NCBI RefSeq assembly: GCF_023111095.1
Contig: NZ_JALGYW010000015.1
Location: forward strand, 1-64,000
Direction: 5' to 3'
From: Maribellus sp. YY47
GTDB lineage: Bacteria > Bacteroidota > Bacteroidia > Bacteroidales > Prolixibacteraceae
DNA length: 64,000 bases
The notes beneath the pieces are model-generated. The model was given only the letters and a program-made list of their open reading frames with translations. It was not told where the DNA came from and ran no database searches. Both the position numbers and the translations under genes were made by a program. The number at the start of each line of letters is the position of its first letter. Within the stretch, counting starts at the first letter, position 1. Positions 1 to 64,000 of this stretch are shown here, piece by piece.

Positions 1-84
1 CTCAGTGACAACTTGCAATTTAAAGGACATCGAATAGTCCTTCTGTGTACGCTTAACGTACTGTGAATGATTGATTTCTTTCAT
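1..84 (-). CDS. IS3-family transposase OrfA, N-terminal 28 codons only (partial)
   Basis: The ATG at 84-82 (minus) opens a frame still open at the window edge. It reads MKEINHSQYV then RTQKDYSMSFKLQVVTE. The RTQ-DYS-FKLQVV pattern resembles the start of the helix-turn-helix OrfA of IS3 elements common in Bacteroidota, where it would bind the terminal repeats. Only the first part of the DNA-binding domain is in the window. Alternative: another IS family with a similar HTH protein. Confidence 0.55.
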   Translation of the reverse strand, partial: MKEINHSQYVKRTQKDYSMSFKLQVVTE

Positions 85-123
85 AACGCTACTTTTTGTG
101 TAACGCTATTTCAGGACGAGACA
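1..123 (-). mobile_element. End of an IS3-like insertion sequence, cut by window edge
   Basis: The minus strand from 123 down to 1 starts with TGTCTCGTCCTGAAATAG, which looks like an IS terminal repeat, followed 39 bases later by the start of a transposase OrfA-like frame. The rest of the element lies left of the window, so the second repeat and the target duplication cannot be seen. It sits just beyond the terminator of the sugar-kinase gene, a common harmless landing place. IS3 family is inferred from the short protein start only. Confidence 0.55.
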
Positions 124-134
124 TTATTAAAAAA

Positions 135-170
135 TAAAAAAGCCATCCGTAAACGAATGGCTTTCTATTT
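135..170 (-). terminator. Intrinsic terminator of the sugar-kinase operon
   Basis: Stem AAAGCCAT (139-146) pairs with ATGGCTTT (157-164), extended inward by CG/CG past one mismatch. T-rich runs flank both sides, so it could work in both directions. It lies directly after the kinase stop codon on the minus strand. Confidence 0.75.
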
Positions 171-171
171 T

Positions 172-1260
172 TTATACTGCAAATTCAGTGACAGCCTGTT
201 TCATTTGCTCGTACTGTTCTTCCATGCTTTGCAGGAGTTTGTACTGGGCGCGTGTCCGGATCAGGTTATGCTCGGGCGATTTTACTTTGTAGTAATTGTC
301 GCCGTCGATATAATCCATCAGGAAACGAAGAACCTGCTCGTAGGTGATGTATTTGGCCGAGAAAGCAAGGTATTCCCGTTCTTTTTCAGTAAGGAACGAA
401 GCTGCTTCTTCGAGGTAACCTTTGGCAAAAGCCTTGTAAATTTCAAGGTCCATCGACACATTGTCAAGGTTTACATCGTCTTCCAAACCGGTGTTGGTAT
501 AGAAACGCATCGCATCGCCAAAATCATTCAAAACGGTGCTGCTTAAAACGGTATCGAGGTCGATAACACAAAGCACATCTCCTTTTTTGTTAAAAAGAAT
601 ATTGTTGATTTTTGTATCGTTGTGGCTGATTCGAGTCGGAATGGTTCCGTCTTCCACCATTTTCCAGAAATTCAACATTTCTTCCTTGCGGTCTTCAATC
701 CAGGAGATTTCTTCTGCTACCTGGGCTTTTCTTCCCACCGGGTCTTTGCTTAATACTTCGTCCCACTGTTTAAAGCGGTAGCGAATGTCATGAAATCCCG
801 GAAGAATATTTACCAGCGGTTCTTTCAGATCGGCCACCAGCGACTGGAATTTACCAATCCCTTTTCCACCTGCGTAGGCAAGTTCGGGTGTTTCTGCAGC
901 CTCGTAAGCAATGGTATCATCAATAAACATGCAAACCGCCCAATACTCTTCTTCGCTGTCGAGATAATACAATTTCCCGTCTGTAGCCGGAATAATGGTC
1001 ATGGCTTCCCGCATGGGATCGCCGCCAGCTTGTTCCACTTTCTTTTTAATGTGTAAACAAACTTTCTGAATGTTGTCCATCATCGCCGGAATAGGCGAGA
1101 AGATGTTTTTATTCTTACGCTGAAGAATGTAGTTAGGTGCATCGCCAACGGTTTCAATGATGAAAGTGTCGTTGATAAAACCTTCTCCAAGTGGTTTTAC
1201 TTCGCGAATTTCTCCTTCCAGTTCGAAATTCCGCGCAATTGCGGTTAGGTCATAATTCAT
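172..1260 (-). CDS. Aminoglycoside-phosphotransferase-fold sugar kinase (N-acetylhexosamine 1-kinase-like)
   Basis: A 362-residue soluble kinase of the APH/choline-kinase fold. SHNDTKINNILF is the catalytic HxDxxxxN loop and VIDLDTV the metal-binding segment that replaces DFG; EGFINDTFI near residues 26-34 fits the nucleotide loop. Proteins of this length and pattern in Bacteroidota are usually annotated as phosphotransferases, and the closest characterised relatives I know are NahK-type hexosamine 1-kinases. The gene lies 40 bp downstream of a nucleotidyltransferase on the same strand, so the pair probably makes a sugar 1-phosphate and then an NDP-sugar (inference). The actual sugar cannot be read from sequence. 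Confidence 0.8.
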   Translation of the reverse strand: MNYDLTAIARNFELEGEIREVKPLGEGFINDTFIIETVGDAPNYILQRKNKNIFSPIPAMMDNIQKVCLHIKKKVEQAGGDPMREAMTIIPATDGKLYYLDSEEEYWAVCMFIDDTIAYEAAETPELAYAGGKGIGKFQSLVADLKEPLVNILPGFHDIRYRFKQWDEVLSKDPVGRKAQVAEEISWIEDRKEEMLNFWKMVEDGTIPTRISHNDTKINNILFNKKGDVLCVIDLDTVLSSTVLNDFGDAMRFYTNTGLEDDVNLDNVSMDLEIYKAFAKGYLEEAASFLTEKEREYLAFSAKYITYEQVLRFLMDYIDGDNYYKVKSPEHNLIRTRAQYKLLQSMEEQYEQMKQAVTEFAV

Positions 1261-1300
1261 TAATGATATCTTTTATTGATTTATCGTTGTAACTTTTTTA

Positions 1301-2200
1301 TTACCAAAGTTTTTCGGGGTAGTCTCCGGCTTCAATTAAGCGGTTGATTTTGGCCACCACCAGCGGTTTGTCTTCTTTATAGGTAACACCAAACCATGGT
1401 GAATCGGCTTCCAATACTTTAACGCTGCATTCTCCGTCGCTGATCATATCAAACACTACCGACGGAATAAACATTTCCGATTTTGGTTTTGAAATTTCAG
1501 TTTTCAGGAAATTCACAAATCGTCCTTCCAGCGTATTGAAAACAGAGGGTTTAAATCCCCAGATGTTCATCGAAGCGCTTTCTTTTCCGGTAAGCGGTTT
1601 TTCCGAACCATCTTCTTCTACCGAGTAGGCAGCATCTCCTTTTTTGAAGATTTTTGTTGTTTCTACAATTTTCTGAAGATTGTTATCGGCATCCACTTCG
1701 CAAATACCACGTGAAACTGATCCGTGATCAGACAAGGTGTTATTTAACTGGTAGCCCACCATCGAATATTCCGAATCGTTTGTTGACGAAGTCAGGAAGT
1801 CGGCCATTACTTTATAGGCATTCTTTCCGTAAAAATCGTCGGCATTCAGTGCGCAAAACGGTTCTTTAACTACATCTCTTGCTACTAAAATGGCATGTGC
1901 GGTTCCCCAGGGTTTTTCCCTGCCTTCGGGTAAGGTGAAACCTTCGGGCAGCATGTCCAATTCCTGGTACACATAATCGACTTCGATTTTGCCTTTCAGT
2001 TTTTCATTAAACTTTTCTTTAAAGGCATCGGCAAAACTTTCCCTGATGATAAACACTACTTTGCCAAAGCCGGCACGAATAGCATCATAAATCGTGTAAT
2101 CGATAATTGCTTCACCATTGGGTCCTACAGGCTCAACCTGTTTAAGACCTCCAAAACGACTGCCCATTCCGGCAGCAAGAATTAAAAGCGTTGGTTTCAT
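1301..2200 (-). CDS. Sugar nucleotidyltransferase
   Basis: A 299-residue cytosolic nucleotidyltransferase. LAAGMGSRFGGLKQ at the N-terminus is the GxGxRxG...K nucleotide-binding signature, followed by GEAIIDYTIYDAIRAG and the metal-binding acidic pair in LNADDFYG. Such enzymes join a sugar 1-phosphate to an NTP. Its partner kinase follows 40 bp downstream, so this is the first gene of a two-gene sugar-activation operon. The sequence does not settle whether UTP, GTP or another nucleotide is used. Confidence 0.85.
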   Translation of the reverse strand: MKPTLLILAAGMGSRFGGLKQVEPVGPNGEAIIDYTIYDAIRAGFGKVVFIIRESFADAFKEKFNEKLKGKIEVDYVYQELDMLPEGFTLPEGREKPWGTAHAILVARDVVKEPFCALNADDFYGKNAYKVMADFLTSSTNDSEYSMVGYQLNNTLSDHGSVSRGICEVDADNNLQKIVETTKIFKKGDAAYSVEEDGSEKPLTGKESASMNIWGFKPSVFNTLEGRFVNFLKTEISKPKSEMFIPSVVFDMISDGECSVKVLEADSPWFGVTYKEDKPLVVAKINRLIEAGDYPEKLW

Positions 2201-2439
2201 TTTTATTTTTATATAAGTAATTCATTATCTTTTTTCGCCATCTGTTTTAGCTTCTGTACGAGTTAAAATCGAAAGGGATTTCGCAGATATGAATAACACA
2301 CCACGAAAAAATAAAAAGTTCTTCAAACTAAAAAATATTTCGCACAATGATTTTAAAAAAATTAAAAAGAATTGTCTTTGTTGCGCTAATATTTACAAAT
2401 GAGGACTCTGTTTGATTTTTTTGTATTCTCAATTTGCTG

Positions 2440-2955
2440 TTATTCTTTGTACCAGCTTGCGTACATACTATATGCGTTTGCAATCCTGTTTACCTCGCCG
2501 TGCAAGAGTTCCGGACTGATGTCTTTTACCTTTTTTGCCGGAATACCAGCATAAACGCTGCCCGATTCCACAATGGTACCCTTGGTGACCACCGAGCCCG
2601 CAGCTACAATCGAGTTGCTTTCGATCACTGCGTTGTCGAGAACAACAGCATTCATCCCAATCATAATGTCGTCGTGCAAGGTGCATCCGTGTATAATCGC
2701 TCCATGCGCAATGGTGACATTATTGCCGATATTGGTCGGCGATTTTTGATAGGTAGCGTGTATCGTTGCGTTATCCTGGATATTGGTGTTGTTCCCAATT
2801 TTTATGGAGTGAACGTCGCCCCGTAAAACTGCATTGTACCATATGCTACAATTATCGCCTATTTCTACGTCTCCAATTATGGTGGCTGTTTCTGCTAAAA
2901 AACAGTCCTTCCCAAACTTTGGATTTTTTCCGTTTAGTCCTTTAATTAATGCCAT
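2440..2955 (-). CDS. Gamma-class carbonic anhydrase-like hexapeptide-repeat protein
   Basis: A 171-residue left-handed beta-helix protein with repeated hexapeptides such as IGDVEIGDNC and IGNNTNIQDNATI. The three zinc-binding histidines expected for the family are H66 (TIHAT), H84 and H89 (AHGAIIHGC), and R45/D47 (LRGDVH) and Q60/D61 are also kept, so an active metal site is likely. Relatives include PaaY/CaiE/YrdA proteins, many of which have weak or untested anhydrase activity. A TATTTTTG promoter element lies 27 bases before the ATG, suggesting separate transcription from the sugar operon. Confidence 0.85.
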   Translation of the reverse strand: MALIKGLNGKNPKFGKDCFLAETATIIGDVEIGDNCSIWYNAVLRGDVHSIKIGNNTNIQDNATIHATYQKSPTNIGNNVTIAHGAIIHGCTLHDDIMIGMNAVVLDNAVIESNSIVAAGSVVTKGTIVESGSVYAGIPAKKVKDISPELLHGEVNRIANAYSMYASWYKE

Positions 2956-2981
2956 TATCTGTATTGAATTTAAATAGAATG

Positions 2982-2989
2982 CAAAAATA
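2982..2989 (-). promoter_or_regulatory. -7 promoter element for the gamma-carbonic anhydrase gene
   Basis: CAAAAATA on the plus strand reads TATTTTTG on the minus strand, matching the Bacteroidota TAnnTTTG element, at a fitting distance from the ATG at 2955. I did not find a matching TTG -33 element. Confidence 0.4.
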
Positions 2990-3366
2990 CGAAAACCCTA
3001 AAACTATCGCATATGTCATCATTAACTTGTTAAATAATGATTACATTTGTTTGTATTTAAATAGTCGACCATCAGCAAAATCGGTTCTGAAATTATGATT
3101 TATTAGTTTTGGAGTCGTTTTTTTTATGATATGACTGAAAGTAGGAGTAGAAAGTGTATAATTGAAAATGGTGTGGTTTGCTGGTGGTGTCATTTGATAC
3201 AAGAGGTGTTAAAAAAGAGATTTGAAGACATCCGAAACATTAGTAAATTGAGCTGGATATAGAACTAAAAATAAAGAATATGCAAAGGCTGTCATTCAAA
3301 ATAGCCGCTATTTTAATCAGCTTCGTGATATTCTGATACCTTAAATCAAAAGCAATTTTATTAACG
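2990..3366. other. Gene-free stretch upstream of korA
   Basis: About 380 bp without a convincing gene. Two TAnnTTTG-like elements face korA (TACATTTG at 3042-3049 and TAGTTTTG at 3104-3111), both implying a long leader. An 18-codon frame at 3280-3336 encodes a hydrophobic peptide (MQRLSFKIAAILISFVIF) and may be chance. Confidence 0.4.
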
Positions 3367-5205
3367 ATGAAAGAGACGAAAGTAATTGAACTGGAGGAAG
3401 TTGCGATACGGTTCTCGGGGGATTCCGGAGACGGGATGCAGCTAACGGGAACCTTGTTCTCAGATGCTACAGCGCTTCTTGGAAATGATATTTCAACCTT
3501 TCCCGACTATCCGTCGGAAATTCGTGCACCGCAGGGAACTGTTGGCGGTGTTTCCGGATTTCAGGTACAGTTTGGGCACAAACAAATAAATACACCGGGC
3601 GATTATGCTCATGTGCTGGTGGCCATGAATCCGGCTGCTATTAAAGCAAATGCCCGTTTTATGATGCCGGGTGCAACCATTATTTATGATTCGGATTCCT
3701 TTACCGAAAAGAATCTGACCAAGGCGAATTTTAAAACCGACGATCCTTTCACCGAACTTGGTTTGGAAGATTATTTTAAAATCGCCGTTCCGATTACTAC
3801 GTTAACCCAGGAGGGATTGAAGGAATTCGGGTTGGATAACAAGAGTGTACTCCGAAGCAAGAACATGTTTGCTTTAGGTTTGGTTTGCTGGATGTTTAAT
3901 CGTCCGCTTGAGTTTGTCGACGAATTTATTCGTTCCAAGTTCAAGAAAAAACCCGTAGTGGTAGAGTCGAACATCAAGGTATTGCACGACGGGTACAACT
4001 ACGGCATGAACATGCAACACATGACACCTACTTACCTGGTGCATCCTGCAGAAATTGAAAACGGAACTTACCGTAATATAAATGGTAACCATGCAACAGC
4101 ATGGGGCTTGCTGGCTGCCGCTGAACGTTCAGGACTGGAATTGTTTCTGGGGTCTTATCCGATCACTCCGGCCACTGATATTCTTTCTGCTTTATCAGAG
4201 AGAAAAGACCTGGGCGTAAAAACATTTCAGGCTGAAGATGAAATTGCAGGAATTGCTTCGGCGATCGGTGCTGCATTTGCCGGCGATTTAGCGGTTACTA
4301 CAACATCCGGTCCCGGATTGGCGCTAAAATCGGAAGCTATCGGTTTGGCAGTTATGGCTGAACTGCCACTCGTGATTGTGAATGTTCAGCGTGGTGGCCC
4401 GTCGACCGGATTACCCACAAAAACTGAACAGTCGGATCTTTTGCAGGCATTATACGGACGTAACGGCGAAAGCCCGGTAGTGGTCCTCGCGGCAAGTACG
4501 CCTTCTGATTGTTTCTACTATGCTTATATGGCGTCTAAAATAGCTTTGGAACGCATGGTTCCGGTTATTCTTTTAACCGATGGATTTTTGGGGAACGGAA
4601 GTGAGCCCTGGAGGATCCCGTCGATGGCAGAATTGCCTGCAATTACTCCCCGTGTGGCAAAAGATGCTGAAACATTCAAACCTTACAGCAGAGATAAAGA
4701 TACCCTGGCACGCGATTGGGCTTTCCCCGGAATGAAGGGATTTGAACACCGCATTGGAGGCTTGGAGAAAAATATTACGGGAACAGTTAGTCACGATCCT
4801 GAAAATCACCAGGTAAATACCGAGATTCGTGAGGAAAAAGTTCAGCGCGTGGTGGATTTGGTTCCCGATCTTGAAGTTTGCGGTGATGAAGAAGGCGAAA
4901 TTTTGGTTGTAGGCTGGGGCGGTACATATGGTCACCTGATCAGCACTGTGCGTCAGTTGCGTTTGGAGGGTAAGGATGTGAGCCTGGCTCATTTCAACTA
5001 CATCAAACCGCTTCCTAAAAATACAAAAGACGTTTTCAGCCGTTTCAAAAAGATTATCGTTTGCGAACTAAACCTGGGGCAGTTTGCCGGTTATTTGCGC
5101 GATAAAATGCCCGGATTCAACTATTTCCAGGCAAACAAGGTGAAGGGCTTGCCATTTACAGTGAGTGAGCTGAAAGAGAGTATCAACAAATTGCTGGAGG
5201 ATTAA
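3367..5205 (+). CDS. korA: 2-oxoacid:ferredoxin oxidoreductase, alpha (gamma-alpha fused) subunit
   Basis: A 612-residue fused subunit. Residues about 10-190 are the gamma domain (RFSGDSGDGMQLTG, then SEIRAPQGTVGG). The pyrimidine-binding domain follows from about 240 (GSYPITPATDILS, EDEIAGIASAIGAAFAG, TTTSGPGLALKSEAIG). With KorB it oxidises 2-oxoglutarate or a related 2-oxoacid to acyl-CoA and reduces ferredoxin. The fused arrangement and length match the usual Bacteroidota KorA. korB begins 2 bp after the stop, so the two are co-translated. 2-oxoglutarate is the likely but unproven substrate. Confidence 0.93.
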   Translation: MKETKVIELEEVAIRFSGDSGDGMQLTGTLFSDATALLGNDISTFPDYPSEIRAPQGTVGGVSGFQVQFGHKQINTPGDYAHVLVAMNPAAIKANARFMMPGATIIYDSDSFTEKNLTKANFKTDDPFTELGLEDYFKIAVPITTLTQEGLKEFGLDNKSVLRSKNMFALGLVCWMFNRPLEFVDEFIRSKFKKKPVVVESNIKVLHDGYNYGMNMQHMTPTYLVHPAEIENGTYRNINGNHATAWGLLAAAERSGLELFLGSYPITPATDILSALSERKDLGVKTFQAEDEIAGIASAIGAAFAGDLAVTTTSGPGLALKSEAIGLAVMAELPLVIVNVQRGGPSTGLPTKTEQSDLLQALYGRNGESPVVVLAASTPSDCFYYAYMASKIALERMVPVILLTDGFLGNGSEPWRIPSMAELPAITPRVAKDAETFKPYSRDKDTLARDWAFPGMKGFEHRIGGLEKNITGTVSHDPENHQVNTEIREEKVQRVVDLVPDLEVCGDEEGEILVVGWGGTYGHLISTVRQLRLEGKDVSLAHFNYIKPLPKNTKDVFSRFKKIIVCELNLGQFAGYLRDKMPGFNYFQANKVKGLPFTVSELKESINKLLED

Positions 5206-5207
5206 TC

Positions 5208-6260
5208 ATGACTGATTTGAAATATACGATAAAAGATTTTAAAAGCGATAATGAGATACGCTGGTGTGCCGGATGTGGCGACTTTGCCATCATAAATGCA
5301 GTGCAACGTACAATGGCAGGCATGGGCATTCCTCGTGAAAAGTTTGCCGTAATCTCGGGAATTGGTTGTTCTTCACGTTTTCCGTATTACATGAGTACCT
5401 ATGGTTTTCACACGATTCACGGACGTGCCACTGCAGTTGCTTCGGGTGTTAAAGCTGCCAATCCTGAACTGAATGTTTGGGTAATTACCGGCGATGGTGA
5501 CTCAATGGCTATTGGCGGAAACCACTTTATTCATATGATTCGCCGAAATTTCGATCTTAACGTGGTTGTTTTCAATAACCGAATTTACGGGTTGACCAAA
5601 GGACAATATTCGCCTACTTCTGACCGTGGTTTCGTGAGTAAAACTTCACCTTTCGGAACTGTTGAAGATCCGTTTATCCCGGGACAGCTGGTATTGGGTG
5701 CACGTGGTACTTTCTTTGCCCGTTCCATTGATGGAAACCTGAAACTCAGTCAGTCGGTTTTGGAGGGTGCAGCACAACACAAGGGAACTTCGGTTGTGGA
5801 AGTACTGCAAAACTGTGTGATTTTTAACAATGGAATTCACGCTGCCATTACCGATCCGAATTATCGTGCCGATCGTCAGTTGGTTCTGGAGCATGGCAAA
5901 CCAATGCTGTTTGGTGAGGAAAACGATAAAGGATTGATTTTCGACAAAGGCAAATTGAAGGTGGTAAAAATAGGTGAGAACGGCGTGACAGAATCAGATA
6001 TCCTGGTTCATGATGCATACGAAGAAGATCCTACTTTGCACCTGGCTTTGATTAATATGAAGTTGCCGGATTTCCCTGTAGCTTTTGGAATCATTCGTAG
6101 CGTTACTGCTCCTGTTTACGATGCCGAGATGGAAGCCCAGATCAAACAGGTTCAGCAAACACGCAGAATCAAAAACGTGGATGAATTGCTTCGTTCAGGA
6201 AATACCTGGGAAGTAACCGGAAATGGAAACGGGAAAGGTTCTTCTCCCAAATGTCCGTAA
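5208..6260 (+). CDS. korB: 2-oxoacid:ferredoxin oxidoreductase, beta subunit
   Basis: A 350-residue thiamine-diphosphate subunit. WCAGCGDF near residue 21 and GIGCSSRFP supply cysteines expected for the cluster site, and GDGDSMAIGGNHFIH with the following NNRIYGLTKGQ is the ThDP/Mg motif. It completes the KorAB enzyme and sits 2 bp after korA. The Gly-rich C-terminus ending in SSPKCP is an unstructured tail. A terminator follows 20 bp downstream, closing the two-gene operon. Confidence 0.94.
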   Translation: MTDLKYTIKDFKSDNEIRWCAGCGDFAIINAVQRTMAGMGIPREKFAVISGIGCSSRFPYYMSTYGFHTIHGRATAVASGVKAANPELNVWVITGDGDSMAIGGNHFIHMIRRNFDLNVVVFNNRIYGLTKGQYSPTSDRGFVSKTSPFGTVEDPFIPGQLVLGARGTFFARSIDGNLKLSQSVLEGAAQHKGTSVVEVLQNCVIFNNGIHAAITDPNYRADRQLVLEHGKPMLFGEENDKGLIFDKGKLKVVKIGENGVTESDILVHDAYEEDPTLHLALINMKLPDFPVAFGIIRSVTAPVYDAEMEAQIKQVQQTRRIKNVDELLRSGNTWEVTGNGNGKGSSPKCP

Positions 6261-6280
6261 AAAAGTTTTAAATGATTATA

Positions 6281-6312
6281 GAAGGCTCTGTCGGTTGGCA
6301 GGGCCTTTTTTC
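6281..6312 (+). terminator. Intrinsic terminator of korAB
   Basis: AAGGCTCTG pairs with CAGGGCCTT (one G-T pair) around an 8-nt loop, and the 3' arm runs into a T tract. It follows the korB stop by about 20 bp. Confidence 0.8.
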
Positions 6313-6358
6313 TTATCTTTTGGGAAGAAAATTAGATAACAATTAGACAGTTTTTGCT

Positions 6359-6886
6359 ATGAATTATGTTTTTATTGCCCAAAGTATTGATGGATTTATT
6401 GCCGACAAAAACGGAGGTATTGAATGGCTGAACAGTATTCCTAACCCTGATCAGATTGATATGGGATATAAAGCTTTTATGGAAAGGATAGATGCCATTG
6501 TGATGGGACGTGCAACTTTTGAAACTGTTCTCGGATTTGACATGCCCTGGCCCTACGAAAAGTTCGTTTTTGTATTGAGTAGTTCGCTAAAAACGATTCC
6601 GGAGGAATTACGTGGAAAAGTTGAATTACTGGCTGGTACTCCGGATGAAATTTGCAATGTTCTGCAAGAAAAAGGTTACGAAAATCTGTACATCGACGGA
6701 GGAAAAACGATTCAGCGTTTTCTGGCCGATGATTTAATTGATGAAATGATTATTACCACCATACCTGTTGTTTTAGGTGGAGGTATTCCTTTGTTTGGAG
6801 AGCTTCCGGATCAGCTGGAGTTTACTCGGCTGAAAACGGAGGTTTACCTCGATGAAGTGGTTCAGACCAGGTATGTCAGAAAGTAA
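6359..6886 (+). CDS. Dihydrofolate reductase/RibD C-terminal-like reductase
   Basis: A 175-residue protein with the YyaP/YwjB-type fold: FIAQSIDGFIADKNGGIEWL at the start, AIVMGRATFETV in the middle, YIDGGKTIQRFL and a C-terminal VVLGGGIPLFG. These are the NADPH-binding features of the RibD C-terminal superfamily. The substrate of this subgroup is generally unknown, and it does not replace a true FolA by sequence alone. It overlaps the convergent PAP2 gene by 11 bp. Confidence 0.8.
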   Translation: MNYVFIAQSIDGFIADKNGGIEWLNSIPNPDQIDMGYKAFMERIDAIVMGRATFETVLGFDMPWPYEKFVFVLSSSLKTIPEELRGKVELLAGTPDEICNVLQEKGYENLYIDGGKTIQRFLADDLIDEMIITTIPVVLGGGIPLFGELPDQLEFTRLKTEVYLDEVVQTRYVRK

Positions 6887-7628
6887 AAGCCATTCCGATC
6901 CCCATTTGTTCGCCGTTGTAATAGGGAACTATCGTTCCCGCACTATTGTCGTTGCTTTTAAAAAGTGTTTTTCGAATAAACGGATGAACCCAATAGGCAA
7001 TCTTTGTGCTGAAAATTCCTATTCCGGCACCGGTGGCGATATCGGTCAGCCAATGACGGTTATTGTACATCCGGAAGAAGCCGGTGCCCGCAGCAATTGT
7101 ATAACCGGCAATGCCGTACCAAAGCGATACGTCTTTGTATTCCTGGTACAAAAATTCGGCTCCCATAAAAGCAGTGGCCGTGTGGCCCGAGGGAAATGAA
7201 TTGCGCGAAGACTCATCGGGGCGAAGGTTGTTGGTGCTGCTTTTTAAGATGTTCACACTGGTTCCCATCAACAGGTAGGCTGTCGCAAGAATAGTAGTAC
7301 GGTCTCTAAAATTGTTTTTCCCTTTTACGCCGGCGAAGTTTAAGGCATAAACCGAAACAAAGGGAGCATATTGAGAAAAATCATCCACAGTTAGTCTTTC
7401 ATCGATGTGTTCGGTTAGTTCTTCGCGTACTTCAGAATTCATATTTTTAATAAAGTGGCTTTCCATTCCGACAATTCCAAATGTTATGAGAGCAGAAGGG
7501 AGAACTACAGCAGCAGGTTTGAATTTTAAATCGCGGGTTGTATTTAGCGAGTCAGGCCGGCTGGTATTTGTCCGCGCTACAAGATGTGTGGAAATGAAAA
7601 GTAAAAAGAGTAGTGTGCTTTTCACCAT
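6876..7628 (-). CDS. PAP2-family membrane phosphatase
   Basis: A 250-residue protein with an N-terminal signal or anchor (MVKSTLLFLLFISTHLVA) and the three PAP2 phosphatase motifs: KSSTNNLRP, FPSGHTATAF and NNRHWLTD. It probably removes phosphate from a lipid phosphate or polyprenyl diphosphate at the periplasmic face (family knowledge; substrate not visible). It stands alone on the minus strand, with the C-terminus overlapping the DHFR-like gene tail to tail. Confidence 0.88.
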   Translation of the reverse strand: MVKSTLLFLLFISTHLVARTNTSRPDSLNTTRDLKFKPAAVVLPSALITFGIVGMESHFIKNMNSEVREELTEHIDERLTVDDFSQYAPFVSVYALNFAGVKGKNNFRDRTTILATAYLLMGTSVNILKSSTNNLRPDESSRNSFPSGHTATAFMGAEFLYQEYKDVSLWYGIAGYTIAAGTGFFRMYNNRHWLTDIATGAGIGIFSTKIAYWVHPFIRKTLFKSNDNSAGTIVPYYNGEQMGIGMAFTF

Positions 7629-7716
7629 TTTGAAGTGTTAATTTGTAATCAACATTAAAACTCAATACTACTCATTTTGCTTTTTAAAATGAAATATTGG
7701 ATTGATTACCTGATGT

Positions 7717-8997
7717 TTATTGAATGATGCCACGTTGGTAGGTTTCCAAAGCCCGCTTGCGTGCAAAGGAGTGTTCGACCATTGGCAGTGGATAGTTGAA
7801 CGTTTCCAGTTCCGGAATCCAGTGTTTTATGTAACTTAATTTCGGATCGAATTTCTTTTGCTGTTCCGAAGGATTAAAAACGCGGAAGTAGGGTGCGGCA
7901 TCGCAGCCGGTACCTGCTGCCCACTGCCAGTTGCCGTTGTTCGACGACAATTCGTAGTCGAGTAATTTTTTGGCGAAGTACGTTTCTCCCCAGCGCCAGT
8001 CGATCAGCAAATGCTTGCACAAAAAACTTGCGGTAACCATTCGAACACGGTTGTGCATGTAGCCTGTTTGGTTTAATTCGCGCATGCCGGCATCCACCAT
8101 CGGATAACCGGTGTCACCCGCGCACCAGCGTTCAAATTCTTTTTCGTTATTGCGCCATTGGATGCCATCGTATTTCGAACGAAAATTCTGGTGGACAACT
8201 TTCGGGTAATGAAAAAGGATCTGCATAAAAAACTCCCGCCAGATAAGCTCGTTCAAAAATACCGGAAATTCGTCGGCGACTTTGCGGACGATTTCACGAA
8301 TGCTAACAGTACCAAAACGAAGATGGACACTTAAGTTTGATGTGCCTTCCAGTGCCGGTAAATTACGGGTTTGCTCATAATTTTCGAGTACCGAAAAATT
8401 CACGTCTTTTACCGTAATGGAGCTTTCAGAAAATCCTAAAGCATTTAGTGAAGGAAAACCGAAGTTGGTCTTTTCGAAGTTCGCCCATTCTGTTTTTGGC
8501 AACAACGGCAAACCTTCTGTAGTAAAGTGCTGCAGCCATTTGTTTTTATATGGCGTAAAAACGGTATAACATTCTCCATCAGGTTTCATTACTTCGCTTT
8601 CTTCGAAAATAACCTGGTCTTTAAACGGGAACACGGAGATGTTCTGCGATGACAATAAATTAGTTACTTGTTCATCGCGCCGAATGGCATAGGGTTCGTA
8701 ATCCTTGTTAAAGTAAACTTCCTTTACCTGAAATTGCTGAATCACTTCTTCCCAGACTTCTGATGGATTCCCTTGTTTGATAAGCAGACCCGATCCGATT
8801 TCTTTGAGTTGGGCATTTATTTTTTGCAACTGCGCGTAAATAAAAGTTAGCCTTGCGTCATCTTTGGGGAGCTCTTCCAGAATGTTGCTATCGAAAATAA
8901 AAAGCGGGATTACTTTTAATTTCCCTGCCAGCGCTTTTATGAGGGCTGTATTGTCCTCTAACCGAAGATCTCTTCTAAACCAGAAAACAGCGTTCAT
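7717..8997 (-). CDS. phrB: Deoxyribodipyrimidine photolyase (cryptochrome/photolyase family)
   Basis: A 426-residue class I photolyase. The N-terminal domain begins VFWFRRDLRLEDN, and the C-terminal FAD domain has WREFF, RWCAGDTGYPMVDAGMRELNQTG, MHNRVRM, NNGNWQWAAGTG and DAAPYFRVFNP. These regions bind FAD and the flipped-out pyrimidine dimer. Length is normal (about 420-480). It starts 4 bp after the tspO stop, so the two are co-transcribed. Light-driven repair next to TspO suggests a surface or photic habitat (inference). A (6-4) photolyase or cryptochrome is less likely. Confidence 0.92.
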   Translation of the reverse strand: MNAVFWFRRDLRLEDNTALIKALAGKLKVIPLFIFDSNILEELPKDDARLTFIYAQLQKINAQLKEIGSGLLIKQGNPSEVWEEVIQQFQVKEVYFNKDYEPYAIRRDEQVTNLLSSQNISVFPFKDQVIFEESEVMKPDGECYTVFTPYKNKWLQHFTTEGLPLLPKTEWANFEKTNFGFPSLNALGFSESSITVKDVNFSVLENYEQTRNLPALEGTSNLSVHLRFGTVSIREIVRKVADEFPVFLNELIWREFFMQILFHYPKVVHQNFRSKYDGIQWRNNEKEFERWCAGDTGYPMVDAGMRELNQTGYMHNRVRMVTASFLCKHLLIDWRWGETYFAKKLLDYELSSNNGNWQWAAGTGCDAAPYFRVFNPSEQQKKFDPKLSYIKHWIPELETFNYPLPMVEHSFARKRALETYQRGIIQ

Positions 8998-9001
8998 TTT
9001 T

Positions 9002-9484
9002 CTAATTATTAGCCAGGATATAAGCGTTTAAAGAGCTTGCCAGTAACAACCAAACAAAATACGGAACCACAAATACCGATTTCCAGTTTAATCCACCCAT
9101 GTATTTAAACAAGAAAAATCCGATCAGTAGAGTGAGCGCCACAATAATGATCAATGCAGATAAAACGAAGTGAAAGTAAAAAAATACGGGCGACCAGCTT
9201 ATGTTTAAGACCAGTTGCAGCACAAACAAAGCAATCAGCATCGATTTATTGGCTTCGTGCTTCCATAAAAAGGCCATAAAAACCGAAAAGCAAATCATAA
9301 TGCTTGTCCAGGCCGCTCCAAACACCCAGCCCGGAGGAGTCCACGGGGCTTTGTTCAGATTTTGATACCAATCCGATCCCGGACCGTTATACATAAGGTA
9401 ACTGCCCAAACCCAGGGCTGAAAAGTTTATAATCAGAAAAATACCTGCGATTACCAAAAGGTTGATTGATGCTATTTTTTGCAT
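9002..9484 (-). CDS. tspO: TspO/MBR family membrane protein
   Basis: A 160-residue protein with five hydrophobic segments. It keeps the family pattern: WYQNLNKAPWTPPGWVFGAAWT, WSPVFF and LNAYI near the C-terminus. TspO proteins bind porphyrins and related ligands and are linked to photo-oxidative stress. It is the first gene of a two-gene operon with the photolyase, matching the frequent pairing of these genes in light-exposed bacteria. Confidence 0.9.
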   Translation of the reverse strand: MQKIASINLLVIAGIFLIINFSALGLGSYLMYNGPGSDWYQNLNKAPWTPPGWVFGAAWTSIMICFSVFMAFLWKHEANKSMLIALFVLQLVLNISWSPVFFYFHFVLSALIIIVALTLLIGFFLFKYMGGLNWKSVFVVPYFVWLLLASSLNAYILANN

Positions 9485-9597
9485 GACTTGTTAGTTTATT
9501 TGAATTATTACAAGAAAGGTTACAATTTTATTTTTGTTATAAATAACAGGGAATCGATTATTTTGTTTATTTTATTTCAAATAAAGATAAACAAAAA

Positions 9598-10068
9598 TTA
9601 CAAGGCTTCCAACGCTTCCCGATAATCGAATTGAAGATCTTCGTGTAAACCTGAAATTGCTTTTTGAATGCGTTTCACCTGGTTGATGTAGAGATTGAAG
9701 ACTACGCGGTTGGCTTTGTAGTTGATTTTCGAATCTTTCATTTTTTGGCAGAAGTACAGCAACAGTTCAATTTCGGTTTCCTTTTGGGCTGAATACCGGA
9801 TGTACTTATTGGTTGTTTTTAAAACTTTACGAAGCGTTTTTTTGGCCAGGTAGTAGCTGCTGCGGTTCATGCTGCGAAATTCGAGATCTACTTCCAGTTT
9901 TACCTGCCTGATGTATTCGGCTTCATTATCGGCTTCAAACAAGAGGTAACTCAGCAGCTCCTTGTTTTCTTTCTTAAACCTCGACAGTCGGAGAATAATT
10001 TCCTGTAAAGCCTCGGGAGGAAGGTTTTTTAATTCTTTTCGGATATGACTGACGGATGCTGTTTCCAT
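9598..10068 (-). CDS. Conserved helical protein of unknown function
   Basis: A 156-residue protein counted from the second Met (METASVSHIRK); the ORF could begin 21 bases earlier, but those residues are hydrophobic and lack the helical pattern of the rest. It is charged, almost wholly alpha-helical by composition, with no signal peptide or membrane segment. I do not recognise a domain. It stands alone, divergent from the secreted protein at 10367. Confidence 0.65.
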   Translation of the reverse strand: METASVSHIRKELKNLPPEALQEIILRLSRFKKENKELLSYLLFEADNEAEYIRQVKLEVDLEFRSMNRSSYYLAKKTLRKVLKTTNKYIRYSAQKETEIELLLYFCQKMKDSKINYKANRVVFNLYINQVKRIQKAISGLHEDLQFDYREALEAL

Positions 10069-10366
10069 AATCAAAACAAAGAAAATCAATAAAAACCGTT
10101 CCTCAAAGGTGGAGGCAGTTATCCTTTCAATTATTTCGTGTCCTTCTTCAAAATCAGTGAATTTTATTCTGAATCAGGCATTTCGATCTGCAAACCAACT
10201 GCCAACGACACCGTTTGTCCGCTTTTTTGCAATAATCACGGTGAATGAAGTTTGCAGGATATAATATGCCGTTTGTAGTCTTTCTATAGTCGGTTGCTGA
10301 ATTAAGTGGCGCGGCATCAGAGTGTTGCATAAATTTGGATCAATGAAACATTTAAACAGAAACATC

Positions 10367-10858
10367 ATGAAAGCAAAACTGGTTCTTTTCGCAATTTGTG
10401 TCGCCCTCCTTGGAATGAATGTAAATGCAAAAATTAAGGATGGAAAGGCAATGACCGGAAATTCATTAAGTGAGTTTGGGCAATATACCATAACACACTC
10501 TGAATCTCCAATCGTATACAACAATCAAGTTCTTGAAACCTATGATCTGAACTACGAGAATACCGCTAATCCTGTTAGAATTGGCGTATTGAAGGAAAAG
10601 AAATGTAAAACCTTTATTGTTCGTAACGACGAGTTTGAAATTCAATATACTTGTACGAACGGTGTTTTCGGAGTTAAGAAAATTGAAAAACGTTTCCAGG
10701 AAATTCCAAAAGAAGAAATGGAAATGAAACTAAACAGGGTAGGCTACTATGCTCAGCGGGTTATTTGTCAGAATCTTAAATCGACCGACGATTACCTGGG
10801 ACTGATTGCATGCTACTTCCCTGATCTGGTAAATGACGAATATTCTGCCAGTTTTTAA
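10367..10858 (+). CDS. Small secreted protein of unknown function
   Basis: A 163-residue protein starting MKAKLVLFAICVALLGMNVNA, a typical signal peptide cleaved after Ala. Two upstream Mets at 10322 and 10343 are less likely because they precede the charged start of the signal. The mature part keeps a few cysteines (EKKCKTF, IQYTCTNG, VICQN, IACYF) that could form disulfides in the periplasm. No domain recognised. A strong terminator follows. Confidence 0.65.
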   Translation: MKAKLVLFAICVALLGMNVNAKIKDGKAMTGNSLSEFGQYTITHSESPIVYNNQVLETYDLNYENTANPVRIGVLKEKKCKTFIVRNDEFEIQYTCTNGVFGVKKIEKRFQEIPKEEMEMKLNRVGYYAQRVICQNLKSTDDYLGLIACYFPDLVNDEYSASF

Positions 10859-10906
10859 AGAGACTTAAACAGCGCAATTTTTTTCATAGAAGTATGAAAT
10901 GACAGG

Positions 10907-10932
10907 AACCCCGCCAGAGGGCGGGGTTTTTT
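10907..10932 (+). terminator. Intrinsic terminator after the secreted protein gene
   Basis: CCCCGCC-AGAG-GGCGGGG is a perfect GC-rich hairpin followed by six Ts. Confidence 0.88.
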
Positions 10933-10988
10933 ATGGGAACAAAATGTGTAACAGATAGAACAGAGTGAGAGAACTCTTTCGTGGGGAG

Positions 10989-11017
10989 AACCCTGTGCCT
11001 TAAAGCACAGGGTTTTT
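10989..11017 (+). terminator. Second intrinsic terminator, 56 bp after the first
   Basis: AACCCTGTGC pairs perfectly with GCACAGGGTT around a short CTTAAA loop and leads into a T run. No gene lies between this and the previous terminator. Confidence 0.85.
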
Positions 11018-11146
11018 AATTATCGCGCATTTACCTGTTAACAGAATGAGCTTTATCAAGTGTGGGTTATCAATAAACTTTTATCTTTATTCAGTGAATA
11101 TAGGGTGACGAAGGATTTTCAAAACAAACAAAAACCGGAGCAACCA

Positions 11147-12238
11147 ATGAACAAGTTGTTGTACGATACTCGATTTTGGTATAGAGGAAGCCGGCATTTG
11201 CTGTTCTTTCTTTCCATGGTGCTGTTGTTTTCGTTTGTACTTCGCATGCAGCATTCGCATGAATCTTATTTCAATTTGTTAAAAGTTACCCTGATAAATG
11301 CACTGTTCTTTTTTTCTTACGCCTACATTACCATTTTTCTTTTGATTCCGGAATACCTGCTGAAGCGTAAGGTGTTGTATTTCATGCTGTTTTTTGCATT
11401 GGTTGGCATTGCACTGTCGGCGCTTAAACTGGTGGTATCGGAGACCATTTTTTATGCATCTATCTCTCCCGGAGCTGTTCCTGAATCGGGGATGATGAAC
11501 CTGAGGTTTATTGTGATGAATGCCAAAGACATGACTTTCATTGTGGCGGTTCTGAGTATTGCCAAGTATGTGAAAGATTACCTTTTTGCCGAACGCCTGC
11601 GCAAAGAACTGGAGGAAGAGGGAAAGCAGGCGCAGCAAAAACTAATGCAGTCGCAGTTCGATCCGCATTTCCTGTTTAATACCATCAATAATTTATACGC
11701 GCTCTCGCTTTTGAATCCTGAGAAAACAAAGGAAGTGATTCACCGCATCAAATTAGTGTTGAAATATATAATCGATGAAAGCCAGAAAGATTCTGTTGCA
11801 CTGAACGATGAAATTACTTTGATCGAAAACTATATTCAGCTCGAAAAACTTCGGTACGGAAAAAGGTTGAAAGTGGCCTTGAAAACGGATGGCAATATAG
11901 ACGACCTTCGTATTCCTCCAATGGTACTGTTCTTGTTGGTCGAAAATTGCTTTAAACATGGTAGCAGTCTCGATGCTGGAGTTCCGTGGATTGAGATTAC
12001 CGTAAGAGCGGAAGGGAACAACGTTTTGCTGATGACCGAAAACAGTAAACCCAAAGCCATTAGCGACTTTGAAATGAACAGCAGGGCCGGGCACGGATTA
12101 AAAAGCCTGGAAAAACGACTTACCTTGTTGTACCGAAAAGAAGGGTACAATTTGGATATTCACAGTGAAGATCGATTGTTTCGTGTAAAATTGGAATTGA
12201 AAAAGAACCTTGAAATCAATCTTAGCACATATCGATAA
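11147..12238 (+). CDS. LytS-type membrane sensor histidine kinase
   Basis: A 363-residue kinase counted from ATG 11147 (MNKLLYDTRF); the frame is open from 11060. Four hydrophobic segments fill residues about 15-150, followed by a coiled linker (LRKELEEEGKQAQQKL). The His_kinase domain has the phospho-acceptor H174 in FDPHFLFNTINNL, an N box VENCFKHG and a G box GHGLKSLEKRL. It should phosphorylate a LytTR regulator such as the one at 13324. The downstream kinase-like gene overlaps its last 29 bp. Confidence 0.9.
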   Translation: MNKLLYDTRFWYRGSRHLLFFLSMVLLFSFVLRMQHSHESYFNLLKVTLINALFFFSYAYITIFLLIPEYLLKRKVLYFMLFFALVGIALSALKLVVSETIFYASISPGAVPESGMMNLRFIVMNAKDMTFIVAVLSIAKYVKDYLFAERLRKELEEEGKQAQQKLMQSQFDPHFLFNTINNLYALSLLNPEKTKEVIHRIKLVLKYIIDESQKDSVALNDEITLIENYIQLEKLRYGKRLKVALKTDGNIDDLRIPPMVLFLLVENCFKHGSSLDAGVPWIEITVRAEGNNVLLMTENSKPKAISDFEMNSRAGHGLKSLEKRLTLLYRKEGYNLDIHSEDRLFRVKLELKKNLEINLSTYR

Positions 12239-13247
12239 GAAAGAGGTGTTGCTTCATGCACTTTTTTGGCTGATCTGGATTGCTGCCTTTGTAGTCATCC
12301 AGAGTTTGGGCCAACGGGCACACGAATACTTTGTGTGGTTGATGTATTATCTGATCACGCTTCCCGTATTTATGGGACATACCTATCTGATTGCTTACTG
12401 GCTGGTTCCCCGGTTTTTCTTCAAACCAAAATATGTCTCGTTTGTCATTCTTGTATTTACTCTCCTGGTTCTTTTTTCAGTGATCGAACTGTTGGTCAGT
12501 AATAACCTTGTGTTTAAAGTTTTCGATCCGTCAAAAGTATTTTCACCGGGGTATTTGAATCTCAAAAATATTTTGATCAGCGGTTTGGGGAATCATTACA
12601 TCATTTTTGTTTTCCTCGCGATAAAGGTTGGACGCTCGTGGTACCTTTCAGAAATTAGGAAAGAAGAGCTGTTGATATCAAAAACCGAAACAGAACTGGA
12701 GATCTATCAATATCAGTTGCAACCCAAATTGGTTTATTCGCTGATCGATGAGGTGGAAAAGGTGATTACCGAAGACTCCCAAAAAGCGCCAGACCTGATT
12801 ATAAAATTGTCGGGATTTTTAAACCGCTTTCTGTTTGAAGGAAAGGAGGGGATGATTCCCCTGCAGCTGGAAGTGAAAATGATGGAGGAGTTTATGGAGA
12901 TTCACCGGTTTGCATTAAGCGAGCGGCTAAAAATAAATTTTGTAGTCAACGGAAACCTGAAACCCTTTGTGGTGCCTCCTCTTTTGTTGCTTCCGTTTCT
13001 CAACGATTCGTTAAAAATTGTTTATGAATGTAACAATTTCTTCGAAACAACAGTCCTTATAAAAGCGGAACGTAAATACCTGTTGTTTTCTTTCACCATT
13101 TGGAGCGAAGACAGTTTTTGTGTGACAGGTAATGACAACATGGAGATTACAAAGCGCCGATTGAATTATCGCTTCCGGGGCAAACATCGCCTGATTGAGA
13201 ACATTGACGACAATTTCAGGGAGATAAGTCTCGAGATTTATTTTTGA
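12210..13247 (+). CDS. Degenerate LytS-type kinase-like membrane protein (pseudokinase)
   Basis: A 345-residue protein of the same build as the kinase before it: four hydrophobic segments to about residue 145, then a His_kinase-like region. The phospho-acceptor position is K173 in LQPKLVYSLIDE instead of PHFLFN, the N box is reduced to LNDSLKIV, and the G box aligns with NDNMEITKRRL. It should therefore neither phosphorylate itself nor bind ATP normally. The only long start is TTG at 12210, inside the upstream gene; GTG 12246 is an alternative. The frame is intact over 1 kb, so it is selected rather than a pseudogene. It probably acts as sensor or partner of the active kinase (inference). Confidence 0.8.
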   Translation: MKSILAHIDKKEVLLHALFWLIWIAAFVVIQSLGQRAHEYFVWLMYYLITLPVFMGHTYLIAYWLVPRFFFKPKYVSFVILVFTLLVLFSVIELLVSNNLVFKVFDPSKVFSPGYLNLKNILISGLGNHYIIFVFLAIKVGRSWYLSEIRKEELLISKTETELEIYQYQLQPKLVYSLIDEVEKVITEDSQKAPDLIIKLSGFLNRFLFEGKEGMIPLQLEVKMMEEFMEIHRFALSERLKINFVVNGNLKPFVVPPLLLLPFLNDSLKIVYECNNFFETTVLIKAERKYLLFSFTIWSEDSFCVTGNDNMEITKRRLNYRFRGKHRLIENIDDNFREISLEIYF

Positions 13248-13323
13248 TATCTGTAACAATTTGCAAGAATAACTACTTATTAAGTAACAGAAAACAGAAA
13301 AACAAAAGCTATTCATTACAACC

Positions 13324-14043
13324 ATGAAAACGAAATGCCTCATTGTCGATGATGAGCCTCTCGCGCGGGACTTAGTGCGAAGCCACATCGAGAAACTCGA
13401 AAATTTTGAGATTGTAGCTGAATGCGGCGATGCCATGAAAGCGCTTCGCGAACTCCACAATCACAATGTCGATCTAATGTTTATGGATATTCAAATGCCG
13501 CAGATTACCGGCATTGAGTTCCTGAGAACCCTCAAAAATCCTCCGAAGGTAATTATTACTACCGCCTATCGCGAGTATGCAGTCGATGGCTTTGAACTTG
13601 ATGTAGTCGATTTCCTGTTAAAGCCCATCACTTTTGAACGCTTTCTGAAATCGATCAACAAATATTACCAGGTTAACCTCGACGATAATCAAAATGTAAA
13701 GCCAGTGTCGGTAAATACAACTACCGAAGAGGCTTATATTTATGTGAAGGAAAACAAGAAGGTAGTAAAAGTACATCTGAACGAAATTTTGTATGTGGAA
13801 GGCTTGAGCGAATATGTTCAGATTTACACCGATAGCCGCAAAATTATTACCAAGTGCAGCATGAATCACATGTCGGAAAAACTTCCGGATACCAGTTTTA
13901 TGCGTATCCATAAATCCTACATTGTTTCACTGGGGCGTATTGAGGCTTTTACCTCGAGCAGTGTTGAAGTTCCGGGGAAGGAACTTCCGATTGGGAGAAG
14001 CTACAAAAATTCGGTAATTGAAGCCTTGCAGGTTCAGGGGTAA
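13324..14043 (+). CDS. LytTR-family response regulator
   Basis: A 239-residue regulator. The receiver domain (residues 1-120) has the acidic pair D9/D10, phospho-acceptor D55 in LMFMDIQMP, TTAY switch and LLKPI lysine. The LytTR DNA-binding domain runs from about 138 (YIYVKENKKVVKVHLNEI) to IGRSYKNS. It is the output of the kinase pair directly upstream, 76 bp away. LytTR proteins bind direct repeats spaced by about two helical turns. The last 10 bp overlap the convergent gene at 14034. Confidence 0.93.
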   Translation: MKTKCLIVDDEPLARDLVRSHIEKLENFEIVAECGDAMKALRELHNHNVDLMFMDIQMPQITGIEFLRTLKNPPKVIITTAYREYAVDGFELDVVDFLLKPITFERFLKSINKYYQVNLDDNQNVKPVSVNTTTEEAYIYVKENKKVVKVHLNEILYVEGLSEYVQIYTDSRKIITKCSMNHMSEKLPDTSFMRIHKSYIVSLGRIEAFTSSSVEVPGKELPIGRSYKNSVIEALQVQG

Positions 14044-14612
14044 ACCTTGTTCGTATTGGCATTTTCAAATATATTCCAGAGTCTCAGAATGCCGGAGTCT
14101 GCCGGATGAAGCGCTTTGATGGGGGAGAGATCAAGAATCTCTGCCCTTCGTTGATTTACGGCTGACAGATTTATGCCAGGCGATACGCTTAAGGGCGTTT
14201 GTGTGGCCACCAGTGCGAGAACGGTTTTGAGTGTGGTCGCTTGCACCCGGATGCTATGTTTCGAGAATTTTGCCGGATGAAGGTGAATGTATCGGTTTTC
14301 TTGTTCGCCCATTTTAATCAGCCAGTCCGAGCCATCCGACAAGCGGATTTTCTTCCATTCCGAACCTCCCATCCATTGTGAAAACGACTCAAAGCTTATA
14401 CGATTTTGGCTTGTAAAGAATTCCTTGCATTCGCTGCAAATTTCCGTTATATCCAGCTTCCCGAGGTAAAAATCGGTGAGGTTGTTTCCGATCGGGAGTA
14501 ATTTCTCTTTGATCGTTTCCGGCGTATTCCAGTTTCTTATTTCCCCGAGCAGAAAGCGAAAATGATGCTTGTAAGGATTAAAAGTTATCGGTTCCGGAAT
14601 TTCGCTTTGCAT
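14034..14612 (-). CDS. Conserved protein of unknown function
   Basis: A 192-residue soluble protein without signal or membrane segments. It has a C-x2-C pair (EICSECKEF), and a central part, WKKIRLSDGSDWLIKMGEQENRYIHLHPAKFS, that suggests a small beta domain. The C-terminal half ends in a helix rich in Leu. No family recognised. It is convergent with the LytTR regulator (10-bp overlap) and divergent from the aminotransferase at 14660, with 47 bp between starts. Confidence 0.6.
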   Translation of the reverse strand: MQSEIPEPITFNPYKHHFRFLLGEIRNWNTPETIKEKLLPIGNNLTDFYLGKLDITEICSECKEFFTSQNRISFESFSQWMGGSEWKKIRLSDGSDWLIKMGEQENRYIHLHPAKFSKHSIRVQATTLKTVLALVATQTPLSVSPGINLSAVNQRRAEILDLSPIKALHPADSGILRLWNIFENANTNKVYP

Positions 14613-14659
14613 TTCGATTGCTTTAAAAACAATTCAATAAATTTACACAAAACACGAAA

Positions 14660-15460
14660 ATGGCTCTTTTACCAATTCATAAATATTTTATTCTGAATGG
14701 AGAGCTGATACCAAATGATCAGTTCAAACCGGATGAAAATGCAGGAGGTATTTACGAAGTGATTCGGATGATCAGTGGAAAACCACTTTTCCTGGAAGAA
14801 CATTTGGCCCGGTTTAATCGCTCGGCCGGGATTGCCGGTCGTAAGATCAGGTATTCAGAAGCGGAAATCAGCGATTTTTTACAGCAGTTGATTCAGAAAA
14901 ATGAGATGACCGACGGAAATGTTTTGGTTTCGTGTAAAGTGAATCTGAAAGCTTTTTTTATTGCGCATTCCTATCCAGGCGAGTTGCAATATCGGTTGGG
15001 AGTTGAATGCGGACTTTTGCATGCAGAGCGGGAAAATCCGAATGCCAAGGTTTTTCAGACCTCGGTGAGGGAACAGGCTAATCAACTGATTGCAGAAAAA
15101 GGCTATTACGAAGTTTTGCTGGTCGATCACAACGAAAACATTACCGAAGGTAGCCGAAGCAATACCTTTTTTGTGCAGGGAAATCAGTTGCTTACTTCGC
15201 CTTCAGATAAGGTTTTATTGGGTGTTACAAGACAGAAAGTGATAGAATGTGCCATGGATTTGGGCATCGAAATCAGGGAACGTGAAATTCCGCTTGCTCA
15301 ATTAAATGAATGCGATGCGGTTTTTATTACGGGCACTTCGCCCAACATTCTTCCGATATCTAAAATCGAAAACTGGGATTTTAATGTGCAAAATCCCTTG
15401 TTGCGAAGTCTGATGAAACATTTCGACTTTCTGATCGAAAACTATCTTCAGCATCATTAA
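14660..15460 (+). CDS. Class IV aminotransferase (BCAT/ADC-lyase-like)
   Basis: A 266-residue PLP enzyme of fold type IV. Visible family features are GGIYEVIRMISGKPLFLEEHLARF, the substrate/PLP loop EGSRSNTFFV and TGTSPNILPI near the C-terminus. Length fits D-amino-acid transaminase or aminodeoxychorismate lyase better than the longer branched-chain enzyme. The neighbours give no pathway. Substrate is unresolved. Confidence 0.8.
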   Translation: MALLPIHKYFILNGELIPNDQFKPDENAGGIYEVIRMISGKPLFLEEHLARFNRSAGIAGRKIRYSEAEISDFLQQLIQKNEMTDGNVLVSCKVNLKAFFIAHSYPGELQYRLGVECGLLHAERENPNAKVFQTSVREQANQLIAEKGYYEVLLVDHNENITEGSRSNTFFVQGNQLLTSPSDKVLLGVTRQKVIECAMDLGIEIREREIPLAQLNECDAVFITGTSPNILPISKIENWDFNVQNPLLRSLMKHFDFLIENYLQHH

Positions 15461-15465
15461 AAACA

Positions 15466-15575
15466 GCTGAGATTATCCAAAAAGCAATTCCGAAAATTCC
15501 CGCAAAGGCCGCAGTTTTGCTTTTTTAAAATACTGGCGGGCTTTGCCTGAAAACTACTTTTTAAATAATCTCAGC
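15466..15575. repeat. 110-bp element with 11-bp perfect terminal inverted repeats
   Basis: GCTGAGATTAT (15466-15476) is repeated inverted as ATAATCTCAGC (15565-15575). Inside, CCCGCAAAGGC is partly complementary to GGCGGGCTTTGCC. It lies between the convergent aminotransferase and alcohol dehydrogenase genes and could be a large two-way terminator or a small inverted-repeat element. Confidence 0.55.
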
Positions 15576-15586
15576 CTATGGTTTTA

Positions 15587-16747
15587 TTACAACCGATCTT
15601 TTAAAATGGCTTCCACCATCTGGAAGTCAATGTCGCGTTGCTCGCCCAGCTTTAAGCCGCTTTCCTTGAAACGCAGGCTGATTTTACCGATGGTTTCCTC
15701 CGGAACATCGTATTCTGGCAGGGTAGTGGGTAAGCCCAACGATTCAAAGAAGCCAACTGTTTTGGCAATTGCTGCATTTATTTTTTCATCGTCGGTACCT
15801 TCCGTAATTCCCCAAATTCGTTCGCCGTACTGAAGGATCTTCTCTTTTTTGTTCTCTCTTTTCAGGCTCATCATTCCCGGCAAAACAATGGCCAGTGTTC
15901 GTGCATGATCGATGCCGTGGAAAGCGGTTAGTTCGTGGCCGATCAGGTGGGTACCCCAATCTTGCGGAACACCGGCAGCAATTAAGCCATTCAGAGCCAG
16001 TGTGGCACACCACATAAAGTTGGCAGCAGCCTCGTAATCGGTTCGGTTGGCCAGCACTTTCGGACCTTCCTCAATCAGCGTGGTAAGAATGGATTCGGCC
16101 AGTCGATCCTGCAACGGAGCATTTACATTAAAGGTAAGGTATTGTTCCATTACATGGACAAAGGCATCCACTACGCCATTGGCTACCTGACGATCGGGTA
16201 GGGTAAATACACATTCCGGATCAAGAATCGAGAATTGCGGCATCACCAACGGAGAAGCAAATGCTTTTTTCTCCAGAGTGGCTGCCCGTGTTATTACGCC
16301 GGTTCCGTTCATTTCCGAACCTGTGGCCGGAAGTGTAAGTACGGCTCCCAGTGGTATGGCAGCGTTTACCGGCGAAGTGGCGGGTTTATCCAGAATGTCC
16401 CACGGATCGTTGCCTTCGAACATAATAGCGGCCGCAATAAATTTTGTGCCGTCGAGTACCGAGCCGCCTCCTACCGAAAGCAAAAAGTCAACCTTCTCTC
16501 TTTTGGCCAGCTCCACCGCTTTCATACAGGTTTCGTAATGAGGATTGGGTTCAATTCCGCCAAATTCCAGCAACTCGACATCCTTTAAGGCATTTTTTAC
16601 CTGGTCGTAAACTCCGGTTTGTTTGATACTTCCGCCACCGTATGTCATTAAAACCTTTTTATTTTTAGGGATTTCATTCGCAACATTGGGAATGGTTCCT
16701 TTTCCGAAAATAATTTTTACAGGATTTTTGTATTCAAAATTGTACAT
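15587..16747 (-). CDS. Iron-containing alcohol dehydrogenase (butanol dehydrogenase type)
   Basis: A 386-residue group III dehydrogenase. GGGSIKQTGVYDQV and LSVGGGSVLDGTKFIA form the NAD(P)-binding half; DAFVHVMEQYLT, HLIGHELTAFHGIDHARTLAIV supply the Asp and three His metal ligands. The closest familiar members are YqhD/BdhA NADPH-dependent aldehyde reductases. It probably reduces short aldehydes for detoxification or fermentation in the cytosol. Single gene with its own upstream region. Confidence 0.9.
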   Translation of the reverse strand: MYNFEYKNPVKIIFGKGTIPNVANEIPKNKKVLMTYGGGSIKQTGVYDQVKNALKDVELLEFGGIEPNPHYETCMKAVELAKREKVDFLLSVGGGSVLDGTKFIAAAIMFEGNDPWDILDKPATSPVNAAIPLGAVLTLPATGSEMNGTGVITRAATLEKKAFASPLVMPQFSILDPECVFTLPDRQVANGVVDAFVHVMEQYLTFNVNAPLQDRLAESILTTLIEEGPKVLANRTDYEAAANFMWCATLALNGLIAAGVPQDWGTHLIGHELTAFHGIDHARTLAIVLPGMMSLKRENKKEKILQYGERIWGITEGTDDEKINAAIAKTVGFFESLGLPTTLPEYDVPEETIGKISLRFKESGLKLGEQRDIDFQMVEAILKDRL

Positions 16748-16795
16748 GACTTTTATTTTTGAAGTTTAGTTTCTTCTCGATTAAACGTAAAGATA

Positions 16796-17404
16796 GTGTT
16801 TCAAAGTTTTAAATTTTTACACGGAAAATCAAAAAAACCGGAAACGGATTTTCGGCAATTGATACCCGGCTACAGCGACGATGAAATCATCCGGATTCTG
16901 AAGAGGAGGACCTATTACATTCCTGAGGCTTCCAGGTTGGCTATTGATGAAGCCATTAAACGGGGTATTATACATTCGGAGCAGGATTTGTTTTCGGATG
17001 AATACAAAGTGGAGGAATTGTCGTTTAGCTGGTTCCCGCACATTCGTGATCTTTTTACACGGGCGAAGATCCGAAAAAGCATTGCCCGAAGTTTGGTGAT
17101 CGCCGGTGTGATCCCGCTGGTTTTCGGAATGATGCAGATGAACCGTGGGCTGCGCGAAGAGGGGAGCCTGGTTCTTGCGTTTGGTCTTGTTTGGATGTTT
17201 TTTTCAGCTCAGCTTAACCGAAATTACCACAAAGTATTTGTGTTGATTCTTCTGGTCTGCGATATCGCGGGCACTGCTTTTCTGTTTTTCCGTCTTCTCC
17301 GGCCACCGGCAAAACCTTTTCTTGATTTCTTTATTACCGGTGCTGTCTTTGTCCTGATTACCTACGGCCTGATTTACCTGATGTTGATGCGACTTCACGA
17401 ATAG
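16796..17404 (+). CDS. Membrane protein of unknown function
   Basis: A 202-residue protein with start codon GTG at 16796. Residues 1-85 are soluble and contain YSDDEIIRILKRRTYYIPEASRLAIDEAIKRGII, a helical motif also seen in small Bacteroidota membrane proteins. Four hydrophobic helices follow (about residues 95-198). No enzymatic motif is visible. Start is uncertain because the upstream region holds no ATG in frame. Confidence 0.6.
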   Translation: MFQSFKFLHGKSKKPETDFRQLIPGYSDDEIIRILKRRTYYIPEASRLAIDEAIKRGIIHSEQDLFSDEYKVEELSFSWFPHIRDLFTRAKIRKSIARSLVIAGVIPLVFGMMQMNRGLREEGSLVLAFGLVWMFFSAQLNRNYHKVFVLILLVCDIAGTAFLFFRLLRPPAKPFLDFFITGAVFVLITYGLIYLMLMRLHE

Positions 17405-17495
17405 TAAAACCTGGTGTTAACCCTTTCCAGCCTCTGTTTGTCCCCGATTTTCAATCATTCGTCGAAATAAAAATGCATATATGTAGGTATTGCTT

Positions 17496-17503
17496 TAGTT
17501 TTG
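17496..17503 (+). promoter_or_regulatory. -7 promoter element for the DUF2807 gene
   Basis: TAGTTTTG matches TAnnTTTG and lies 20 bases before the ATG at 17524. I found no well-spaced TTG -33 element. Confidence 0.4.
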
Positions 17504-17523
17504 ATGCTGTAACAATTTAAGCC

Positions 17524-18219
17524 ATGAAGATTTTATCATCCGTTTTATTTCTTTTCCTCGTTTTAACCGTGTCTGTTTCGGCACAGGAAGACAGCGACTG
17601 GAGTTCGAAAGATTACCCGGTAAAAGATTTTTCAAGGATATATCTGAAAGGTGGTTTCAAGGTCTACCTGATTCAGGATTCGAAAGCCGGTTTAACCATA
17701 AAAACGCGCGACGAGGAGGTGTTGGATAAGATAGATGTTGACAAGCGGGGCGATGAGCTTCGGATTGAAGTAACCCGCGATTATCTTCCTTACGAACGAA
17801 TACGTTTATACATCACTTTTAACGATTTGCATGAACTTAAAATGGATGGCGGGTTGAATGTTTACTCTGAAGGTTACCTCGATCTTAACGATTTTTTGTT
17901 GCATATGCAGGGAGGCGCTAAAGTTGATCTGCGGATGAAGGCCGACGAAGTGGAAGTGATTGGTGAAGGAGGCGTAATGATCGACCTGAACGGTGTGGCC
18001 CAAAGTCTTTCGGTTGAACTGTCGGGGGCCGGACATGTGGATGCCGGGGAGTTGCAGACAAAACATGTTGATTTCGAAATCGAGGGCGTTGGGACGGGTA
18101 ACGTTTACGCCACAGAAACGCTTAATGCCAAAATTGAAGGCGTGGGGAAAATACGTTACAAAGGCGAACCGAGGGTAATTCAAAGCATCGAAGGGCTTGG
18201 TTCGGTATCAAAAGACTAG
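17524..18219 (+). CDS. Secreted DUF2807 (head GIN domain) protein
   Basis: A 231-residue protein with signal peptide MKILSSVLFLFLVLTVSVSA. The mature part begins with the family pattern KDFSRIYLKGGFKVYLIQ and continues as a repetitive beta structure with repeats LSVELSGAGHVDAG, FEIEGVGTGNVYA and AKIEGVGKIRYKG, ending in IEGLGSVSK. DUF2807 proteins form a right-handed beta-helix at the cell surface; their role is unknown and the name adhesin is only a prediction. It stands alone, ending at a strong terminator. Confidence 0.85.
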   Translation: MKILSSVLFLFLVLTVSVSAQEDSDWSSKDYPVKDFSRIYLKGGFKVYLIQDSKAGLTIKTRDEEVLDKIDVDKRGDELRIEVTRDYLPYERIRLYITFNDLHELKMDGGLNVYSEGYLDLNDFLLHMQGGAKVDLRMKADEVEVIGEGGVMIDLNGVAQSLSVELSGAGHVDAGELQTKHVDFEIEGVGTGNVYATETLNAKIEGVGKIRYKGEPRVIQSIEGLGSVSKD

Positions 18220-18238
18220 AGGAAATTTACAATACAAC

Positions 18239-18311
18239 AACCGGTATTCATAGGCCGGTTATTCTTAGGTTTGGTTTAGGTTTTATTAAAGGCTGCTATT
18301 GAGCAGCCTTT
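18239..18311. terminator. Bidirectional terminator region between DUF2807 and the Gre-like gene
   Basis: A first hairpin AACCGG/CCGGTT (18239-18260) is followed by a perfect 10-bp stem AAAGGCTGCT-ATTG-AGCAGCCTTT (18288-18311), flanked by T-rich and A-rich sequence. It suits both convergent genes. Confidence 0.8.
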
Positions 18312-18368
18312 CTATTTTTACAGGAATGCAAACCCGCTTAGCCGTTGGTTTGATTGAAATATATTCAT

Positions 18369-18830
18369 TTAGTGTATTGTCCGAATTTCAATACTCTTTC
18401 CCTGGAACATCACTTTATCGCCGGCTTTTTTCCCGGCCAGTGCTTTTCCTACAGGCGAAACAGGGGAAAGGCAGAAGACAGTTTCATCGCCGGTTTCAAT
18501 TTTTCCGAAAGCGATAGATATGAAATAAGTACCCAGGTTGGTTTTTACCAAACTCCCAAATTCAACGGTGCTGAAATTCCGGTTAAGATCGATTCTGGAA
18601 AGACTGGCTTTCTGGTTTTCGATTAGCGACAGCTGCGCCTGGGTTTTCTCCATTTCCATTTGCACCATTGCCCGGCCGGTTTCGTACTTATCGCCAACAC
18701 TGCTCTTGGTTTCGTTATCGCGCGATTCTTTTGCCCCGCTGATCGCCTTGGTCAGAAGCATAATTTTTTCCTGAATAACTTCATTTAGTTTTTCGATAAT
18801 CAGCGGCTTTATGTTTTTAGATTGAACCAT
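18369..18830 (-). CDS. GreA/GreB-family transcription-factor-like protein
   Basis: A 153-residue protein with an N-terminal helical hairpin (residues 1-75, including SSVGDKYETGRAMVQMEMEK) and a C-terminal GreA/GreB FKBP-like domain (VKTNLGTYFISIAFGK to SPVGKALAGKKAGDKVMF). It may act in the secondary channel of RNA polymerase, though the usual acidic tip of GreA is not obvious. Orthologues in Bacteroidota are often mislabelled 3-oxoacyl-ACP synthase. Two more Gre-fold genes occur at 33967 and 34449. Confidence 0.75.
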   Translation of the reverse strand: MVQSKNIKPLIIEKLNEVIQEKIMLLTKAISGAKESRDNETKSSVGDKYETGRAMVQMEMEKTQAQLSLIENQKASLSRIDLNRNFSTVEFGSLVKTNLGTYFISIAFGKIETGDETVFCLSPVSPVGKALAGKKAGDKVMFQGKSIEIRTIH

Positions 18831-18955
18831 CAGGTGCTTTTTTGTCGTTATTTTTCAAATTCAATTTTATACGTTTCACTCCTTAAGGCAACTCAGGTTA
18901 TTTATTTTTTATCGTATAGATCTTCTTGCTTTAGTTTTGAGATTTGGAGCGTACT

Positions 18956-20422
18956 TCAGCAGTATTTATAAAATCGGGCTTCGTTGGGTAAAGTGGCTAT
19001 TTTTCTGTTTTTAGATGTATCCCAATAGTCTGTTGGCGAAAAATACTCACCAAAAGCATAAGGTAATTCTTCTTCTTCCAATTGATTTAGCATTTGCTTA
19101 TACCATTCTTTGTATTTCTTATCGGTTCCTTTGCAGGTTTCAAGAAAAGTTGTGTGTTCCCTTTCAAAGCAATTGGTTAGCTCCGTTATTGAATAATTTA
19201 TTTCAGTGTTGATTTCTTCCTCTAAAAATGACGAAATCCAGTTAGAAATAATTGCTTTGTCTTTTTCGGTAACGAATGAACATCTCCACGACATTCCTGA
19301 TGGAGATACGCATGGCACCACTCGTAATTTTTCATAACCTCTTTTGTGTAATTCCCGTGCGACAAAGAGTGCTTTCTGCATATTTATCCTATAGTAATTT
19401 TTCTCTGTCTCAACTCTTGGGGCATTGTTTGTGCCTGTTTCGTTTAAATACCTTCCGAGTTTATGGCAAAGGTTTTCTATTTCCCGATATTTTGCAAGGC
19501 TATTTATCCAGCGCCCGGGAATATCACTGAATCCATATAACAAACCTGCAAGTCCTCCTGTTACTGCAGCAGTTGTATCGGTGTCATCTCCCAGGTTGAC
19601 GGCTTTTAATACCGCATCTTTGTAACTGTCGGTTGTCATTAAACACCAAATACTAGCTTCAAGTGTGTGTACAACATAACCGTCACTATAGATTCTTTCT
19701 TCGTTTACCCCGAAAATTTCATTTTCAAGAAGCCGATGATAAATTTGAATTTCATCTCTGCTGATTGATAGAGTATTAAGAAAATCCGGTAACTCAGTTT
19801 GTAAAATCTTATAAATTTCAAATTTGTCTTTGCCTTGTAAAATATGGCGCGCAAATTCGAGATAATAAAAACAGGCTGTTATTGATCGAATGTGTCCGTG
19901 TGTAATGGAGGAGACTTGCCGGGTTAATTCAAAGCGCTCTGTTGTCGGTTTGTCAGAGCAATAAAACAACAGAGGTAAAATTCTCATCAGAGAACCATTG
20001 CCATTTGAATTTGCTTCGAAATTACCTGCATTTTCTGCGCGTTTTCCTTTGGCAAGCCTATCGATGGCTTGTCGGGTACCAATCCCAATATCGAATACAG
20101 TGCCTCCGGGAGTCCAATGGTTCTGATAGAGCCATTCCACAAAATTCTTTCCGATTACTTCTGTGTCAAATTGTTGAGTTAAAGCTTCTGCCAGACAGAA
20201 AGTTAGTGAACTGTCATCAGACCAGGTGCCTGCCGGTAGGTTGTAGGTGCCGTAACCAATCATGTCAGTTACTGGATTTTCGCTAATGGTTTTTCTACTT
20301 TTAAACTCAACAGGAACGCCTAAGGCATCGCCAACCGCAACGCCAAAAAGCGCCGATTTTATCTTGTAAGTTAAATCATTACTATCGCCTGAATTATCTC
20401 TTTTATTTGTCTGTCGATTCAT
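18956..20422 (-). CDS. ADP-ribosylglycohydrolase family protein with C-terminal extension
   Basis: A 488-residue protein. Residues about 20-325 form the DraG/ADP-ribosylhydrolase domain: ALFGVAVGDALGVPVEF, TWSDDSSLTFCLAEAL and DDTDTTAAVTGGLAGLLYG hold the Mg-binding acidic residues. Beyond about 335, a 150-residue region (LRVVPCVSPSGMSWRCSFV ... GEYFSPTDYW) forms a second domain I do not recognise, so this is longer than a plain hydrolase (about 300). It may remove ADP-ribose from a protein or small molecule. Its ATG overlaps the stop of the upstream 83-codon gene by 4 bp. Confidence 0.85.
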   Translation of the reverse strand: MNRQTNKRDNSGDSNDLTYKIKSALFGVAVGDALGVPVEFKSRKTISENPVTDMIGYGTYNLPAGTWSDDSSLTFCLAEALTQQFDTEVIGKNFVEWLYQNHWTPGGTVFDIGIGTRQAIDRLAKGKRAENAGNFEANSNGNGSLMRILPLLFYCSDKPTTERFELTRQVSSITHGHIRSITACFYYLEFARHILQGKDKFEIYKILQTELPDFLNTLSISRDEIQIYHRLLENEIFGVNEERIYSDGYVVHTLEASIWCLMTTDSYKDAVLKAVNLGDDTDTTAAVTGGLAGLLYGFSDIPGRWINSLAKYREIENLCHKLGRYLNETGTNNAPRVETEKNYYRINMQKALFVARELHKRGYEKLRVVPCVSPSGMSWRCSFVTEKDKAIISNWISSFLEEEINTEINYSITELTNCFEREHTTFLETCKGTDKKYKEWYKQMLNQLEEEELPYAFGEYFSPTDYWDTSKNRKIATLPNEARFYKYC

Positions 20423-20670
20423 TGTTCTTTTGAAGATAGTGTCGATATTTTATTGGTCAGAGTGCCCGTATTGAGTAAATAAAGGATTACCATGCCGCTT
20501 AAACAGGCAATTAAGCCATCGCCAATATTATTTAAATACAAACCAACCAGAAGCGGCATGCCTGCACAAACGGCTGTTAATGCAGCAATCTGCCATTTTC
20601 GGCTTGAAGCCTGTATCGAAAACAAATGGGTAAATTCGGTATAAATCCTATTCTTCAATTTCATGCTCAT
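20419..20670 (-). CDS. Short membrane protein resembling the start of a FUSC-family transporter
   Basis: An 83-residue protein with two hydrophobic segments (IAALTAVCAGMPLLVGLYL and GLIACLSGMVILYLL). The pattern resembles the first two helices of FUSC/aromatic-acid exporter proteins, which normally run to about 650-750 residues, so it may be a truncated remnant or a separate small protein. It keeps an ATGA stop/start overlap with the following ADP-ribosylglycohydrolase gene, which argues for current translation. Confidence 0.5.
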   Translation of the reverse strand: MSMKLKNRIYTEFTHLFSIQASSRKWQIAALTAVCAGMPLLVGLYLNNIGDGLIACLSGMVILYLLNTGTLTNKISTLSSKEQ

Positions 20671-20955
20671 TATTTCCTACTTGCAGATATGGCACACAAT
20701 TGTAACCTTTCACATCAGTAAAGTTAAACTGTTGCCTTCAAAGTTGCATCTTTTTTCAGGAAAGGCACAATATTATTGGCGATTACCTGGTGTATTTGTA
20801 AAATATGCCCCGGAAATTAACGGTTTGACGTTCAGCAAAAATCTGCTGCTTTTGGGGGAGAATGAAAAGTAGGGCTTGTCTTTTCACATTGAAAATATGC
20901 ACCTAATCGTAAAGTAAGCAGGGGCCAGAATCAGGACGTGATGCGTAGTTCAGTG

Positions 20956-21408
20956 TCAGGAAATAAAGGTTAATTCCGTAAACCCGAGGTGATGCATCAC
21001 TTCACGAAGTATCAGAATAATGGCAACATCATCGCGGGTAATTTCGGCATTTAGCAAGGAAGCGGGGGCGCCCATGATTACGCGTGCGTAGCTGCTAAAA
21101 AGGTCTTCTGTTGTTTGGCGGGAATAATGAAGATCGCTTAACCCGTTTTTGCTGAAAATCCCGACGACCTTATTATCAGAAGTAAAAAGCGTGTCGTTGG
21201 CTTCAAACAACTCGTTATGACGCATGATTTCGTCTTCAATAAAGTTAATCGCGTGATCAATTTCTGCTTCGTTGGGTATGAGATGTTTAAAGAAAGTCTC
21301 GGCTACTGTCCGGTAACCCAGATTCAGCGTGATTCTCCTTTCAGCCTGGGTGGCATTTATTAACTGAAAGCTTAACACCTCGTTTTCAAATTTTATCTGA
21401 TATTTCAT
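20956..21408 (-). CDS. Protein of unknown function
   Basis: A 150-residue protein counted from MKYQIKFENE; the frame is open to 21465, but the added residues cover the qorB terminator hairpin, so the internal Met is better. A mixed alpha/beta sequence without signal peptide: RRITLNLGYRTVAETFFKHLIPNEAEIDHAINFIEDEIM. No family recognised. It follows the qorB terminator and is probably transcribed alone. Confidence 0.6.
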   Translation of the reverse strand: MKYQIKFENEVLSFQLINATQAERRITLNLGYRTVAETFFKHLIPNEAEIDHAINFIEDEIMRHNELFEANDTLFTSDNKVVGIFSKNGLSDLHYSRQTTEDLFSSYARVIMGAPASLLNAEITRDDVAIILILREVMHHLGFTELTFIS

Positions 21409-21437
21409 TGTAATCAATACGAATATTAATCTTTCAG

Positions 21438-21483
21438 AAAAAAACTGTTTGCAGTACTTAACCAAAGCTAAGCCTGCAAACAG
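21438..21483 (-). terminator. Intrinsic terminator of the qorB operon
   Basis: CTGTTTGCAG (21445-21454) pairs with CTGCAAACAG (21474-21483). On the minus strand the hairpin is followed by a run of seven Ts. Confidence 0.8.
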
Positions 21484-21509
21484 CGTATCAAAATTGCAAA
21501 TATTGTGGC

Positions 21510-22352
21510 TTACAAGGCAGCTTTTACGGTGTCGGCCAATGGTGTGGTGGGCCTTCCAATCAGCTTCGAAAGCTGTTTTGAATCGTCAAACAAATCGTTT
21601 TTAGAGGCCGATACATCCCAGCTGGCAATTGCATCGGCGTAAAATTCAGGAAGCCCGACGCTTTTTAGTATTTCGGCGTACTCGCTTTCCGCGAGGTTGT
21701 TGTACGGTATGTTTTTGCCGCTTTGTTTTGTGATTTCTGCGGCCAGGTCGTTTAAGGTATAACTTTCGTCGCCCGCCAACTCCAATAGCTCTCCTTTGTA
21801 GGTTTCGTTGGTTAATACAACGGCAGCTGCTTCGGCAAAGTCGGCACGTGAAGCTGAAGAGATTTTACCATCGCCGGCACTGCCCACAAATGCACCTGCA
21901 CCCAGAGCTCCCGGTATCGATCCGGTGTAATTTTCGGTGTACCATCCGTTACGCAGAATGGTATGGTCTACGCCCGAATTTTTCAATGCTGCTTCGGTTG
22001 CCCGGTGTTCGCCGGCCAAACTTAGCGACGAAGTGTCGGCGTGTAACAGACTGGTATAAACAATCCAGCTGACACCGGCTTTTTTCGCAGCCTCAATTAC
22101 ATTGCTGTGTTGGCGTTCGCGTTTCCCGATCTCGTTGGCTGAAATCAGCAGCAAACGATCAATTCCTTTCAATGCACCAACCAGTTGTTCGGGTTGGTCG
22201 TAATCAAAGGCGCGTGCTTCAATGCCCAGTTCCGCTGCTTTTTCGGGCGAGCGCACAAGGGCTACAATATTTTCTGAGTTCGTTTTTGCTTTTAGTTGTT
22301 CAACAACAAGTTGTCCCAATTGTCCTGTTGCTCCTGTTATTCCTATTTTCAT
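21510..22352 (-). CDS. qorB: NmrA-type NAD(P)H:quinone oxidoreductase (QorB-like)
   Basis: A 280-residue atypical short-chain dehydrogenase. IGITGATGQLGQLVVEQL is the Rossmann GxxGxxG, followed by AEKAAELGIEARAFDYDQPEQL and the TILRNGWYTENY substrate region of QorB. It should reduce quinones with NADPH in the cytosol. It is the last gene of the minus-strand series starting at 24437 (NTF2-like, YceI, DOPA dioxygenase, QorB) and a strong terminator follows, so it may share the Crp/Fnr-type promoter at 24463. Confidence 0.87.
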   Translation of the reverse strand: MKIGITGATGQLGQLVVEQLKAKTNSENIVALVRSPEKAAELGIEARAFDYDQPEQLVGALKGIDRLLLISANEIGKRERQHSNVIEAAKKAGVSWIVYTSLLHADTSSLSLAGEHRATEAALKNSGVDHTILRNGWYTENYTGSIPGALGAGAFVGSAGDGKISSASRADFAEAAAVVLTNETYKGELLELAGDESYTLNDLAAEITKQSGKNIPYNNLAESEYAEILKSVGLPEFYADAIASWDVSASKNDLFDDSKQLSKLIGRPTTPLADTVKAAL

Positions 22353-22456
22353 TTTTCTAATTTTAATTGTTTATACTTGAAATAATTGTTTTCGTTTCTT
22401 GCCGATTCCAGAAGATTAAATCCTGCTAAAATCTGTGCCATTTGCGTGAAATCATC

Positions 22457-23341
22457 TTATCCGATTTTCACCGATGTCATGGTTAACGAGCCGCCAATGG
22501 GTTCGTCGTTAAAGATGTTTATTTCGTCTTTTTTGTCGTGTAACCCCAGTGCATAAAGTAGCGGCAAATAATGTTCGGGTGTTGGGATTGCCAGTGTAAA
22601 GGCCGAACCCAATTTTGAATAATTGATCAACTGCTGGTGATCTCCGTTCAGGATCAATTCTTTCATTTTGTTGTTTGCCTCGTTGGCCCAGTCGAAGCCA
22701 AAATTCTCATTCATTTTTCCCCAGTGTATCATGCGTAAATTGTGCACAATATTTCCGCTGCCCACCACTAAAATACCTTTTTCGCGTAATTGGCTCAGCT
22801 CCTGTGCCAGGGCATAATGTTCCTGCGGCGATTTCCGGTAGTCGAGGCTCAACTGAATCACCGGAATGTCGGCATCGGGGTACATGTGTCGGATCACCGA
22901 CCAGGCACCATGATCCAAACCCCATTTATCGTCTAAATGTACTTCTGTGGAATGAACCAGATCCTGTGTTGCTCTGGCCAGTTCAGGGCTACCCGGTGCC
23001 GGGTATTCAATTTCGTAAAGCGCCTTGGGGAAACCACCAAAATCGTGAATGGTTGGCGGGTGGGCCATGGCCGTTACCCGCGTTCCCTGTGTTTCCCAGT
23101 GCGCCGACACGACCACGATTGCCTTGGGTTTTTCAATTTCGGAAGAAATTTTTCGGAAGCCCTGTACAAATTCGTTTTCTTCAATGGCATTCATCGGACT
23201 CCCGTGCCCCAGAAAAAGCACCGGCATTTTAGGCGTGTTTTCCAGCGAATCTGCTATTTTATGTAATGCATTTAATTTCATTCCTGCAAAAGTTAGCGGC
23301 ACGGTGGCCATTACTGTTTGAATAAATTGTTTTCTTTCCAT
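22457..23341 (-). CDS. ygiD: 4,5-DOPA-extradiol-dioxygenase-like protein
   Basis: A 294-residue class III extradiol dioxygenase homologue. Metal-site motifs are FLGHGSPMNAI, VVVSAHWET and LDHGAWSVIRHMYP. It has an extra N-terminal segment (about 38 residues, MERKQFIQTVMATVPLTFAG) that looks like a signal or Tat-like leader, so it may be periplasmic, unlike E. coli YgiD. It would open aromatic rings of catechols or act on related compounds. Neighbours qorB and YceI support a quinone/catechol stress role (inference). Confidence 0.85.
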   Translation of the reverse strand: MERKQFIQTVMATVPLTFAGMKLNALHKIADSLENTPKMPVLFLGHGSPMNAIEENEFVQGFRKISSEIEKPKAIVVVSAHWETQGTRVTAMAHPPTIHDFGGFPKALYEIEYPAPGSPELARATQDLVHSTEVHLDDKWGLDHGAWSVIRHMYPDADIPVIQLSLDYRKSPQEHYALAQELSQLREKGILVVGSGNIVHNLRMIHWGKMNENFGFDWANEANNKMKELILNGDHQQLINYSKLGSAFTLAIPTPEHYLPLLYALGLHDKKDEINIFNDEPIGGSLTMTSVKIG

Positions 23342-23484
23342 CTCAGCTTTTGAATTTGATATCCGGTCTCCTGGTTCCTCCTCGGTTGGGCCCGGGGATT
23401 AAACGTTCTGTTTATTATAGAAGCAGGAGTTTCTCAGCCTTACGACATTAAAACCCCTGAAGCTTCTAAAATGTTTGTATGAAA

Positions 23485-24057
23485 TTATAGTACAAGAGAA
23501 ATGTCTAAGGTGAAGATGTCGTTGATCGCTTTGTCTCCCAGGTTATCGAAGAAGGAGTTGGATCCGTAACGTACATCGTATTTCGAACGGTCTACTTCTA
23601 CCAGCGCTTTATATATGTTGCCACTTTTCACCACGTCGAAAGTAATTTCTTCGGTACTTTTCTTAATGGTCAGTTTCCCGGTAACTTTAGCTTTCCCGTC
23701 TTCAAATTTGCTGGCTTTTGTTACTACAAATTTTGCTGTCGGGTATTTTTCAACACCAAAGAAATCGTCTGATTTTAAGTGGCCCACCAGTTTTTCGTTG
23801 TATCCCGGATCTTCAAGATCGGCATTGGTAATGGAATTCATGTCGATTACCACTTCGCCACCAACAATCTGATCGTTGTTAAATTCGAAATAACCGCCTT
23901 TCAACTGGATGGCTCCATTGTGCGAACCTCCGATTTTCTTACCGGTCCAGTTCACTGCCGATGTTTCTTTGTTTACTTCTTTTTTCTGTGCAAATGATGC
24001 TACACTTACTGCTAATACAAGCACTACTGCTAATCCTAACTTTTTCATTTTTTTCAT
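23485..24057 (-). CDS. Periplasmic YceI-family protein
   Basis: A 190-residue protein with signal peptide MKKMKKLGLAVVLVLAVSVASFA. The mature part is the YceI lipocalin-like barrel (SAVNWTGKKIGGSHNGAIQLKGG, SDDFFGVEKYPTAKF, GKLTIKKSTEEITFDV). YceI proteins bind polyisoprenoids such as ubiquinone precursors. It begins 2 bp after the NTF2-like gene, so it is co-transcribed from the promoter module at 24463. A second, leaderless YceI is at 26665. Confidence 0.88.
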   Translation of the reverse strand: MKKMKKLGLAVVLVLAVSVASFAQKKEVNKETSAVNWTGKKIGGSHNGAIQLKGGYFEFNNDQIVGGEVVIDMNSITNADLEDPGYNEKLVGHLKSDDFFGVEKYPTAKFVVTKASKFEDGKAKVTGKLTIKKSTEEITFDVVKSGNIYKALVEVDRSKYDVRYGSNSFFDNLGDKAINDIFTLDISLVL

Positions 24058-24059
24058 TT

Positions 24060-24437
24060 TTAATTGTTGTTATAAATTATTTCATTAACTATTTGTCCAT
24101 CGCAATTCCACTGTTGCGCTGCAAAGTGGCTGTATTTACAATTGCCCCATTCTTCATGGGTGTAATCGAACTCCCACTCAACCACCGATATTTTATCGGT
24201 AATAATTACATTTTTAAGGCGGGCAGTTCTAACTTCAGTAATGCCTGTAACCAATTTTTCTTCCTGTAACCGACAGGCATTTTTGCCTACAATTGCTGCC
24301 TTGTTATTTTCCTGCCGGATAATATCGTCGGCATAAAATTTTTCGAATGCTTCCAAAATATATCCATGAAGAATCATGTCGTTCAGTTTCGCTACCCGCT
24401 CCTGAAGTGATAATTTTTTTGGATCTATTTTTTGCAT
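24060..24437 (-). CDS. NTF2/SnoaL-like domain protein
   Basis: A 125-residue protein of the cone-shaped NTF2 fold: VAKLNDMILHGYILEAFEKFYADDI at the N-terminus, ITEVRTARLKNVIITDKISVVEWEFDY in the sheet. Such proteins bind small hydrophobic molecules or act as isomerases and lyases; the specific role is unknown. It is the first gene after the promoter with paired FNR-like boxes and ends 2 bp before yceI. Confidence 0.78.
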   Translation of the reverse strand: MQKIDPKKLSLQERVAKLNDMILHGYILEAFEKFYADDIIRQENNKAAIVGKNACRLQEEKLVTGITEVRTARLKNVIITDKISVVEWEFDYTHEEWGNCKYSHFAAQQWNCDGQIVNEIIYNNN

Positions 24438-24462
24438 CGTGTTTTGTTTTAATTGTACGATA

Positions 24463-24531
24463 CAAAGGTAGAGGACGAGTAAGTCTTCTACACTTGACCT
24501 AGGTTAAGAAATGAACTTGATCTAGGTTAAG
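24463..24531 (-). promoter_or_regulatory. Promoter with two tandem Crp/Fnr-type boxes (copy 1)
   Basis: On the minus strand TACCTTTG (24470-24463) is a TAnnTTTG -7 element 26 bases before the ATG at 24437. Upstream lie two near-palindromes, CTTGACCTAGGTTAAG (24493-24508) and CTTGATCTAGGTTAAG (24516-24531), each with a TTGAY-N4-GTTAA core, 23 bp apart. From the estimated start the box centres fall near -43 and -66, typical activator positions. No TTG -33 element is present, as expected for an activator-dependent promoter. A homologous copy is at 27532-27600. Confidence 0.75.
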
Positions 24532-24754
24532 TCAATTCTGTATTTAAGGAAGATATCCTTTGAATGACTGGATTTTTTTAGAATCCGGTTCAGCTTTTAG
24601 ATTGGTATATTGAATGAATTTGGGGTAGTAGTGCTGACTAATTGCTGGCGGCTGATCTTATTTTCTTTGTTGCGAAGTTTGAGGACAGAAATTCAATCAT
24701 TACCTCGTTTGGAAAAAAGAATGTTTCATCCTGCTAAAAAGCGATGAAAACAGT

Positions 24755-25918
24755 TTATATCAAATATTCTTCCACCAAACTTACCCAGTATGCTGCTCCT
24801 AAAGGCAAAAGATCCTGGTTAAAAACATAACCCGGATGGTGGACCATAAAACCTTCACCAGTTCCCAGCATAACATAGTTTCCCGGACATTTTTCAAGCA
24901 TGAAGGCAAAATCCTCGCTGCTCATTAAGGGGGCAGCGTGGTCGGTTACCCGGTCTTCGCCAAATGTTTTTTTGGCAACTTGAGCTGCCCATTTTGTGTT
25001 TTCGGGAGTATTGACCAATACGGTTCCGGGAATTCCTTCACGAATTTCGTATTTACAGTTAAACGCCTCGGCTTGTGCCCGGGTAATTTTTCTTATTCGG
25101 TCAAGTACCATTTTACGAACTTCATTGTCCATATTGCGAATGCTGAGTTTGAGCAAGGCCTTTTGAGGAACCGCATTCCCTGCATCGCCCGATTGGAAAG
25201 CACCGATATTTACCACCGTGTTTTTCCAGGGAGAAATATTTCTGCTGACAATGGTTTGCAGGGCCATTACCAACGACGAACCACAAACAATTGGGTCGAT
25301 GCCTAATTCCGGCATGGAACCGTGGCTGCCTTTTCCCGTAAATTCGATTTCCCAATTATCAACTGCCGACATAGTTGCACCTTCGCGGTAATAAAACTTC
25401 CCAAATTCCAAGCCGGGGATGTTATGCAGGGCATAAACTGCATCAACCGGAAATCGTTCAAACAAGCCATCAGCGATCATGGCCGGGGCGCCTTGCATGG
25501 TTTCTTCACCGGGTTGGAAAAAAAGGCGTACAGTACCGTTAAAATTTTGTGTTTCCGCCAGGTATTTTGCAGCGCCCAATAACATCGTACTGTGTCCGTC
25601 GTGTCCGCAAAGGTGTGATTTCCCTTCAATTTTACTTTTGTAGGGTAAATCGTTTTCTTCCCGGATGGGTAGTGCATCAAAATCCGCACGAATTCCTATG
25701 CTTTTTTGGCCATCGCCTACTTTTAGCGAAGCTACTATCCCGTATTTACCAACACCTTCAACTATTTCGTATGCGCCAAATGTTTTTAAAACGCCTGCTA
25801 TAAATTGCGATGTGTTTTTCTCCTGCATCGAAACCTCTGGCGTTTGGTGCATATGTCCCATCCATGATTTCATTTCCCCGTGCAAGGCTTTTGTTGCTGA
25901 CAGTAATTGCTTTTTCAT
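24755..25918 (-). CDS. M20-family amidohydrolase/peptidase (hippurate-hydrolase type)
   Basis: A 387-residue dinuclear-zinc hydrolase. Metal and catalytic motifs are SIGIRADFDALPI, SHLCGHDGHSTMLLGAAK, FFQPGEETMQGA and a C-terminal SSEDFAFMLEKCPGNY, with the dimerisation insert between (FTGKGSHGSMPELGIDPI). The family removes acyl groups from amino acids or dipeptides in the cytosol; substrate not visible. Normal length. It sits apart from the redox genes, over 200 bp either side, and appears to be transcribed alone. Confidence 0.9.
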   Translation of the reverse strand: MKKQLLSATKALHGEMKSWMGHMHQTPEVSMQEKNTSQFIAGVLKTFGAYEIVEGVGKYGIVASLKVGDGQKSIGIRADFDALPIREENDLPYKSKIEGKSHLCGHDGHSTMLLGAAKYLAETQNFNGTVRLFFQPGEETMQGAPAMIADGLFERFPVDAVYALHNIPGLEFGKFYYREGATMSAVDNWEIEFTGKGSHGSMPELGIDPIVCGSSLVMALQTIVSRNISPWKNTVVNIGAFQSGDAGNAVPQKALLKLSIRNMDNEVRKMVLDRIRKITRAQAEAFNCKYEIREGIPGTVLVNTPENTKWAAQVAKKTFGEDRVTDHAAPLMSSEDFAFMLEKCPGNYVMLGTGEGFMVHHPGYVFNQDLLPLGAAYWVSLVEEYLI

Positions 25919-26153
25919 AATGGATTATTTTAAGAGAAAGGTACTTACCTCGGGTAAAGTTATAATCAGGAAGGTCGATATTCCAAAATTTTAGCTGGGT
26001 TTTTAGTCTTATTGTGCTCGTTTTCAGGTTAAATAAGGTTAACTGTTTTTCCACCCGACACGATGGGTGTTGGTTTTCTTGTTCCGTTGCAATAACCTCC
26101 TTCGGGATTTTACTGCGTTGGAGTTGTGTTTACTTTTTTCCTCTGGAAGCTTG

Positions 26154-26384
26154 TTATTTTTTGTCGTTGTAATAATATGACAATGCTCCGGACGGGCACT
26201 TTTCAACGGTAGAGATTATCGCTGAAGTTGGGGCTTTGTCCATTTTTATCCAGGGGCGTTCTCCGGGATTGAAAACGGCTAATAAATTTCGAAAACAGTT
26301 GCCCGAGTGAATACATTTGCCCGATTTCCACACAACGGTGATCTCGTCGTTGGAATATTCTTTTGTGACTTTTTTTATATCCAT
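26154..26384 (-). CDS. (4Fe-4S) mono-cluster protein (YjdI-like)
   Basis: A 76-residue protein with the divergent single-cluster domain: VVWKSGKCIHSGNCFRNLLAVFNPGERPWI followed by VEKCPSGALSYYY. The KC-x5-C and CPSGAL cysteines bind the cluster. Such proteins are small electron carriers or redox switches of unknown partner, often next to acetyltransferases or stress genes. Nearby YceI and Crp/Fnr genes suggest a redox-stress setting. Confidence 0.85.
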   Translation of the reverse strand: MDIKKVTKEYSNDEITVVWKSGKCIHSGNCFRNLLAVFNPGERPWIKMDKAPTSAIISTVEKCPSGALSYYYNDKK

Positions 26385-26664
26385 TACTTTTTGATTTATA
26401 GTGTTTTAAAAGTTATATCAGATGGATAATTGAATACGTAATGGGGCAAAAGGAATAAATTTTATTCCATTTGCCCGATGTATTTTGCAGACATGTCTAA
26501 ATCTTTGTTGTCTTCATATTATTTGATTCCTTTTACTACGTTTTCGCCTTCTTCGTTACTCTCGCTAACGGTTATTTAAGCTGCTTTCCTAGCAAAAAGA
26601 TGGATCATTACGTTACCCTCCGCACACTGCACCGGTAACCATGGCTACTTTATTTGCAGCCTTC

Positions 26665-27198
26665 TCAAGACTGCTTTGCGAATTGTATTTCTGCGGCGAT
26701 TTTTACTTCTTCGCCTACCAGTACACCGCCTGTTTCCAGTGCTGCGTTCCAGTTTAAGCCCCAGTCTTTGCGGTTAAATTTTCCGCTTACCGAAAAACCG
26801 GCTTTTTCATTTCCCCATGGATCTTTGCTGGTACCACCGTATTCAACGTTTAACGTAACCTCTTTACTTATACCTTTAATGGTGAGCAGTCCTTTCAGTT
26901 CGTATTCATCATCGTCAGTTTTTGTGAACGACGTGCTTTTGAACGTCAGTTCTTTGTAGTTTTCTGCATCAAAGAAATCGGCTGATTTAAGATGTCCGTC
27001 TCGTTGTTGGTCGTTGGTGCTGATTGACGATACATCCACTGCAACGCTGAGCGCTGAGTTAAAAATATCATCTCCGTCAACCTCTACCGAGAAACTTTTG
27101 AATTCACCTTTCACATTCGAAATCATCAGGTGTTTTACCTTAAATGTTAGTTCACTGTGTGCTGGATCTAATGTCCAGGTTGTTGCTTTTGTTGTCAT
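26665..27198 (-). CDS. YceI-family protein without leader
   Basis: A 177-residue YceI-like barrel: TTWTLDPAHSELTFKVKHLMISNVKGEF, SADFFDAENYKELTFKST, GLLTIKGISKEVTLNVEY and FNRKDWGLNWNAALETGGVLVGEEVKI. It lacks a signal peptide, so unlike the copy at 23485 it should stay in the cytosol and may use its hydrophobic pocket for a soluble isoprenoid or fatty molecule. A TATTTTTG element at 27312-27305 is a possible own promoter; the FNR-box module lies further upstream. Confidence 0.87.
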   Translation of the reverse strand: MTTKATTWTLDPAHSELTFKVKHLMISNVKGEFKSFSVEVDGDDIFNSALSVAVDVSSISTNDQQRDGHLKSADFFDAENYKELTFKSTSFTKTDDDEYELKGLLTIKGISKEVTLNVEYGGTSKDPWGNEKAGFSVSGKFNRKDWGLNWNAALETGGVLVGEEVKIAAEIQFAKQS

Positions 27199-27304
27199 TT
27201 TCTTAAATTTTATATGTTGAACTTATTTCCAATTTTTGTGTATCGCTTATCTTTCTGACCTGTTTTGTCAGGATAAGGAAAAACGGATACCAAATTCTTA
27301 TAAG

Positions 27305-27312
27305 CAAAAATA
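27305..27312 (-). promoter_or_regulatory. Possible -7 element for the leaderless yceI gene
   Basis: CAAAAATA on the plus strand reads TATTTTTG on the minus strand, matching TAnnTTTG, about 107 bases upstream of the ATG at 27198. Confidence 0.35.
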
Positions 27313-27531
27313 GAACGTACGATTTTCCTAAAAAATAAACAAGTTTAACAAATAAATAGTTTGCCGGTCGAAATGCCGAATTGACTCTTTAAAAGAATGT
27401 TATCGGTTTTGAGAATTGTAAATAAGCCATGCGTTCCGTTTTTTTCTGGTGTAAGATTATTGAGCTAATCCGATTTGTTTCATGAAATCCTGACAATGTT
27501 TTCATAATGTTCATTTTTTAATTTGATGATT

Positions 27532-27600
27532 CAAAGGTAGGGGACAGGCAGGTCTTGCACACTTTTCCTGTGTTAAGAAATGAACTTGATGTAGGTTAAG
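27532..27600 (-). promoter_or_regulatory. Promoter with two tandem Crp/Fnr-type boxes (copy 2)
   Basis: Same layout as 24463-24531 without gaps: -7 element TACCTTTG (27539-27532), then CTTTTCCTGTGTTAAG (27562-27577, left half decayed) and CTTGATGTAGGTTAAG (27585-27600). By hand 57 of 69 positions match copy 1. It lies just downstream of the Crp/Fnr gene stop and points away from it, toward yceI (ATG at 27198) about 330 bases on. A 41-codon frame (27514-27389) directly follows the -7 element. Confidence 0.65.
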
Positions 27601-27651
27601 AAAGGGCGGGAAGACAGGACTATGGAGTAGGAAATCGGGAGAAGTAAGGGT

Positions 27652-28236
27652 TTAGGCTTTTTTTCGGATGCGGCTGAGACTCTCGGGCGTGATCCCGAGG
27701 TAGGAGGCAATGTACACCAACGGAACCCGTTGGAATACGTCAGGATGTTCTTTAAGCAAGCTGTTGTAACGGTCAACGGCCGATTCCCACATAGTGGAAT
27801 TCAGGCGTTCGAGGGCATTGATGTAGGCCTTTTGAAAAAGGATGCGAAAGTAGCGTTCGACTGCAGGAACTTCGCGGTACAGTTGCTCCAGCCGGTCGAA
27901 TGAGATGCGCAACAGTTCAGAGTCTTCCAGCGTTTCGATGTAATATTTCGACGGACGTTGTGAAAAAAAACTTTCCAGGTCGCTGATCCAGCTGTTGTTT
28001 AAACGGATTTGATAAATGTGCTCAATGCCTTTTGCATCAACATAATACGAGCGCAGACAACCCACCTTAACAAAATAAATGTATTTGCACACTTCATTTG
28101 GTTCCAGCAGGTCCTTTTTCTTTTTGGCCGAAACCGGTTCGAAAGCTGAAAGAATGAGTTCTTCATCTCCTTCGGAAATGTGTGTCCATTTTTTTAGGTA
28201 GTAGATGAGTTTATGCTCTTCGTTCATCGGTTTCAT
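27652..28236 (-). CDS. Crp/Fnr-family transcription regulator
   Basis: A 194-residue regulator. The cyclic-nucleotide-like barrel covers residues about 20-120 (LLEPNEVCKYIYFVKVGCLRSYYV, NNSWISDLESFFSQRPS), then a long helix and a short HTH at the C-terminus (VPLVYIASYLGITPESLSRIRKKA). The recognition helix carries E185-x-x-S188-R189, the same contacts that make FNR read TTGA half-sites. No N-terminal cysteine cluster, so it is not an oxygen-sensing FNR. Its own TTG-N20-TAAGTTTG promoter is just upstream. Probable regulator of the boxes at 24493-24531 and 27562-27600 (inference). Confidence 0.88.
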   Translation of the reverse strand: MKPMNEEHKLIYYLKKWTHISEGDEELILSAFEPVSAKKKKDLLEPNEVCKYIYFVKVGCLRSYYVDAKGIEHIYQIRLNNSWISDLESFFSQRPSKYYIETLEDSELLRISFDRLEQLYREVPAVERYFRILFQKAYINALERLNSTMWESAVDRYNSLLKEHPDVFQRVPLVYIASYLGITPESLSRIRKKA

Positions 28237-28256
28237 TTAAGCGTTTATGCTTTCAG

Positions 28257-28287
28257 CAAACTTAAGCTTATTTTCAAATTTAATCAA
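28257..28287 (-). promoter_or_regulatory. Promoter of the Crp/Fnr regulator gene
   Basis: On the minus strand TTG (28287-28285), 20 bases, then TAAGTTTG (28264-28257), a full TTG-N20-TAnnTTTG Bacteroidota promoter, 20 bases before the ATG at 28236. Confidence 0.6.
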
Positions 28288-28370
28288 CTCCCGGATTTGT
28301 GCCTCATGTAACCCGCATTTTAAAACGTGTTGAGCAGTCTTCTGTATTAAATGAGTTAAATTAAGAGGGA

Positions 28371-28617
28371 CTGATTTTTTGTAACTGTTTGGGCGATTTG
28401 GTGATGCCAGTCGGCCTCGGTCGGTGAGCCGAAAAATCAGTAAGGACGGCGTTAAGAATCGTCCTTGTTTGAGCGAGGCACGAGTGAGTTTGGACGATAT
28501 AGCCGTTCGAACGCAAATTTTTTGTGCGAAGCGGGCGCAGCCTTGAACTTTTTTGCTTCCTTTTTGGGTTCAAGCCAAAAAAGGGAGTGGGGTTTGGGGC
28601 AAAGCCCCTTGTTGTTT
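28371..28617. repeat. Non-coding block of hairpins, probably an interspersed Bacteroidota repeat
   Basis: The region between the Crp/Fnr and phosphoesterase genes (28237-28768) has no gene. It holds CTGATTTTT/AAAAATCAG (28371-28379 with 28432-28440), AAGGACG/CGTCCTT, CTTCCTTTTTGG with CCAAAAAAGGGAG, and GGGGC-AAA-GCCCC. The run GCGGGCGCAGCCTTGAAC, then TTGCTTCC, resembles intergenic repeats I associate with Bacteroidota genomes, but I cannot search to confirm. Confidence 0.5.
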
Positions 28618-28768
28618 TATAAAAACATCGTACGGATTATAGGCTCCCAAAACTCTTAGAGTAGTACAAATCAAGTTAAACGAGCATATAAGTTTAAAGC
28701 GATTTCCCGGATTCCTGATGTATGGAAAATGACATGCAGCGGTTGACCTTCATAAAAAAAACAAAAGT

Positions 28769-29761
28769 TTAAAGCGGCTTTATATCTATCGACGTATAAT
28801 TTCCTGCTGCGTTGTATGCCGATACAAGCTGTGGTATATTGTTTTTGACATCGACCGCAAGTTGATGGGTGTGACCGGCAAAAATCCCCAGCAGGTTTTC
28901 AGCATTAAAAACTTCGTCATAAAAAGCAAAAGTGGTTTTTGTATGGCCTTCCTTTCGCCAGATCTCTCTGCGTTCCACTTCGTAGTTTTTGTCCGATTTT
29001 TCTCCCCAGTCAGGATGGCCGCAACCATATCCCATTGAACGTCCGGGAATGTAAAGCGGAATATGCATAAACAATAGGAACGGTTTTTTGCTCTTGATTT
29101 GTTCTTGCAGAAAACGTAGTTGTTGGGGGAGAATTTCATAGGCTGAATCGTCGATGAAAACCAGTTGGATTCCGTTTAATTCGTAGCTGGCAAACAATGG
29201 ATCGTTATTCTGATAAAGCGGACGCAATCTTTTTTCTGTCCAGGTTTCTCGCAACTCGTTCGAACTGCCTTTCATTCCCTCGTAATGCCAGTCGTGGTTA
29301 CCGGCAATGTAACCATAAGGAATTCCTGTTTCCTGCAATTTTCCCAGCACCCATTCAATGGCGGCTTCAGAGGGAAAACTAAAAATATCGCCCGTCAATG
29401 CCAGGAAATCAGCCTTTTGTTCTTTGGCTCTTTGCAAGGTTCGTTCAAAACTTTGCAGGGTTGTTACCTGCTCACCGGTTTCGAAATGGATGTTGCTTTT
29501 GTAGGCATTTCCCATTCGTTTGCTAAACTCCTGGAAGGGGATTCCACGTTCGTCGTTTAACGAAAGGTGCGTGTCTGTAATATGAAAAATCCGTGAACTC
29601 TTTACCACCGAATTGCTGTGAATGACCGCTTTATTCTGAGTCAGGGAGAATATATGTTGACTCTTGTTCTTGCTTTTTGAGTTATTGGCGCTTTGGGCGG
29701 GCACTGCAGAAAAACCAAGCCCCGCAAGTGTACTTGCTTTTAAAAAATTACGTCGTTTCAT
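28769..29761 (-). CDS. Exported metallophosphoesterase (calcineurin-like)
   Basis: A 330-residue protein. The N-terminus KRRNFLKASTLAGLGFSAVPA is a twin-arginine-type export signal. All calcineurin-fold metal motifs are present in order: HITDTHL, LTGDIFSF, AGNHDW, FMHIPLY and FAGHTHQ. It should hydrolyse a phosphate ester or phosphodiester in the periplasm. The substrate is unknown. Stands alone between the repeat block and the pnt operon. Confidence 0.9.
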   Translation of the reverse strand: MKRRNFLKASTLAGLGFSAVPAQSANNSKSKNKSQHIFSLTQNKAVIHSNSVVKSSRIFHITDTHLSLNDERGIPFQEFSKRMGNAYKSNIHFETGEQVTTLQSFERTLQRAKEQKADFLALTGDIFSFPSEAAIEWVLGKLQETGIPYGYIAGNHDWHYEGMKGSSNELRETWTEKRLRPLYQNNDPLFASYELNGIQLVFIDDSAYEILPQQLRFLQEQIKSKKPFLLFMHIPLYIPGRSMGYGCGHPDWGEKSDKNYEVERREIWRKEGHTKTTFAFYDEVFNAENLLGIFAGHTHQLAVDVKNNIPQLVSAYNAAGNYTSIDIKPL

Positions 29762-29800
29762 TTCGTTACAGGTTTTAAGTTGGTCGTTTAGTTAGAAAAG

Positions 29801-29830
29801 AAAAGGTCTCAATTAACTTGAAACCTTTTC
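29801..29830 (-). terminator. Intrinsic terminator of the pnt operon
   Basis: AAAAGGTcTCAA pairs with TTGAaACCTTTT around TTAAC (one mismatch), 28 bases past the pntB stop on the minus strand. Confidence 0.65.
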
Positions 29831-29857
29831 CGGTATATAAATTTCATGCTAAGCAAA

Positions 29858-31279
29858 TTACATGCTCTTGATCTCGCTTACGAGTTTGGTCATGGTACCT
29901 TTAGCATCGCCAAAAAGCATGCGGGTTTTGTCGTTAAAGAACAGGAAGTTCTCGATACCGGCATAACCTTTACCCATACCACGTTTCATGATAATGATGT
30001 TTTTGGCCAAGTGCGCATCGATAATCGGCATACCGTAAATCGGGCTGCCCGGGTCGTCATAAGCCGCAGGGTTCACCACGTCGTTGGCGCCCACCACAAT
30101 GGCCACGTCAACGTTGGGCATATCCGGATTAATGTCGTCCATTTCCACCAGTTGTTCGTATGGAACATCGGCTTCGGCCAGCAATACGTTCATATGACCG
30201 GGCATACGGCCAGCTACCGGGTGAATGGCGTATTTTACTTCAACGCCCTTACTCCCAAGCAGCGAATCCAGCTCGTGTGCAATGTGCTGTGCCTGGGCTA
30301 CGGCCAAACCGTATCCCGGAATGATTACCACTTTTTGCGAGTAGCTTAGCAAAACAGCGGCATCGCTTAAGGTAATTTCCTTGATACTGCCCTGTACATC
30401 GGCATGGCTGGCTCCACCACCGCCAAACGATCCGATAATTACATTGATCAGTGAACGGTTCATCGCTTTACACATTTGAAGCGTTAAAATGGTTCCGGCA
30501 GCGCCTACCAAAATACCGCCCAAAATCATGGCTTCGTTCTGGTAAATAAAACCGGCCATGGCAGCTGCAATACCTGTCAGTGAGTTCAGCAGCGAAATAA
30601 CTACCGGCATATCGGCTCCGCCAATTGGCATTACAAAACTTACACCGTAAACCAAACTCAAAACCAGCAATCCGTAAACCAGGTAAGTCCGGCTTTGTAC
30701 GTCGAAACCTCCGAACAATACCAGCAGGATGACGATAACAATCACCGCCATAAATATCAGGTTGACATAGGTCATTACTTTGGAGAAAATGTCTCCGACT
30801 TTGCCGTCGAGTTTTCCGTAGGCGATCATACTACCACTGAATGCGATACTACCTACAACCAGTCCGAGCAAACCAACCAGCACTGCCTGGCCCGGGTTTT
30901 TGATGTATTCAATCAGGGCAACGGCAGCAGAGGCGGCACCTCCGGTTGCGTTAAAGAATGACACCATTTGAGGCATGGCTGTCATTTTCACCTTGCGGGC
31001 CATTATCGCTCCCACCACTGTACCGGCAGAAATAATCAGCAAAATAGCGATCACATTCACCAACCCGATTCCTTCGCCTTCTCCATTTCTGTTGAGGATA
31101 AGTGTGGTGATCATCGGCAGGATCATGCCCGAAGCTGCCCAGAAGTTTCCTTTGCGCGCTGTTTCCGGGTGGCTCTGAAGCTTCAGCCCGATTACAAACA
31201 TGATGGCAGAAAGAAGATAACTGTATTCCAGAACAACTTGTCCCGGCATTAATGTATTGAGTAAAATCATAGCGTTCAT
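29858..31279 (-). CDS. pntB: NAD(P) transhydrogenase, beta subunit
   Basis: A 473-residue subunit: about nine hydrophobic helices to residue 270 (domain II), then the NADP(H)-binding domain III with IIPGYGLAVAQAQHIAHEL, HPVAGRMPGHMNVLLAEADVPY, VGANDVVNPAA, GMPIIDAHLAKNI and KRGMGKGYAGIENFLFF. With PntA it moves hydride from NADH to NADP coupled to proton flow. It starts 2 bp after the pntAB gene. Three separate genes match the split enzyme type found in many Bacteroidota and Alphaproteobacteria. Confidence 0.95.
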   Translation of the reverse strand: MNAMILLNTLMPGQVVLEYSYLLSAIMFVIGLKLQSHPETARKGNFWAASGMILPMITTLILNRNGEGEGIGLVNVIAILLIISAGTVVGAIMARKVKMTAMPQMVSFFNATGGAASAAVALIEYIKNPGQAVLVGLLGLVVGSIAFSGSMIAYGKLDGKVGDIFSKVMTYVNLIFMAVIVIVILLVLFGGFDVQSRTYLVYGLLVLSLVYGVSFVMPIGGADMPVVISLLNSLTGIAAAMAGFIYQNEAMILGGILVGAAGTILTLQMCKAMNRSLINVIIGSFGGGGASHADVQGSIKEITLSDAAVLLSYSQKVVIIPGYGLAVAQAQHIAHELDSLLGSKGVEVKYAIHPVAGRMPGHMNVLLAEADVPYEQLVEMDDINPDMPNVDVAIVVGANDVVNPAAYDDPGSPIYGMPIIDAHLAKNIIIMKRGMGKGYAGIENFLFFNDKTRMLFGDAKGTMTKLVSEIKSM

Positions 31280-31281
31280 CG

Positions 31282-31587
31282 TTATTTTTTCTTCTTTTTA
31301 AACATTTCGAGCATCCGGTCAGTCACAACAAAACCTCCGGCCACATTCAATGTAGCCATAAAAAGGGCCAGCGAGCCCAGTATCCACTCGAAGGTGGTTG
31401 TGGCGTGTCCTACCAGGATGATTCCCCCGATAATAATAACCCCGCTAATGGCATTGGCTCCCGACATCAGGGGCGTGTGCAATACCGACGGTACATTTGA
31501 AATAACCTCGAATCCCAGAAATACCGATAACACGATAATGAATATCGCATCTTTATTCGCGGTTAAAAAAGTTAATACGTTTTCCAT
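31282..31587 (-). CDS. pntAB: NAD(P) transhydrogenase, alpha-2 (membrane) subunit
   Basis: A 101-residue membrane subunit with three hydrophobic helices (IFIIVLSVFLGFEVISNVP, GVIIIGGIILVG, LALFMATLNVAGGFVVTDRML). It corresponds to the C-terminal membrane part of fused PntA and completes the proton channel with PntB. It lies between pntA (11 bp gap) and pntB (2 bp gap) in one operon. Confidence 0.93.
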   Translation of the reverse strand: MENVLTFLTANKDAIFIIVLSVFLGFEVISNVPSVLHTPLMSGANAISGVIIIGGIILVGHATTTFEWILGSLALFMATLNVAGGFVVTDRMLEMFKKKKK

Positions 31588-31598
31588 ATCTGGTTCTT

Positions 31599-32729
31599 TT
31601 ATTTTGTTTCGATAAGAGATTTAACGCGTTCGTTGTAAAATTCCTTTGCATGGGTAATGCAGGTTCCTTTTACAATGTCGTCTTCAAAATTCAGGTTGAG
31701 CGCACCTTCTTCTCCAATGATCAGTTTCATGAAGTTCAGCACGTTCTTCCCAAGCATACGGCTCGCATCAATCGGTTTTTTTGCAGGATAGTTCGACTGC
31801 CCGATAATGGTAACTCCGTTGTGAACCACAGTCTCGTTGTCTTTGGTAAGTTCGCAGTTTCCTCCGGTTGAAGCCGCCAGGTCGATGATTACCGAACCCG
31901 CTTTCATGTTATCCACAGCTTCTTTCGGAATCAGCAGCGGAGCTTTTCTTCCCGGGATCTGCGCGGTACAAATCACCACATTTGCTTTGGCAGCGTGGTC
32001 GTTAATTGCCTGCTGTTGTTTCTTTTTGAATTCCTCGGTTTGTTCAACCGCATATCCTCCGGCAGCTTTGTCTTCGGTGGCGCCTTCCAATTCCACAAAC
32101 TTACCGCCCAAACTCATTACTTCTTCTTTCACCGCTGAGCGCACGTCGAACACCTGAACCTGTGCTCCCAGTTTCCGCGAGGTGGCAATGGCCTGTAACC
32201 CTGCAACGCCTGCTCCCAGTATCAGCATGTTGGCCGGACGAATGGTTCCTGCGGCTGTCATAAACATGGGGAAGAAAGTGGGAAGGTGGGTTGCGGCTTC
32301 CAGCACTGCCTGGTATCCCGATACCGTTGCCATCGACGACAAAATGTCCATCGCCTGTGCACGTGTAGTACGCGGAATCATGTCGAGGCTAAAGGTGGTA
32401 ATTCCCTTGTCGAGGAAAGTTTTTACCAACTCAGTTTCCCACAACGGATTAAAAGCACTGATCCACACCTGCGAATCCTTGATCTTGTCGACATCGCCTT
32501 CAGCCGGTGGCTGAATTTGCAGCAAAACATCAGCTTTGCCAAAAACATCTGCTCTCGAAACTGCTTTTGCACCTACTGCTTCGTAGTCGGCATCGGTAGC
32601 AAAGGCTTGTTCACCTGCACCTTTTTCTACCAAAACTTCCACTTTCAGATCGGTAAAGCTCTTAACGGTTTCAGGCAGCAACGCTACACGCGTTTCGGTT
32701 CCGTACTCTTTTAATAAGCCAAGAATCAT
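31599..32729 (-). CDS. pntA: NAD(P) transhydrogenase, alpha-1 (NAD-binding) subunit
   Basis: A 376-residue soluble subunit like alanine dehydrogenase. GTETRVALLPETV starts the first lobe, ILGAGVAGLQAIATSRKLGAQVQVFD is the NAD-binding Rossmann motif, and the RQD-type mobile loop region IPGRKAPLLIPKEAV follows. It binds NAD(H) and passes hydride to domain III of PntB. First gene of the three-gene operon; no clear promoter motif was seen upstream to 32993. Confidence 0.94.
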   Translation of the reverse strand: MILGLLKEYGTETRVALLPETVKSFTDLKVEVLVEKGAGEQAFATDADYEAVGAKAVSRADVFGKADVLLQIQPPAEGDVDKIKDSQVWISAFNPLWETELVKTFLDKGITTFSLDMIPRTTRAQAMDILSSMATVSGYQAVLEAATHLPTFFPMFMTAAGTIRPANMLILGAGVAGLQAIATSRKLGAQVQVFDVRSAVKEEVMSLGGKFVELEGATEDKAAGGYAVEQTEEFKKKQQQAINDHAAKANVVICTAQIPGRKAPLLIPKEAVDNMKAGSVIIDLAASTGGNCELTKDNETVVHNGVTIIGQSNYPAKKPIDASRMLGKNVLNFMKLIIGEEGALNLNFEDDIVKGTCITHAKEFYNERVKSLIETK

Positions 32730-32993
32730 AAAATGAGATTTAGATTTTGTTTAAGCCGTAAAACTAACAAATTAAGTTTAGCGTGTGCGTTAACGGAAAA
32801 ATGAATTTATAAGGATTGGTGTGCTTTTTATCAACAAACTTACACTTTCTTAATATTTCTGAATCGTTTTACTCTTTTTCATGAAAGCGAAATCAGGTTC
32901 ATACAAGCTTAGAATGTTAACTGAAAACTGGACTTTAAAAGTGCCATTGGACGACTTTTATTAAATGATGGAAATCTGTTTGGAATTTCGGGT

Positions 32994-33689
32994 TTATTGC
33001 GACAGATATTTTAAAGAATCCATCAGGTTGTTGATTTCAGCAAAAGGCTTGCTGTTATGTTTCTGATAAATGTTGTTGTGGAACCGATCGATTTCTTCCA
33101 ATAGGGGAGGCATTTTTTTCCACCTATTGTTAATCGCGAGAAAAAACATTTCATTTTCTTCCAGAATTCTTTTGGAAGTTTGGTCAATTACCTCTTTCCC
33201 GCGTGTGGTAATGGTAAGTAGTTTTACTCTTTTATCCGTTGTGCTTTGCACCTCTTTAATAAGTTCTTTTTTGATCAGCCGGTGAATCGTGTCCATCCCG
33301 GTAGTGTATTCGAGCAAATGAATATTGATCAGGTCCGTCTTTTTTACTAATTCCGATTTTTCGACGGTTTGCAGCAGCAGGAACTCGACTCTTGTATTAA
33401 TGTCGTATTCCTGAAGCGCTTTTCGAACATAAAATTCGTGATAGCGGGCAATGCGTGCAACATATTCAAGAAAACGTGTTTCGGGACGTCGATTTTCAAA
33501 AATCTGATGGTCTTCAACCGTGGTTATATTTTTTTTAGTGAGCGAAAATGGTTCGCTGGTTTCAGAATCAATGCTGTGTTTCTCGATAATCCAGTGAGCA
33601 AAGTCCAGAATGTCAGTAGCTTGGCTTTTCTGTTCAAACTCTTCTGCAAGATCTATGATTTGGCGGAGTAAAGAATAATTTATGGGCAT
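32994..33689 (-). CDS. MarR-like winged-helix transcription regulator
   Basis: A 231-residue protein. Residues about 95-190 form a winged helix of MarR type (INTRVEFLLLQTVEKSELVKKTDLINIHL, then TGMDTIHRLIKKELIKEVQSTTDKRVKLLTITTRGKEVI). The long N-terminal helical part (1-90) is extra relative to plain MarR proteins of about 150. It lies divergently to the Rnk-like pair, with a perfect 10-bp inverted repeat between them that may be its operator. Confidence 0.75.
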   Translation of the reverse strand: MPINYSLLRQIIDLAEEFEQKSQATDILDFAHWIIEKHSIDSETSEPFSLTKKNITTVEDHQIFENRRPETRFLEYVARIARYHEFYVRKALQEYDINTRVEFLLLQTVEKSELVKKTDLINIHLLEYTTGMDTIHRLIKKELIKEVQSTTDKRVKLLTITTRGKEVIDQTSKRILEENEMFFLAINNRWKKMPPLLEEIDRFHNNIYQKHNSKPFAEINNLMDSLKYLSQ

Positions 33690-33736
33690 TTAATTTTTTT
33701 ATGTGGAAAGTAATAAAATTAATGTATATATTTACA

Positions 33737-33766
33737 TCGCATCCGATATAAAAATGTCGGATGCGA
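33737..33766. promoter_or_regulatory. Perfect inverted repeat in the marR-rnk divergent region
   Basis: TCGCATCCGA (33737-33746) and TCGGATGCGA (33757-33766) are perfect inverses 10 bp apart, so the half-sites are two helical turns apart, 48 bp from the MarR ATG. No T tract follows, so an operator is more likely than a terminator. Which protein binds is not known. Confidence 0.5.
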
Positions 33767-33773
33767 TTTATAA

Positions 33774-33917
33774 ATGAGAAAAAGAGTAAATATTCAAAGT
33801 CAGGTTTCAGGCGATCGTTCACTGTCGGTGCACGGTTACAGAATCTTCCTTTCTGCTGCTGCCGGAAACCTGAAAAACAAGGATATTTACATTTCCGGCA
33901 GCCGTACTTCACGCTAG
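33774..33917 (+). CDS. Possible small protein, 47 residues
   Basis: ATG at 33774 opens a 47-codon frame (MRKRVNIQSQVSGDRSLSVH ... ISGSRTSR) ending at TAG 33915-33917, eight bases after the operator-like palindrome and before rnk-1. Composition looks protein-like and basic, but there is no known family and chance is possible. Confidence 0.25.
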   Translation: MRKRVNIQSQVSGDRSLSVHGYRIFLSAAAGNLKNKDIYISGSRTSR

Positions 33918-33966
33918 CCAATTTTCCCGTATTATTTTTTTAGTTACATGTTAAATTTTTCAGAAG

Positions 33967-34380
33967 ATGGAAGATATTATAAAAGTTACAAAAATGGATT
34001 ATGTGAGATTAAACGGAATCATCAGTTCAATAAAACAGTTTAATAAAGAAGGTTCAGCAGAAATCAGCTTTCTTGAAACCGAGCTAACCCGGGCAAAGAA
34101 GATTGATCCGAAGCGGATAGGGGCCGATTTTGTTACCATGAACTCGGTTGTTGAGGTGATCGATTTGGATACCGAAAAGTCGATGACCATTCGCCTGGTA
34201 TATCCCAAAGATGCCAATTTTAAGCAGGGAAACATCTCGATTCTTTCGCCATTGGGGAGTGCGTTGATCGGTTATCAATCGGGAAGTATTATTTCTTTTA
34301 AGGTGCCCGGCGGAATCAAAAAGATGAAAATAAGTAAGTTGATTTATCAGCCTGAAGCCAATGGTGATTTTTCAGCATAA
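33967..34380 (+). CDS. rnk: Rnk-like GreA/GreB-fold protein, copy 1
   Basis: A 137-residue protein: N-terminal helical pair (1-60) and C-terminal FKBP-like Gre domain (NSVVEVIDLDTEKSMTIRLVYPKDANFKQGNISILSPLGSALIG). The layout fits Rnk/nucleoside-diphosphate-kinase-regulator proteins, which interact with RNA polymerase without cleaving RNA. A second copy follows 68 bp downstream. True function in Bacteroidota is not established. Confidence 0.7.
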   Translation: MEDIIKVTKMDYVRLNGIISSIKQFNKEGSAEISFLETELTRAKKIDPKRIGADFVTMNSVVEVIDLDTEKSMTIRLVYPKDANFKQGNISILSPLGSALIGYQSGSIISFKVPGGIKKMKISKLIYQPEANGDFSA

Positions 34381-34448
34381 ACAATTGATAAATAATTATA
34401 TGAGTTGGATAAGCGGTATGCCCTGAGCGTATTAAAAACAAACAAACC

Positions 34449-34871
34449 ATGAAATCAATAAAACAAGAAAACGAGATCATCTCAGTTTTGGATTTTGAGA
34501 GGATCATGCAGTGCCTGGAAACGGCCGGAAAAGAGGCCGGTGAAATTGACAACCTGAAGAAATTAAAGGAAAAGATTCAGAAGGCACAAAAGGTACAGGC
34601 GCCACAAATGCCTCCCGATGTAATTACGATAGGATCGGTTGTTGAGATAAAAACCGATGACGACAATTTTACTTTTAAACTGGAACTGGTTTATCCGGAG
34701 TTTGAAAACGTAAGAGAAAACAAAATCTCTGTTTTTTCGAACCTGGGAACGGCCATTTTTCTTCGCAAATGCAGCGATGTTATTACTTATTCCGCCTGGG
34801 GAAGAGAACATCGTATCAAAGTATTAAGCATTCATTACCAGCCCGAAGCGGTAGGCGATTTTAATACATAA
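34449..34871 (+). CDS. Rnk-like GreA/GreB-fold protein, copy 2
   Basis: A 140-residue paralogue of the gene before it. Shared features: SVVEIKTDDDNFTFKLELVYPEFENVRENKISVFSNLGTAIFLR and the matching tail YQPEAxGDF (YQPEANGDFSA in copy 1, YQPEAVGDFNT here). N-terminal halves differ more, suggesting different partners. The two genes face away from the MarR gene and are probably co-regulated with it. Confidence 0.7.
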   Translation: MKSIKQENEIISVLDFERIMQCLETAGKEAGEIDNLKKLKEKIQKAQKVQAPQMPPDVITIGSVVEIKTDDDNFTFKLELVYPEFENVRENKISVFSNLGTAIFLRKCSDVITYSAWGREHRIKVLSIHYQPEAVGDFNT

Positions 34872-34962
34872 ACCGGTTTCTGGTTCAATCAGAAACTTCG
34901 GTTAAGAAATTTAACTCATTCCGTTTTTTATCCCAATGCAGATCTCTGCATTTTGCACTAAG

Positions 34963-34995
34963 GTTAGCCGGTGGTCTCACCGGCTAACTCTTTCT
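34963..34995 (+). terminator. Hairpin after the second Rnk-like gene
   Basis: GTTAGCCGGTG-GTCT-CACCGGCTAAC is a perfect 11-bp stem (34963-34988), followed by a pyrimidine-rich CTCTTTCT. It likely ends the rnk pair. A smaller TGCAGA-TC-TCTGCA hairpin lies just before. Confidence 0.6.
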
Positions 34996-35119
34996 GCTAT
35001 TGGGCACCAGTAATCCGGACAGTTTGCTGTAATGGTGGCTGTCGGTTGTATAACAGTGTGTTACGAAATACCATATACGGTAAAATTAAATTGTTTGTAG
35101 TAATCTAAATTTTAATGCT

Positions 35120-35236
35120 ATGGCAAAGAAAAAAGAAGGCTTAAAAGAAGCCGTGAAAAGTATCAAAGAGAAAAGGCACGAGAAAAAAATGAAAAAGCAG
35201 GAAGAAAAAATAAAAGTTAGAAAGAATAAGAGATAA
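35120..35236 (+). CDS. Small basic protein, 38 residues
   Basis: ATG at 35120 encodes MAKKKEGLKEAVKSIKEKRHEKKMKKQEEKIK-, then VRKNKR, about half Lys/Arg and fully helical by composition. It ends 41 bp before a strong terminator (35278) and starts 131 bp after the rnk terminator, so it forms its own transcription unit. Perhaps nucleic-acid or ribosome binding (inference). Too short for most gene callers. Confidence 0.55.
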   Translation: MAKKKEGLKEAVKSIKEKRHEKKMKKQEEKIKVRKNKR

Positions 35237-35277
35237 ACCTTCAATGGTTACTGTTTTTTCAATTCGATGAATTTTTT

Positions 35278-35305
35278 AAGCGGGAGGAACAGCTCCCGCT
35301 TTTTA
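35278..35305 (+). terminator. Terminator after the small basic protein gene
   Basis: AAGCGGGAG pairs perfectly with CTCCCGCTT across GAACAG, followed by Ts. Confidence 0.85.
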
Positions 35306-35477
35306 GATGCGACTCACTCCCGCAATGTGGTAATGGTATTTTACCGCAGTACGGCATGAAAAAAAAGGAATCCATAAAACTCATTTTGAACCCGATAACT
35401 TTTGTTTTTATTTTTGGCTAAACTTTTCATCGCCATTGGGGTTTAATAAATTCGTTTTTTTAATAAGATTGAAACAT

Positions 35478-35966
35478 ATGGTTAAAAGATTTTTTGCAGT
35501 ATTGGTAGGACTTTTTTGTTTACAACAACTTGGGGCGCAGGAGCACAACGAACATGGGCAGGAGCATGAACATCACCACGTTCATGAATTCGGGATTTCT
35601 TTTGCACCCGTTTATTTTACAGGAGAGGACGAACTAAGTGTTGCCACGCATCTGCATTACGTGTATAATTTTCCGCACACAAAATTCGGGCTTGGCGTGG
35701 GCTACGAACGTATTTTCGACGATCATAAACACAACTTTTTAGGATTGGAACTGGAGTACCGGCCCGTGCATCCGTTAACAATTGGCCTTTCTCCGGGATT
35801 TGCTTTTGAAGGAGGCCATGGAGGCGAGAAAGAATTTGCCCTGCATTTTGAAACCATTTACGAGATGGAATTCGGAGCCTTTCATATTGGTCCGCTGCTG
35901 GAGTTGGCCTACCATCCCGAAGATTTTCACGTAAGTATTGGTGTTCATATCGGGCTGGGGCTTTGA
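35478..35966 (+). CDS. His-rich outer-membrane-barrel-like protein
   Basis: A 162-residue protein counted from MVKRFFAVLVGLFCLQQLGA, a signal peptide; the frame is open from 35436. Right after the cleavage site is a His-rich stretch (HNEHGQEHEHHHVHEFG), then amphipathic strands (FGLGVGYERIF, HNFLGLELEYR, SIGVHIGLGL) like a small outer-membrane beta-barrel. The His region suggests metal binding (Zn, Ni or Cu; inference). No specific family recognised. Confidence 0.65.
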   Translation: MVKRFFAVLVGLFCLQQLGAQEHNEHGQEHEHHHVHEFGISFAPVYFTGEDELSVATHLHYVYNFPHTKFGLGVGYERIFDDHKHNFLGLELEYRPVHPLTIGLSPGFAFEGGHGGEKEFALHFETIYEMEFGAFHIGPLLELAYHPEDFHVSIGVHIGLGL

Positions 35967-36070
35967 TCGTGTTTCCCCCAACTAATTTATATATTTGAGA
36001 AATTGTTGAAAATCATTCTTTAATAGGGTGATTTTTATTTTTTTCACGAATTCGTATTAAATGTATAATT

Positions 36071-38221
36071 ATGTTGTGTAAAAACTTGGCCGCCGCAGTG
36101 CTGGTATTTCTTTTCTCTTTTCAGATTTCAGCCAAAGAAGGAATGTGGATTCCGCTTTTGCTCGAAAAGTATAACCTCGCAGAAATGCAGGCTATGGGCT
36201 TTAAACTTTCAGCCCGCGATATTTACGATGTAAACCATGCCAGCATGAAAGATGCCGTGGTGATTTTTGGAGGTGGTTGCACTGGTGAACTGATTTCAGA
36301 CGAAGGTTTGCTGATTACCAATCACCACTGCGGATACAGTGCCATCCAGTCGCATAGCTCGGTGGAGCACGATTACCTGACCAACGGTTTTTGGGCGATG
36401 AACCGCAGCGAAGAACTGTCCAACGAAAAACTTACGGTTAGTTTCCTGGAGTACATGAAAGATGTAACCGATAAGGTGCTGGAAGGAACCGATGGTTTGG
36501 ACGAAAACGCACTTCGGGAAAAGATTTGGGCGAATTCAAAAAGCGTTCAAAAAGAAGCGGAGCAGGAAGGTAAGTTTTCGGCTTCAGTGAAGCCGCTGTT
36601 TTACGGAAATCAGTACTTCCTGTACGTATATAAAGTGTACCGCGATGTGCGTTTGGTGGGAGCGCCTCCGTCGGCCATTGGCAAATTTGGCGGCGACACC
36701 GATAACTGGATGTGGCCCCGTCATACCGGCGACTTCTCGCTGTTCAGGATATATGCCGATAAAAACAATGAACCGGCAGATTATTCGGAAGATAATGTTC
36801 CGTACCAACCCAAAAAGTTTTTCCCGGTGTCGTTGAAAGGAATTCAGCCGGGCGATTTTACCATGGTTTTCGGAAATCCCGGTACTACCATGGAATACTG
36901 GCCACACCAGGCGGTTGATATTACGATGAATCAGCGCGATCCTGATCGCATTTTGCTGCGCGATAAAAAACTTGAAATAATTGGCGCCGATATGGAATCT
37001 GATCCGGCAATCAGAATTCAATATGCCGCGAAATATGCCGGAATCAGCAATGCCTGGAAAAAATGGCAGGGCGAAATAAAGGGTCTCGAACGGTTGGATG
37101 CAGTCAATAAAAAACTGGCGTATGAAAACAATTTTCGCAACTGGGCCGAACAAAACGGAAGCTGGGAAAGCACCTACCAACCGGTTTTTGACACCTTTGA
37201 GAAACAGTTTGAGGTTTATCAGAAATACATCAAAGCAAGCGATTATTATGCTGAAGTAGTGTTTCGGGGAGTGGAGATTTTTAGAGCCGCACAGTCGGTC
37301 AGTTCCATCATAAATTTTATTGAAAACAAGCAGGAAGAAATGGCTAACGCAAGGCGCACTGCGACAGTTGAAACCATGGCTGGTTTTTATAAGAACTTTA
37401 ATCAGCCTACCGACGAGAAACTTTTTGCGACCCTGATTCCCATGTTGGTGGAAGGTTTGCCCGATGAATTTATACCTGCAGCAGTAAAAGAGATGGCGGC
37501 GAAGTACAAGGGACAGGAGCTGATTGAAAAGGTGTACCGGAAGTCTGTTTTGTCCGATCGCGGAAAACTCGAAAAGTTATTGCGCGATGGTTCCGGCAAA
37601 CAACTGGTAAAACTTCGGCATGATCCGTTGGTGAGCCTGTACAGCCAAATTGATTATATCAATCAAACCATAGTTAATCCCAAAGTAAACGACGCGATGG
37701 CAGCAATCGATGCAGGCATGAAAACCTACATGGCCGGATTAATGGAAATGAATGCGGGTAAAGCTTTTTACCCGGATGCCAACTTAACCTTGCGTGTTGC
37801 GTACGGTAAAGTGGAAGGTTACGAGCCAGTGGATGGTGTAAAATACAAGTATTACACCACGCTGACCGGCATCATGGAAAAAGATAACCCGGAGATTTAC
37901 GACTACGATGTGCCGGACCGTCTGAAAGAATTGTACGAAAACAAGGATTTTGGACGCTACGAAGTGGATGGTACGGTTCCGGTGTGTTTTACTGCTTCGA
38001 ACCACACAACAGGCGGAAACTCGGGGAGCCCGGTGGTAAATGCCAGCGGCGAGTTAATCGGTGTGAATTTCGACCGCTGCTGGGAAGGCACCATGAGCGA
38101 CATTATGTACGATCCTAGGGTTTGCCGTAACATTTCGCTCGATATCCGTTATGCACTTTTTATCATCGACAAGTTTGCCGGCGCTGGTTATTTACTCGAT
38201 GAAATGGAAATTGTGAAATAA
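36071..38221 (+). CDS. S46 family dipeptidyl-peptidase (DPP11-like)
   Basis: A 716-residue protein with signal peptide LAAAVLVFLFSFQISA. Catalytic His is in LLITNHHCGYSAIQ, Asp in WMWPRHTGDFSLFRIY, and Ser at S651 (TTGGNSGSPVV). R669 in VNFDRCWEG lies 18 residues after the serine, the same offset as Arg673 from Ser655 in Porphyromonas DPP11, so cleavage after Asp or Glu at P1 is expected rather than the DPP7 specificity (Gly there). S46 enzymes act in the periplasm, releasing dipeptides for uptake. Single gene closed by a terminator. Confidence 0.93.
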   Translation: MLCKNLAAAVLVFLFSFQISAKEGMWIPLLLEKYNLAEMQAMGFKLSARDIYDVNHASMKDAVVIFGGGCTGELISDEGLLITNHHCGYSAIQSHSSVEHDYLTNGFWAMNRSEELSNEKLTVSFLEYMKDVTDKVLEGTDGLDENALREKIWANSKSVQKEAEQEGKFSASVKPLFYGNQYFLYVYKVYRDVRLVGAPPSAIGKFGGDTDNWMWPRHTGDFSLFRIYADKNNEPADYSEDNVPYQPKKFFPVSLKGIQPGDFTMVFGNPGTTMEYWPHQAVDITMNQRDPDRILLRDKKLEIIGADMESDPAIRIQYAAKYAGISNAWKKWQGEIKGLERLDAVNKKLAYENNFRNWAEQNGSWESTYQPVFDTFEKQFEVYQKYIKASDYYAEVVFRGVEIFRAAQSVSSIINFIENKQEEMANARRTATVETMAGFYKNFNQPTDEKLFATLIPMLVEGLPDEFIPAAVKEMAAKYKGQELIEKVYRKSVLSDRGKLEKLLRDGSGKQLVKLRHDPLVSLYSQIDYINQTIVNPKVNDAMAAIDAGMKTYMAGLMEMNAGKAFYPDANLTLRVAYGKVEGYEPVDGVKYKYYTTLTGIMEKDNPEIYDYDVPDRLKELYENKDFGRYEVDGTVPVCFTASNHTTGGNSGSPVVNASGELIGVNFDRCWEGTMSDIMYDPRVCRNISLDIRYALFIIDKFAGAGYLLDEMEIVK

Positions 38222-38252
38222 GCCGCGAGCCACTGGCTTTGAGCTATTAGCC

Positions 38253-38296
38253 AAAAAAGTGAAGGTATCTTTTAAACAGATGCCTTCACTTTTTTA
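38253..38296. terminator. Bidirectional terminator between S46 peptidase and the small membrane protein
   Basis: AAAAAAGTGAAGGTATCT pairs with AGATGCCTTCACTTTTTT around TTTAAAC with few mismatches. A/T runs on both sides suit the convergent genes. Confidence 0.82.
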
Positions 38297-38334
38297 TTTG
38301 ATTCCACTTGTGTTATTTCCGCACCGGCAGTGGG

Positions 38335-38574
38335 TCAATGAGAATTCCTTAGCGTTAACATCTTATTTCTCAGAAATGTCCGGAACCTTATAAAAAGACC
38401 TTTGCCATTTTTTTTCAGATAGTCGATTCCTTCAAAAAATCCTGCAACCAGGAGAAGAAAACCGGCCAGGGCCAAAGCAAATTCAACCTCGTCGCTTGCC
38501 ATTCCGGCTTTTGCAAATGATGGATAGGATAGTCCGAAAAAGAGAACCAACCAAATTAACAGTATCTTTTTCAT
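38335..38574 (-). CDS. Small membrane protein of unknown function
   Basis: A 79-residue protein counted from MKKILLIWLVLFFGLSYPSFA; the frame is open to 38709, but the first 45 residues are not membrane-like and the internal Met starts a signal or first helix. A second helix (FALALAGFLLLVAGFFEGI) is followed by a basic tail (KKNGKGLFIRFRTFLRNKM). No family recognised. Confidence 0.5.
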   Translation of the reverse strand: MKKILLIWLVLFFGLSYPSFAKAGMASDEVEFALALAGFLLLVAGFFEGIDYLKKNGKGLFIRFRTFLRNKMLTLRNSH

Positions 38575-38818
38575 TTCACCGATTTTCTGATTACCAGTAA
38601 AGTTATTTAAAATTTTAGCCAATCGCATCAAATAGTTAAGCTTTTCGGAATGCCTAAATTGCTGTTTTATAGCATCGAAATAAGTTAAAATCCTCGCAGT
38701 ACGGAGCACTCTGAACTTTAAACGCTGAACCCTGAACTCAATCTCTCAGCCTTGCAAGTATACCGGTAAGTTCAACCTAAGGGATAGATGCTTACGTAAA
38801 TAAAGGTTCATTAAGTTT

Positions 38819-38875
38819 TCTTAATAATTGTTCACCACTCTTAATAATTGCTAACATAATAAGTCTCTACTTTTG
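38819..38875 (+). promoter_or_regulatory. Promoter and direct repeats upstream of the TonB receptor
   Basis: TTG (38848-38850), 17 bases, then TACTTTTG (38868-38875) is a full Bacteroidota promoter 45 bases before the ATG. A 12-bp direct repeat TCTTAATAATTG occurs at 38819-38830 and 38839-38850, exactly 20 bp apart, the second covering the -33 element. The stretch 38575-38818 has no gene. Confidence 0.6.
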
Positions 38876-38920
38876 ACCCGTAAGTTGAACCTTGATCCAT
38901 AAAACAACTAAAAAAAATCT

Positions 38921-41335
38921 ATGAAACAGTTTTACCTCTGTAACGCATTTGTGTTTTTTTTCTTTTTCTCAAATGCTCAAAAAGTTACGATTAGCGGTTA
39001 TGTTACAGACCTGTCAACTGGTGAAGGTCTGATTAATGCCAATGTTTACGACCTTCAAAAAGAAACGGGAAATGTCAGCAATGTTTATGGTTTTTACAGT
39101 TTAACGGTGCCAGCTGGGAAAGCGCAGATTCAGTATTCATTTGTGGGATACGAAAAGCAAGTGCTGGAACTGGATCTTAAAAAAGACACAGTAATAAACA
39201 TAAAACTGAAATTGATGGGCGAGCTGGACGAAGTGACAGTGCGGGCCAACAAATCGAACGTGGAACGCAGCCAGATGAGCATGGTCGAATTACCCACCGA
39301 AAAACTGGATAAGCTGCCGCTGATGTTGGGCGAACCCGATGTGCTGAAAGTGATCCAGTTGTTGCCGGGGGTGCAGTCGGGGGCCGAAGGAACGAGCGGT
39401 ATTTACGTGAGGGGAGGAGGACCCGATCAGAACCTTTTTTTGTTGGACGGTGTGCCGGTTTACAACGCAAGCCATTTGTTTGGTTTCTTTTCGGTGTTCA
39501 ACCCCGGAGCCGTTAAAACGGTCACTTTGTACAAAGGTGGTTTCCCGGCGCGTTTCGGGGGGCGGCTTTCTTCGGTGGTCGACATCCGGATGAAAGAAGG
39601 AAACGACCAGGAGTTTAAAGGTGAATTTTCCATAGGACTAATTTCTTCACGCTTTTCGATTGAAGGACCGATAAAGAAAGACAAAACATCGTTTATTTTC
39701 TCCGGAAGAAGAACGTATGCCGATGTGTTAGCTCAACCTTTTATTGTTATGGCCAATAATAGAGATGATGATGTAAAGACAAATGCCGGATACTATTTCT
39801 ATGATTTGAATGCAAAAATCAACCATAAGTTTTCAGACAAAAGCAGGTTGTTTCTTTCTACCTATGCGGGGCGCGACAAAGCATACGGAAAAGACAAAGA
39901 GCATTACAATCGTGATTATGGAGTACGTTACACTGATCGCAATAACATGGGGATCGAGTGGGGAAATATTACCTCGGCGCTTCGCTGGAACTATGTGTAC
40001 AACCCAAAGTTGTTTAGCAATGTTACGCTTACCTACAGCGATTACAAGTTTGATGTAAGTGAAGAATACAAGCTAACCAATAACAAAGACAATACTTACG
40101 ACGAAGATTATTTCCGCTACTATTCGGGCATAAACGATTTTACCGCCAAAGTCGATTTCGACTATTACCCTGGAGGGGGGCACTCCATTAAATTTGGGGC
40201 CTCCAATATCTGGCATAAATTTAAACCGGGGGTGAATCACGAACGCACAGTGGAAAATTATTCGGAAACTCCTTCTGAAAAAAATGATACGATTTATGGG
40301 AACAAGAATGTTTCGGCAGTAGAATTCAGCGCCTTTGTTGAAGATAATTACGACATTACTTCGAGGCTGCAAGCCAATTTAGGGGTACATTTTTCTTTGT
40401 TTAATGTTCAAAATACAACCTATACCTCGTTGGAGCCGCGTTTGTCGTTGCGATATCTTCTCTCTGATAACCTTTCGTTAAAAGCGTCCTATACAAAAAT
40501 GAGCCAGTACATTCATTTACTGAGCTCTTCCACCATTAGTTTGCCTACCGATTTGTGGCTTCCGGTAACCAAAGATGTGAAGCCACAAAAATCGCATCAG
40601 ATAGCTTTTGGGGCTGCTTTAAAAACAGGCAAAGGGTATGACCTGACAATTGAGGGATTCTATAAAACGATGGATAACCTGATTGAATACAAAGAAGGCG
40701 CTTCGTTCACCGGCGTTAGCAAAGACTGGGAATCGAAAATTGAAATGGGGAAGGGATGGTCGTATGGGGCCGAAGTGCTGCTTGAAAAGAAAACCGGCAA
40801 AACCACGGGCTGGCTTGGTTATACTCTTTCGTGGGCCGACCGCAAATTTGATAACCTCAATTTTGGAAAGAAATTCCCTGCAAAATACGATCGCCGACAC
40901 GACGTTAGTTTGGTATTGACCCACGAATTTTCAAAGAAATTCGACATCGGAATGGTGTGGGTTTACGGTACCGGGAATGCGGCAACAATTGGCAAGCAAC
41001 GTTACGAAGCAATACTGCCGGCACAGGGCAGATATGGTTACAGTGATTATGATATTGTTTATTACGGTGAACGAAATAGTTACCGGATGCCTTCCTATCA
41101 TCGGATGGATTTGAGTATGAATTTTCATAAACAAAAGAAACACGGTATTCGAACCTGGTCGGTTTCTTTGTACAACGCCTACAGCCGCCAGAATCCATTC
41201 TATCTGTATTGGGGCAGCGAACGAGTAGGGGCGTACAATCAAGACGGTGAATTCTACGAAAGTTCTAAACCCGCACTCAAGCAGGTGAGCCTTTTCCCTA
41301 TCATTCCTTCCATTAGTTACACGTATAAATTCTAA
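38921..41335 (+). CDS. TonB-dependent receptor with CarboxypepD-like domain
   Basis: An 804-residue outer-membrane receptor. Order: signal peptide (about 1-20), carboxypeptidase-regulatory-like beta domain (22-110, VTISGYVTDLSTGEGLINANVY), plug (115-230, with MLGEPDVLKVIQLLPGV, GIYVRGGGPDQNLFLLDGVPVYN and GGFPARFGGRLSSVVDIR) and a 22-strand barrel ending SISYTYKF. It imports a substrate with TonB-ExbBD energy. The DUF4249 gene begins 4 bp later, and such pairs are common in Bacteroidota; the ligand is unknown. Confidence 0.94.
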   Translation: MKQFYLCNAFVFFFFFSNAQKVTISGYVTDLSTGEGLINANVYDLQKETGNVSNVYGFYSLTVPAGKAQIQYSFVGYEKQVLELDLKKDTVINIKLKLMGELDEVTVRANKSNVERSQMSMVELPTEKLDKLPLMLGEPDVLKVIQLLPGVQSGAEGTSGIYVRGGGPDQNLFLLDGVPVYNASHLFGFFSVFNPGAVKTVTLYKGGFPARFGGRLSSVVDIRMKEGNDQEFKGEFSIGLISSRFSIEGPIKKDKTSFIFSGRRTYADVLAQPFIVMANNRDDDVKTNAGYYFYDLNAKINHKFSDKSRLFLSTYAGRDKAYGKDKEHYNRDYGVRYTDRNNMGIEWGNITSALRWNYVYNPKLFSNVTLTYSDYKFDVSEEYKLTNNKDNTYDEDYFRYYSGINDFTAKVDFDYYPGGGHSIKFGASNIWHKFKPGVNHERTVENYSETPSEKNDTIYGNKNVSAVEFSAFVEDNYDITSRLQANLGVHFSLFNVQNTTYTSLEPRLSLRYLLSDNLSLKASYTKMSQYIHLLSSSTISLPTDLWLPVTKDVKPQKSHQIAFGAALKTGKGYDLTIEGFYKTMDNLIEYKEGASFTGVSKDWESKIEMGKGWSYGAEVLLEKKTGKTTGWLGYTLSWADRKFDNLNFGKKFPAKYDRRHDVSLVLTHEFSKKFDIGMVWVYGTGNAATIGKQRYEAILPAQGRYGYSDYDIVYYGERNSYRMPSYHRMDLSMNFHKQKKHGIRTWSVSLYNAYSRQNPFYLYWGSERVGAYNQDGEFYESSKPALKQVSLFPIIPSISYTYKF

Positions 41336-41339
41336 ACCC

Positions 41340-42422
41340 ATGCAAAAACATATTTTACTATTTACAGTACTTTGCGCAGCATTGCTTTCTGCCTGCGAAA
41401 AAACCATTGATTTTAAAGGTGATGGTACTGCTCCAATGATTGTTGTTAACGGGCTGGTAGTTCCCGGAAAGCCCGTAGAGGTAAGCGTAACAAAAAGCCA
41501 AAGCCTTTTAGCTGCTTCTTATTTATTTGAAGTTTTAACCGATGCCAAAGTTGATTTGTATGTTGACGGAGAATTTGCAGAAACACTGGACCTTGTGGAA
41601 GTTGAAAGCTCTGAAATTATCAGTCACTATTATCCTGATTATAGTGAATGGGCCTTTCGGGGGCAAACTATTGCAGAAAACGGAAAAAAGTACCGTTTGG
41701 AGGTTGCCCGTGAAGGATTGCAATCCGTTAGTTGCGAAACTACTGTACCGGATGAAGTAGAGTTGTTAGCGGTTGATACGGCGACAGAATTAATCCCCGT
41801 AGATTATGGAACCCAGGAATTATGGGCGATAAAAATCAAATTTAACGATAACGCAGAGGCTGAGAATTTTTACCGGGTACAGGTTGATCAGATTACCGGT
41901 GTGAACAAAAGCCATTATTCGGGAGAAAAGGAAAATTCGGATACCATAATATTGGGAGAACAACTTGCATTGTATCTCGATTTGTTTGATCCGGTTTTTG
42001 GCAGCACTGATGAAGCGAATGAAATAGTAACCGGAACGCCTGATAATAAATATGCACTTTTTGATGACACTCAAATTAACGGAAAAGAATATACCGTAAA
42101 AGTGAGGCTGCCTCAAACTTATTATCCCTATAGTTCATATCCTCTAGATGAAGATAACGGTAACTTTCTTGAACGGAAAATCGTTTTCTACGCTTTAAGT
42201 CCCGAATATTATGAATACCTAAAATCGGCTATCAATCATTTTTATTACGCTGATGATTATTTCTCTGAACCTGTGCCTGTTTACTCGAATGTCCGTGGAG
42301 GAATGGGGGTATTCGCAGCATTAGACTCGGCAAGCTATTCCTTTATATCGGGAACTTACCCAATGGAAGGAAAGGTCTATGTAAAAGACTACAGGTACGG
42401 CGGTTATGGTTACGGATACTAA
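41340..42422 (+). CDS. DUF4249 lipoprotein, partner of the TonB receptor
   Basis: A 360-residue lipoprotein. LLSAC at residues 15-19 is the lipobox, with the lipid on C19. The mature part starts EKTIDFKGDGTAPMIVVNGLVVPGKPVEVSVTKSQSL, typical of DUF4249, with an Ig-like strand pattern. It should sit at the outer membrane as a surface lid or accessory of the upstream receptor, by analogy to SusD-like partners (inference). It ends in a Gly/Tyr tail YRYGGYGYGY. Confidence 0.87.
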   Translation: MQKHILLFTVLCAALLSACEKTIDFKGDGTAPMIVVNGLVVPGKPVEVSVTKSQSLLAASYLFEVLTDAKVDLYVDGEFAETLDLVEVESSEIISHYYPDYSEWAFRGQTIAENGKKYRLEVAREGLQSVSCETTVPDEVELLAVDTATELIPVDYGTQELWAIKIKFNDNAEAENFYRVQVDQITGVNKSHYSGEKENSDTIILGEQLALYLDLFDPVFGSTDEANEIVTGTPDNKYALFDDTQINGKEYTVKVRLPQTYYPYSSYPLDEDNGNFLERKIVFYALSPEYYEYLKSAINHFYYADDYFSEPVPVYSNVRGGMGVFAALDSASYSFISGTYPMEGKVYVKDYRYGGYGYGY

Positions 42423-42440
42423 GGATTCAAGATAAATTGA

Positions 42441-43418
42441 CTACTTTCCAAAAACATAGATGAGTGACAACTGTTGCTGGTTGTCAAAAGTATCCCAATC
42501 CACCACGTGCATCGAAATATTGAACGTTCCGCGGATGTTCTGGTGGTTGATAAAATACCAGATCAGGTCGGTACGCCAGTAATTTTTCGCCCGGTAATAG
42601 CGGTCGCCCATCGCAAATTTGTGGCCGCCGCCGGCATTCAAAACCGATTTTACCCCCAGGTTTTTGTACCGCCCCTTTAGTTCGGTAAACAGGGTAGTTG
42701 TAACATCGTAGCCATCGGTAACGCCACGTTCGCGGTAAGTTGAGTTCAACACTCCTGCTTTCAAATAACCGCTTATTTTAGATTCTTCAGCAGTGCGAAT
42801 ACCCGCCTGAACGGCAAAGCCCATGTAGTCTTCGATGTGTAGTGGCGGGTCGTTGTACAAGGTGTGGGCATTGTGAAACATCAACAGGTAATTCTGTAAA
42901 AACAGGTTTTTATGAAAGATCTCGCCCGAAAAACCGGCCATAAATTGTTCGCGTTGGGTTTCTGTCTGGCGGCCTACCCAGTCCACAAATCCGTTTTGAT
43001 GCCCCCAGTCCCATTTTACATTTCCAAACAAACCTTCAATGTTTGGACGGAAATAGAGCAGCGTATCGCTTAGCATGGCCAGCGGAAAATCAATTTTATC
43101 ACGGCGCGGGAAGGCACCAAAGGCAAATTCTTTTTGCTCATCCTGGTATTGGTAATACAGTGTTAGTTTCGGCTTTTGCGCATCCATTTCGCTCCCGAAT
43201 TCAAACAAGTGGCTCAACCCTCCGCGCAAACGGTGATTATCCATTGAAATCCCCAGCTCAAAAGCACCCCGCGTTCCGATAATCGTTTGTGGGTAAGCGT
43301 AGGGTTGTGTAAACTCACGGTTATCGCCAATTCCTTCAAACAGAACCTGGTATTCCAGTTTCTGGGCTTTGGCAAATATGGCAGAAAGGAGTAAAATAAG
43401 CGTCAGTATCTTTTTCAT
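42441..43418 (-). CDS. Outer-membrane beta-barrel-like protein
   Basis: A 325-residue protein counted from MKKILTLILLLSAIFAKA (signal peptide). The mature part alternates hydrophobic and polar residues with many aromatic girdle residues (LTLYYQYQDEQKEFAFGAFPRR, WRTDLIWYFINHQNIRGTFNISM) and ends in QLSLIYVFGK, a plausible C-terminal barrel strand. No named family recognised; capsule-assembly Wzi-like or porin proteins are possible. Convergent with DUF4249, 18 bp apart. Confidence 0.65.
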   Translation of the reverse strand: MKKILTLILLLSAIFAKAQKLEYQVLFEGIGDNREFTQPYAYPQTIIGTRGAFELGISMDNHRLRGGLSHLFEFGSEMDAQKPKLTLYYQYQDEQKEFAFGAFPRRDKIDFPLAMLSDTLLYFRPNIEGLFGNVKWDWGHQNGFVDWVGRQTETQREQFMAGFSGEIFHKNLFLQNYLLMFHNAHTLYNDPPLHIEDYMGFAVQAGIRTAEESKISGYLKAGVLNSTYRERGVTDGYDVTTTLFTELKGRYKNLGVKSVLNAGGGHKFAMGDRYYRAKNYWRTDLIWYFINHQNIRGTFNISMHVVDWDTFDNQQQLSLIYVFGK

Positions 43419-43569
43419 GTGATGTATATTTCGTTTCAAAAATAGCAAATAGTTCAGAGGGATGTGGCCGGATATCGTTTTTACCTATTTTTTTGATAAC
43501 CTATATCACTGTTGTCCGGTTAAGTTTATGCACGATATATATCTTTCCATTCTTGCTATTCCTGAATGT

Positions 43570-43715
43570 TCCGCCCCGATGGGGCTTCTTTTTTCTCATT
43601 TGGAATTTTCTATAAATAGAATCGCAACGCTGTCGCTCAAAAAACAGCTGCGGAGCAGCAAAATATTTATAGACAAAGAGATGTGGAAAACCCCTAAGCT
43701 GCAGCGCAGCGAAAT
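43570..43715. repeat. REP-like palindromic repeat block
   Basis: Within the gene-free 43419-43867 stretch lie three short palindromes: GCCCCGATGGGGC (43573-43585), CAGCTGCGGAGCAGC (about 43645) and GCTGCAGCGCAGC (about 43698), joined by TCTATAAATAGA and ATATTTATAGA. This build resembles REP/BIME units of Bacteroidota genomes. The short plus-strand frame at 43462-43734 is not a gene. Confidence 0.5.
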
Positions 43716-43867
43716 AAATGTAATTGTCGGATAGTTACCTTTTCACCGGTAGCAATGAACCCAAATATGGAGCGGATAGGTGTTACTTCGTAAAGACGCT
43801 AAACGGCTGAAATTGCAGTAATTTTTCAACTACAATTTATCCGTTTCTCAATTTGACCATTTGGTAA

Positions 43868-44677
43868 TCAATCACACAAAATATAATTGTCCCTTCGGGG
43901 ATTGATCACCATAACCGGAAGTTTTCCTGCCTGCTTAAGAATCTTTCGTTCGGGGAGCCCCACCAGGTAATCGAGCGGAGTAATGCTCGAACTTCCCAGC
44001 ATTACAAACAGGTTGCAGTCGGATACCAGCGCCATTTCGAGCGCTTCAAAAACATTGCGGAGACTTGATCTTCCGCCTTTGTAGATTTTATGAACGATGC
44101 CAAATTCGCGGTAGAGTTTCGAACTTAGTTTTACATTTCGGGCCACGTTAATTTTCCCTTCTTTCGACGAGTCGTTGGCTGCAACGGCAACGATCTGGGC
44201 CTGGTTAAACCTTCCAAAGTAGGAGCACCACAGCGAATTGTCGGTGTTTTCTTTTCGCAGATCGAGCGTTTGCACAATTTTGTTGTACTCTTCAATTCCC
44301 GACTCGGGGTGAACAAACAGCCAGGGAATGGGACTTTCGGTTACCGCTCCCGAATATTTTTTGAATTTTGCAGAATTGGCCACAATAATAATTCCTTCGT
44401 GGTTTTCGGCCAGCACATCGGCCAGCCGGGAAGTATTCTCAGAAAGCAGAAGCGTAGACACCTGCATTCCCGGAAGTTCACTTTTTACCACCCGGGCATA
44501 TTCGCCAAGCTTTTCGCGGGCTTCAGCCATGTTCTTTTGTTTCGATGGGGTGTTCAGCGTTAAACACAGCTCCTTTTTAAAAATATAGGCTAATTTCAGT
44601 CCGTGGCGGATCAGCGTTTGATCGGTGGTATTGAGTTCCAGTAAAACGACTATTTTCTGTTCCTTGTGTTCCGACAT
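43868..44677 (-). CDS. Universal stress protein-like
   Basis: A 269-residue protein with two UspA-like halves: VVLLELNTTDQTLIRHGLKLAYIFKKELCLTLN at the start and NLFVMLGSSSITPLDYLVGLPERKILKQAGKLPVMVIN at the end. The G-x2-G-x9-G ATP motif is altered (LGSSSI...), so ATP binding is doubtful. Cytosolic; role in stress is inferred from family only. Confidence 0.75.
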   Translation of the reverse strand: MSEHKEQKIVVLLELNTTDQTLIRHGLKLAYIFKKELCLTLNTPSKQKNMAEAREKLGEYARVVKSELPGMQVSTLLLSENTSRLADVLAENHEGIIIVANSAKFKKYSGAVTESPIPWLFVHPESGIEEYNKIVQTLDLRKENTDNSLWCSYFGRFNQAQIVAVAANDSSKEGKINVARNVKLSSKLYREFGIVHKIYKGGRSSLRNVFEALEMALVSDCNLFVMLGSSSITPLDYLVGLPERKILKQAGKLPVMVINPRRDNYILCD

Positions 44678-44831
44678 GCGGTTTTTGTTTTCAAATGTAA
44701 ATATTTCGTTGGGCAGAACAGACAGATGTTGAAAAAAATCAGGTGCGATTCAAGTGCTTTTGCCTACTTTTGAATGAAGTTGTGAAAAGTTAATCAACAT
44801 CGTATGAATTTGGTCATTTTATTCTATTACT

Positions 44832-44911
44832 GACTCTCCCTCTTCTCCCTCTCTATGCATAGAGAGGGACGATTGTGTCCGTCAGCAGACGGATCGCAAT
44901 CAGGGTGAGTC
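44832..44911. repeat. 80-bp cloverleaf-like dispersed repeat, copy 1
   Basis: Outer arms GACTCTCCCT/AGGGTGAGTC (9 of 10 paired) enclose a perfect 22-bp palindrome CCCTCTCTATGCATAGAGAGGG (44847-44868) and a second arm GATTG..CCGTC-AGCA-GACGG..CAATC (44871-44900), giving a three-way junction. Related copies lie at 48053 and, inverted, at 61631. The rest of 44678-45057 is AT-rich with no gene. Confidence 0.65.
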
Positions 44912-45057
44912 AAAATATAAAAAAGAATAAATTGTATTTTGATAATATATATATGGTAAATATTGCGATATATGACTTTTAACTAAAATAAGTTCTGTTA
45001 GATCTGTAGAAAAGGATTCCTTTAAAGGAAGGGAACAGGCTAAATAAAAAATTGAAA

Positions 45058-47115
45058 ATGATTCACGAAAAACTATTGCGTCCCCGGAGTATTGTGGTGG
45101 TTGGAGCCTCGAATAATGTCACCAAACCGGGAGGTAAAGTCATCAAAAACCTGCTTGATCACGATTACAAGGGCGACCTTTTTGCTGTTAATCCCAACGA
45201 AAACAGTATTCAGGGTATTCCTTCGTTTACAGATGTAGCCGACCTGCCCGATATCGATTTGGCGATTTTGGCGATCCCCGCCCGTTTTTGTTTGAAAGTG
45301 GTGGAGGAACTGGCTGATGAACACGATACAAAAGCCTTTATTATTATTTCTGCCGGTTTTGGCGAATTAAACGCCGAAGGAAAAACGTTGGAGAAAAAAA
45401 TCGTGGAAGTTGCTGATCGGCATGGCGCCTGTTTGATTGGCCCCAACTGTATCGGAGTGATGACTCCTCATCATGCCAGTGTGTTTACCACTCCGGTACC
45501 ACCCTTAACGCACGAAGGTTGTGATTTTATTTCAGGATCGGGTGCAACAGCGGTTTTCATTATCGAATCGGGAATTCCCAAAGGACTGCGTTTTGCCAAT
45601 ATTTTCTCGGTGGGTAACAGCGCTCAAACCGGAGTGGAAGATGTGCTGGCTTATCTGGATGAAAATTACGTGGAAGGGGTGAGTTCAAAAGTGAAATTAC
45701 TGTATGTCGAAAATATTAACGATCCCGATAAATTACTGATTCACGCTTCGTCGCTGATCAACAAAGGCTGTAAAATAGCGGCGATAAAAGCCGGAAGTTC
45801 TGATGCCGGAAGCCGGGCAGCCTCGTCGCATACCGGCGCACTGACCAGTTCCGATGCGGCTGTGGATGCACTTTTCCGGAAAGCGGGTATTGTACGTTGT
45901 TACGGTAGGGAAGAACTGACCACGGTAGCCAGTGTATTTATGTGTAAGCCTCTCGCCGGGAAAAAACTGGCCATTGTTACGCATGCCGGCGGTCCGGGAG
46001 TGATGTTAACCGACGCGCTGGAAGATGGAGGTTTGAAAATTCCGGCAATAGAAGATTCTCCTGCCAAAGAAGCTTTGCTAACCAAACTTTTCCCGGGATC
46101 TTCGGTGGAAAATCCGATCGATTTTCTGGCCACCGGAACAGCGGAACAGTTGGGCGAGATTATAGATGCCTGCGAAAACGAATTCGATGTGGATGGAATG
46201 GCCGTAATTTTCGGAAGTCCGGGCTTGTTCCCCATTGGCGACGTATACGATTTGCTGTCAGAAAAAATGAAGGTTTGTCAAAAACCGATCTATCCGATTT
46301 TGCCTTCCATTGTGAATGTAAAAGAAGACGTGGCACATTTTATCGCGCGTGGAAATGTGAATTTCCCGGACGAAGTATTGCTGGGCCGTGCACTTACCAA
46401 AGTAATGCACAGTTCTCAGCCTGCTGCAATTTCGGATACGAATCCTTACGTCGATCCTTTAAAAGTCAGGGAAATTATAGAAAAGACCCGCAATGGTTAC
46501 CAGCCGCCTGAAGTAATTCATGGTTTGTTTGACGTGGCCGGAATTCCGCGAGTGAAAGAACTGGTAGCTACCTCTGAAACCGAAGCAGTGCTGGCGGCCA
46601 TGAATATCGGATTTCCGGTGGTGATGAAAGTGCTGGGGCCCGTGCACAAAACCGAAGTGGGCGGCGTTGTTTTAAACATCCGGAATGTGGCTGATGTAAG
46701 AAAGGAATTTTATCATTTAGCCGAAATCGACGGGGCAGAAGGCGTGTTGATTGCACAAATGGCTTCGGGCATGGAACTTTTCCTTGGCGCTACTTACGAA
46801 GATAAGTTCGGCCACGTGATCCTTTGCGGAATGGGCGGAATTTATGTGGAGGTGATGAAAGATGTTGCATCAGGACTGGCACCCTTAACGCTTGATGAAG
46901 CACATTCGATGATTCACCGTTTAAAATCATATAAATTGCTGAAGGGTTACAGAAAACAGCCGGGAATCGACATCGACCGGTACGCCGAAATTATCGTTCG
47001 TTTATCGTGGCTGTTGAGGTATGCCACCGAAATCAAGGAAATCGATATTAATCCTTTACTGGGAAATGCCAGCGAGATTCTGGCTGTGGATGCGCGTATC
47101 CGTATTGAAAGATAA
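45058..47115 (+). CDS. ADP-forming acetate/acyl-CoA synthetase (fused alpha-beta)
   Basis: A 685-residue fused enzyme counted from ATG 45058 (MIHEKLLRPRSIVVVGASNN); a TTG two codons earlier is less likely. Order: CoA-binding domain (1-130), succinyl-CoA-ligase-like domains with the phosphohistidine loop SRAASSHTGAL, and an ATP-grasp beta domain from about 475 (VAGIPRVKELVATSETEAVL ... FPVVMKVLGPVHKTEVGGVVLNI). It converts acyl-CoA plus ADP and phosphate to acid, CoA and ATP, saving energy in fermentation. It would use CoA products from KorAB. Confidence 0.93.
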   Translation: MIHEKLLRPRSIVVVGASNNVTKPGGKVIKNLLDHDYKGDLFAVNPNENSIQGIPSFTDVADLPDIDLAILAIPARFCLKVVEELADEHDTKAFIIISAGFGELNAEGKTLEKKIVEVADRHGACLIGPNCIGVMTPHHASVFTTPVPPLTHEGCDFISGSGATAVFIIESGIPKGLRFANIFSVGNSAQTGVEDVLAYLDENYVEGVSSKVKLLYVENINDPDKLLIHASSLINKGCKIAAIKAGSSDAGSRAASSHTGALTSSDAAVDALFRKAGIVRCYGREELTTVASVFMCKPLAGKKLAIVTHAGGPGVMLTDALEDGGLKIPAIEDSPAKEALLTKLFPGSSVENPIDFLATGTAEQLGEIIDACENEFDVDGMAVIFGSPGLFPIGDVYDLLSEKMKVCQKPIYPILPSIVNVKEDVAHFIARGNVNFPDEVLLGRALTKVMHSSQPAAISDTNPYVDPLKVREIIEKTRNGYQPPEVIHGLFDVAGIPRVKELVATSETEAVLAAMNIGFPVVMKVLGPVHKTEVGGVVLNIRNVADVRKEFYHLAEIDGAEGVLIAQMASGMELFLGATYEDKFGHVILCGMGGIYVEVMKDVASGLAPLTLDEAHSMIHRLKSYKLLKGYRKQPGIDIDRYAEIIVRLSWLLRYATEIKEIDINPLLGNASEILAVDARIRIER

Positions 47116-47136
47116 AAAGAGCGACCTAAGCCGCTC
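47114..47136 (-). terminator. Terminator of xth
   Basis: GAGCG (47119-47123) pairs with CGCTC (47132-47136). On the minus strand the hairpin runs into five Ts. It overlaps the end of the acyl-CoA synthetase gene on the other strand. Confidence 0.7.
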
Positions 47137-47146
47137 AAGTAATAGT

Positions 47147-47911
47147 TTATTTCAATTCAATTCCCACCGGGCAATGATCGGACCCCATTACCTGGTCGAG
47201 GATGAAGGCATCTTTAACTTTAGGCAGGAAACTTTCGCTTACCAAAAAGTAATCGATTCTCCAGCCGATATTCTTGCCACGGGCTCCGGCGCGGTAACTC
47301 CACCACGAATATTTATCAACTGCATCGGGATAAAAATACCGGAAGGTATCGATCAATCCGCCTTGCGTAAAACGATCCATCCCGTCGATTTCTTCCCGCA
47401 TGTAACCCGCCGCTTTATTGTAGTTCTGTTTTGGCCGGGCCAGGTCGACGGCTTTGTGTGCCACATTAAAATCGCCGCAAACAATCACCGGTTTGGTTTT
47501 CTCCAGGTTTTTCAGGTAATCAAAAAATGCCTTGTCCCAATCCTGACGGTAATCCAGCCGTTTTAGCTCGCTGCCCGAGTTGGGAACATAAACGGTAACC
47601 ATGTAAAAATTTTCGTATTCCAGACAAAGAATCCTCCCTTCCTGGTCGTGATCCTCTATTCCCATATCACGTGTTACCGCAATCGGTTCGGTTTTACTTA
47701 AAATGGCAGTCCCTGAATATCCTTTCTTTACTGCCGAGTTCGAATAAATGTGATATCCGCTAATACCGGCAAGGGTTTCGGCCACCTGATCATCCTGCGC
47801 CTTGGTTTCCTGAAGACATAAAATGTCAGGATTCATACCTTGAAAGTCGTCGAAAAAATTTTTCTGAGCTACGGCCCTGATGCCATTTACATTCCACGAG
47901 ATAATCTTCAT
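47147..47911 (-). CDS. xth: Exodeoxyribonuclease III (AP endonuclease)
   Basis: A 254-residue enzyme of the EEP nuclease family: IISWNVNGIRA, CLQETKAQDDQ, YVPNSG, CGDFNVAHKAVDLARP, WRIDYFLVS and GSDHCPVGIEL are the metal, phosphate and catalytic motifs. It cuts DNA at abasic sites in base-excision repair and removes 3' blocks. Normal length and single gene. Confidence 0.95.
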   Translation of the reverse strand: MKIISWNVNGIRAVAQKNFFDDFQGMNPDILCLQETKAQDDQVAETLAGISGYHIYSNSAVKKGYSGTAILSKTEPIAVTRDMGIEDHDQEGRILCLEYENFYMVTVYVPNSGSELKRLDYRQDWDKAFFDYLKNLEKTKPVIVCGDFNVAHKAVDLARPKQNYNKAAGYMREEIDGMDRFTQGGLIDTFRYFYPDAVDKYSWWSYRAGARGKNIGWRIDYFLVSESFLPKVKDAFILDQVMGSDHCPVGIELK

Positions 47912-48052
47912 ATGTGCTATTTAAAAAAACAATGTAACTACAACAGAAAACATGAAATGATGTTGACTGTGATTGGTAAAAACAAATGTAAATAAATAAA
48001 ATATTCTTGATTTCCGTGAATCACTAATGAGAATGAAAGTTGAATTAGATTG

Positions 48053-48130
48053 TTTACCCTTTCTCCTGTCTTTCCCTTTTAAAAGGGAAAGATGATCAGT
48101 CAACAAAGGAAACTGCGATCAATATACTTG
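48053..48130. repeat. Cloverleaf-like dispersed repeat, diverged copy 2
   Basis: A perfect 20-bp palindrome TTTCCCTTTTAAAAGGGAAA (48071-48090) is followed by a second arm GATCAGT..ACTG.GATC, placed as in copy 1, and TTTACCC on the left may pair with GAGTAAA near 48210. Sequence is diverged but the layout is kept. It fills part of the gene-free stretch 47912-48259. Confidence 0.45.
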
Positions 48131-48259
48131 ATCCAGACGTGCATTGAACCACTTGACATTCGTCCCTGTCTAGGGCAGGCAGGCTTTCATACTTGTAGGC
48201 AAGGATGAGTAAAAATGAGAATCTTTTTTTAGACTTCCTGATAACAGGATTTATTCAGC

Positions 48260-50236
48260 TTATTCGCCCATCAAGCCTTCCTTGTATCGGTACGCAGCAC
48301 TTTCGTAATAGGCAACGGTTAAATCAATCAGTTTGGTGTTCTGGCTTTTTAGTTTGCTCATTTCCCTTTTATCGGCCATCCACGAGTACTGATTCGCGTT
48401 CTTTTTGTCGGTAAGCTCGGTAAAAACCGAACCTTTTAGCAAACCTACAGTGCGGTAATTTCCAATCAGTGTTCTTTCTTCTTCGGCGGTCATTTTTGAA
48501 ATGTCTTTTCCATAAAGCGACGTGGTATAGTCCCAGTTCAGATAACCAAAGAGCGTTGGCATCACATCTATTTGCGAGCAAAGTTTGTCCACTTTCTGAG
48601 GCTCCACATTGGGCAGGTTATAGATCATCGCCGGAATATGATGTTTATCCACGGTGATTTCCCACTTCCCGGCACTGCTGGCACAATGGTCGGCCACCAG
48701 TACAAAAACCGTATTTTCAAACCAGGGTTTGCTTTGGGCCTGTTTTATGAACTCACCTAAAGCATAGTCGGTATAAGTAACAGCAGCTTCTCGTGTGCCG
48801 TTGGGCAAATCAATTTTTCCTTCAGGAAAAGAGTAGGGGCGGTGGTTGGAAGTGGTCATCAGAAACGAAAACGTTCTTTTGTTTTTTGAATAGTTGTCGT
48901 CGGCTACTTCCAGTATTTTGTTGTACATGTCGCCATCGCAAACTCCCCAGGCGTTTTCAAAACTCACTTCATCGTCCGTAATATTGGTGCGGGTGGTTTC
49001 AATTTTGTCCGACAACAGGTTTCCACGGTTGCGGTCGTAAATATTAAATCCCTGTCCGCCAAAAAAGCTGTTCATATTGTCGAAATAACCATCGCCGCCG
49101 TAAAAAAAGTTCAGCTCATAATCCTTTTGTCTGAAAATACTGGCAATCGAACTCAGGTGCTGGTTGTTGAGCCTGCGCACAATGCTGTGACCCGGAGTGG
49201 GAGGTACGCTAAGTACCAGTGCTTCCATACCCCTGACAGTTCGTGTGCCGGTGGCGTACATATCGGTAAACAATACGCTATGTTGACTAAGTTGGTCAAT
49301 ATTGGGTGTCAGTTGTTTTTCATTTCCAAAAATGCCCAGGAAATCGGCACTCAAACTTTCAACACAAATGAGTATGATGTTTGGGGTTTCTTCCTGTCCG
49401 GTTGAAACTGTTTTTCGTTCGATGCTAAAGATGCTGTCCGGCGCATCAAAAATCTGATTCTCCTGTATCAGTTCTTTTTTTATGGTAGTGAACGATTCGT
49501 TAACCGGTAAGGTTTTATAGAAACGATCGTAATCCAGCTCATTGGAGCGGTAAGCGGCAAAAAGCGAGTAAACCCCGTTTTTCGACAATTCGTTGACATA
49601 GGTATTGTCGCTGAATTCGGCCTGTTTGTTGGTAATAAATGAAGTGAAGAAAAGAGGGATCACCAAAAACAGACTAAAGTAAGCCAATCTGGATTTCATG
49701 GAAGTCAGACTTGAATAGGCGGCTTTTATCGCACCCAGTTTATGGAATAAAAAGAACAGAGCCGCCGACAACAACAGCAAACCGCCGATCAATAACGGAA
49801 GCGGATAGGACTGATTGATGTTTTCCACCACTTCGTAGGTATAAATGAGGTAATCAACCGCAATAAAATTGTAACGTGTGCTGAATTCTTCCCAAAAAGG
49901 AAACTCGCCAAGAAACCCAAACAACGACAGAAAAATAGTGAGCGACAAAATGAAATAAGTCAGCGCTTTATCGAACACAGAACCTGTAAATTTTTGGGGT
50001 ACAAACATGACATACAAGACGTACGGTAAAATAAAAAATGCGGCAGTATCCAAATCAAAAAACAACCCCAAAGCATAAATCTTCAGCAGCGTAATAAGCG
50101 AGAAGTCGATTTCGTGAACCGACAGAATGTAAAAGATGCTTCGGGTAATGAAAGAAATGCAAATATAAACAGCAAGAAAGGCGAAGGCAAGTGCGAATCT
50201 GTTGTTGAATACTGGTTTAATACTGAGTCGCGGCAT
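48260..50236 (-). CDS. LTA-synthase-like sulfatase-fold membrane protein
   Basis: A 658-residue protein: five hydrophobic helices (residues about 13-210), then an extracytoplasmic alkaline-phosphatase/sulfatase domain. ILICVESLSADFLG holds the metal Glu, MYATGTRTVRGMEALVLSV the nucleophile Thr, and VLVADHC the metal Asp/His. LtaS and OpgB relatives move glycerol phosphate from phosphatidylglycerol to a glycan and leave diacylglycerol. Bacteroidota lack lipoteichoic acid, so the acceptor is unknown. It starts 12 bp after a lipid kinase that could recycle diacylglycerol. Confidence 0.88.
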   Translation of the reverse strand: MPRLSIKPVFNNRFALAFAFLAVYICISFITRSIFYILSVHEIDFSLITLLKIYALGLFFDLDTAAFFILPYVLYVMFVPQKFTGSVFDKALTYFILSLTIFLSLFGFLGEFPFWEEFSTRYNFIAVDYLIYTYEVVENINQSYPLPLLIGGLLLLSAALFFLFHKLGAIKAAYSSLTSMKSRLAYFSLFLVIPLFFTSFITNKQAEFSDNTYVNELSKNGVYSLFAAYRSNELDYDRFYKTLPVNESFTTIKKELIQENQIFDAPDSIFSIERKTVSTGQEETPNIILICVESLSADFLGIFGNEKQLTPNIDQLSQHSVLFTDMYATGTRTVRGMEALVLSVPPTPGHSIVRRLNNQHLSSIASIFRQKDYELNFFYGGDGYFDNMNSFFGGQGFNIYDRNRGNLLSDKIETTRTNITDDEVSFENAWGVCDGDMYNKILEVADDNYSKNKRTFSFLMTTSNHRPYSFPEGKIDLPNGTREAAVTYTDYALGEFIKQAQSKPWFENTVFVLVADHCASSAGKWEITVDKHHIPAMIYNLPNVEPQKVDKLCSQIDVMPTLFGYLNWDYTTSLYGKDISKMTAEEERTLIGNYRTVGLLKGSVFTELTDKKNANQYSWMADKREMSKLKSQNTKLIDLTVAYYESAAYRYKEGLMGE

Positions 50237-50248
50237 ATTAATATTTTA

Positions 50249-51118
50249 TTATTGGGTTTGAATTAATTTAATGGTGTCCGAAATTCTGACATTTAAAACA
50301 TTGTCTGTTTTATGTAACGGCTCTCCATCGGTATGGAAAAGCGCATAGTTTGTATCTATTTCTATTTTATCTGTTTTGAAATAACGGATGTACCGGGAGT
50401 TTTTGCCCTTGCGGGAAAGGAGCCGGAACATAATGACGGGGATCAGTACTTTATGAAATTTACGGATGACAACAACGTCGATCAAACCGTCTTGGGGATT
50501 GGCATGAGGGGCAATTACAGCATTGTTGCCAAACTGCCTGGTGTTGGCAAAGCAGATCATAAAATAGCTGCCTTTTTCGATAGTGTCATTAAGCGTTAAA
50601 GCCGCGTCAACTCCCTGGTAATTGATAAATCCCTTTATAGTTTCGCGAACATAGGTAAGCGGGCCTCTGTTCGAATTTTCGTCGAAACGTTTGGCAATAA
50701 AACTGTCGAACCCGATACCGGCGACATTGCACGAATAGGTGTCGTTGACATTCAGAACATCAATTTCCTTGGTGCGGCCTTGTTTGATTTGGTCGATTAA
50801 AAAAGCTACATCTTTTTTGTAGCCCAGTTCGCGGGCAAACCCGTTTCCAGAACCATTGGGCAAAACCGCAAAAATAAGCCCGGTTTTGATCCCGTATTTT
50901 AATACGCTGTTTATGGTGCCGTCGCCGCCACAAATAACAACCACTTTGTACTTGGGATCGATGGTTTCAAGAAAGGTTCGGGTTTCTTCCTTGCTTCCGG
51001 TAATAAAGTGGTCAATTGCTGCATTATATTGCCGTATGGCTTCAATAATAGCGAGATATCCTCCTTTCCCCGAAGATGGGTTAATCAGGAATATGATTTG
51101 TTCTTCTTTAAACGGCAT
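50249..51118 (-). CDS. YegS/DgkB-type lipid (diacylglycerol) kinase
   Basis: A 289-residue kinase: IFLINPSSGKGG, VVICGGDGTINSVLKYG and FAVLPNGSGNGFARELG are the diacylglycerol-kinase catalytic motifs, then NVAGIGFDSFIAKRF and a C-terminal beta domain with FHTDGEPL. It phosphorylates diacylglycerol or a similar lipid to a phosphatidate. Its stop is 12 bp from the start of the LtaS-like gene, so the two form an operon. Confidence 0.9.
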   Translation of the reverse strand: MPFKEEQIIFLINPSSGKGGYLAIIEAIRQYNAAIDHFITGSKEETRTFLETIDPKYKVVVICGGDGTINSVLKYGIKTGLIFAVLPNGSGNGFARELGYKKDVAFLIDQIKQGRTKEIDVLNVNDTYSCNVAGIGFDSFIAKRFDENSNRGPLTYVRETIKGFINYQGVDAALTLNDTIEKGSYFMICFANTRQFGNNAVIAPHANPQDGLIDVVVIRKFHKVLIPVIMFRLLSRKGKNSRYIRYFKTDKIEIDTNYALFHTDGEPLHKTDNVLNVRISDTIKLIQTQ

Positions 51119-51235
51119 CCCTACTGGTTCAAATTATTTGCACGAAGATGATAAAACTTTTGATGCAAAGGATCGATTTGTGACTTTAAGCTTTATTAAA
51201 TGAAGACTTTAACCGGAGATATGGAAAATTGTTCA

Positions 51236-51272
51236 ACTAAAAAACCCGGACGGATAAATGCCCGGGTTTTCG
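51236..51272 (-). terminator. Terminator of the FadL-like gene
   Basis: AAAACCCGG (51241-51249) pairs with CCGGGTTTT (51262-51270), preceded by an A run so that the minus-strand transcript of the FadL gene ends in Ts. Confidence 0.75.
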
Positions 51273-51315
51273 TAATTCCGATTTTTATCGGTATTGTATT
51301 TCTCAAGTATGTCTG

Positions 51316-52569
51316 TTAGAATGAAAAACCAAGTTCAAGTTCCAACTGATTCATTTCAACTTCAATGGTTTGTCCCTGCGCCATAGGATTATTTCCTTTC
51401 ACGCTGCTGTTCATCGCGTAGTTTACGGCGAAATGAATTTTGTTTCCCTTGTTTCCCACTGCTTTTGAAAGACCCAGTGCAATTTGATTTTCGATTACTC
51501 CGGGAGCCAGGATGTTAAAAAGTACTTCCGACTCAGGAACCGGATTTTCTCCAAAGGAAGCTCCGCATCTGAATTCCCAGGTATCCAGTCCTGCATAGTT
51601 TAATCCCACTTTGTAAACCATAATGTTTTCCCAGCCAAACCCGGCACCGTTATCACTTCCCAGAGGTCCTTGCATCAGGTTCGGAAGCATAGGATTTCCA
51701 ATCGATTTTACATCGTTGTAATGGATCGCTTTAGCATCGGCCATCAAGGTCAGATCAGGAACAAATTCCCATGAAAAACCAGCTGTCCAGCTCGACGGAA
51801 TGTCGAAATCGCCTTGTTCGGCAAATAAACCGGCGTAGTCTTTAAATTCGCTCATAAGCACTTTCGACTGGTAAGTAAGACCGATGGCGAAGTTGTCAGT
51901 TAAATGTCCGAGGTAACCTACTTTAAAACCAACGCCAAAACCACTGTCTTTACCGTTTCCTGAAAGCGCCGTTGCATCCGAAGAAAATCCGGCGAAAGAG
52001 GCCAGACCTTTTGCTTCGAAATACTGGTACGATACTACTCCGGTTACACCGATGCTGTGTTTTTCGCCCAGTTTGTGTGAATAGGTAATATTTCCAAACA
52101 TCTGCGCCAGGTTAACACCGGTAGATGCTGAGGATGGATCACCAAAAGTCATGGTTGGATAGTCGGTATTCATGCCTCCGTTGCCAAACAATGCGGCTGA
52201 AATGCTCGATTTCTCGTTTAACATCCAGTTGGCGCCAATCGAAGGAATCAAAAATAATTTGCTGTCGCTCTTTACTGTTCCCGGAGCCAGGGGAAACATT
52301 GCATCCTGCGCCGCTGTACCTCCAATTGTGTATTGTCTGTTTGGGTTAAAGAAATCAACCCCAATTTGATATTGCTGACCCAGAAAAACAGTAGCAGCCG
52401 GGTTTCCGTTAATCAACGATCCCTGGTAAAATGCAATTCCTGCTCCGGCAAGTCCTTTATTTATGGTACCATAACCAGTTGTAAAATAGCCGTCGGTTGC
52501 ATAGGATTGAGATGAAACAAACAGCGAAACCAGAAGCAGGCAGATTAGCCTATACATAGTTCTTTTCAT
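51316..52569 (-). CDS. FadL/OmpP1-type outer-membrane transport protein
   Basis: A 417-residue barrel with signal peptide (MYRLICLLLVSLFVSSQSYA). The mature protein starts TDGYFTTGYGTINKGLAGAGIAFYQGSLINGNPAATVFL, typical of the FadL hatch region, and ends in NQLELELGFSF, a barrel-closing strand. FadL proteins let hydrophobic molecules cross the outer membrane. Divergent from the large gene at 52932. Confidence 0.88.
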   Translation of the reverse strand: MKRTMYRLICLLLVSLFVSSQSYATDGYFTTGYGTINKGLAGAGIAFYQGSLINGNPAATVFLGQQYQIGVDFFNPNRQYTIGGTAAQDAMFPLAPGTVKSDSKLFLIPSIGANWMLNEKSSISAALFGNGGMNTDYPTMTFGDPSSASTGVNLAQMFGNITYSHKLGEKHSIGVTGVVSYQYFEAKGLASFAGFSSDATALSGNGKDSGFGVGFKVGYLGHLTDNFAIGLTYQSKVLMSEFKDYAGLFAEQGDFDIPSSWTAGFSWEFVPDLTLMADAKAIHYNDVKSIGNPMLPNLMQGPLGSDNGAGFGWENIMVYKVGLNYAGLDTWEFRCGASFGENPVPESEVLFNILAPGVIENQIALGLSKAVGNKGNKIHFAVNYAMNSSVKGNNPMAQGQTIEVEMNQLELELGFSF

Positions 52570-52884
52570 AGTTAATTAATTTGTGATTTTCAGCTTGCTA
52601 AAGTAGAAAAAGTACTCAAATTGACATTCGTTCAGTTGATTAAAAATATTGATATATGTCAATAGATAGATAATAGGACTCAAGAAGATTCCGTTAAATC
52701 TTATCTGTGCGGCACTTCCTTTTATCTATAATCGTTCTGAATTGTGTAATTTTATTTCTGGATTGATAAAAGCTTACTGGAAAATGGATTTTGGAGCAAC
52801 CAAAATGATGTGCTCTCGTTAAGCTGAGAAAAAGCAGACAGATTGCAGCCTGGTGGTTTCGGAACAGGAGCCGTTCAACACAAG

Positions 52885-52931
52885 ATAGTAAACCATAAAG
52901 AGATATAGTAAACAGAAGAAAATATAGTAAA
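52885..52931 (+). promoter_or_regulatory. Triple ATAGTAAA repeat before the 1161-residue gene
   Basis: ATAGTAAA occurs at 52885-52892, 52905-52912 and 52924-52931, 20 and 19 bp apart, the last touching the ATG at 52932. The even spacing may mark a regulator or leader-RNA function; the third copy may also influence ribosome loading. The rest of 52570-52884 shows no gene. Confidence 0.4.
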
Positions 52932-55900
52932 ATGGAAAATTCTCAGGTTTTAAATAAATCACGGAAACAATTGTTGCGCGACAGGCGCGACATGATCCAG
53001 TTCATTAATCTTCAGCTGGCTTCGTTGGGCCAGCCCGTATTTAACGACGATTCAGATGCGGATAAAAAATACGCCAACGCAAAGTTTTTGGGATTAACCG
53101 AAGGGCTCATTAACAGCTTCCGTCAGAAATCGCGCTTGCTGAGCGGTCATCTTTCTCCGGTTGATACCCGTATTCAGAATTTTATCGATGATTATCTGAA
53201 AGAAGTTGATTTCAACAAAAGCTTTCGTTTACCCAGCGATACCCTGGTGCTAAACCAGAAAGGAATGGCGCGCGAATTAAGTCTGCCGCCCGATGGTACC
53301 GAATTCAAAAGCGAACTTTTGAGTTCGTACCGCCTAAAGCAAGGGATTTTGAATAACCCGGCCCGCGATAAACGAACAACTAAAGGTACTTTTCATATTG
53401 TAAGGGGAGGGCTGCCAGTTCCGCTCGATAAGAAAGAAGTTCCGAAAATTACCTTTGCACATTTGTTGCATGCGGCGTTGAATCCTTCGGAAGAACTAAA
53501 GTATTTGCCGTTTACAGCAAGCCAGGAAAAACATGCTGCAGTAATGGTGTCGCTATTGCTGCGCCCGGTGGTTTGCCCCGAGGTAAAAGGAGTGATCAGC
53601 GAGAAAAGCATGGAAATCCGCTTTTTTGCACCGGGTAGCCTGGTAAGTAACCTCGATTTTGTGGAAACGATTTTTGGTAACGCCGGCGACCACAACCTGG
53701 CCATGAACGATGCAGCACTGGATGTGGATCACTGGACTGGAACTACAGGATGTATTATTCTGGCTCCGCAGTTGGTACACCTGAAAAAGAAAGATGTGGG
53801 ACTGCCGCATTACGACGACGCTTCTGCACGTCAACGTAAGGAGGGAATGTGCTGGAAAGATGAAAACGAACTGTACAACGATGGTGGCGCGTTTAAGCTC
53901 ACTTGCCGCGACGACCGTGGCGTGGTGGTAACATTGATCGCCGATAACTATTACGGATATTCGAAAAAGGAAATAAAAACGCAGATCAGCTATTCGGCTA
54001 ACCTTTTTGGTTTGGCAGAAGAAGAACACTCGGGTGGTGCCATTGCTTTCCCGCGCGGAAACATGAGCGACAGTGTGTTTGGTGCGAATTTCACCAAAAA
54101 ATTCGAGCAGCCTTATTCGTTTGAGGAAACCAAAAAATTACTGGGCGACAGAATTGAACTGCAAAAAGGCAATTACGCCATTGATAAAAAATACCCGGAG
54201 ATTGTTTACATCCCTGAAAACGCCGACATTGAGATTGAAAAAAGTGCCGTAAGCTGGACGTATAAAAACCAGAATTACAGCCTGAAACTTTCGCCTGAAA
54301 AGGTTTATGTGCACCCAACAGGCCACAAGTTCCAGCTGGTAAAGCATCAGACACAATCGATGTGGCGCATTATCGACACGGCGCCCGAAGGTATGTTCTG
54401 TCATAAACCAAGTACGGTTTCGGGTGGCGGAAAATCCGAAATTTCGAAGTCGATGCAAAATGCCATCAAATTCGGATCGTTCTACATCGAAAACCTGGAG
54501 GAAGCCGAAGATAAAGTAGATGAAATCATCAACCACAATTATTCGAACCGCTGGAAAAACATTCGTCCCGATGCAGCGCCTTCCAGGTCATTCCTGAGCA
54601 AGGAGCGCACCCTTGGATCGGCAGTAAAATTGTTGACGCCGTCGGATCAGTACAGCGACGAATACAACAAGTTTCTGAGTGAAATTCCGGAACACGTGCG
54701 TACCCTGGCGCTGTTTGTAAAACGGCATTACCGCGGAAACGAAGAAAAAGATATTAAATGGCGCGAGCTGTTTAACGTTGAAATTGTGAATGGCCGTCCG
54801 GGAAATGTGTTGCGTTACAAACACAATCCGATAACTGCCAGCTATGTTCGCATTGGATTTAACCCCGAAGGAAGATGGTTCCTGCACAAACTGCGGTCCG
54901 ACTTTGTTCCCTGTATGAAGATTCAGACCGAAGACGATATTTCGGCTACCATTACCGTTCCGGCTAATCGTCTGAGTAATCTTAATAAAGAGTATGCGAA
55001 CCCCAGTGTGAAACTGGTGGCCAACTGTGAAAGTTACCTGTTTCAGCGCCCCGATGAGGCGGTAATTCGCGGTTACGACAAAGAAGCTGAACGCGAAATT
55101 GTCGACAACAATACTTTCCTGACCAATTACGAGCCACTGACACGTGAGAACGCGCAGGAACTGATCGACAATGCCATTAGTTTCGAAAAATACACCGAAC
55201 CGGTGAAGGCGTTTATCACTTCAGTTGCTAACGGCGATGCCGATACTTATTTTGTAACACCTTCGCATACCCGCATTGTTGATGGGGTTCCTACCAACAA
55301 TCCGCGTTACCTGCAGCGCAATATTTTCAAGGAAGAAACCCTTGATTCGTACCTGGCGGAAGTGGGAGCGCGTTTGTTCAGGAAGATCAAACCAGAGGAT
55401 CCGGTTTACTGGCCGGTTAACGCGGTTTTGCCCGGAAGAAGGAATAATCCGGCAGAAAAAGAAGCAGGCATTCGCCCGCTGGCAGTGTACAATCCGATCC
55501 ACTACCAGGAACTTCCTGAGTTGTTCATGGATTTCATTGCCAGTATTACCGGAAAATCGCCGTCGACAACTGGTGCCGGACTGGAAGGCGCACTTACCAA
55601 AGGGCCGTTCAACATGCTGGTTCCAACCACCGACCTGAACAATGCGTTGCTGTCGTACATTCTGACAGAATACGCTGGCTTTAGCTCGGCTGCGGGTTAC
55701 ATCGGTTCTGAAAACCGTTTCGACCACGACATCAGTATCCTGGTTCCTGAAATTTGGGCACGTTTGGTTCCTGAAGACCGCGATCCGAAAAAACTGATCG
55801 AAAATGGCTGTCTGGAAAAACTCGAAGATTTCGAATACAAGGGAAAGAAAGTACTGGCCAGCCGTTTGGGCTACCGTATTACCAAGAATTTTGCCTTCCG

Positions 55901-56417
55901 CTGTATGAACCGTTTGTTTGATGAGCCGTTGGCAGTATTTAACGAACGCATGCTGAAACCCGAATTGCAGGGAATGGAAGAGTATGTGGATGGTATCAAC
56001 AACATTACCGAGGCGATGCAGCGTGCTGCCCTTCCTTATTTTGAAGACGGAAGTGTGGAAGCGGCTATTCCGCCGTTAAAAGTGCTGTTGCATGTTATGG
56101 CTTACGGTCATTACGAAGGAAAAGACATCAGCGATCCGTCGTTGCGCAAGTTGTTTGACCGCGACGAAGTGTTGAAAGCCGATTGGTACAAGGAACGACT
56201 GGCGCTAAAGCAACAGAAAGATGTTGCTTTCCATCAGTCGCAGATTGCCTACCTGAAAGAATTTATGGCCGACAGCCAGAACGAGATGCTGGTAAAAGAG
56301 CTGAATATCCCAGCTCGTTTGCAAAAGGCGGAGCAACTGCTGGAACATGCCGAATCGAAACAATACCTGGCCGAATTGGTGGGGACTATTGGCGCCGATC
56401 CGCTGTTTAGGAAATAG
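52932..56417 (+). CDS. Probable PPi-dependent phosphoenolpyruvate carboxykinase
   Basis: A 1161-residue cytosolic protein without signal or membrane helices. KPSTVSGGGKSEISKSM (K501) looks like the PEPCK phosphate-binding loop, and ITGKSPSTTGAGLEGALTKGPFN (from 873) is a long Gly/Ser-rich loop I associate with the PPi-type PEPCK family described from Entamoeba and Propionibacterium, whose members are 1100-1200 residues. That enzyme makes oxaloacetate and PPi from PEP, CO2 and phosphate, and the reverse. Length and motifs fit, but I recall the family rather than searched it. Flanked by its own terminator; a GTP- or ATP-type PEPCK is excluded by size. Confidence 0.65.
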   Translation: MENSQVLNKSRKQLLRDRRDMIQFINLQLASLGQPVFNDDSDADKKYANAKFLGLTEGLINSFRQKSRLLSGHLSPVDTRIQNFIDDYLKEVDFNKSFRLPSDTLVLNQKGMARELSLPPDGTEFKSELLSSYRLKQGILNNPARDKRTTKGTFHIVRGGLPVPLDKKEVPKITFAHLLHAALNPSEELKYLPFTASQEKHAAVMVSLLLRPVVCPEVKGVISEKSMEIRFFAPGSLVSNLDFVETIFGNAGDHNLAMNDAALDVDHWTGTTGCIILAPQLVHLKKKDVGLPHYDDASARQRKEGMCWKDENELYNDGGAFKLTCRDDRGVVVTLIADNYYGYSKKEIKTQISYSANLFGLAEEEHSGGAIAFPRGNMSDSVFGANFTKKFEQPYSFEETKKLLGDRIELQKGNYAIDKKYPEIVYIPENADIEIEKSAVSWTYKNQNYSLKLSPEKVYVHPTGHKFQLVKHQTQSMWRIIDTAPEGMFCHKPSTVSGGGKSEISKSMQNAIKFGSFYIENLEEAEDKVDEIINHNYSNRWKNIRPDAAPSRSFLSKERTLGSAVKLLTPSDQYSDEYNKFLSEIPEHVRTLALFVKRHYRGNEEKDIKWRELFNVEIVNGRPGNVLRYKHNPITASYVRIGFNPEGRWFLHKLRSDFVPCMKIQTEDDISATITVPANRLSNLNKEYANPSVKLVANCESYLFQRPDEAVIRGYDKEAEREIVDNNTFLTNYEPLTRENAQELIDNAISFEKYTEPVKAFITSVANGDADTYFVTPSHTRIVDGVPTNNPRYLQRNIFKEETLDSYLAEVGARLFRKIKPEDPVYWPVNAVLPGRRNNPAEKEAGIRPLAVYNPIHYQELPELFMDFIASITGKSPSTTGAGLEGALTKGPFNMLVPTTDLNNALLSYILTEYAGFSSAAGYIGSENRFDHDISILVPEIWARLVPEDRDPKKLIENGCLEKLEDFEYKGKKVLASRLGYRITKNFAFRCMNRLFDEPLAVFNERMLKPELQGMEEYVDGINNITEAMQRAALPYFEDGSVEAAIPPLKVLLHVMAYGHYEGKDISDPSLRKLFDRDEVLKADWYKERLALKQQKDVAFHQSQIAYLKEFMADSQNEMLVKELNIPARLQKAEQLLEHAESKQYLAELVGTIGADPLFRK

Positions 56418-56437
56418 TAAGATTTTTTACAATACTG

Positions 56438-56475
56438 AAAGGTTCCATTTGTCGCACGACAGATGGAACTTTTTG
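56438..56475 (+). terminator. Terminator of the PPi-PEPCK-like gene
   Basis: GTTCCATTTGTCG (56442-56454) pairs along 13 bp with CGACAGATGGAAC (56457-56469), one G-T pair, then TTTTTG. It follows the stop by about 25 bp. Confidence 0.82.
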
Positions 56476-56654
56476 TTTTAAAGGCCCGCTCTTTTTTACA
56501 AATGACTCCGGTTTAACGGACTGTTAAGGTTTCTCCCTTTCATGATTTTTCACCACGCTGAAGGTGTTGGATTGCAATACCCAATAAACAAAACCGGTCA
56601 ATTTCGGTTATGTATCCGTAAAAGTAAAAAACAAAAGATAAAAACCTTTTTGCG

Positions 56655-57272
56655 ATGAATCTCCGGAAAATCTCTGTCATAACGGGTGTCAGCTATCTGA
56701 TTATCTTTTTCTCCGCCATTTTTGCCAACTTCTTTATGCTGGAATCGCTCCGGCAAGCACCTTTGGAAACCATTTGGCAACACAATATGATGGTGCGATT
56801 GGGTATAATGGCCTTTTTAATTGCCGCAGTGTTTGATGTGGTGGTGGCCTGGGGGCTTTTCGAAATGTATCGCCGGAACCAACTCTCCCGCCTGAGCACC
56901 TGGTTCAGGTTAATGCACGCCATTATAATGGGGGTGGCAGTTTTCTCGCTGGTGCTTACCTTGAAAGCCAACTCGGCAGAGCTAATAACCGAACGGGTAG
57001 ATACTTTTAACACCATCTGGCTGATCGGACTGTTCTTTTTTGGCGCTCATCTGATCCTGCTGTCTCCAATTATCAAAGCGCCGAAATGGATTGCTTTTTT
57101 CCTGGTAGTTGCCGGAATTATGTACTTGGTAGATACAACAGCCCATTTTGTTATAGCCCGTTACGATGCGGTTGCCGGAATTTTCCTGGCCCTGTTGGCC
57201 GTCCCCAGTATTTTGGGCGAAATGGCTTTTGCGCTGTGGTTGTTGCTAAAAGGCGGGAAAGAAAACGCCTGA
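56655..57272 (+). CDS. DUF4386 membrane protein
   Basis: A 205-residue protein with six hydrophobic helices, from ISVITGVSYLIIFFSAIFANFFMLESL to PSILGEMAFALWLLLKGG. The opening and length match DUF4386, a family of unknown function frequent in Bacteroidota and Firmicutes. No partner gene nearby; a cassette-like island follows. Confidence 0.8.
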   Translation: MNLRKISVITGVSYLIIFFSAIFANFFMLESLRQAPLETIWQHNMMVRLGIMAFLIAAVFDVVVAWGLFEMYRRNQLSRLSTWFRLMHAIIMGVAVFSLVLTLKANSAELITERVDTFNTIWLIGLFFFGAHLILLSPIIKAPKWIAFFLVVAGIMYLVDTTAHFVIARYDAVAGIFLALLAVPSILGEMAFALWLLLKGGKENA

Positions 57273-58218
57273 TCTGGCTCTTTCGAACCCTTTTAAGGCA
57301 CCCCGCTCGGTATTTTGCCTGCTGCAGTCAGCTCATCAAAAAGTATGAAACGCACATTAAAAAACGAATGGAACACAGGTAACGCTGATTTAACTGATTT
57401 TCGCCGATTTCATCTGTGATTGTTTGCAAAATCGGTGTTATCAATATTCAGTTTCTATAAACTAACTTTCAATCTGTAAGCCAGAAATATTTTTTTAGAT
57501 TTGTAGATACCCTCTTCTGAAGTACCCCCAAAGGCATGAAAACTACTCCATAATATTTACTGAGGTATCATTCTTCCAACTTATGTTTACTTTTATTCCG
57601 GTAATCTCGGAACTAAATGTGCATAGCCTTGAATACGCGATTTCTCGTAAAAACAGAAAAACAATACTTTTCAAACCTGATAGGTGATATGAATACAGTT
57701 GACGATAAGGGAATAAATGCAATCGTATATTTCCACGCACGTTACCGGTAAGTTTGAAGAAAAAATTGGTGGTTATTTAAAACGTTCGTTCTTTGGTTTT
57801 TTGCTCGCTTGTAAAACTGCTGTCACAAAACTTGCAAAAAATTGGTTAGTGCAAGTTGCCAATTTTCGCAGTTTAACAATTTGTAAAACCGTTTTGCAGC
57901 CTGACCGTCCAGCGCATTTTTAGGAACAGCAGGCAGTTATTTGACAGTTTGGGTTTTGGCCGTTAGTTATCTGGGCTGGAATAAAAAAATTGGCGGACAG
58001 TTTTGTACTCGCAAGTTTTCCGCCAGCGGCATAAGTCAGGAATGGTAAAACTCACGTTTCGGCGGGGCAAACCGCCGCTGGTTACCTGCAACCCACAAGC
58101 AACTTTGACTTTGGGGGTTGAAGAAAAATTTAAAAAGCGAAGTGGTTATTTGAAACTTTTGCTCAGAAAATGATATTTTTATACAGTTAACAACTTGACC
58201 ATGAATAAAAAACCTACC
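57273..58218. other. Hairpin-rich gene-free left part of the cassette-like island
   Basis: About 950 bp without a convincing gene (short frames at 57543-57740 and 57717-57923 look random). It holds ACTTGCA/TGCAAGT near 57829, GGCGGA/TCCGCC (57992-57997 with 58019-58024), CGGCGG-GGCAAA-CCGCCG (58060-58077), and GGCCGTTAGTTAT near 57958, whose GTTA resembles the end of the palindromic elements further right. Confidence 0.45.
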
Positions 58219-58351
58219 GGTAACAAATTGTACATGGCAGGCGGGGGTTTTAGCGGTCTGACAAGTCAGACCTTGCGCCCACTTTCCTGCGGGTCTGACA
58301 CGATTTCTTCCAGAAATCCCGCCCGACCACATACAAGTGACCGTTACAAGC
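58219..58351. repeat. attC-like palindromic element A
   Basis: GGTAAC at 58219 and GTTACAAG at 58343 mark the ends. The left part ACAAATTGTACATGGCAGGCGGG pairs, with bulges, with CCCGCCCGACCACATACAAG on the right. Inside is GGTCTGAC-AA-GTCAGACC (58255-58272), a perfect hairpin. It ends 26 bp before the LRR gene. TAAC...GTTA ends and a long imperfect stem resemble integron attC sites. Confidence 0.5.
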
Positions 58352-58377
58352 AATTTTAAAATGACTCTAATTCACAT

Positions 58378-59391
58378 GTGGCAACACTGAGACAAAATAG
58401 AATAAATGACCCAAAAACTATTGACGTTGAGTATATTGAGAAAGAACTCAGTGGAGATAAACATGTGATTGTACAGTTTTCTGGACAGACTTTCGATGAT
58501 AAAATACTTTCGCAATTAGACAAGTTATGTGAGAAGCATGACACAAGTTTAGGAGTAAGATTTTATGGTAATTACTCTGGAATTTTTGATTTCAAGACCA
58601 TTTTGAAAATTCCACATGTAAAATGTTTGTACGCTGATTGTTTGACTAAAGCAGTGAATATCGACACACTTAAAGAACTAAAATACATTGAGAATCTTTC
58701 ACTGGGAGTCTTTGAACTTACCGAAACAGAGATATTAAATTCCGACAACCTAAAAAAACTGACTGAATTAATTCTGACTGAAACAAAAACAAAAGCTTTA
58801 AACCTTGAATATTTAAAAGAATACAAAAAGCTTAAGACTCTTATTGTTGGTGGGCACACAAAGAATATTTCGGCAGTCGGCGATTTAAGTAATTTGGAAT
58901 TTCTTTCTTTAAATTCTATTAAAAAAGTTCCAGTCGATTTTGTAAACAAATTAAGAAAACTCAAGACTCTCAAGTTTATTCTTGGTGGCAGAGAGAATAT
59001 ATTAGAAATTCAGGAAAACCAGATTGAGACACTTGAAATAACATGGGTCAGAGGATTTAACGATTTAAGCAACATTGGGAATTTTAAGAATCTAAAGAAT
59101 TTGCATATTGAGAACAATATTCAACTCGGACAACTTCAATTCGATACTGAATTTAATTCCCTGGTTGATTTGAAAATTATTAACTGCAAAACATTTGACA
59201 AATTAACTGGATTAGAAAAATTACCAGAACTGAATGAAATGGTGATTTATCAAACTAATCTTGACTTTGAAACAATTATTAACCAAAAGTTATCTAAGAA
59301 ACTTGACATGTTTGGGTTTTACACAACAAAAACAAAGATTGACAAAGAGATTAAAAAACGGATAATTGACATGGGGTATAAAACAAGATAA
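58378..59391 (+). CDS. Leucine-rich-repeat protein of the cassette-like island
   Basis: A 337-residue protein with start GTG at 58378 (no in-frame ATG nearby). It contains about nine LRR-like units, such as LKELKYIENLSLGVFEL, LKKLTELILTETKTKALN, LKKLKTLKFIL and LKNLHIENNIQLGQLQF, without a signal peptide. Base composition is distinctly AT-rich (Lys, Asn, Ile codons) compared with neighbours. Element A ends 26 bp before and element B starts 12 bp after, the layout of a single-gene cassette. Binding partner unknown. Confidence 0.7.
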   Translation: MATLRQNRINDPKTIDVEYIEKELSGDKHVIVQFSGQTFDDKILSQLDKLCEKHDTSLGVRFYGNYSGIFDFKTILKIPHVKCLYADCLTKAVNIDTLKELKYIENLSLGVFELTETEILNSDNLKKLTELILTETKTKALNLEYLKEYKKLKTLIVGGHTKNISAVGDLSNLEFLSLNSIKKVPVDFVNKLRKLKTLKFILGGRENILEIQENQIETLEITWVRGFNDLSNIGNFKNLKNLHIENNIQLGQLQFDTEFNSLVDLKIINCKTFDKLTGLEKLPELNEMVIYQTNLDFETIINQKLSKKLDMFGFYTTKTKIDKEIKKRIIDMGYKTR

Positions 59392-59403
59392 AATGAAAAA
59401 CTT

Positions 59404-59536
59404 GCTATAACATAGTACATATTGCAGGGCGGGGTTCGGTGGTACGCCAACTGCGGATTCTCGCATCGCAGTTCCATGTCCTTCGGACAGGAACGCTCTT
59501 CGGAATCCGCCCATAAATGTACCAACCGCTATAGGC
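59404..59536. repeat. attC-like palindromic element B
   Basis: CTATAACATAGTACATATTGCAGGGCGG on the left pairs, with bulges, with the right arm reading CCGCCCATAAATGTACC, then CGCTATAGGC. Inside are perfect nested stems: GCGGATTC/GAATCCGC and GTCC-TTCG-GGAC. It begins 12 bp after the LRR stop and shares GCAGGGCGGGGTT..GGTGGT with element A and ATTGCAGGGC...ACGCCAACTG with element C. Confidence 0.55.
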
Positions 59537-59589
59537 TATTTATCGAGAAAAATACTGTTATAAAGTTTGCCTACTTAATTTTTGCGCGA

Positions 59590-60231
59590 ATGAATGAGTA
59601 TTGTTTTAAAGTATCCAATTATAAAAGGTTTGCGTGGATTTTAATGTCGACGTGCTGCTTCACTCTTCTAATCGCAGGCTATGTTGGAGCAGCAACTCAA
59701 AACGCTATTTTATCATTTAGCATATTGGGTGGCGTTGCTGTTTTGTTTGGATTTTCATCAAAATATATACTTGGTATAAAAACAATAAAGGTTGCATTAT
59801 CAGATGATTACATTCGTATTGATGAGATGGGTATTTTAATTCAATACTCTGACATTAAATGGTTTCGCATTGATACTGGCGGTGTAAATGTTGAAGCTTT
59901 GGTTTTTAAATCTGCCACGTACGGAACAAAGAAGATTTTCTATCATAAAAAGAACAATGATAAATCACAATGGGATGAATTTAAAGCCCAATTTGAGAAG
60001 CAATTAATGAACAACAACCCCAAACTTCCTAATTATTACAATTCTAAAGTTTGGGATTATGTTATTATTGCCATGGTGACTTTATTTGTTATAATTCCTT
60101 TTATTCTTTTTAGCCTTAACATTGATAAATCTGCACTGAGTAAACTTCTACCTTCTGTATTGATATTTTATGGCACTGGAGCGACTTTAATATCGGGAAT
60201 ATTAATAAACAGGAAAAAGAAGGATAAGTAA
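59590..60231 (+). CDS. Membrane protein of unknown function in the cassette-like island
   Basis: A 213-residue protein counted from MNEYCFKVSNYKRFAWILM; the frame is open to 59422 but that part is the palindrome of element B. Two hydrophobic helices near the N-terminus (RFAWILMSTCCFTLLIAGYVGA, ILSFSILGGVAVLFGFSS), a soluble middle resembling a PH-like sheet (DDYIRIDEMGILIQYSDIKWFRID), and two helices at the C-terminus. AT-rich like the LRR gene. No family recognised. Confidence 0.65.
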   Translation: MNEYCFKVSNYKRFAWILMSTCCFTLLIAGYVGAATQNAILSFSILGGVAVLFGFSSKYILGIKTIKVALSDDYIRIDEMGILIQYSDIKWFRIDTGGVNVEALVFKSATYGTKKIFYHKKNNDKSQWDEFKAQFEKQLMNNNPKLPNYYNSKVWDYVIIAMVTLFVIIPFILFSLNIDKSALSKLLPSVLIFYGTGATLISGILINRKKKDK

Positions 60232-60310
60232 TCTTAAGAATAAGTAGGTGGATATGTTTTTAGAGTAAGACAAATTATTATGAAGATTTATTCATAATAA
60301 AATGATTAAT

Positions 60311-60382
60311 TCCCTACAAATTGCAGGGCAAAGTTTAGGGAACGCCAACTGTGTCCCAAGGCTTCGGGATTGTTTCGCAGTT
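60311..60382. repeat. Degenerate attC-like element C
   Basis: CCTACAAATTGCAGGGC and AACGCCAACTG match element B in order and spacing, with a short inner stem TCCC..GGGA, but the right arm is missing. It would be the decayed site closing the second cassette. It lies 80 bp after the membrane-protein gene. Confidence 0.45.
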
Positions 60383-60489
60383 CAAAAAACAGAACCAATA
60401 ATGAGATCTTCTTTTTAGTTCTCATCGATTAAATAATTTATGCTAATTTCAGGGCACTTAATCAATTATTAATCATAAACCAACAATTC

Positions 60490-61482
60490 ATGAAACGAAG
60501 AAGTTTTTTTGGGCTGGCAGGAGCTGGTGTTTTTACAGCCCTGGTTCCAAAAGCCTTTGCAGGAGAATCCAAAATAAATGTTTCGAATAAAAATGACCTG
60601 GTTAATCCTTTTTCAGTAAAAGGGAAATGGTACAAAACCGCGTTGCATGCGCATACCACCAACAGCGATGGCGATGTGGATGTGCCAACACGTATAAAAC
60701 AATACCGCGATAAGGGCTTTGATATTGTGGCCATAACCGACCACCGGCGAACCAACGATCTGTCTGCTTTTTCAGCGCCCGGTTTTCTGGCCCTGAGCAG
60801 TATCGAATTTCATCCTAAAACTTATTCCGGCGCGCCAACGCATCATTTTCTGGGGCTCGGATTGCCCCATCCTTACGAATACAACAAAGACCTGCCGGCA
60901 CAGGAAATGATCGACGATATAAAAAGCAAGGGGGCAAAAGTTTTTTACGCGCATCCGTACTGGACCGGGCATACCTATGAGGAGATGATGGAGGTGAGCG
61001 GGTACCTTGGAGTTGAGGTGTATAATCAGGGATGCGAGGATACCAACAGCGCATACGGGCACGTTTACTGGGATCAGTTGCTAAACAAGGGGCACGTTTT
61101 ATCGGCCCTGGCTACCGACGATGTGCACCATAGCTCAAACGTGGGAAAAGCCTGGACCATGATAAAAGCGGAAAAACTCGATGAAAGCAGTGTACTCGAC
61201 GCATTGGAGAACGGTTGTTTTTATGCTTCCACCGGTCCGGAGATAAAAGATTTCCAGCTGAGCGATGATATGAAAATAAAAATAGAGTGCTCGCCCGTGA
61301 AAAAGATTGCGTTCAGGATTAACGGTGCCGGCAACGGTAGTGTTTTTAACGCCGAGGAAGGAAAGGATTTACAACGTGCCGAGTGGGATATGAGCAAGAA
61401 AAAGCCCAAATGGGTGAGGTGCGAGGTGACCGATGAAAACGGAAAAACGGCATGGACAAATCCTATTTTCATCAAGTCGTAA
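60490..61482 (+). CDS. Exported PHP-domain metallohydrolase (CehA/McbA type)
   Basis: A 330-residue protein with a Tat-type leader (MKRRSFFGLAGAGVFTALVPKAFA). Metal motifs of the PHP/CehA family: LHAHTTNSDGD, ITDHRRTND, SSIEFHPK, FYAHPYWTGHTYEE and ATDDVHHSS. It should hydrolyse a phosphoester, ester or related bond outside the cytosol; the substrate is not visible. First normal-GC gene after the cassette-like island. Confidence 0.9.
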   Translation: MKRRSFFGLAGAGVFTALVPKAFAGESKINVSNKNDLVNPFSVKGKWYKTALHAHTTNSDGDVDVPTRIKQYRDKGFDIVAITDHRRTNDLSAFSAPGFLALSSIEFHPKTYSGAPTHHFLGLGLPHPYEYNKDLPAQEMIDDIKSKGAKVFYAHPYWTGHTYEEMMEVSGYLGVEVYNQGCEDTNSAYGHVYWDQLLNKGHVLSALATDDVHHSSNVGKAWTMIKAEKLDESSVLDALENGCFYASTGPEIKDFQLSDDMKIKIECSPVKKIAFRINGAGNGSVFNAEEGKDLQRAEWDMSKKKPKWVRCEVTDENGKTAWTNPIFIKS

Positions 61483-61630
61483 AATAGCAGAACCGAATTA
61501 AGAGCAAAGACAGAAGCGGGTGTTTCAAAAGTAAGATTCATGCAAAGAACGAAATAACTTTTGGTACACCCTCCCGTTTTTTCTGAAAGCCTATCGAAAT
61601 TCAACAGCAAAAATTAGTTCAAAGTTTTCA

Positions 61631-61699
61631 GACTTATCCTGATTGCGCCTGCCATACTATCTTCCCTCTTTATGTGTAGAGAGGGAGCGAGGGAGAGTA
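61631..61699. repeat. Cloverleaf-like dispersed repeat, copy 3 (inverted, middle arm shortened)
   Basis: Read against the reverse complement of copy 1 it aligns end to end: GACTTATCCTGATTGCG, then TCCCTCTTTATGTGTAGAGAGGGAG, then GGGAGAGT. The CCGTC-AGCA-GACGG arm is replaced by a shorter stretch. It is in the gene-free interval 61483-61820. Confidence 0.6.
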
Positions 61700-61820
61700 A
61701 AAATCTTTATTTGATTTCTGTTGGTGATTCCTGAGGATCATGATTGTTTTATAAAGGATTGGAGATGATCGATAAGCTATTTAATTTACAAAATACAAAT
61801 CAAGCAGTATTCAACCAGGT

Positions 61821-62747
61821 ATGCGCACACACATTATAATTGCCTTATTGGCTGTACTTCAGTTTCAGGCCTATTCGCAACCGTACAAAATCCCGGACGA
61901 TGTTACACGTATTGTTTTTCTGGGGAACAGTATAACCTACCAGGGAAAATACATCGAGTACATGGAAGCTTATTTCAGGGTTCATCATCCCGAAAAACAG
62001 TATGAATTTATAAATGTGGGCTTGCCCAGCGAAACCGTTTCCGGCCTGTCGGAAGAAAATCACGCCGGCGGTGCATTTCCCCGCCCTGATTTACATGAAA
62101 GACTCCACCGCGTGCTTGAAAAAACAAAGCCCGATTTGGTATTTGCCAATTATGGTATGAATGATGGGATTTACCTGGAATTCGATGATACCCGTTTTAA
62201 TAAATTCAGGGAAGGTATTCTTTGGTTGCACGGGGAATTGGAAAAAACAGGCGCTGAAATTATCCACGTTACACCTCCTGTATTCGACGAGCGAAAAGGG
62301 GAGGCTTATGCAAATGTGCTGGATATTTATTCGGATTGGCTGATCAGTAAACGCTACACCGCCGACTGGAACGTGATTGATATTCACTGGCCCATGCGAA
62401 AGGAACTGGAGAAGCAGCGAGCGGCAGATTCCACTTTTGTTTTTGCACAGGATGGTGTTCATCCGAATGATTACGGGCATTTTGTAATGGCCAGTGAAAT
62501 GCTGTGGTATTTGGGAGAAAACCAAACCGAACAAAGCTACGATATGGAACGTTTTCTTTCTGAAAATCCTGACCGAGATAAGATACTGAGTTTGGTAAAT
62601 CAGCTTCAGGTGATAATGAAGGATGCCTGGCTGACATTTACGGGACATAGACGACCGTGGATGAAAGAGGGGCTCCCTATGGAAGAAGCCATTCAAAAAT
62701 CGGAGGAAATCAAAAATCAATTAAGCGTTTTATTGAGTAAAGAGTAG
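61821..62747 (+). CDS. Secreted SGNH/GDSL hydrolase
   Basis: A 308-residue protein with signal peptide MRTHIIIALLAVLQFQAYS. SGNH blocks: VFLGNSITYQGKYIEYMEAY (Ser), NYGMNDGIYLEF (Gly, Asn) and DGVHPNDYGHFVMASEM (Asp/His). It is likely an esterase on carbohydrate or lipid esters; the C-terminal 40 residues add a helical tail (RRPWMKEGLPMEEAIQKSEE). Single gene. Confidence 0.9.
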   Translation: MRTHIIIALLAVLQFQAYSQPYKIPDDVTRIVFLGNSITYQGKYIEYMEAYFRVHHPEKQYEFINVGLPSETVSGLSEENHAGGAFPRPDLHERLHRVLEKTKPDLVFANYGMNDGIYLEFDDTRFNKFREGILWLHGELEKTGAEIIHVTPPVFDERKGEAYANVLDIYSDWLISKRYTADWNVIDIHWPMRKELEKQRAADSTFVFAQDGVHPNDYGHFVMASEMLWYLGENQTEQSYDMERFLSENPDRDKILSLVNQLQVIMKDAWLTFTGHRRPWMKEGLPMEEAIQKSEEIKNQLSVLLSKE

Positions 62748-62777
62748 TTCAGAATTCTTGGTTTCTCCATTTGTGAA

Positions 62778-64000
62778 TTAATATCCCGCAGCCTGGCCGT
62801 CTTTACGCGATTCGGAGGCGCCGTAGTACACTTTGTTTTTGCTGTCCCAAAGAATGGCCTGGTAACCGCCGTAAGGGCCAAAGTCGAAACCAATTTTATG
62901 GCCCATCTGCATCAGAGTGCGAATGGTTTCGTAAGCAAGGCCGCTTTCGAGTGTTACCTGTCCGCCGTCGGTCATCTGTTCTCCACCTGTCGGATCACTC
63001 GAACCTGTGTGTTGAATGCGTGGCGCATCTCCGGCTTCCTGTATGTTCATTCCAAAATCGATAATGTTGCAAATGATCTGCACATGTCCCTGTGGTTGCA
63101 TGTCGCCGCCCATTACTCCAAAACTAAGGAAAGGTTCACCATCTTTTGTGACAAACGCCGGGATGATGGTATGGAAAGGCCGTTTGTGTGGTTCGTAAAC
63201 ATTCATGTGGCCTTCTTCAAGCGAAAACAGTTCGCCACGGTCCTGCAGGATAAAACCAAGTTTACCGGGTGTCATACCCGAGCCCATTCCGCGGAAATTA
63301 CTCTGGATGAGCGAAACCATGTTGCCTTCTTTGTCGGCAGTGGTCAGGTAAATGGTATTTCCGTGTTCCATACCCCAAGCGGGATAACTGCGGGCAGCCC
63401 GTTTCGGATTGATCATTGCTGCTTGTTTCTTTCCATAGTCTTCCGAAATCAGCTCTTCGATGGGTAAATCATTGAAGTCAGGATCGGAGTAATATTTGGC
63501 GCGGTCTTCAAAGGCCAGTTTTTTTGCTTCTACAAAATAATGGATGTATTCAGGCGATCCAAACCCCATCGAAGCCACATCGAAGTTTTTCAGGATGTTG
63601 AGCATTTCCAGCGCTGCGGTTCCCTGTCCGTTGGGCGGAAGTTCCCAAACATCGTAGCCACGGTAATTCACCGAAATCGGCTCCACCCATTCTGAATGAT
63701 GGTCTTCAAAATCTTTCATACTCAGAAAACCGCCCTGTTCACGTATGTAGCTTACAATTTTCTGGGCAATTTCACCTTTGTAGAATTCATCGCGGCCTTT
63801 TTCGGCAATCAGTTTCAGTGTATTGGCGAGGTAGGGATTTTTAAAGATTTCTCCTTTCTCTGGCGCTTTTCCTCCCGGCATAAATATTTCTTCGAAACCT
63901 GGATATTTTTTCAGGCTCTGCGCGTTTCTTCCCCAGTAATAGGCAATCAGCTCACTTAGCGGAAATCCGTTTTCAGCATAAGAAATGGCCGGATTCAATA
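62778..64000 (-). CDS. ggt: Gamma-glutamyltransferase, C-terminal part (partial)
   Basis: The frame is open through the right edge, so the N-terminus and leader are missing. Present are part of the large subunit (YYWGRNAQSLKKYPGFEEIF ... WELPPNGQGTAALEMLNIL), the processing site with the catalytic Thr (EHGNTIYLTTADKEGNMVSLIQS) and the small subunit (PHKRPFHTIIPAF, FGVMGGDMQPQGH). It splits gamma-glutamyl bonds, for example of glutathione. The residue count visible is about 407 of a usual 550-580. Confidence 0.92.
   Translation of the reverse strand, partial: LNPAISYAENGFPLSELIAYYWGRNAQSLKKYPGFEEIFMPGGKAPEKGEIFKNPYLANTLKLIAEKGRDEFYKGEIAQKIVSYIREQGGFLSMKDFEDHHSEWVEPISVNYRGYDVWELPPNGQGTAALEMLNILKNFDVASMGFGSPEYIHYFVEAKKLAFEDRAKYYSDPDFNDLPIEELISEDYGKKQAAMINPKRAARSYPAWGMEHGNTIYLTTADKEGNMVSLIQSNFRGMGSGMTPGKLGFILQDRGELFSLEEGHMNVYEPHKRPFHTIIPAFVTKDGEPFLSFGVMGGDMQPQGHVQIICNIIDFGMNIQEAGDAPRIQHTGSSDPTGGEQMTDGGQVTLESGLAYETIRTLMQMGHKIGFDFGPYGGYQAILWDSKNKVYYGASESRKDGQAAGY

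Follow-up and report, generated by a model that had tools for sequence, protein, structure and literature searches.

Paired FNR-like boxes as putative operators of an adjacent Crp/Fnr-type regulator in Maribellus sp. YY47

Introduction

FNR and DNR recognize 14-bp boxes of the TTGAY-N4 type, and the recognition helix of FNR carries the motif E-x-x-S-R. NssR of Campylobacter jejuni is a positive regulator of the globin gene cgb under nitrosative stress and has the operator TTAACnnnnGTTAA (PMC1274295, part on NssR). HcpR1 of Desulfuromonas and Geobacter has the operator wyTTGACnnnnGTCAArw and controls hcp and frdX (PMC1274295 and PMC545781, parts on HcpR), while the motif given for HcpR2 of Bacteroides and others is GTAACnnnnGTTAC (PMC1274295, same part). 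In the part of PMC1274295 that treats recognition residues, the amino acids at CRP positions 180 and 181 are described to correlate with operator bases. From Firmicutes, quinone and catechol detoxification sets have been described that combine ring-cleaving dioxygenases with reductases and are under the control of repressors such as MhqR (PMC6798810, in part).

Here, a stretch of 64,000 nt from Maribellus sp. YY47 (contig NZ_JALGYW010000015.1, positions 1 to 64,000; "the window") was analyzed. A sequence-only reading had pointed to paired FNR-like boxes at an activator-dependent promoter, to a duplicate of this module beside a Crp/Fnr gene, and to a regulon with a specific operator.

Results

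The box pair and its promoter. The two near-palindromic TTGAY-N4-GTTAA boxes of the sequence-only reading are present at 24463-24531, 23 bp apart from start to start. All elements lie on the minus strand, and on the gene strand the distal box is followed by a 7-bp spacer, the proximal box, a further 22 bp and TACCTTTG. The distal box (24516-24531) is CTTGATCTAGGTTAAG, on the gene strand CTTAACCTAGATCAAG, and the proximal box (24493-24508) is CTTGACCTAGGTTAAG, on the gene strand CTTAACCTAGGTCAAG. The spacer (24509-24515) reads TTCATTT on the gene strand and is itself conserved. The −7 element (24463-24470) matches TAnnTTTG, and the absence of a −33 element, also claimed before, was borne out for this promoter. 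We placed the predicted transcription start 4 nt beyond TAnnTTTG, which we take to be the convention. With this start the boxes are centred at about −41.5 and −64.5, so that the activator-like positions of the earlier reading stand, whereas its values of −43 and −66 do not. A centre at −41.5 is the class II position, and boxes upstream of about −34 are usual for Crp/Fnr activators. The distance from the start of the proximal box to the start of the −7 element is 38 nt, which would correspond to class II under the assumed start site. A search with the box consensus at up to three mismatches gave 6 strand-hits in the window versus 0.51 expected, and 0 of 100 shuffles reached 6; two of the 6 come from reading the same boxes in reverse, and one is a 3-mismatch site at 29867.

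The second copy. The 69-bp module recurs at 27532-27600 with 57 of 69 bases identical and without gaps, as had been stated, and the next best matches of 24463-24531 in the window are far lower (34/69 on the same strand, 35/69 on the other). The claim that the box pair is duplicated holds for one box and fails for the other. The distal box (27585-27600, minus strand) is intact and lies 51 bp from the stop codon of the regulator gene, whereas the proximal box (27562-27577) is damaged and reads CTTTTCCTGTGTTAAG, on the gene strand CTTAACACAGGAAAAG. The −7 element (27532-27539) is again TACCTTTG. By its bases, the second copy looks half decayed. A second yceI gene (26665-27198, minus strand) lies 333 bp downstream, and its N-terminus does not resemble a signal peptide by eye. 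Control of this gene by the second copy is uncertain. Between the two lies an extra TAnnTTTG at 27305-27312 (minus strand), which is a possible independent promoter and may be the real promoter of the second yceI gene. In addition, a 41-aa open reading frame follows the second promoter copy at 27389-27514.

The regulator and the neighbouring genes. The regulator gene (27652-28236) encodes a Crp/Fnr-type protein of 194 aa. On the minus strand it is followed by the second copy, the second yceI gene, an M20-type peptidase gene, the first module, and a predicted target operon. The operon consists of a snoaL-like gene (24060-24437; Pfam matches below the curated cut-off), yceI (23485-24057; N-terminus resembling a signal peptide by eye), a ygiD-like gene for a LigB-family extradiol dioxygenase (22457-23341) and a gene for an NmrA/NAD(P)H-binding oxidoreductase (21510-22352), all on the minus strand. 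A 76-aa open reading frame with three cysteines at 26154-26384 perhaps encodes a small iron-sulphur protein, judged by eye.

The sensor domain of the regulator is of the cNMP-binding type (PF00027, 39.5 bits versus a cut-off of 27.5), and the genome contains 12 matches to this domain, 11 of them above the cut-off. None of the Pfam HTH models matched the regulator at E ≤ 0.01. The proposed recognition helix was found as E185-x-x-S188-R189, with C50 and C60 as the sole cysteines, and the segment TPESLSRIR is invariant across 15 aligned sequences. Membership in FNR itself was rejected, with two cysteines and 22.4 bits to the NCBIfam Fnr model at a cut-off of 228. The NCBIfam CRP model, at 20.4 versus 266 bits, also stayed below its cut-off. 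In contrast to FNR, the four-cysteine set is absent and the right half of the box is GTTAA and not ATCAA. The nearest solved sequence is PDB 3dn7, a cyclic nucleotide binding regulatory protein (148 bits, query residues 9-193), which has S-E in the recognition helix where the window regulator has S-R. A paralogue from the same genome as the window, a 189-aa regulator (L024, contig C3 of G000), has the perfect palindrome CTTGATTTGAATCAAG 5 bp past its stop codon.

HcpR1 resembles the window regulator in its FNR-like motif, in having Ser or Pro where CRP has R180 and in the lack of the FNR cysteine motif (PMC1274295 and PMC545781, parts on HcpR). None of nine scanned window proteins is Hcp or FrdX. 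NssR shares the Crp/Fnr family and the half-site TTAAC with a 4-base core, and differs in having A180/Q181 where the window regulator has P184/E185 (PMC1274295, part on NssR). A further contrast is that the window promoter, which is of the Bacteroidota type, has a pair of boxes with a 23-bp spacing. The NssR-type site TTAAC-N4-GTTAA occurs in full in loci L158 and L167, and half-sites of both kinds, TTAAC and TTGAC, were found. As judged from the bases, the putative operator class TTAAC/TTGAC-N4-GTYAA is close to the published FNR-like HcpR1 and NssR sites, and P184/E185 are compatible with the correlation for CRP positions 180/181 (PMC1274295, parts on these regulators).

Comparison within the genus and the order. 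Altogether 61 genomes were searched, 37 of which, including the genome under study, belong to the same genus. An orthologue of the regulator (at least 71% identity) was found in 12 of these 37. The pattern proximal box-N22-TAnnTTTG, at up to three mismatches, was present in all 12 orthologue genomes, at 16 sites, and the backward pattern gave 4 hits in these 12. The pattern was also run on 15 of the 25 same-genus genomes without an orthologue and matched in 2 of the 15, both times at three mismatches (a remnant in G024, and G016). In G016 the match (C175:853-898, L284) is found 38 bp past the aligned portion of a homologue with 37% identity. The box pair at up to two mismatches was found in 11 of the 12 orthologue genomes versus 1 of the 25 others (the G024 remnant); in the twelfth orthologue genome, G009, the distal box has decayed. 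At three mismatches four more of the 25 match, including a remnant in G030, and at up to three mismatches the backward control gave 13 hits in the 37 genomes.

In the 11 orthologue regions that were fetched, the module sits between the regulator and the target genes, and in 8 of the 11 it precedes snoaL-yceI-ygiD-nmrA. These 8 include L095, in which nmrA is split over two frames, and L097, in which the distal box has decayed. Of the four operon genes, snoaL is missing in L100, and in L096 and L098 the boxes are kept, yet only nmrA was detected. The remnants in G024 and G030 (L101 and L102) consist of C-terminal regulator fragments with one and two stops inside the match, a partial yceI gene and altered boxes. 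While snoaL was not detected at these two loci, the matches to ygiD and nmrA are full-length. Regulator and boxes thus appear to have decayed jointly in G024 and G030. A second operon with the box pair, snoaL-yceI-doxX, is not linked to the regulator gene and was found only in G005, G008 and G034 of the 37 genomes, all three carriers of the orthologue (presence scored by yceI at E ≤ 1e-60; Pfam run on the G008 copy).

Alignment of 26 related modules on their boxes gave top-base fractions of 0.81 for the distal box, 0.85 for the spacer, 0.92 for the proximal box, 0.62 for the linker, 0.86 for the −7 element and 0.39 for the upstream region. Outside the genus, orthologues with about 70-77% identity exist in another genus of the same family and in two further families of the order, and the pair is present at their loci (one mismatch in L123, none in L113, three in L126). 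An order-wide search for the pair at up to three mismatches matched 17 of 393 genomes, and the backward control was comparable in number. Besides the genome under study, four of the matched loci (L113, L114, L123 and L126) contain a regulator homologue; the remaining matches are 3-mismatch hits with no regulator homologue in the locus. Taken together, the co-occurrence with the orthologue, the joint decay in two genomes and the fixed geometry support a link between operator and regulator, which is strong on comparative grounds.

Size of the regulon. The operator proposed by the sequence-only reading could be tied to the regulator by comparison, whereas the regulon it envisaged shrinks to 1-2 fitting promoters per genome. 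The genome-wide search it had suggested did not yield further copies above chance in this genome. At up to two mismatches the box gave 6 strand-hits, 4 of them from the three boxes described above, versus 8 for the pattern read backwards, and a wide regulon was therefore rejected for this genome. A single box is not specific, as it occurs at up to two mismatches in 42 of the 61 genomes and the backward pattern is usually commoner. On this basis the module is read as a small local regulon.

The layout behind the stop codons of homologues. Named genomes of Bacteroidota and their kin were scanned at the best 80 of at least 581 homologue loci, which include Draconibacterium, Petrimonas, Marinilabilia, Algoriphagus, Mucilaginibacter, Flavobacterium, Chryseobacterium and two Ignavibacteria records. 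The pattern was first noticed in these same 80 loci and then counted in them, and the loci are mutually related; all counts below for the best 80 of at least 581 are to be read with this limit. A strict symmetric box within 150 bp past the stop codon was found in 22/80 loci versus 8/5401 control tiles, and a box with at most one mismatch in 37/80 versus 110/5401. Upstream of the regulator gene the corresponding numbers are 0/77 and 2/77, and 35/80 homologues have no box with at most one mismatch between −20 and +200.

For 54 boxes in 45 loci, a second box at up to three mismatches was found 33 times at a spacing of 23 bp, followed by 11 times at 10 bp, with a mean of 1.66. An exact TAnnTTTG occurred 27 times at +37/38 or +60/61 from the box and twice elsewhere in these 45 loci. 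The joint layout of boxes and promoter was present in 34/80 loci versus 11/9344 control windows. In these 34 modules the spacer ends in ATTT 5′ of the proximal box, with base fractions of 0.74, 1.00, 1.00 and 0.97 at positions that were not selected for; the ATTT is possibly a contact site for the alpha subunit of the polymerase or part of a longer operator. Among far modules, the proximal box ends in TTG, at the place expected for a −33 element, in 12/30 cases; this TTG is absent from the window promoter.

A second sample of 27 loci had the box in 13/27 versus 117/8151 controls, and the strict joint layout, much weaker than the box, in 4/27 versus 2/633. It contains near-copies (L298/L302 and L308/L309 share C-termini), so that 27 overstates its size. 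Another 39 homologues from six genomes, five of the same genus and one of the same order, had TTRA-N6-TYAA near the stop codon in 8/39 cases. By these counts, the layout is widespread but not universal, and it does not characterize the family as a whole. A literature search with narrow terms in open-licence papers did not find it described, which is weak evidence of absence.

A helix-operator code, in which an R closing the helix (the position that corresponds to CRP R185) would go with TTGA half-sites, was also considered and did not replicate. The association table was 18/2/1/20 in 41 loci and 27/2/1/21 in 51 loci. On the tree the number of independent pairs, 3 with branch support and 8 when all branches are counted, was too small for significance. 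The second sample gave 6/2/2/3 (p 0.29; hand count, L311 as R). Counter-examples are L176, L293 and L310, which lack R and have TTGA, and L158, L167, L300 and L311, which have R and TTAA only.

Target genes and possible signal. The first downstream gene, available for 68 of the best 80 of at least 581 loci, belonged to SnoaL 7 times, DoxX 7 times, LigB 6 times, YceI 4 times, and to the old-yellow-enzyme type, NmrA and pirin 3 times each. Second downstream genes (n=32) were of the old-yellow-enzyme type in 5 cases and of the YceI, NmrA and DoxX families in 4 cases each. Upstream of the regulator each of these families occurs at most once among 76 genes, and none is in the top 25 by count. DoxX belongs in the quinone and catechol detoxification sets of Firmicutes. 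The target gene mix resembles these sets and may point to electrophiles as the signal, for instance reactive aromatic or quinone-like compounds. The comparison is a functional analogy only: the Firmicutes quinone-stress regulons of MhqR, QsrR and YodB have a comparable gene flavour, whereas their regulators are MarR-type and their operators unrelated to the window boxes (PMC6798810, in part).

Discussion

We propose, with a probability of about 0.7, that the tandem boxes are operators of the adjacent 194-aa Crp/Fnr-type regulator, which would activate snoaL-yceI-ygiD-nmrA from about −41.5 and −64.5. Dimers of the regulator would occupy both boxes, at about −64.5 on the distal box and at about −41.5 on the proximal one, the latter in a class II arrangement beside the would-be −33 element. 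Lacking a −33 element, the TAnnTTTG promoter would depend on such an activator. The ancestral operator site would be directly past the stop codon of the regulator gene. The module is present twice, and we infer a duplication history that has left a half-decayed copy at the regulator and, at a distance of 3 kb, an intact copy that accompanies the operon. The regulator gene itself has no close match to the box upstream and is probably not autoregulated.

Activation is the likely direction of control. The same regulator might instead bind as a repressor and induce the operon upon ligand release, as MarR-type quinone sensors do. MhqR and other repressors control similar detoxification sets in Firmicutes (PMC6798810, in part), and the proximal box abuts the −33 region. 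Repression is nevertheless unlikely: both boxes lie upstream of about −34, as is usual for Crp/Fnr activators, the spacing to TAnnTTTG is nearly constant, and the window promoter has no −33 element. A further alternative is that the boxes are bound by a different Crp/Fnr paralogue of the genome, the adjacent regulator gene being incidental. The 12 cNMP-binding-domain matches in the genome and the similarity of recognition helices in the family would allow this. Against it, the promoters track the orthologue of the adjacent regulator and decay with it, and the palindrome that follows the stop codon of the paralogue L024 is a different one, CTTGATTTGAATCAAG; we regard a paralogue as improbable.

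Many homologues have the repeat within a few bases of the stop codon, and the inverted repeats could therefore act downstream of the regulator gene as a transcription terminator or an RNA element. When four stretches were folded, L104 indeed came out better than most shuffles (z −2.31), whereas the other three are near theirs (z −1.34, 0.59 and 0.35), no T run is seen by eye behind the repeats, and the module keeps its geometry when it is kilobases away from the regulator or unlinked. This explanation is disfavoured and seems very remote. A different matter is whether the 69-bp identity reflects just a segmental duplication that has left the second copy at 27532-27600 inert, which would be compatible with operator function of the first copy. 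The damaged proximal box and the nearer TAnnTTTG in front of yceI speak for an inert copy, while the persistence of its distal box and −7 element and the drop of identity outside the module (13/20 on one side, 8/20 on the other) speak against it. We give inertness of the second copy a little less than an even chance.

Operator function of the box pair at 24463-24531 would involve a regulator and an operator of known types, but in an arrangement of unusual regularity, which was not found described in the narrow literature search. The evidence is balanced on whether a large group of short Crp/Fnr-type regulators of Bacteroidota form self-contained units of one regulator and one operon, in which the regulator would act via tandem operators (23-bp spacing, ATTT, fixed distance to the −7 element) on electrophile or quinone detoxification genes. 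We know of no operator or signal for most of these regulators. If the proposal is true, operator and target of many uncharacterized regulators could be read from the DNA past their stop codons, and such a rigid layout would give testable triples of regulator, operator and target. Bacteroidota, with promoters unlike those of the E. coli type, would also gain a defined activator promoter from it.
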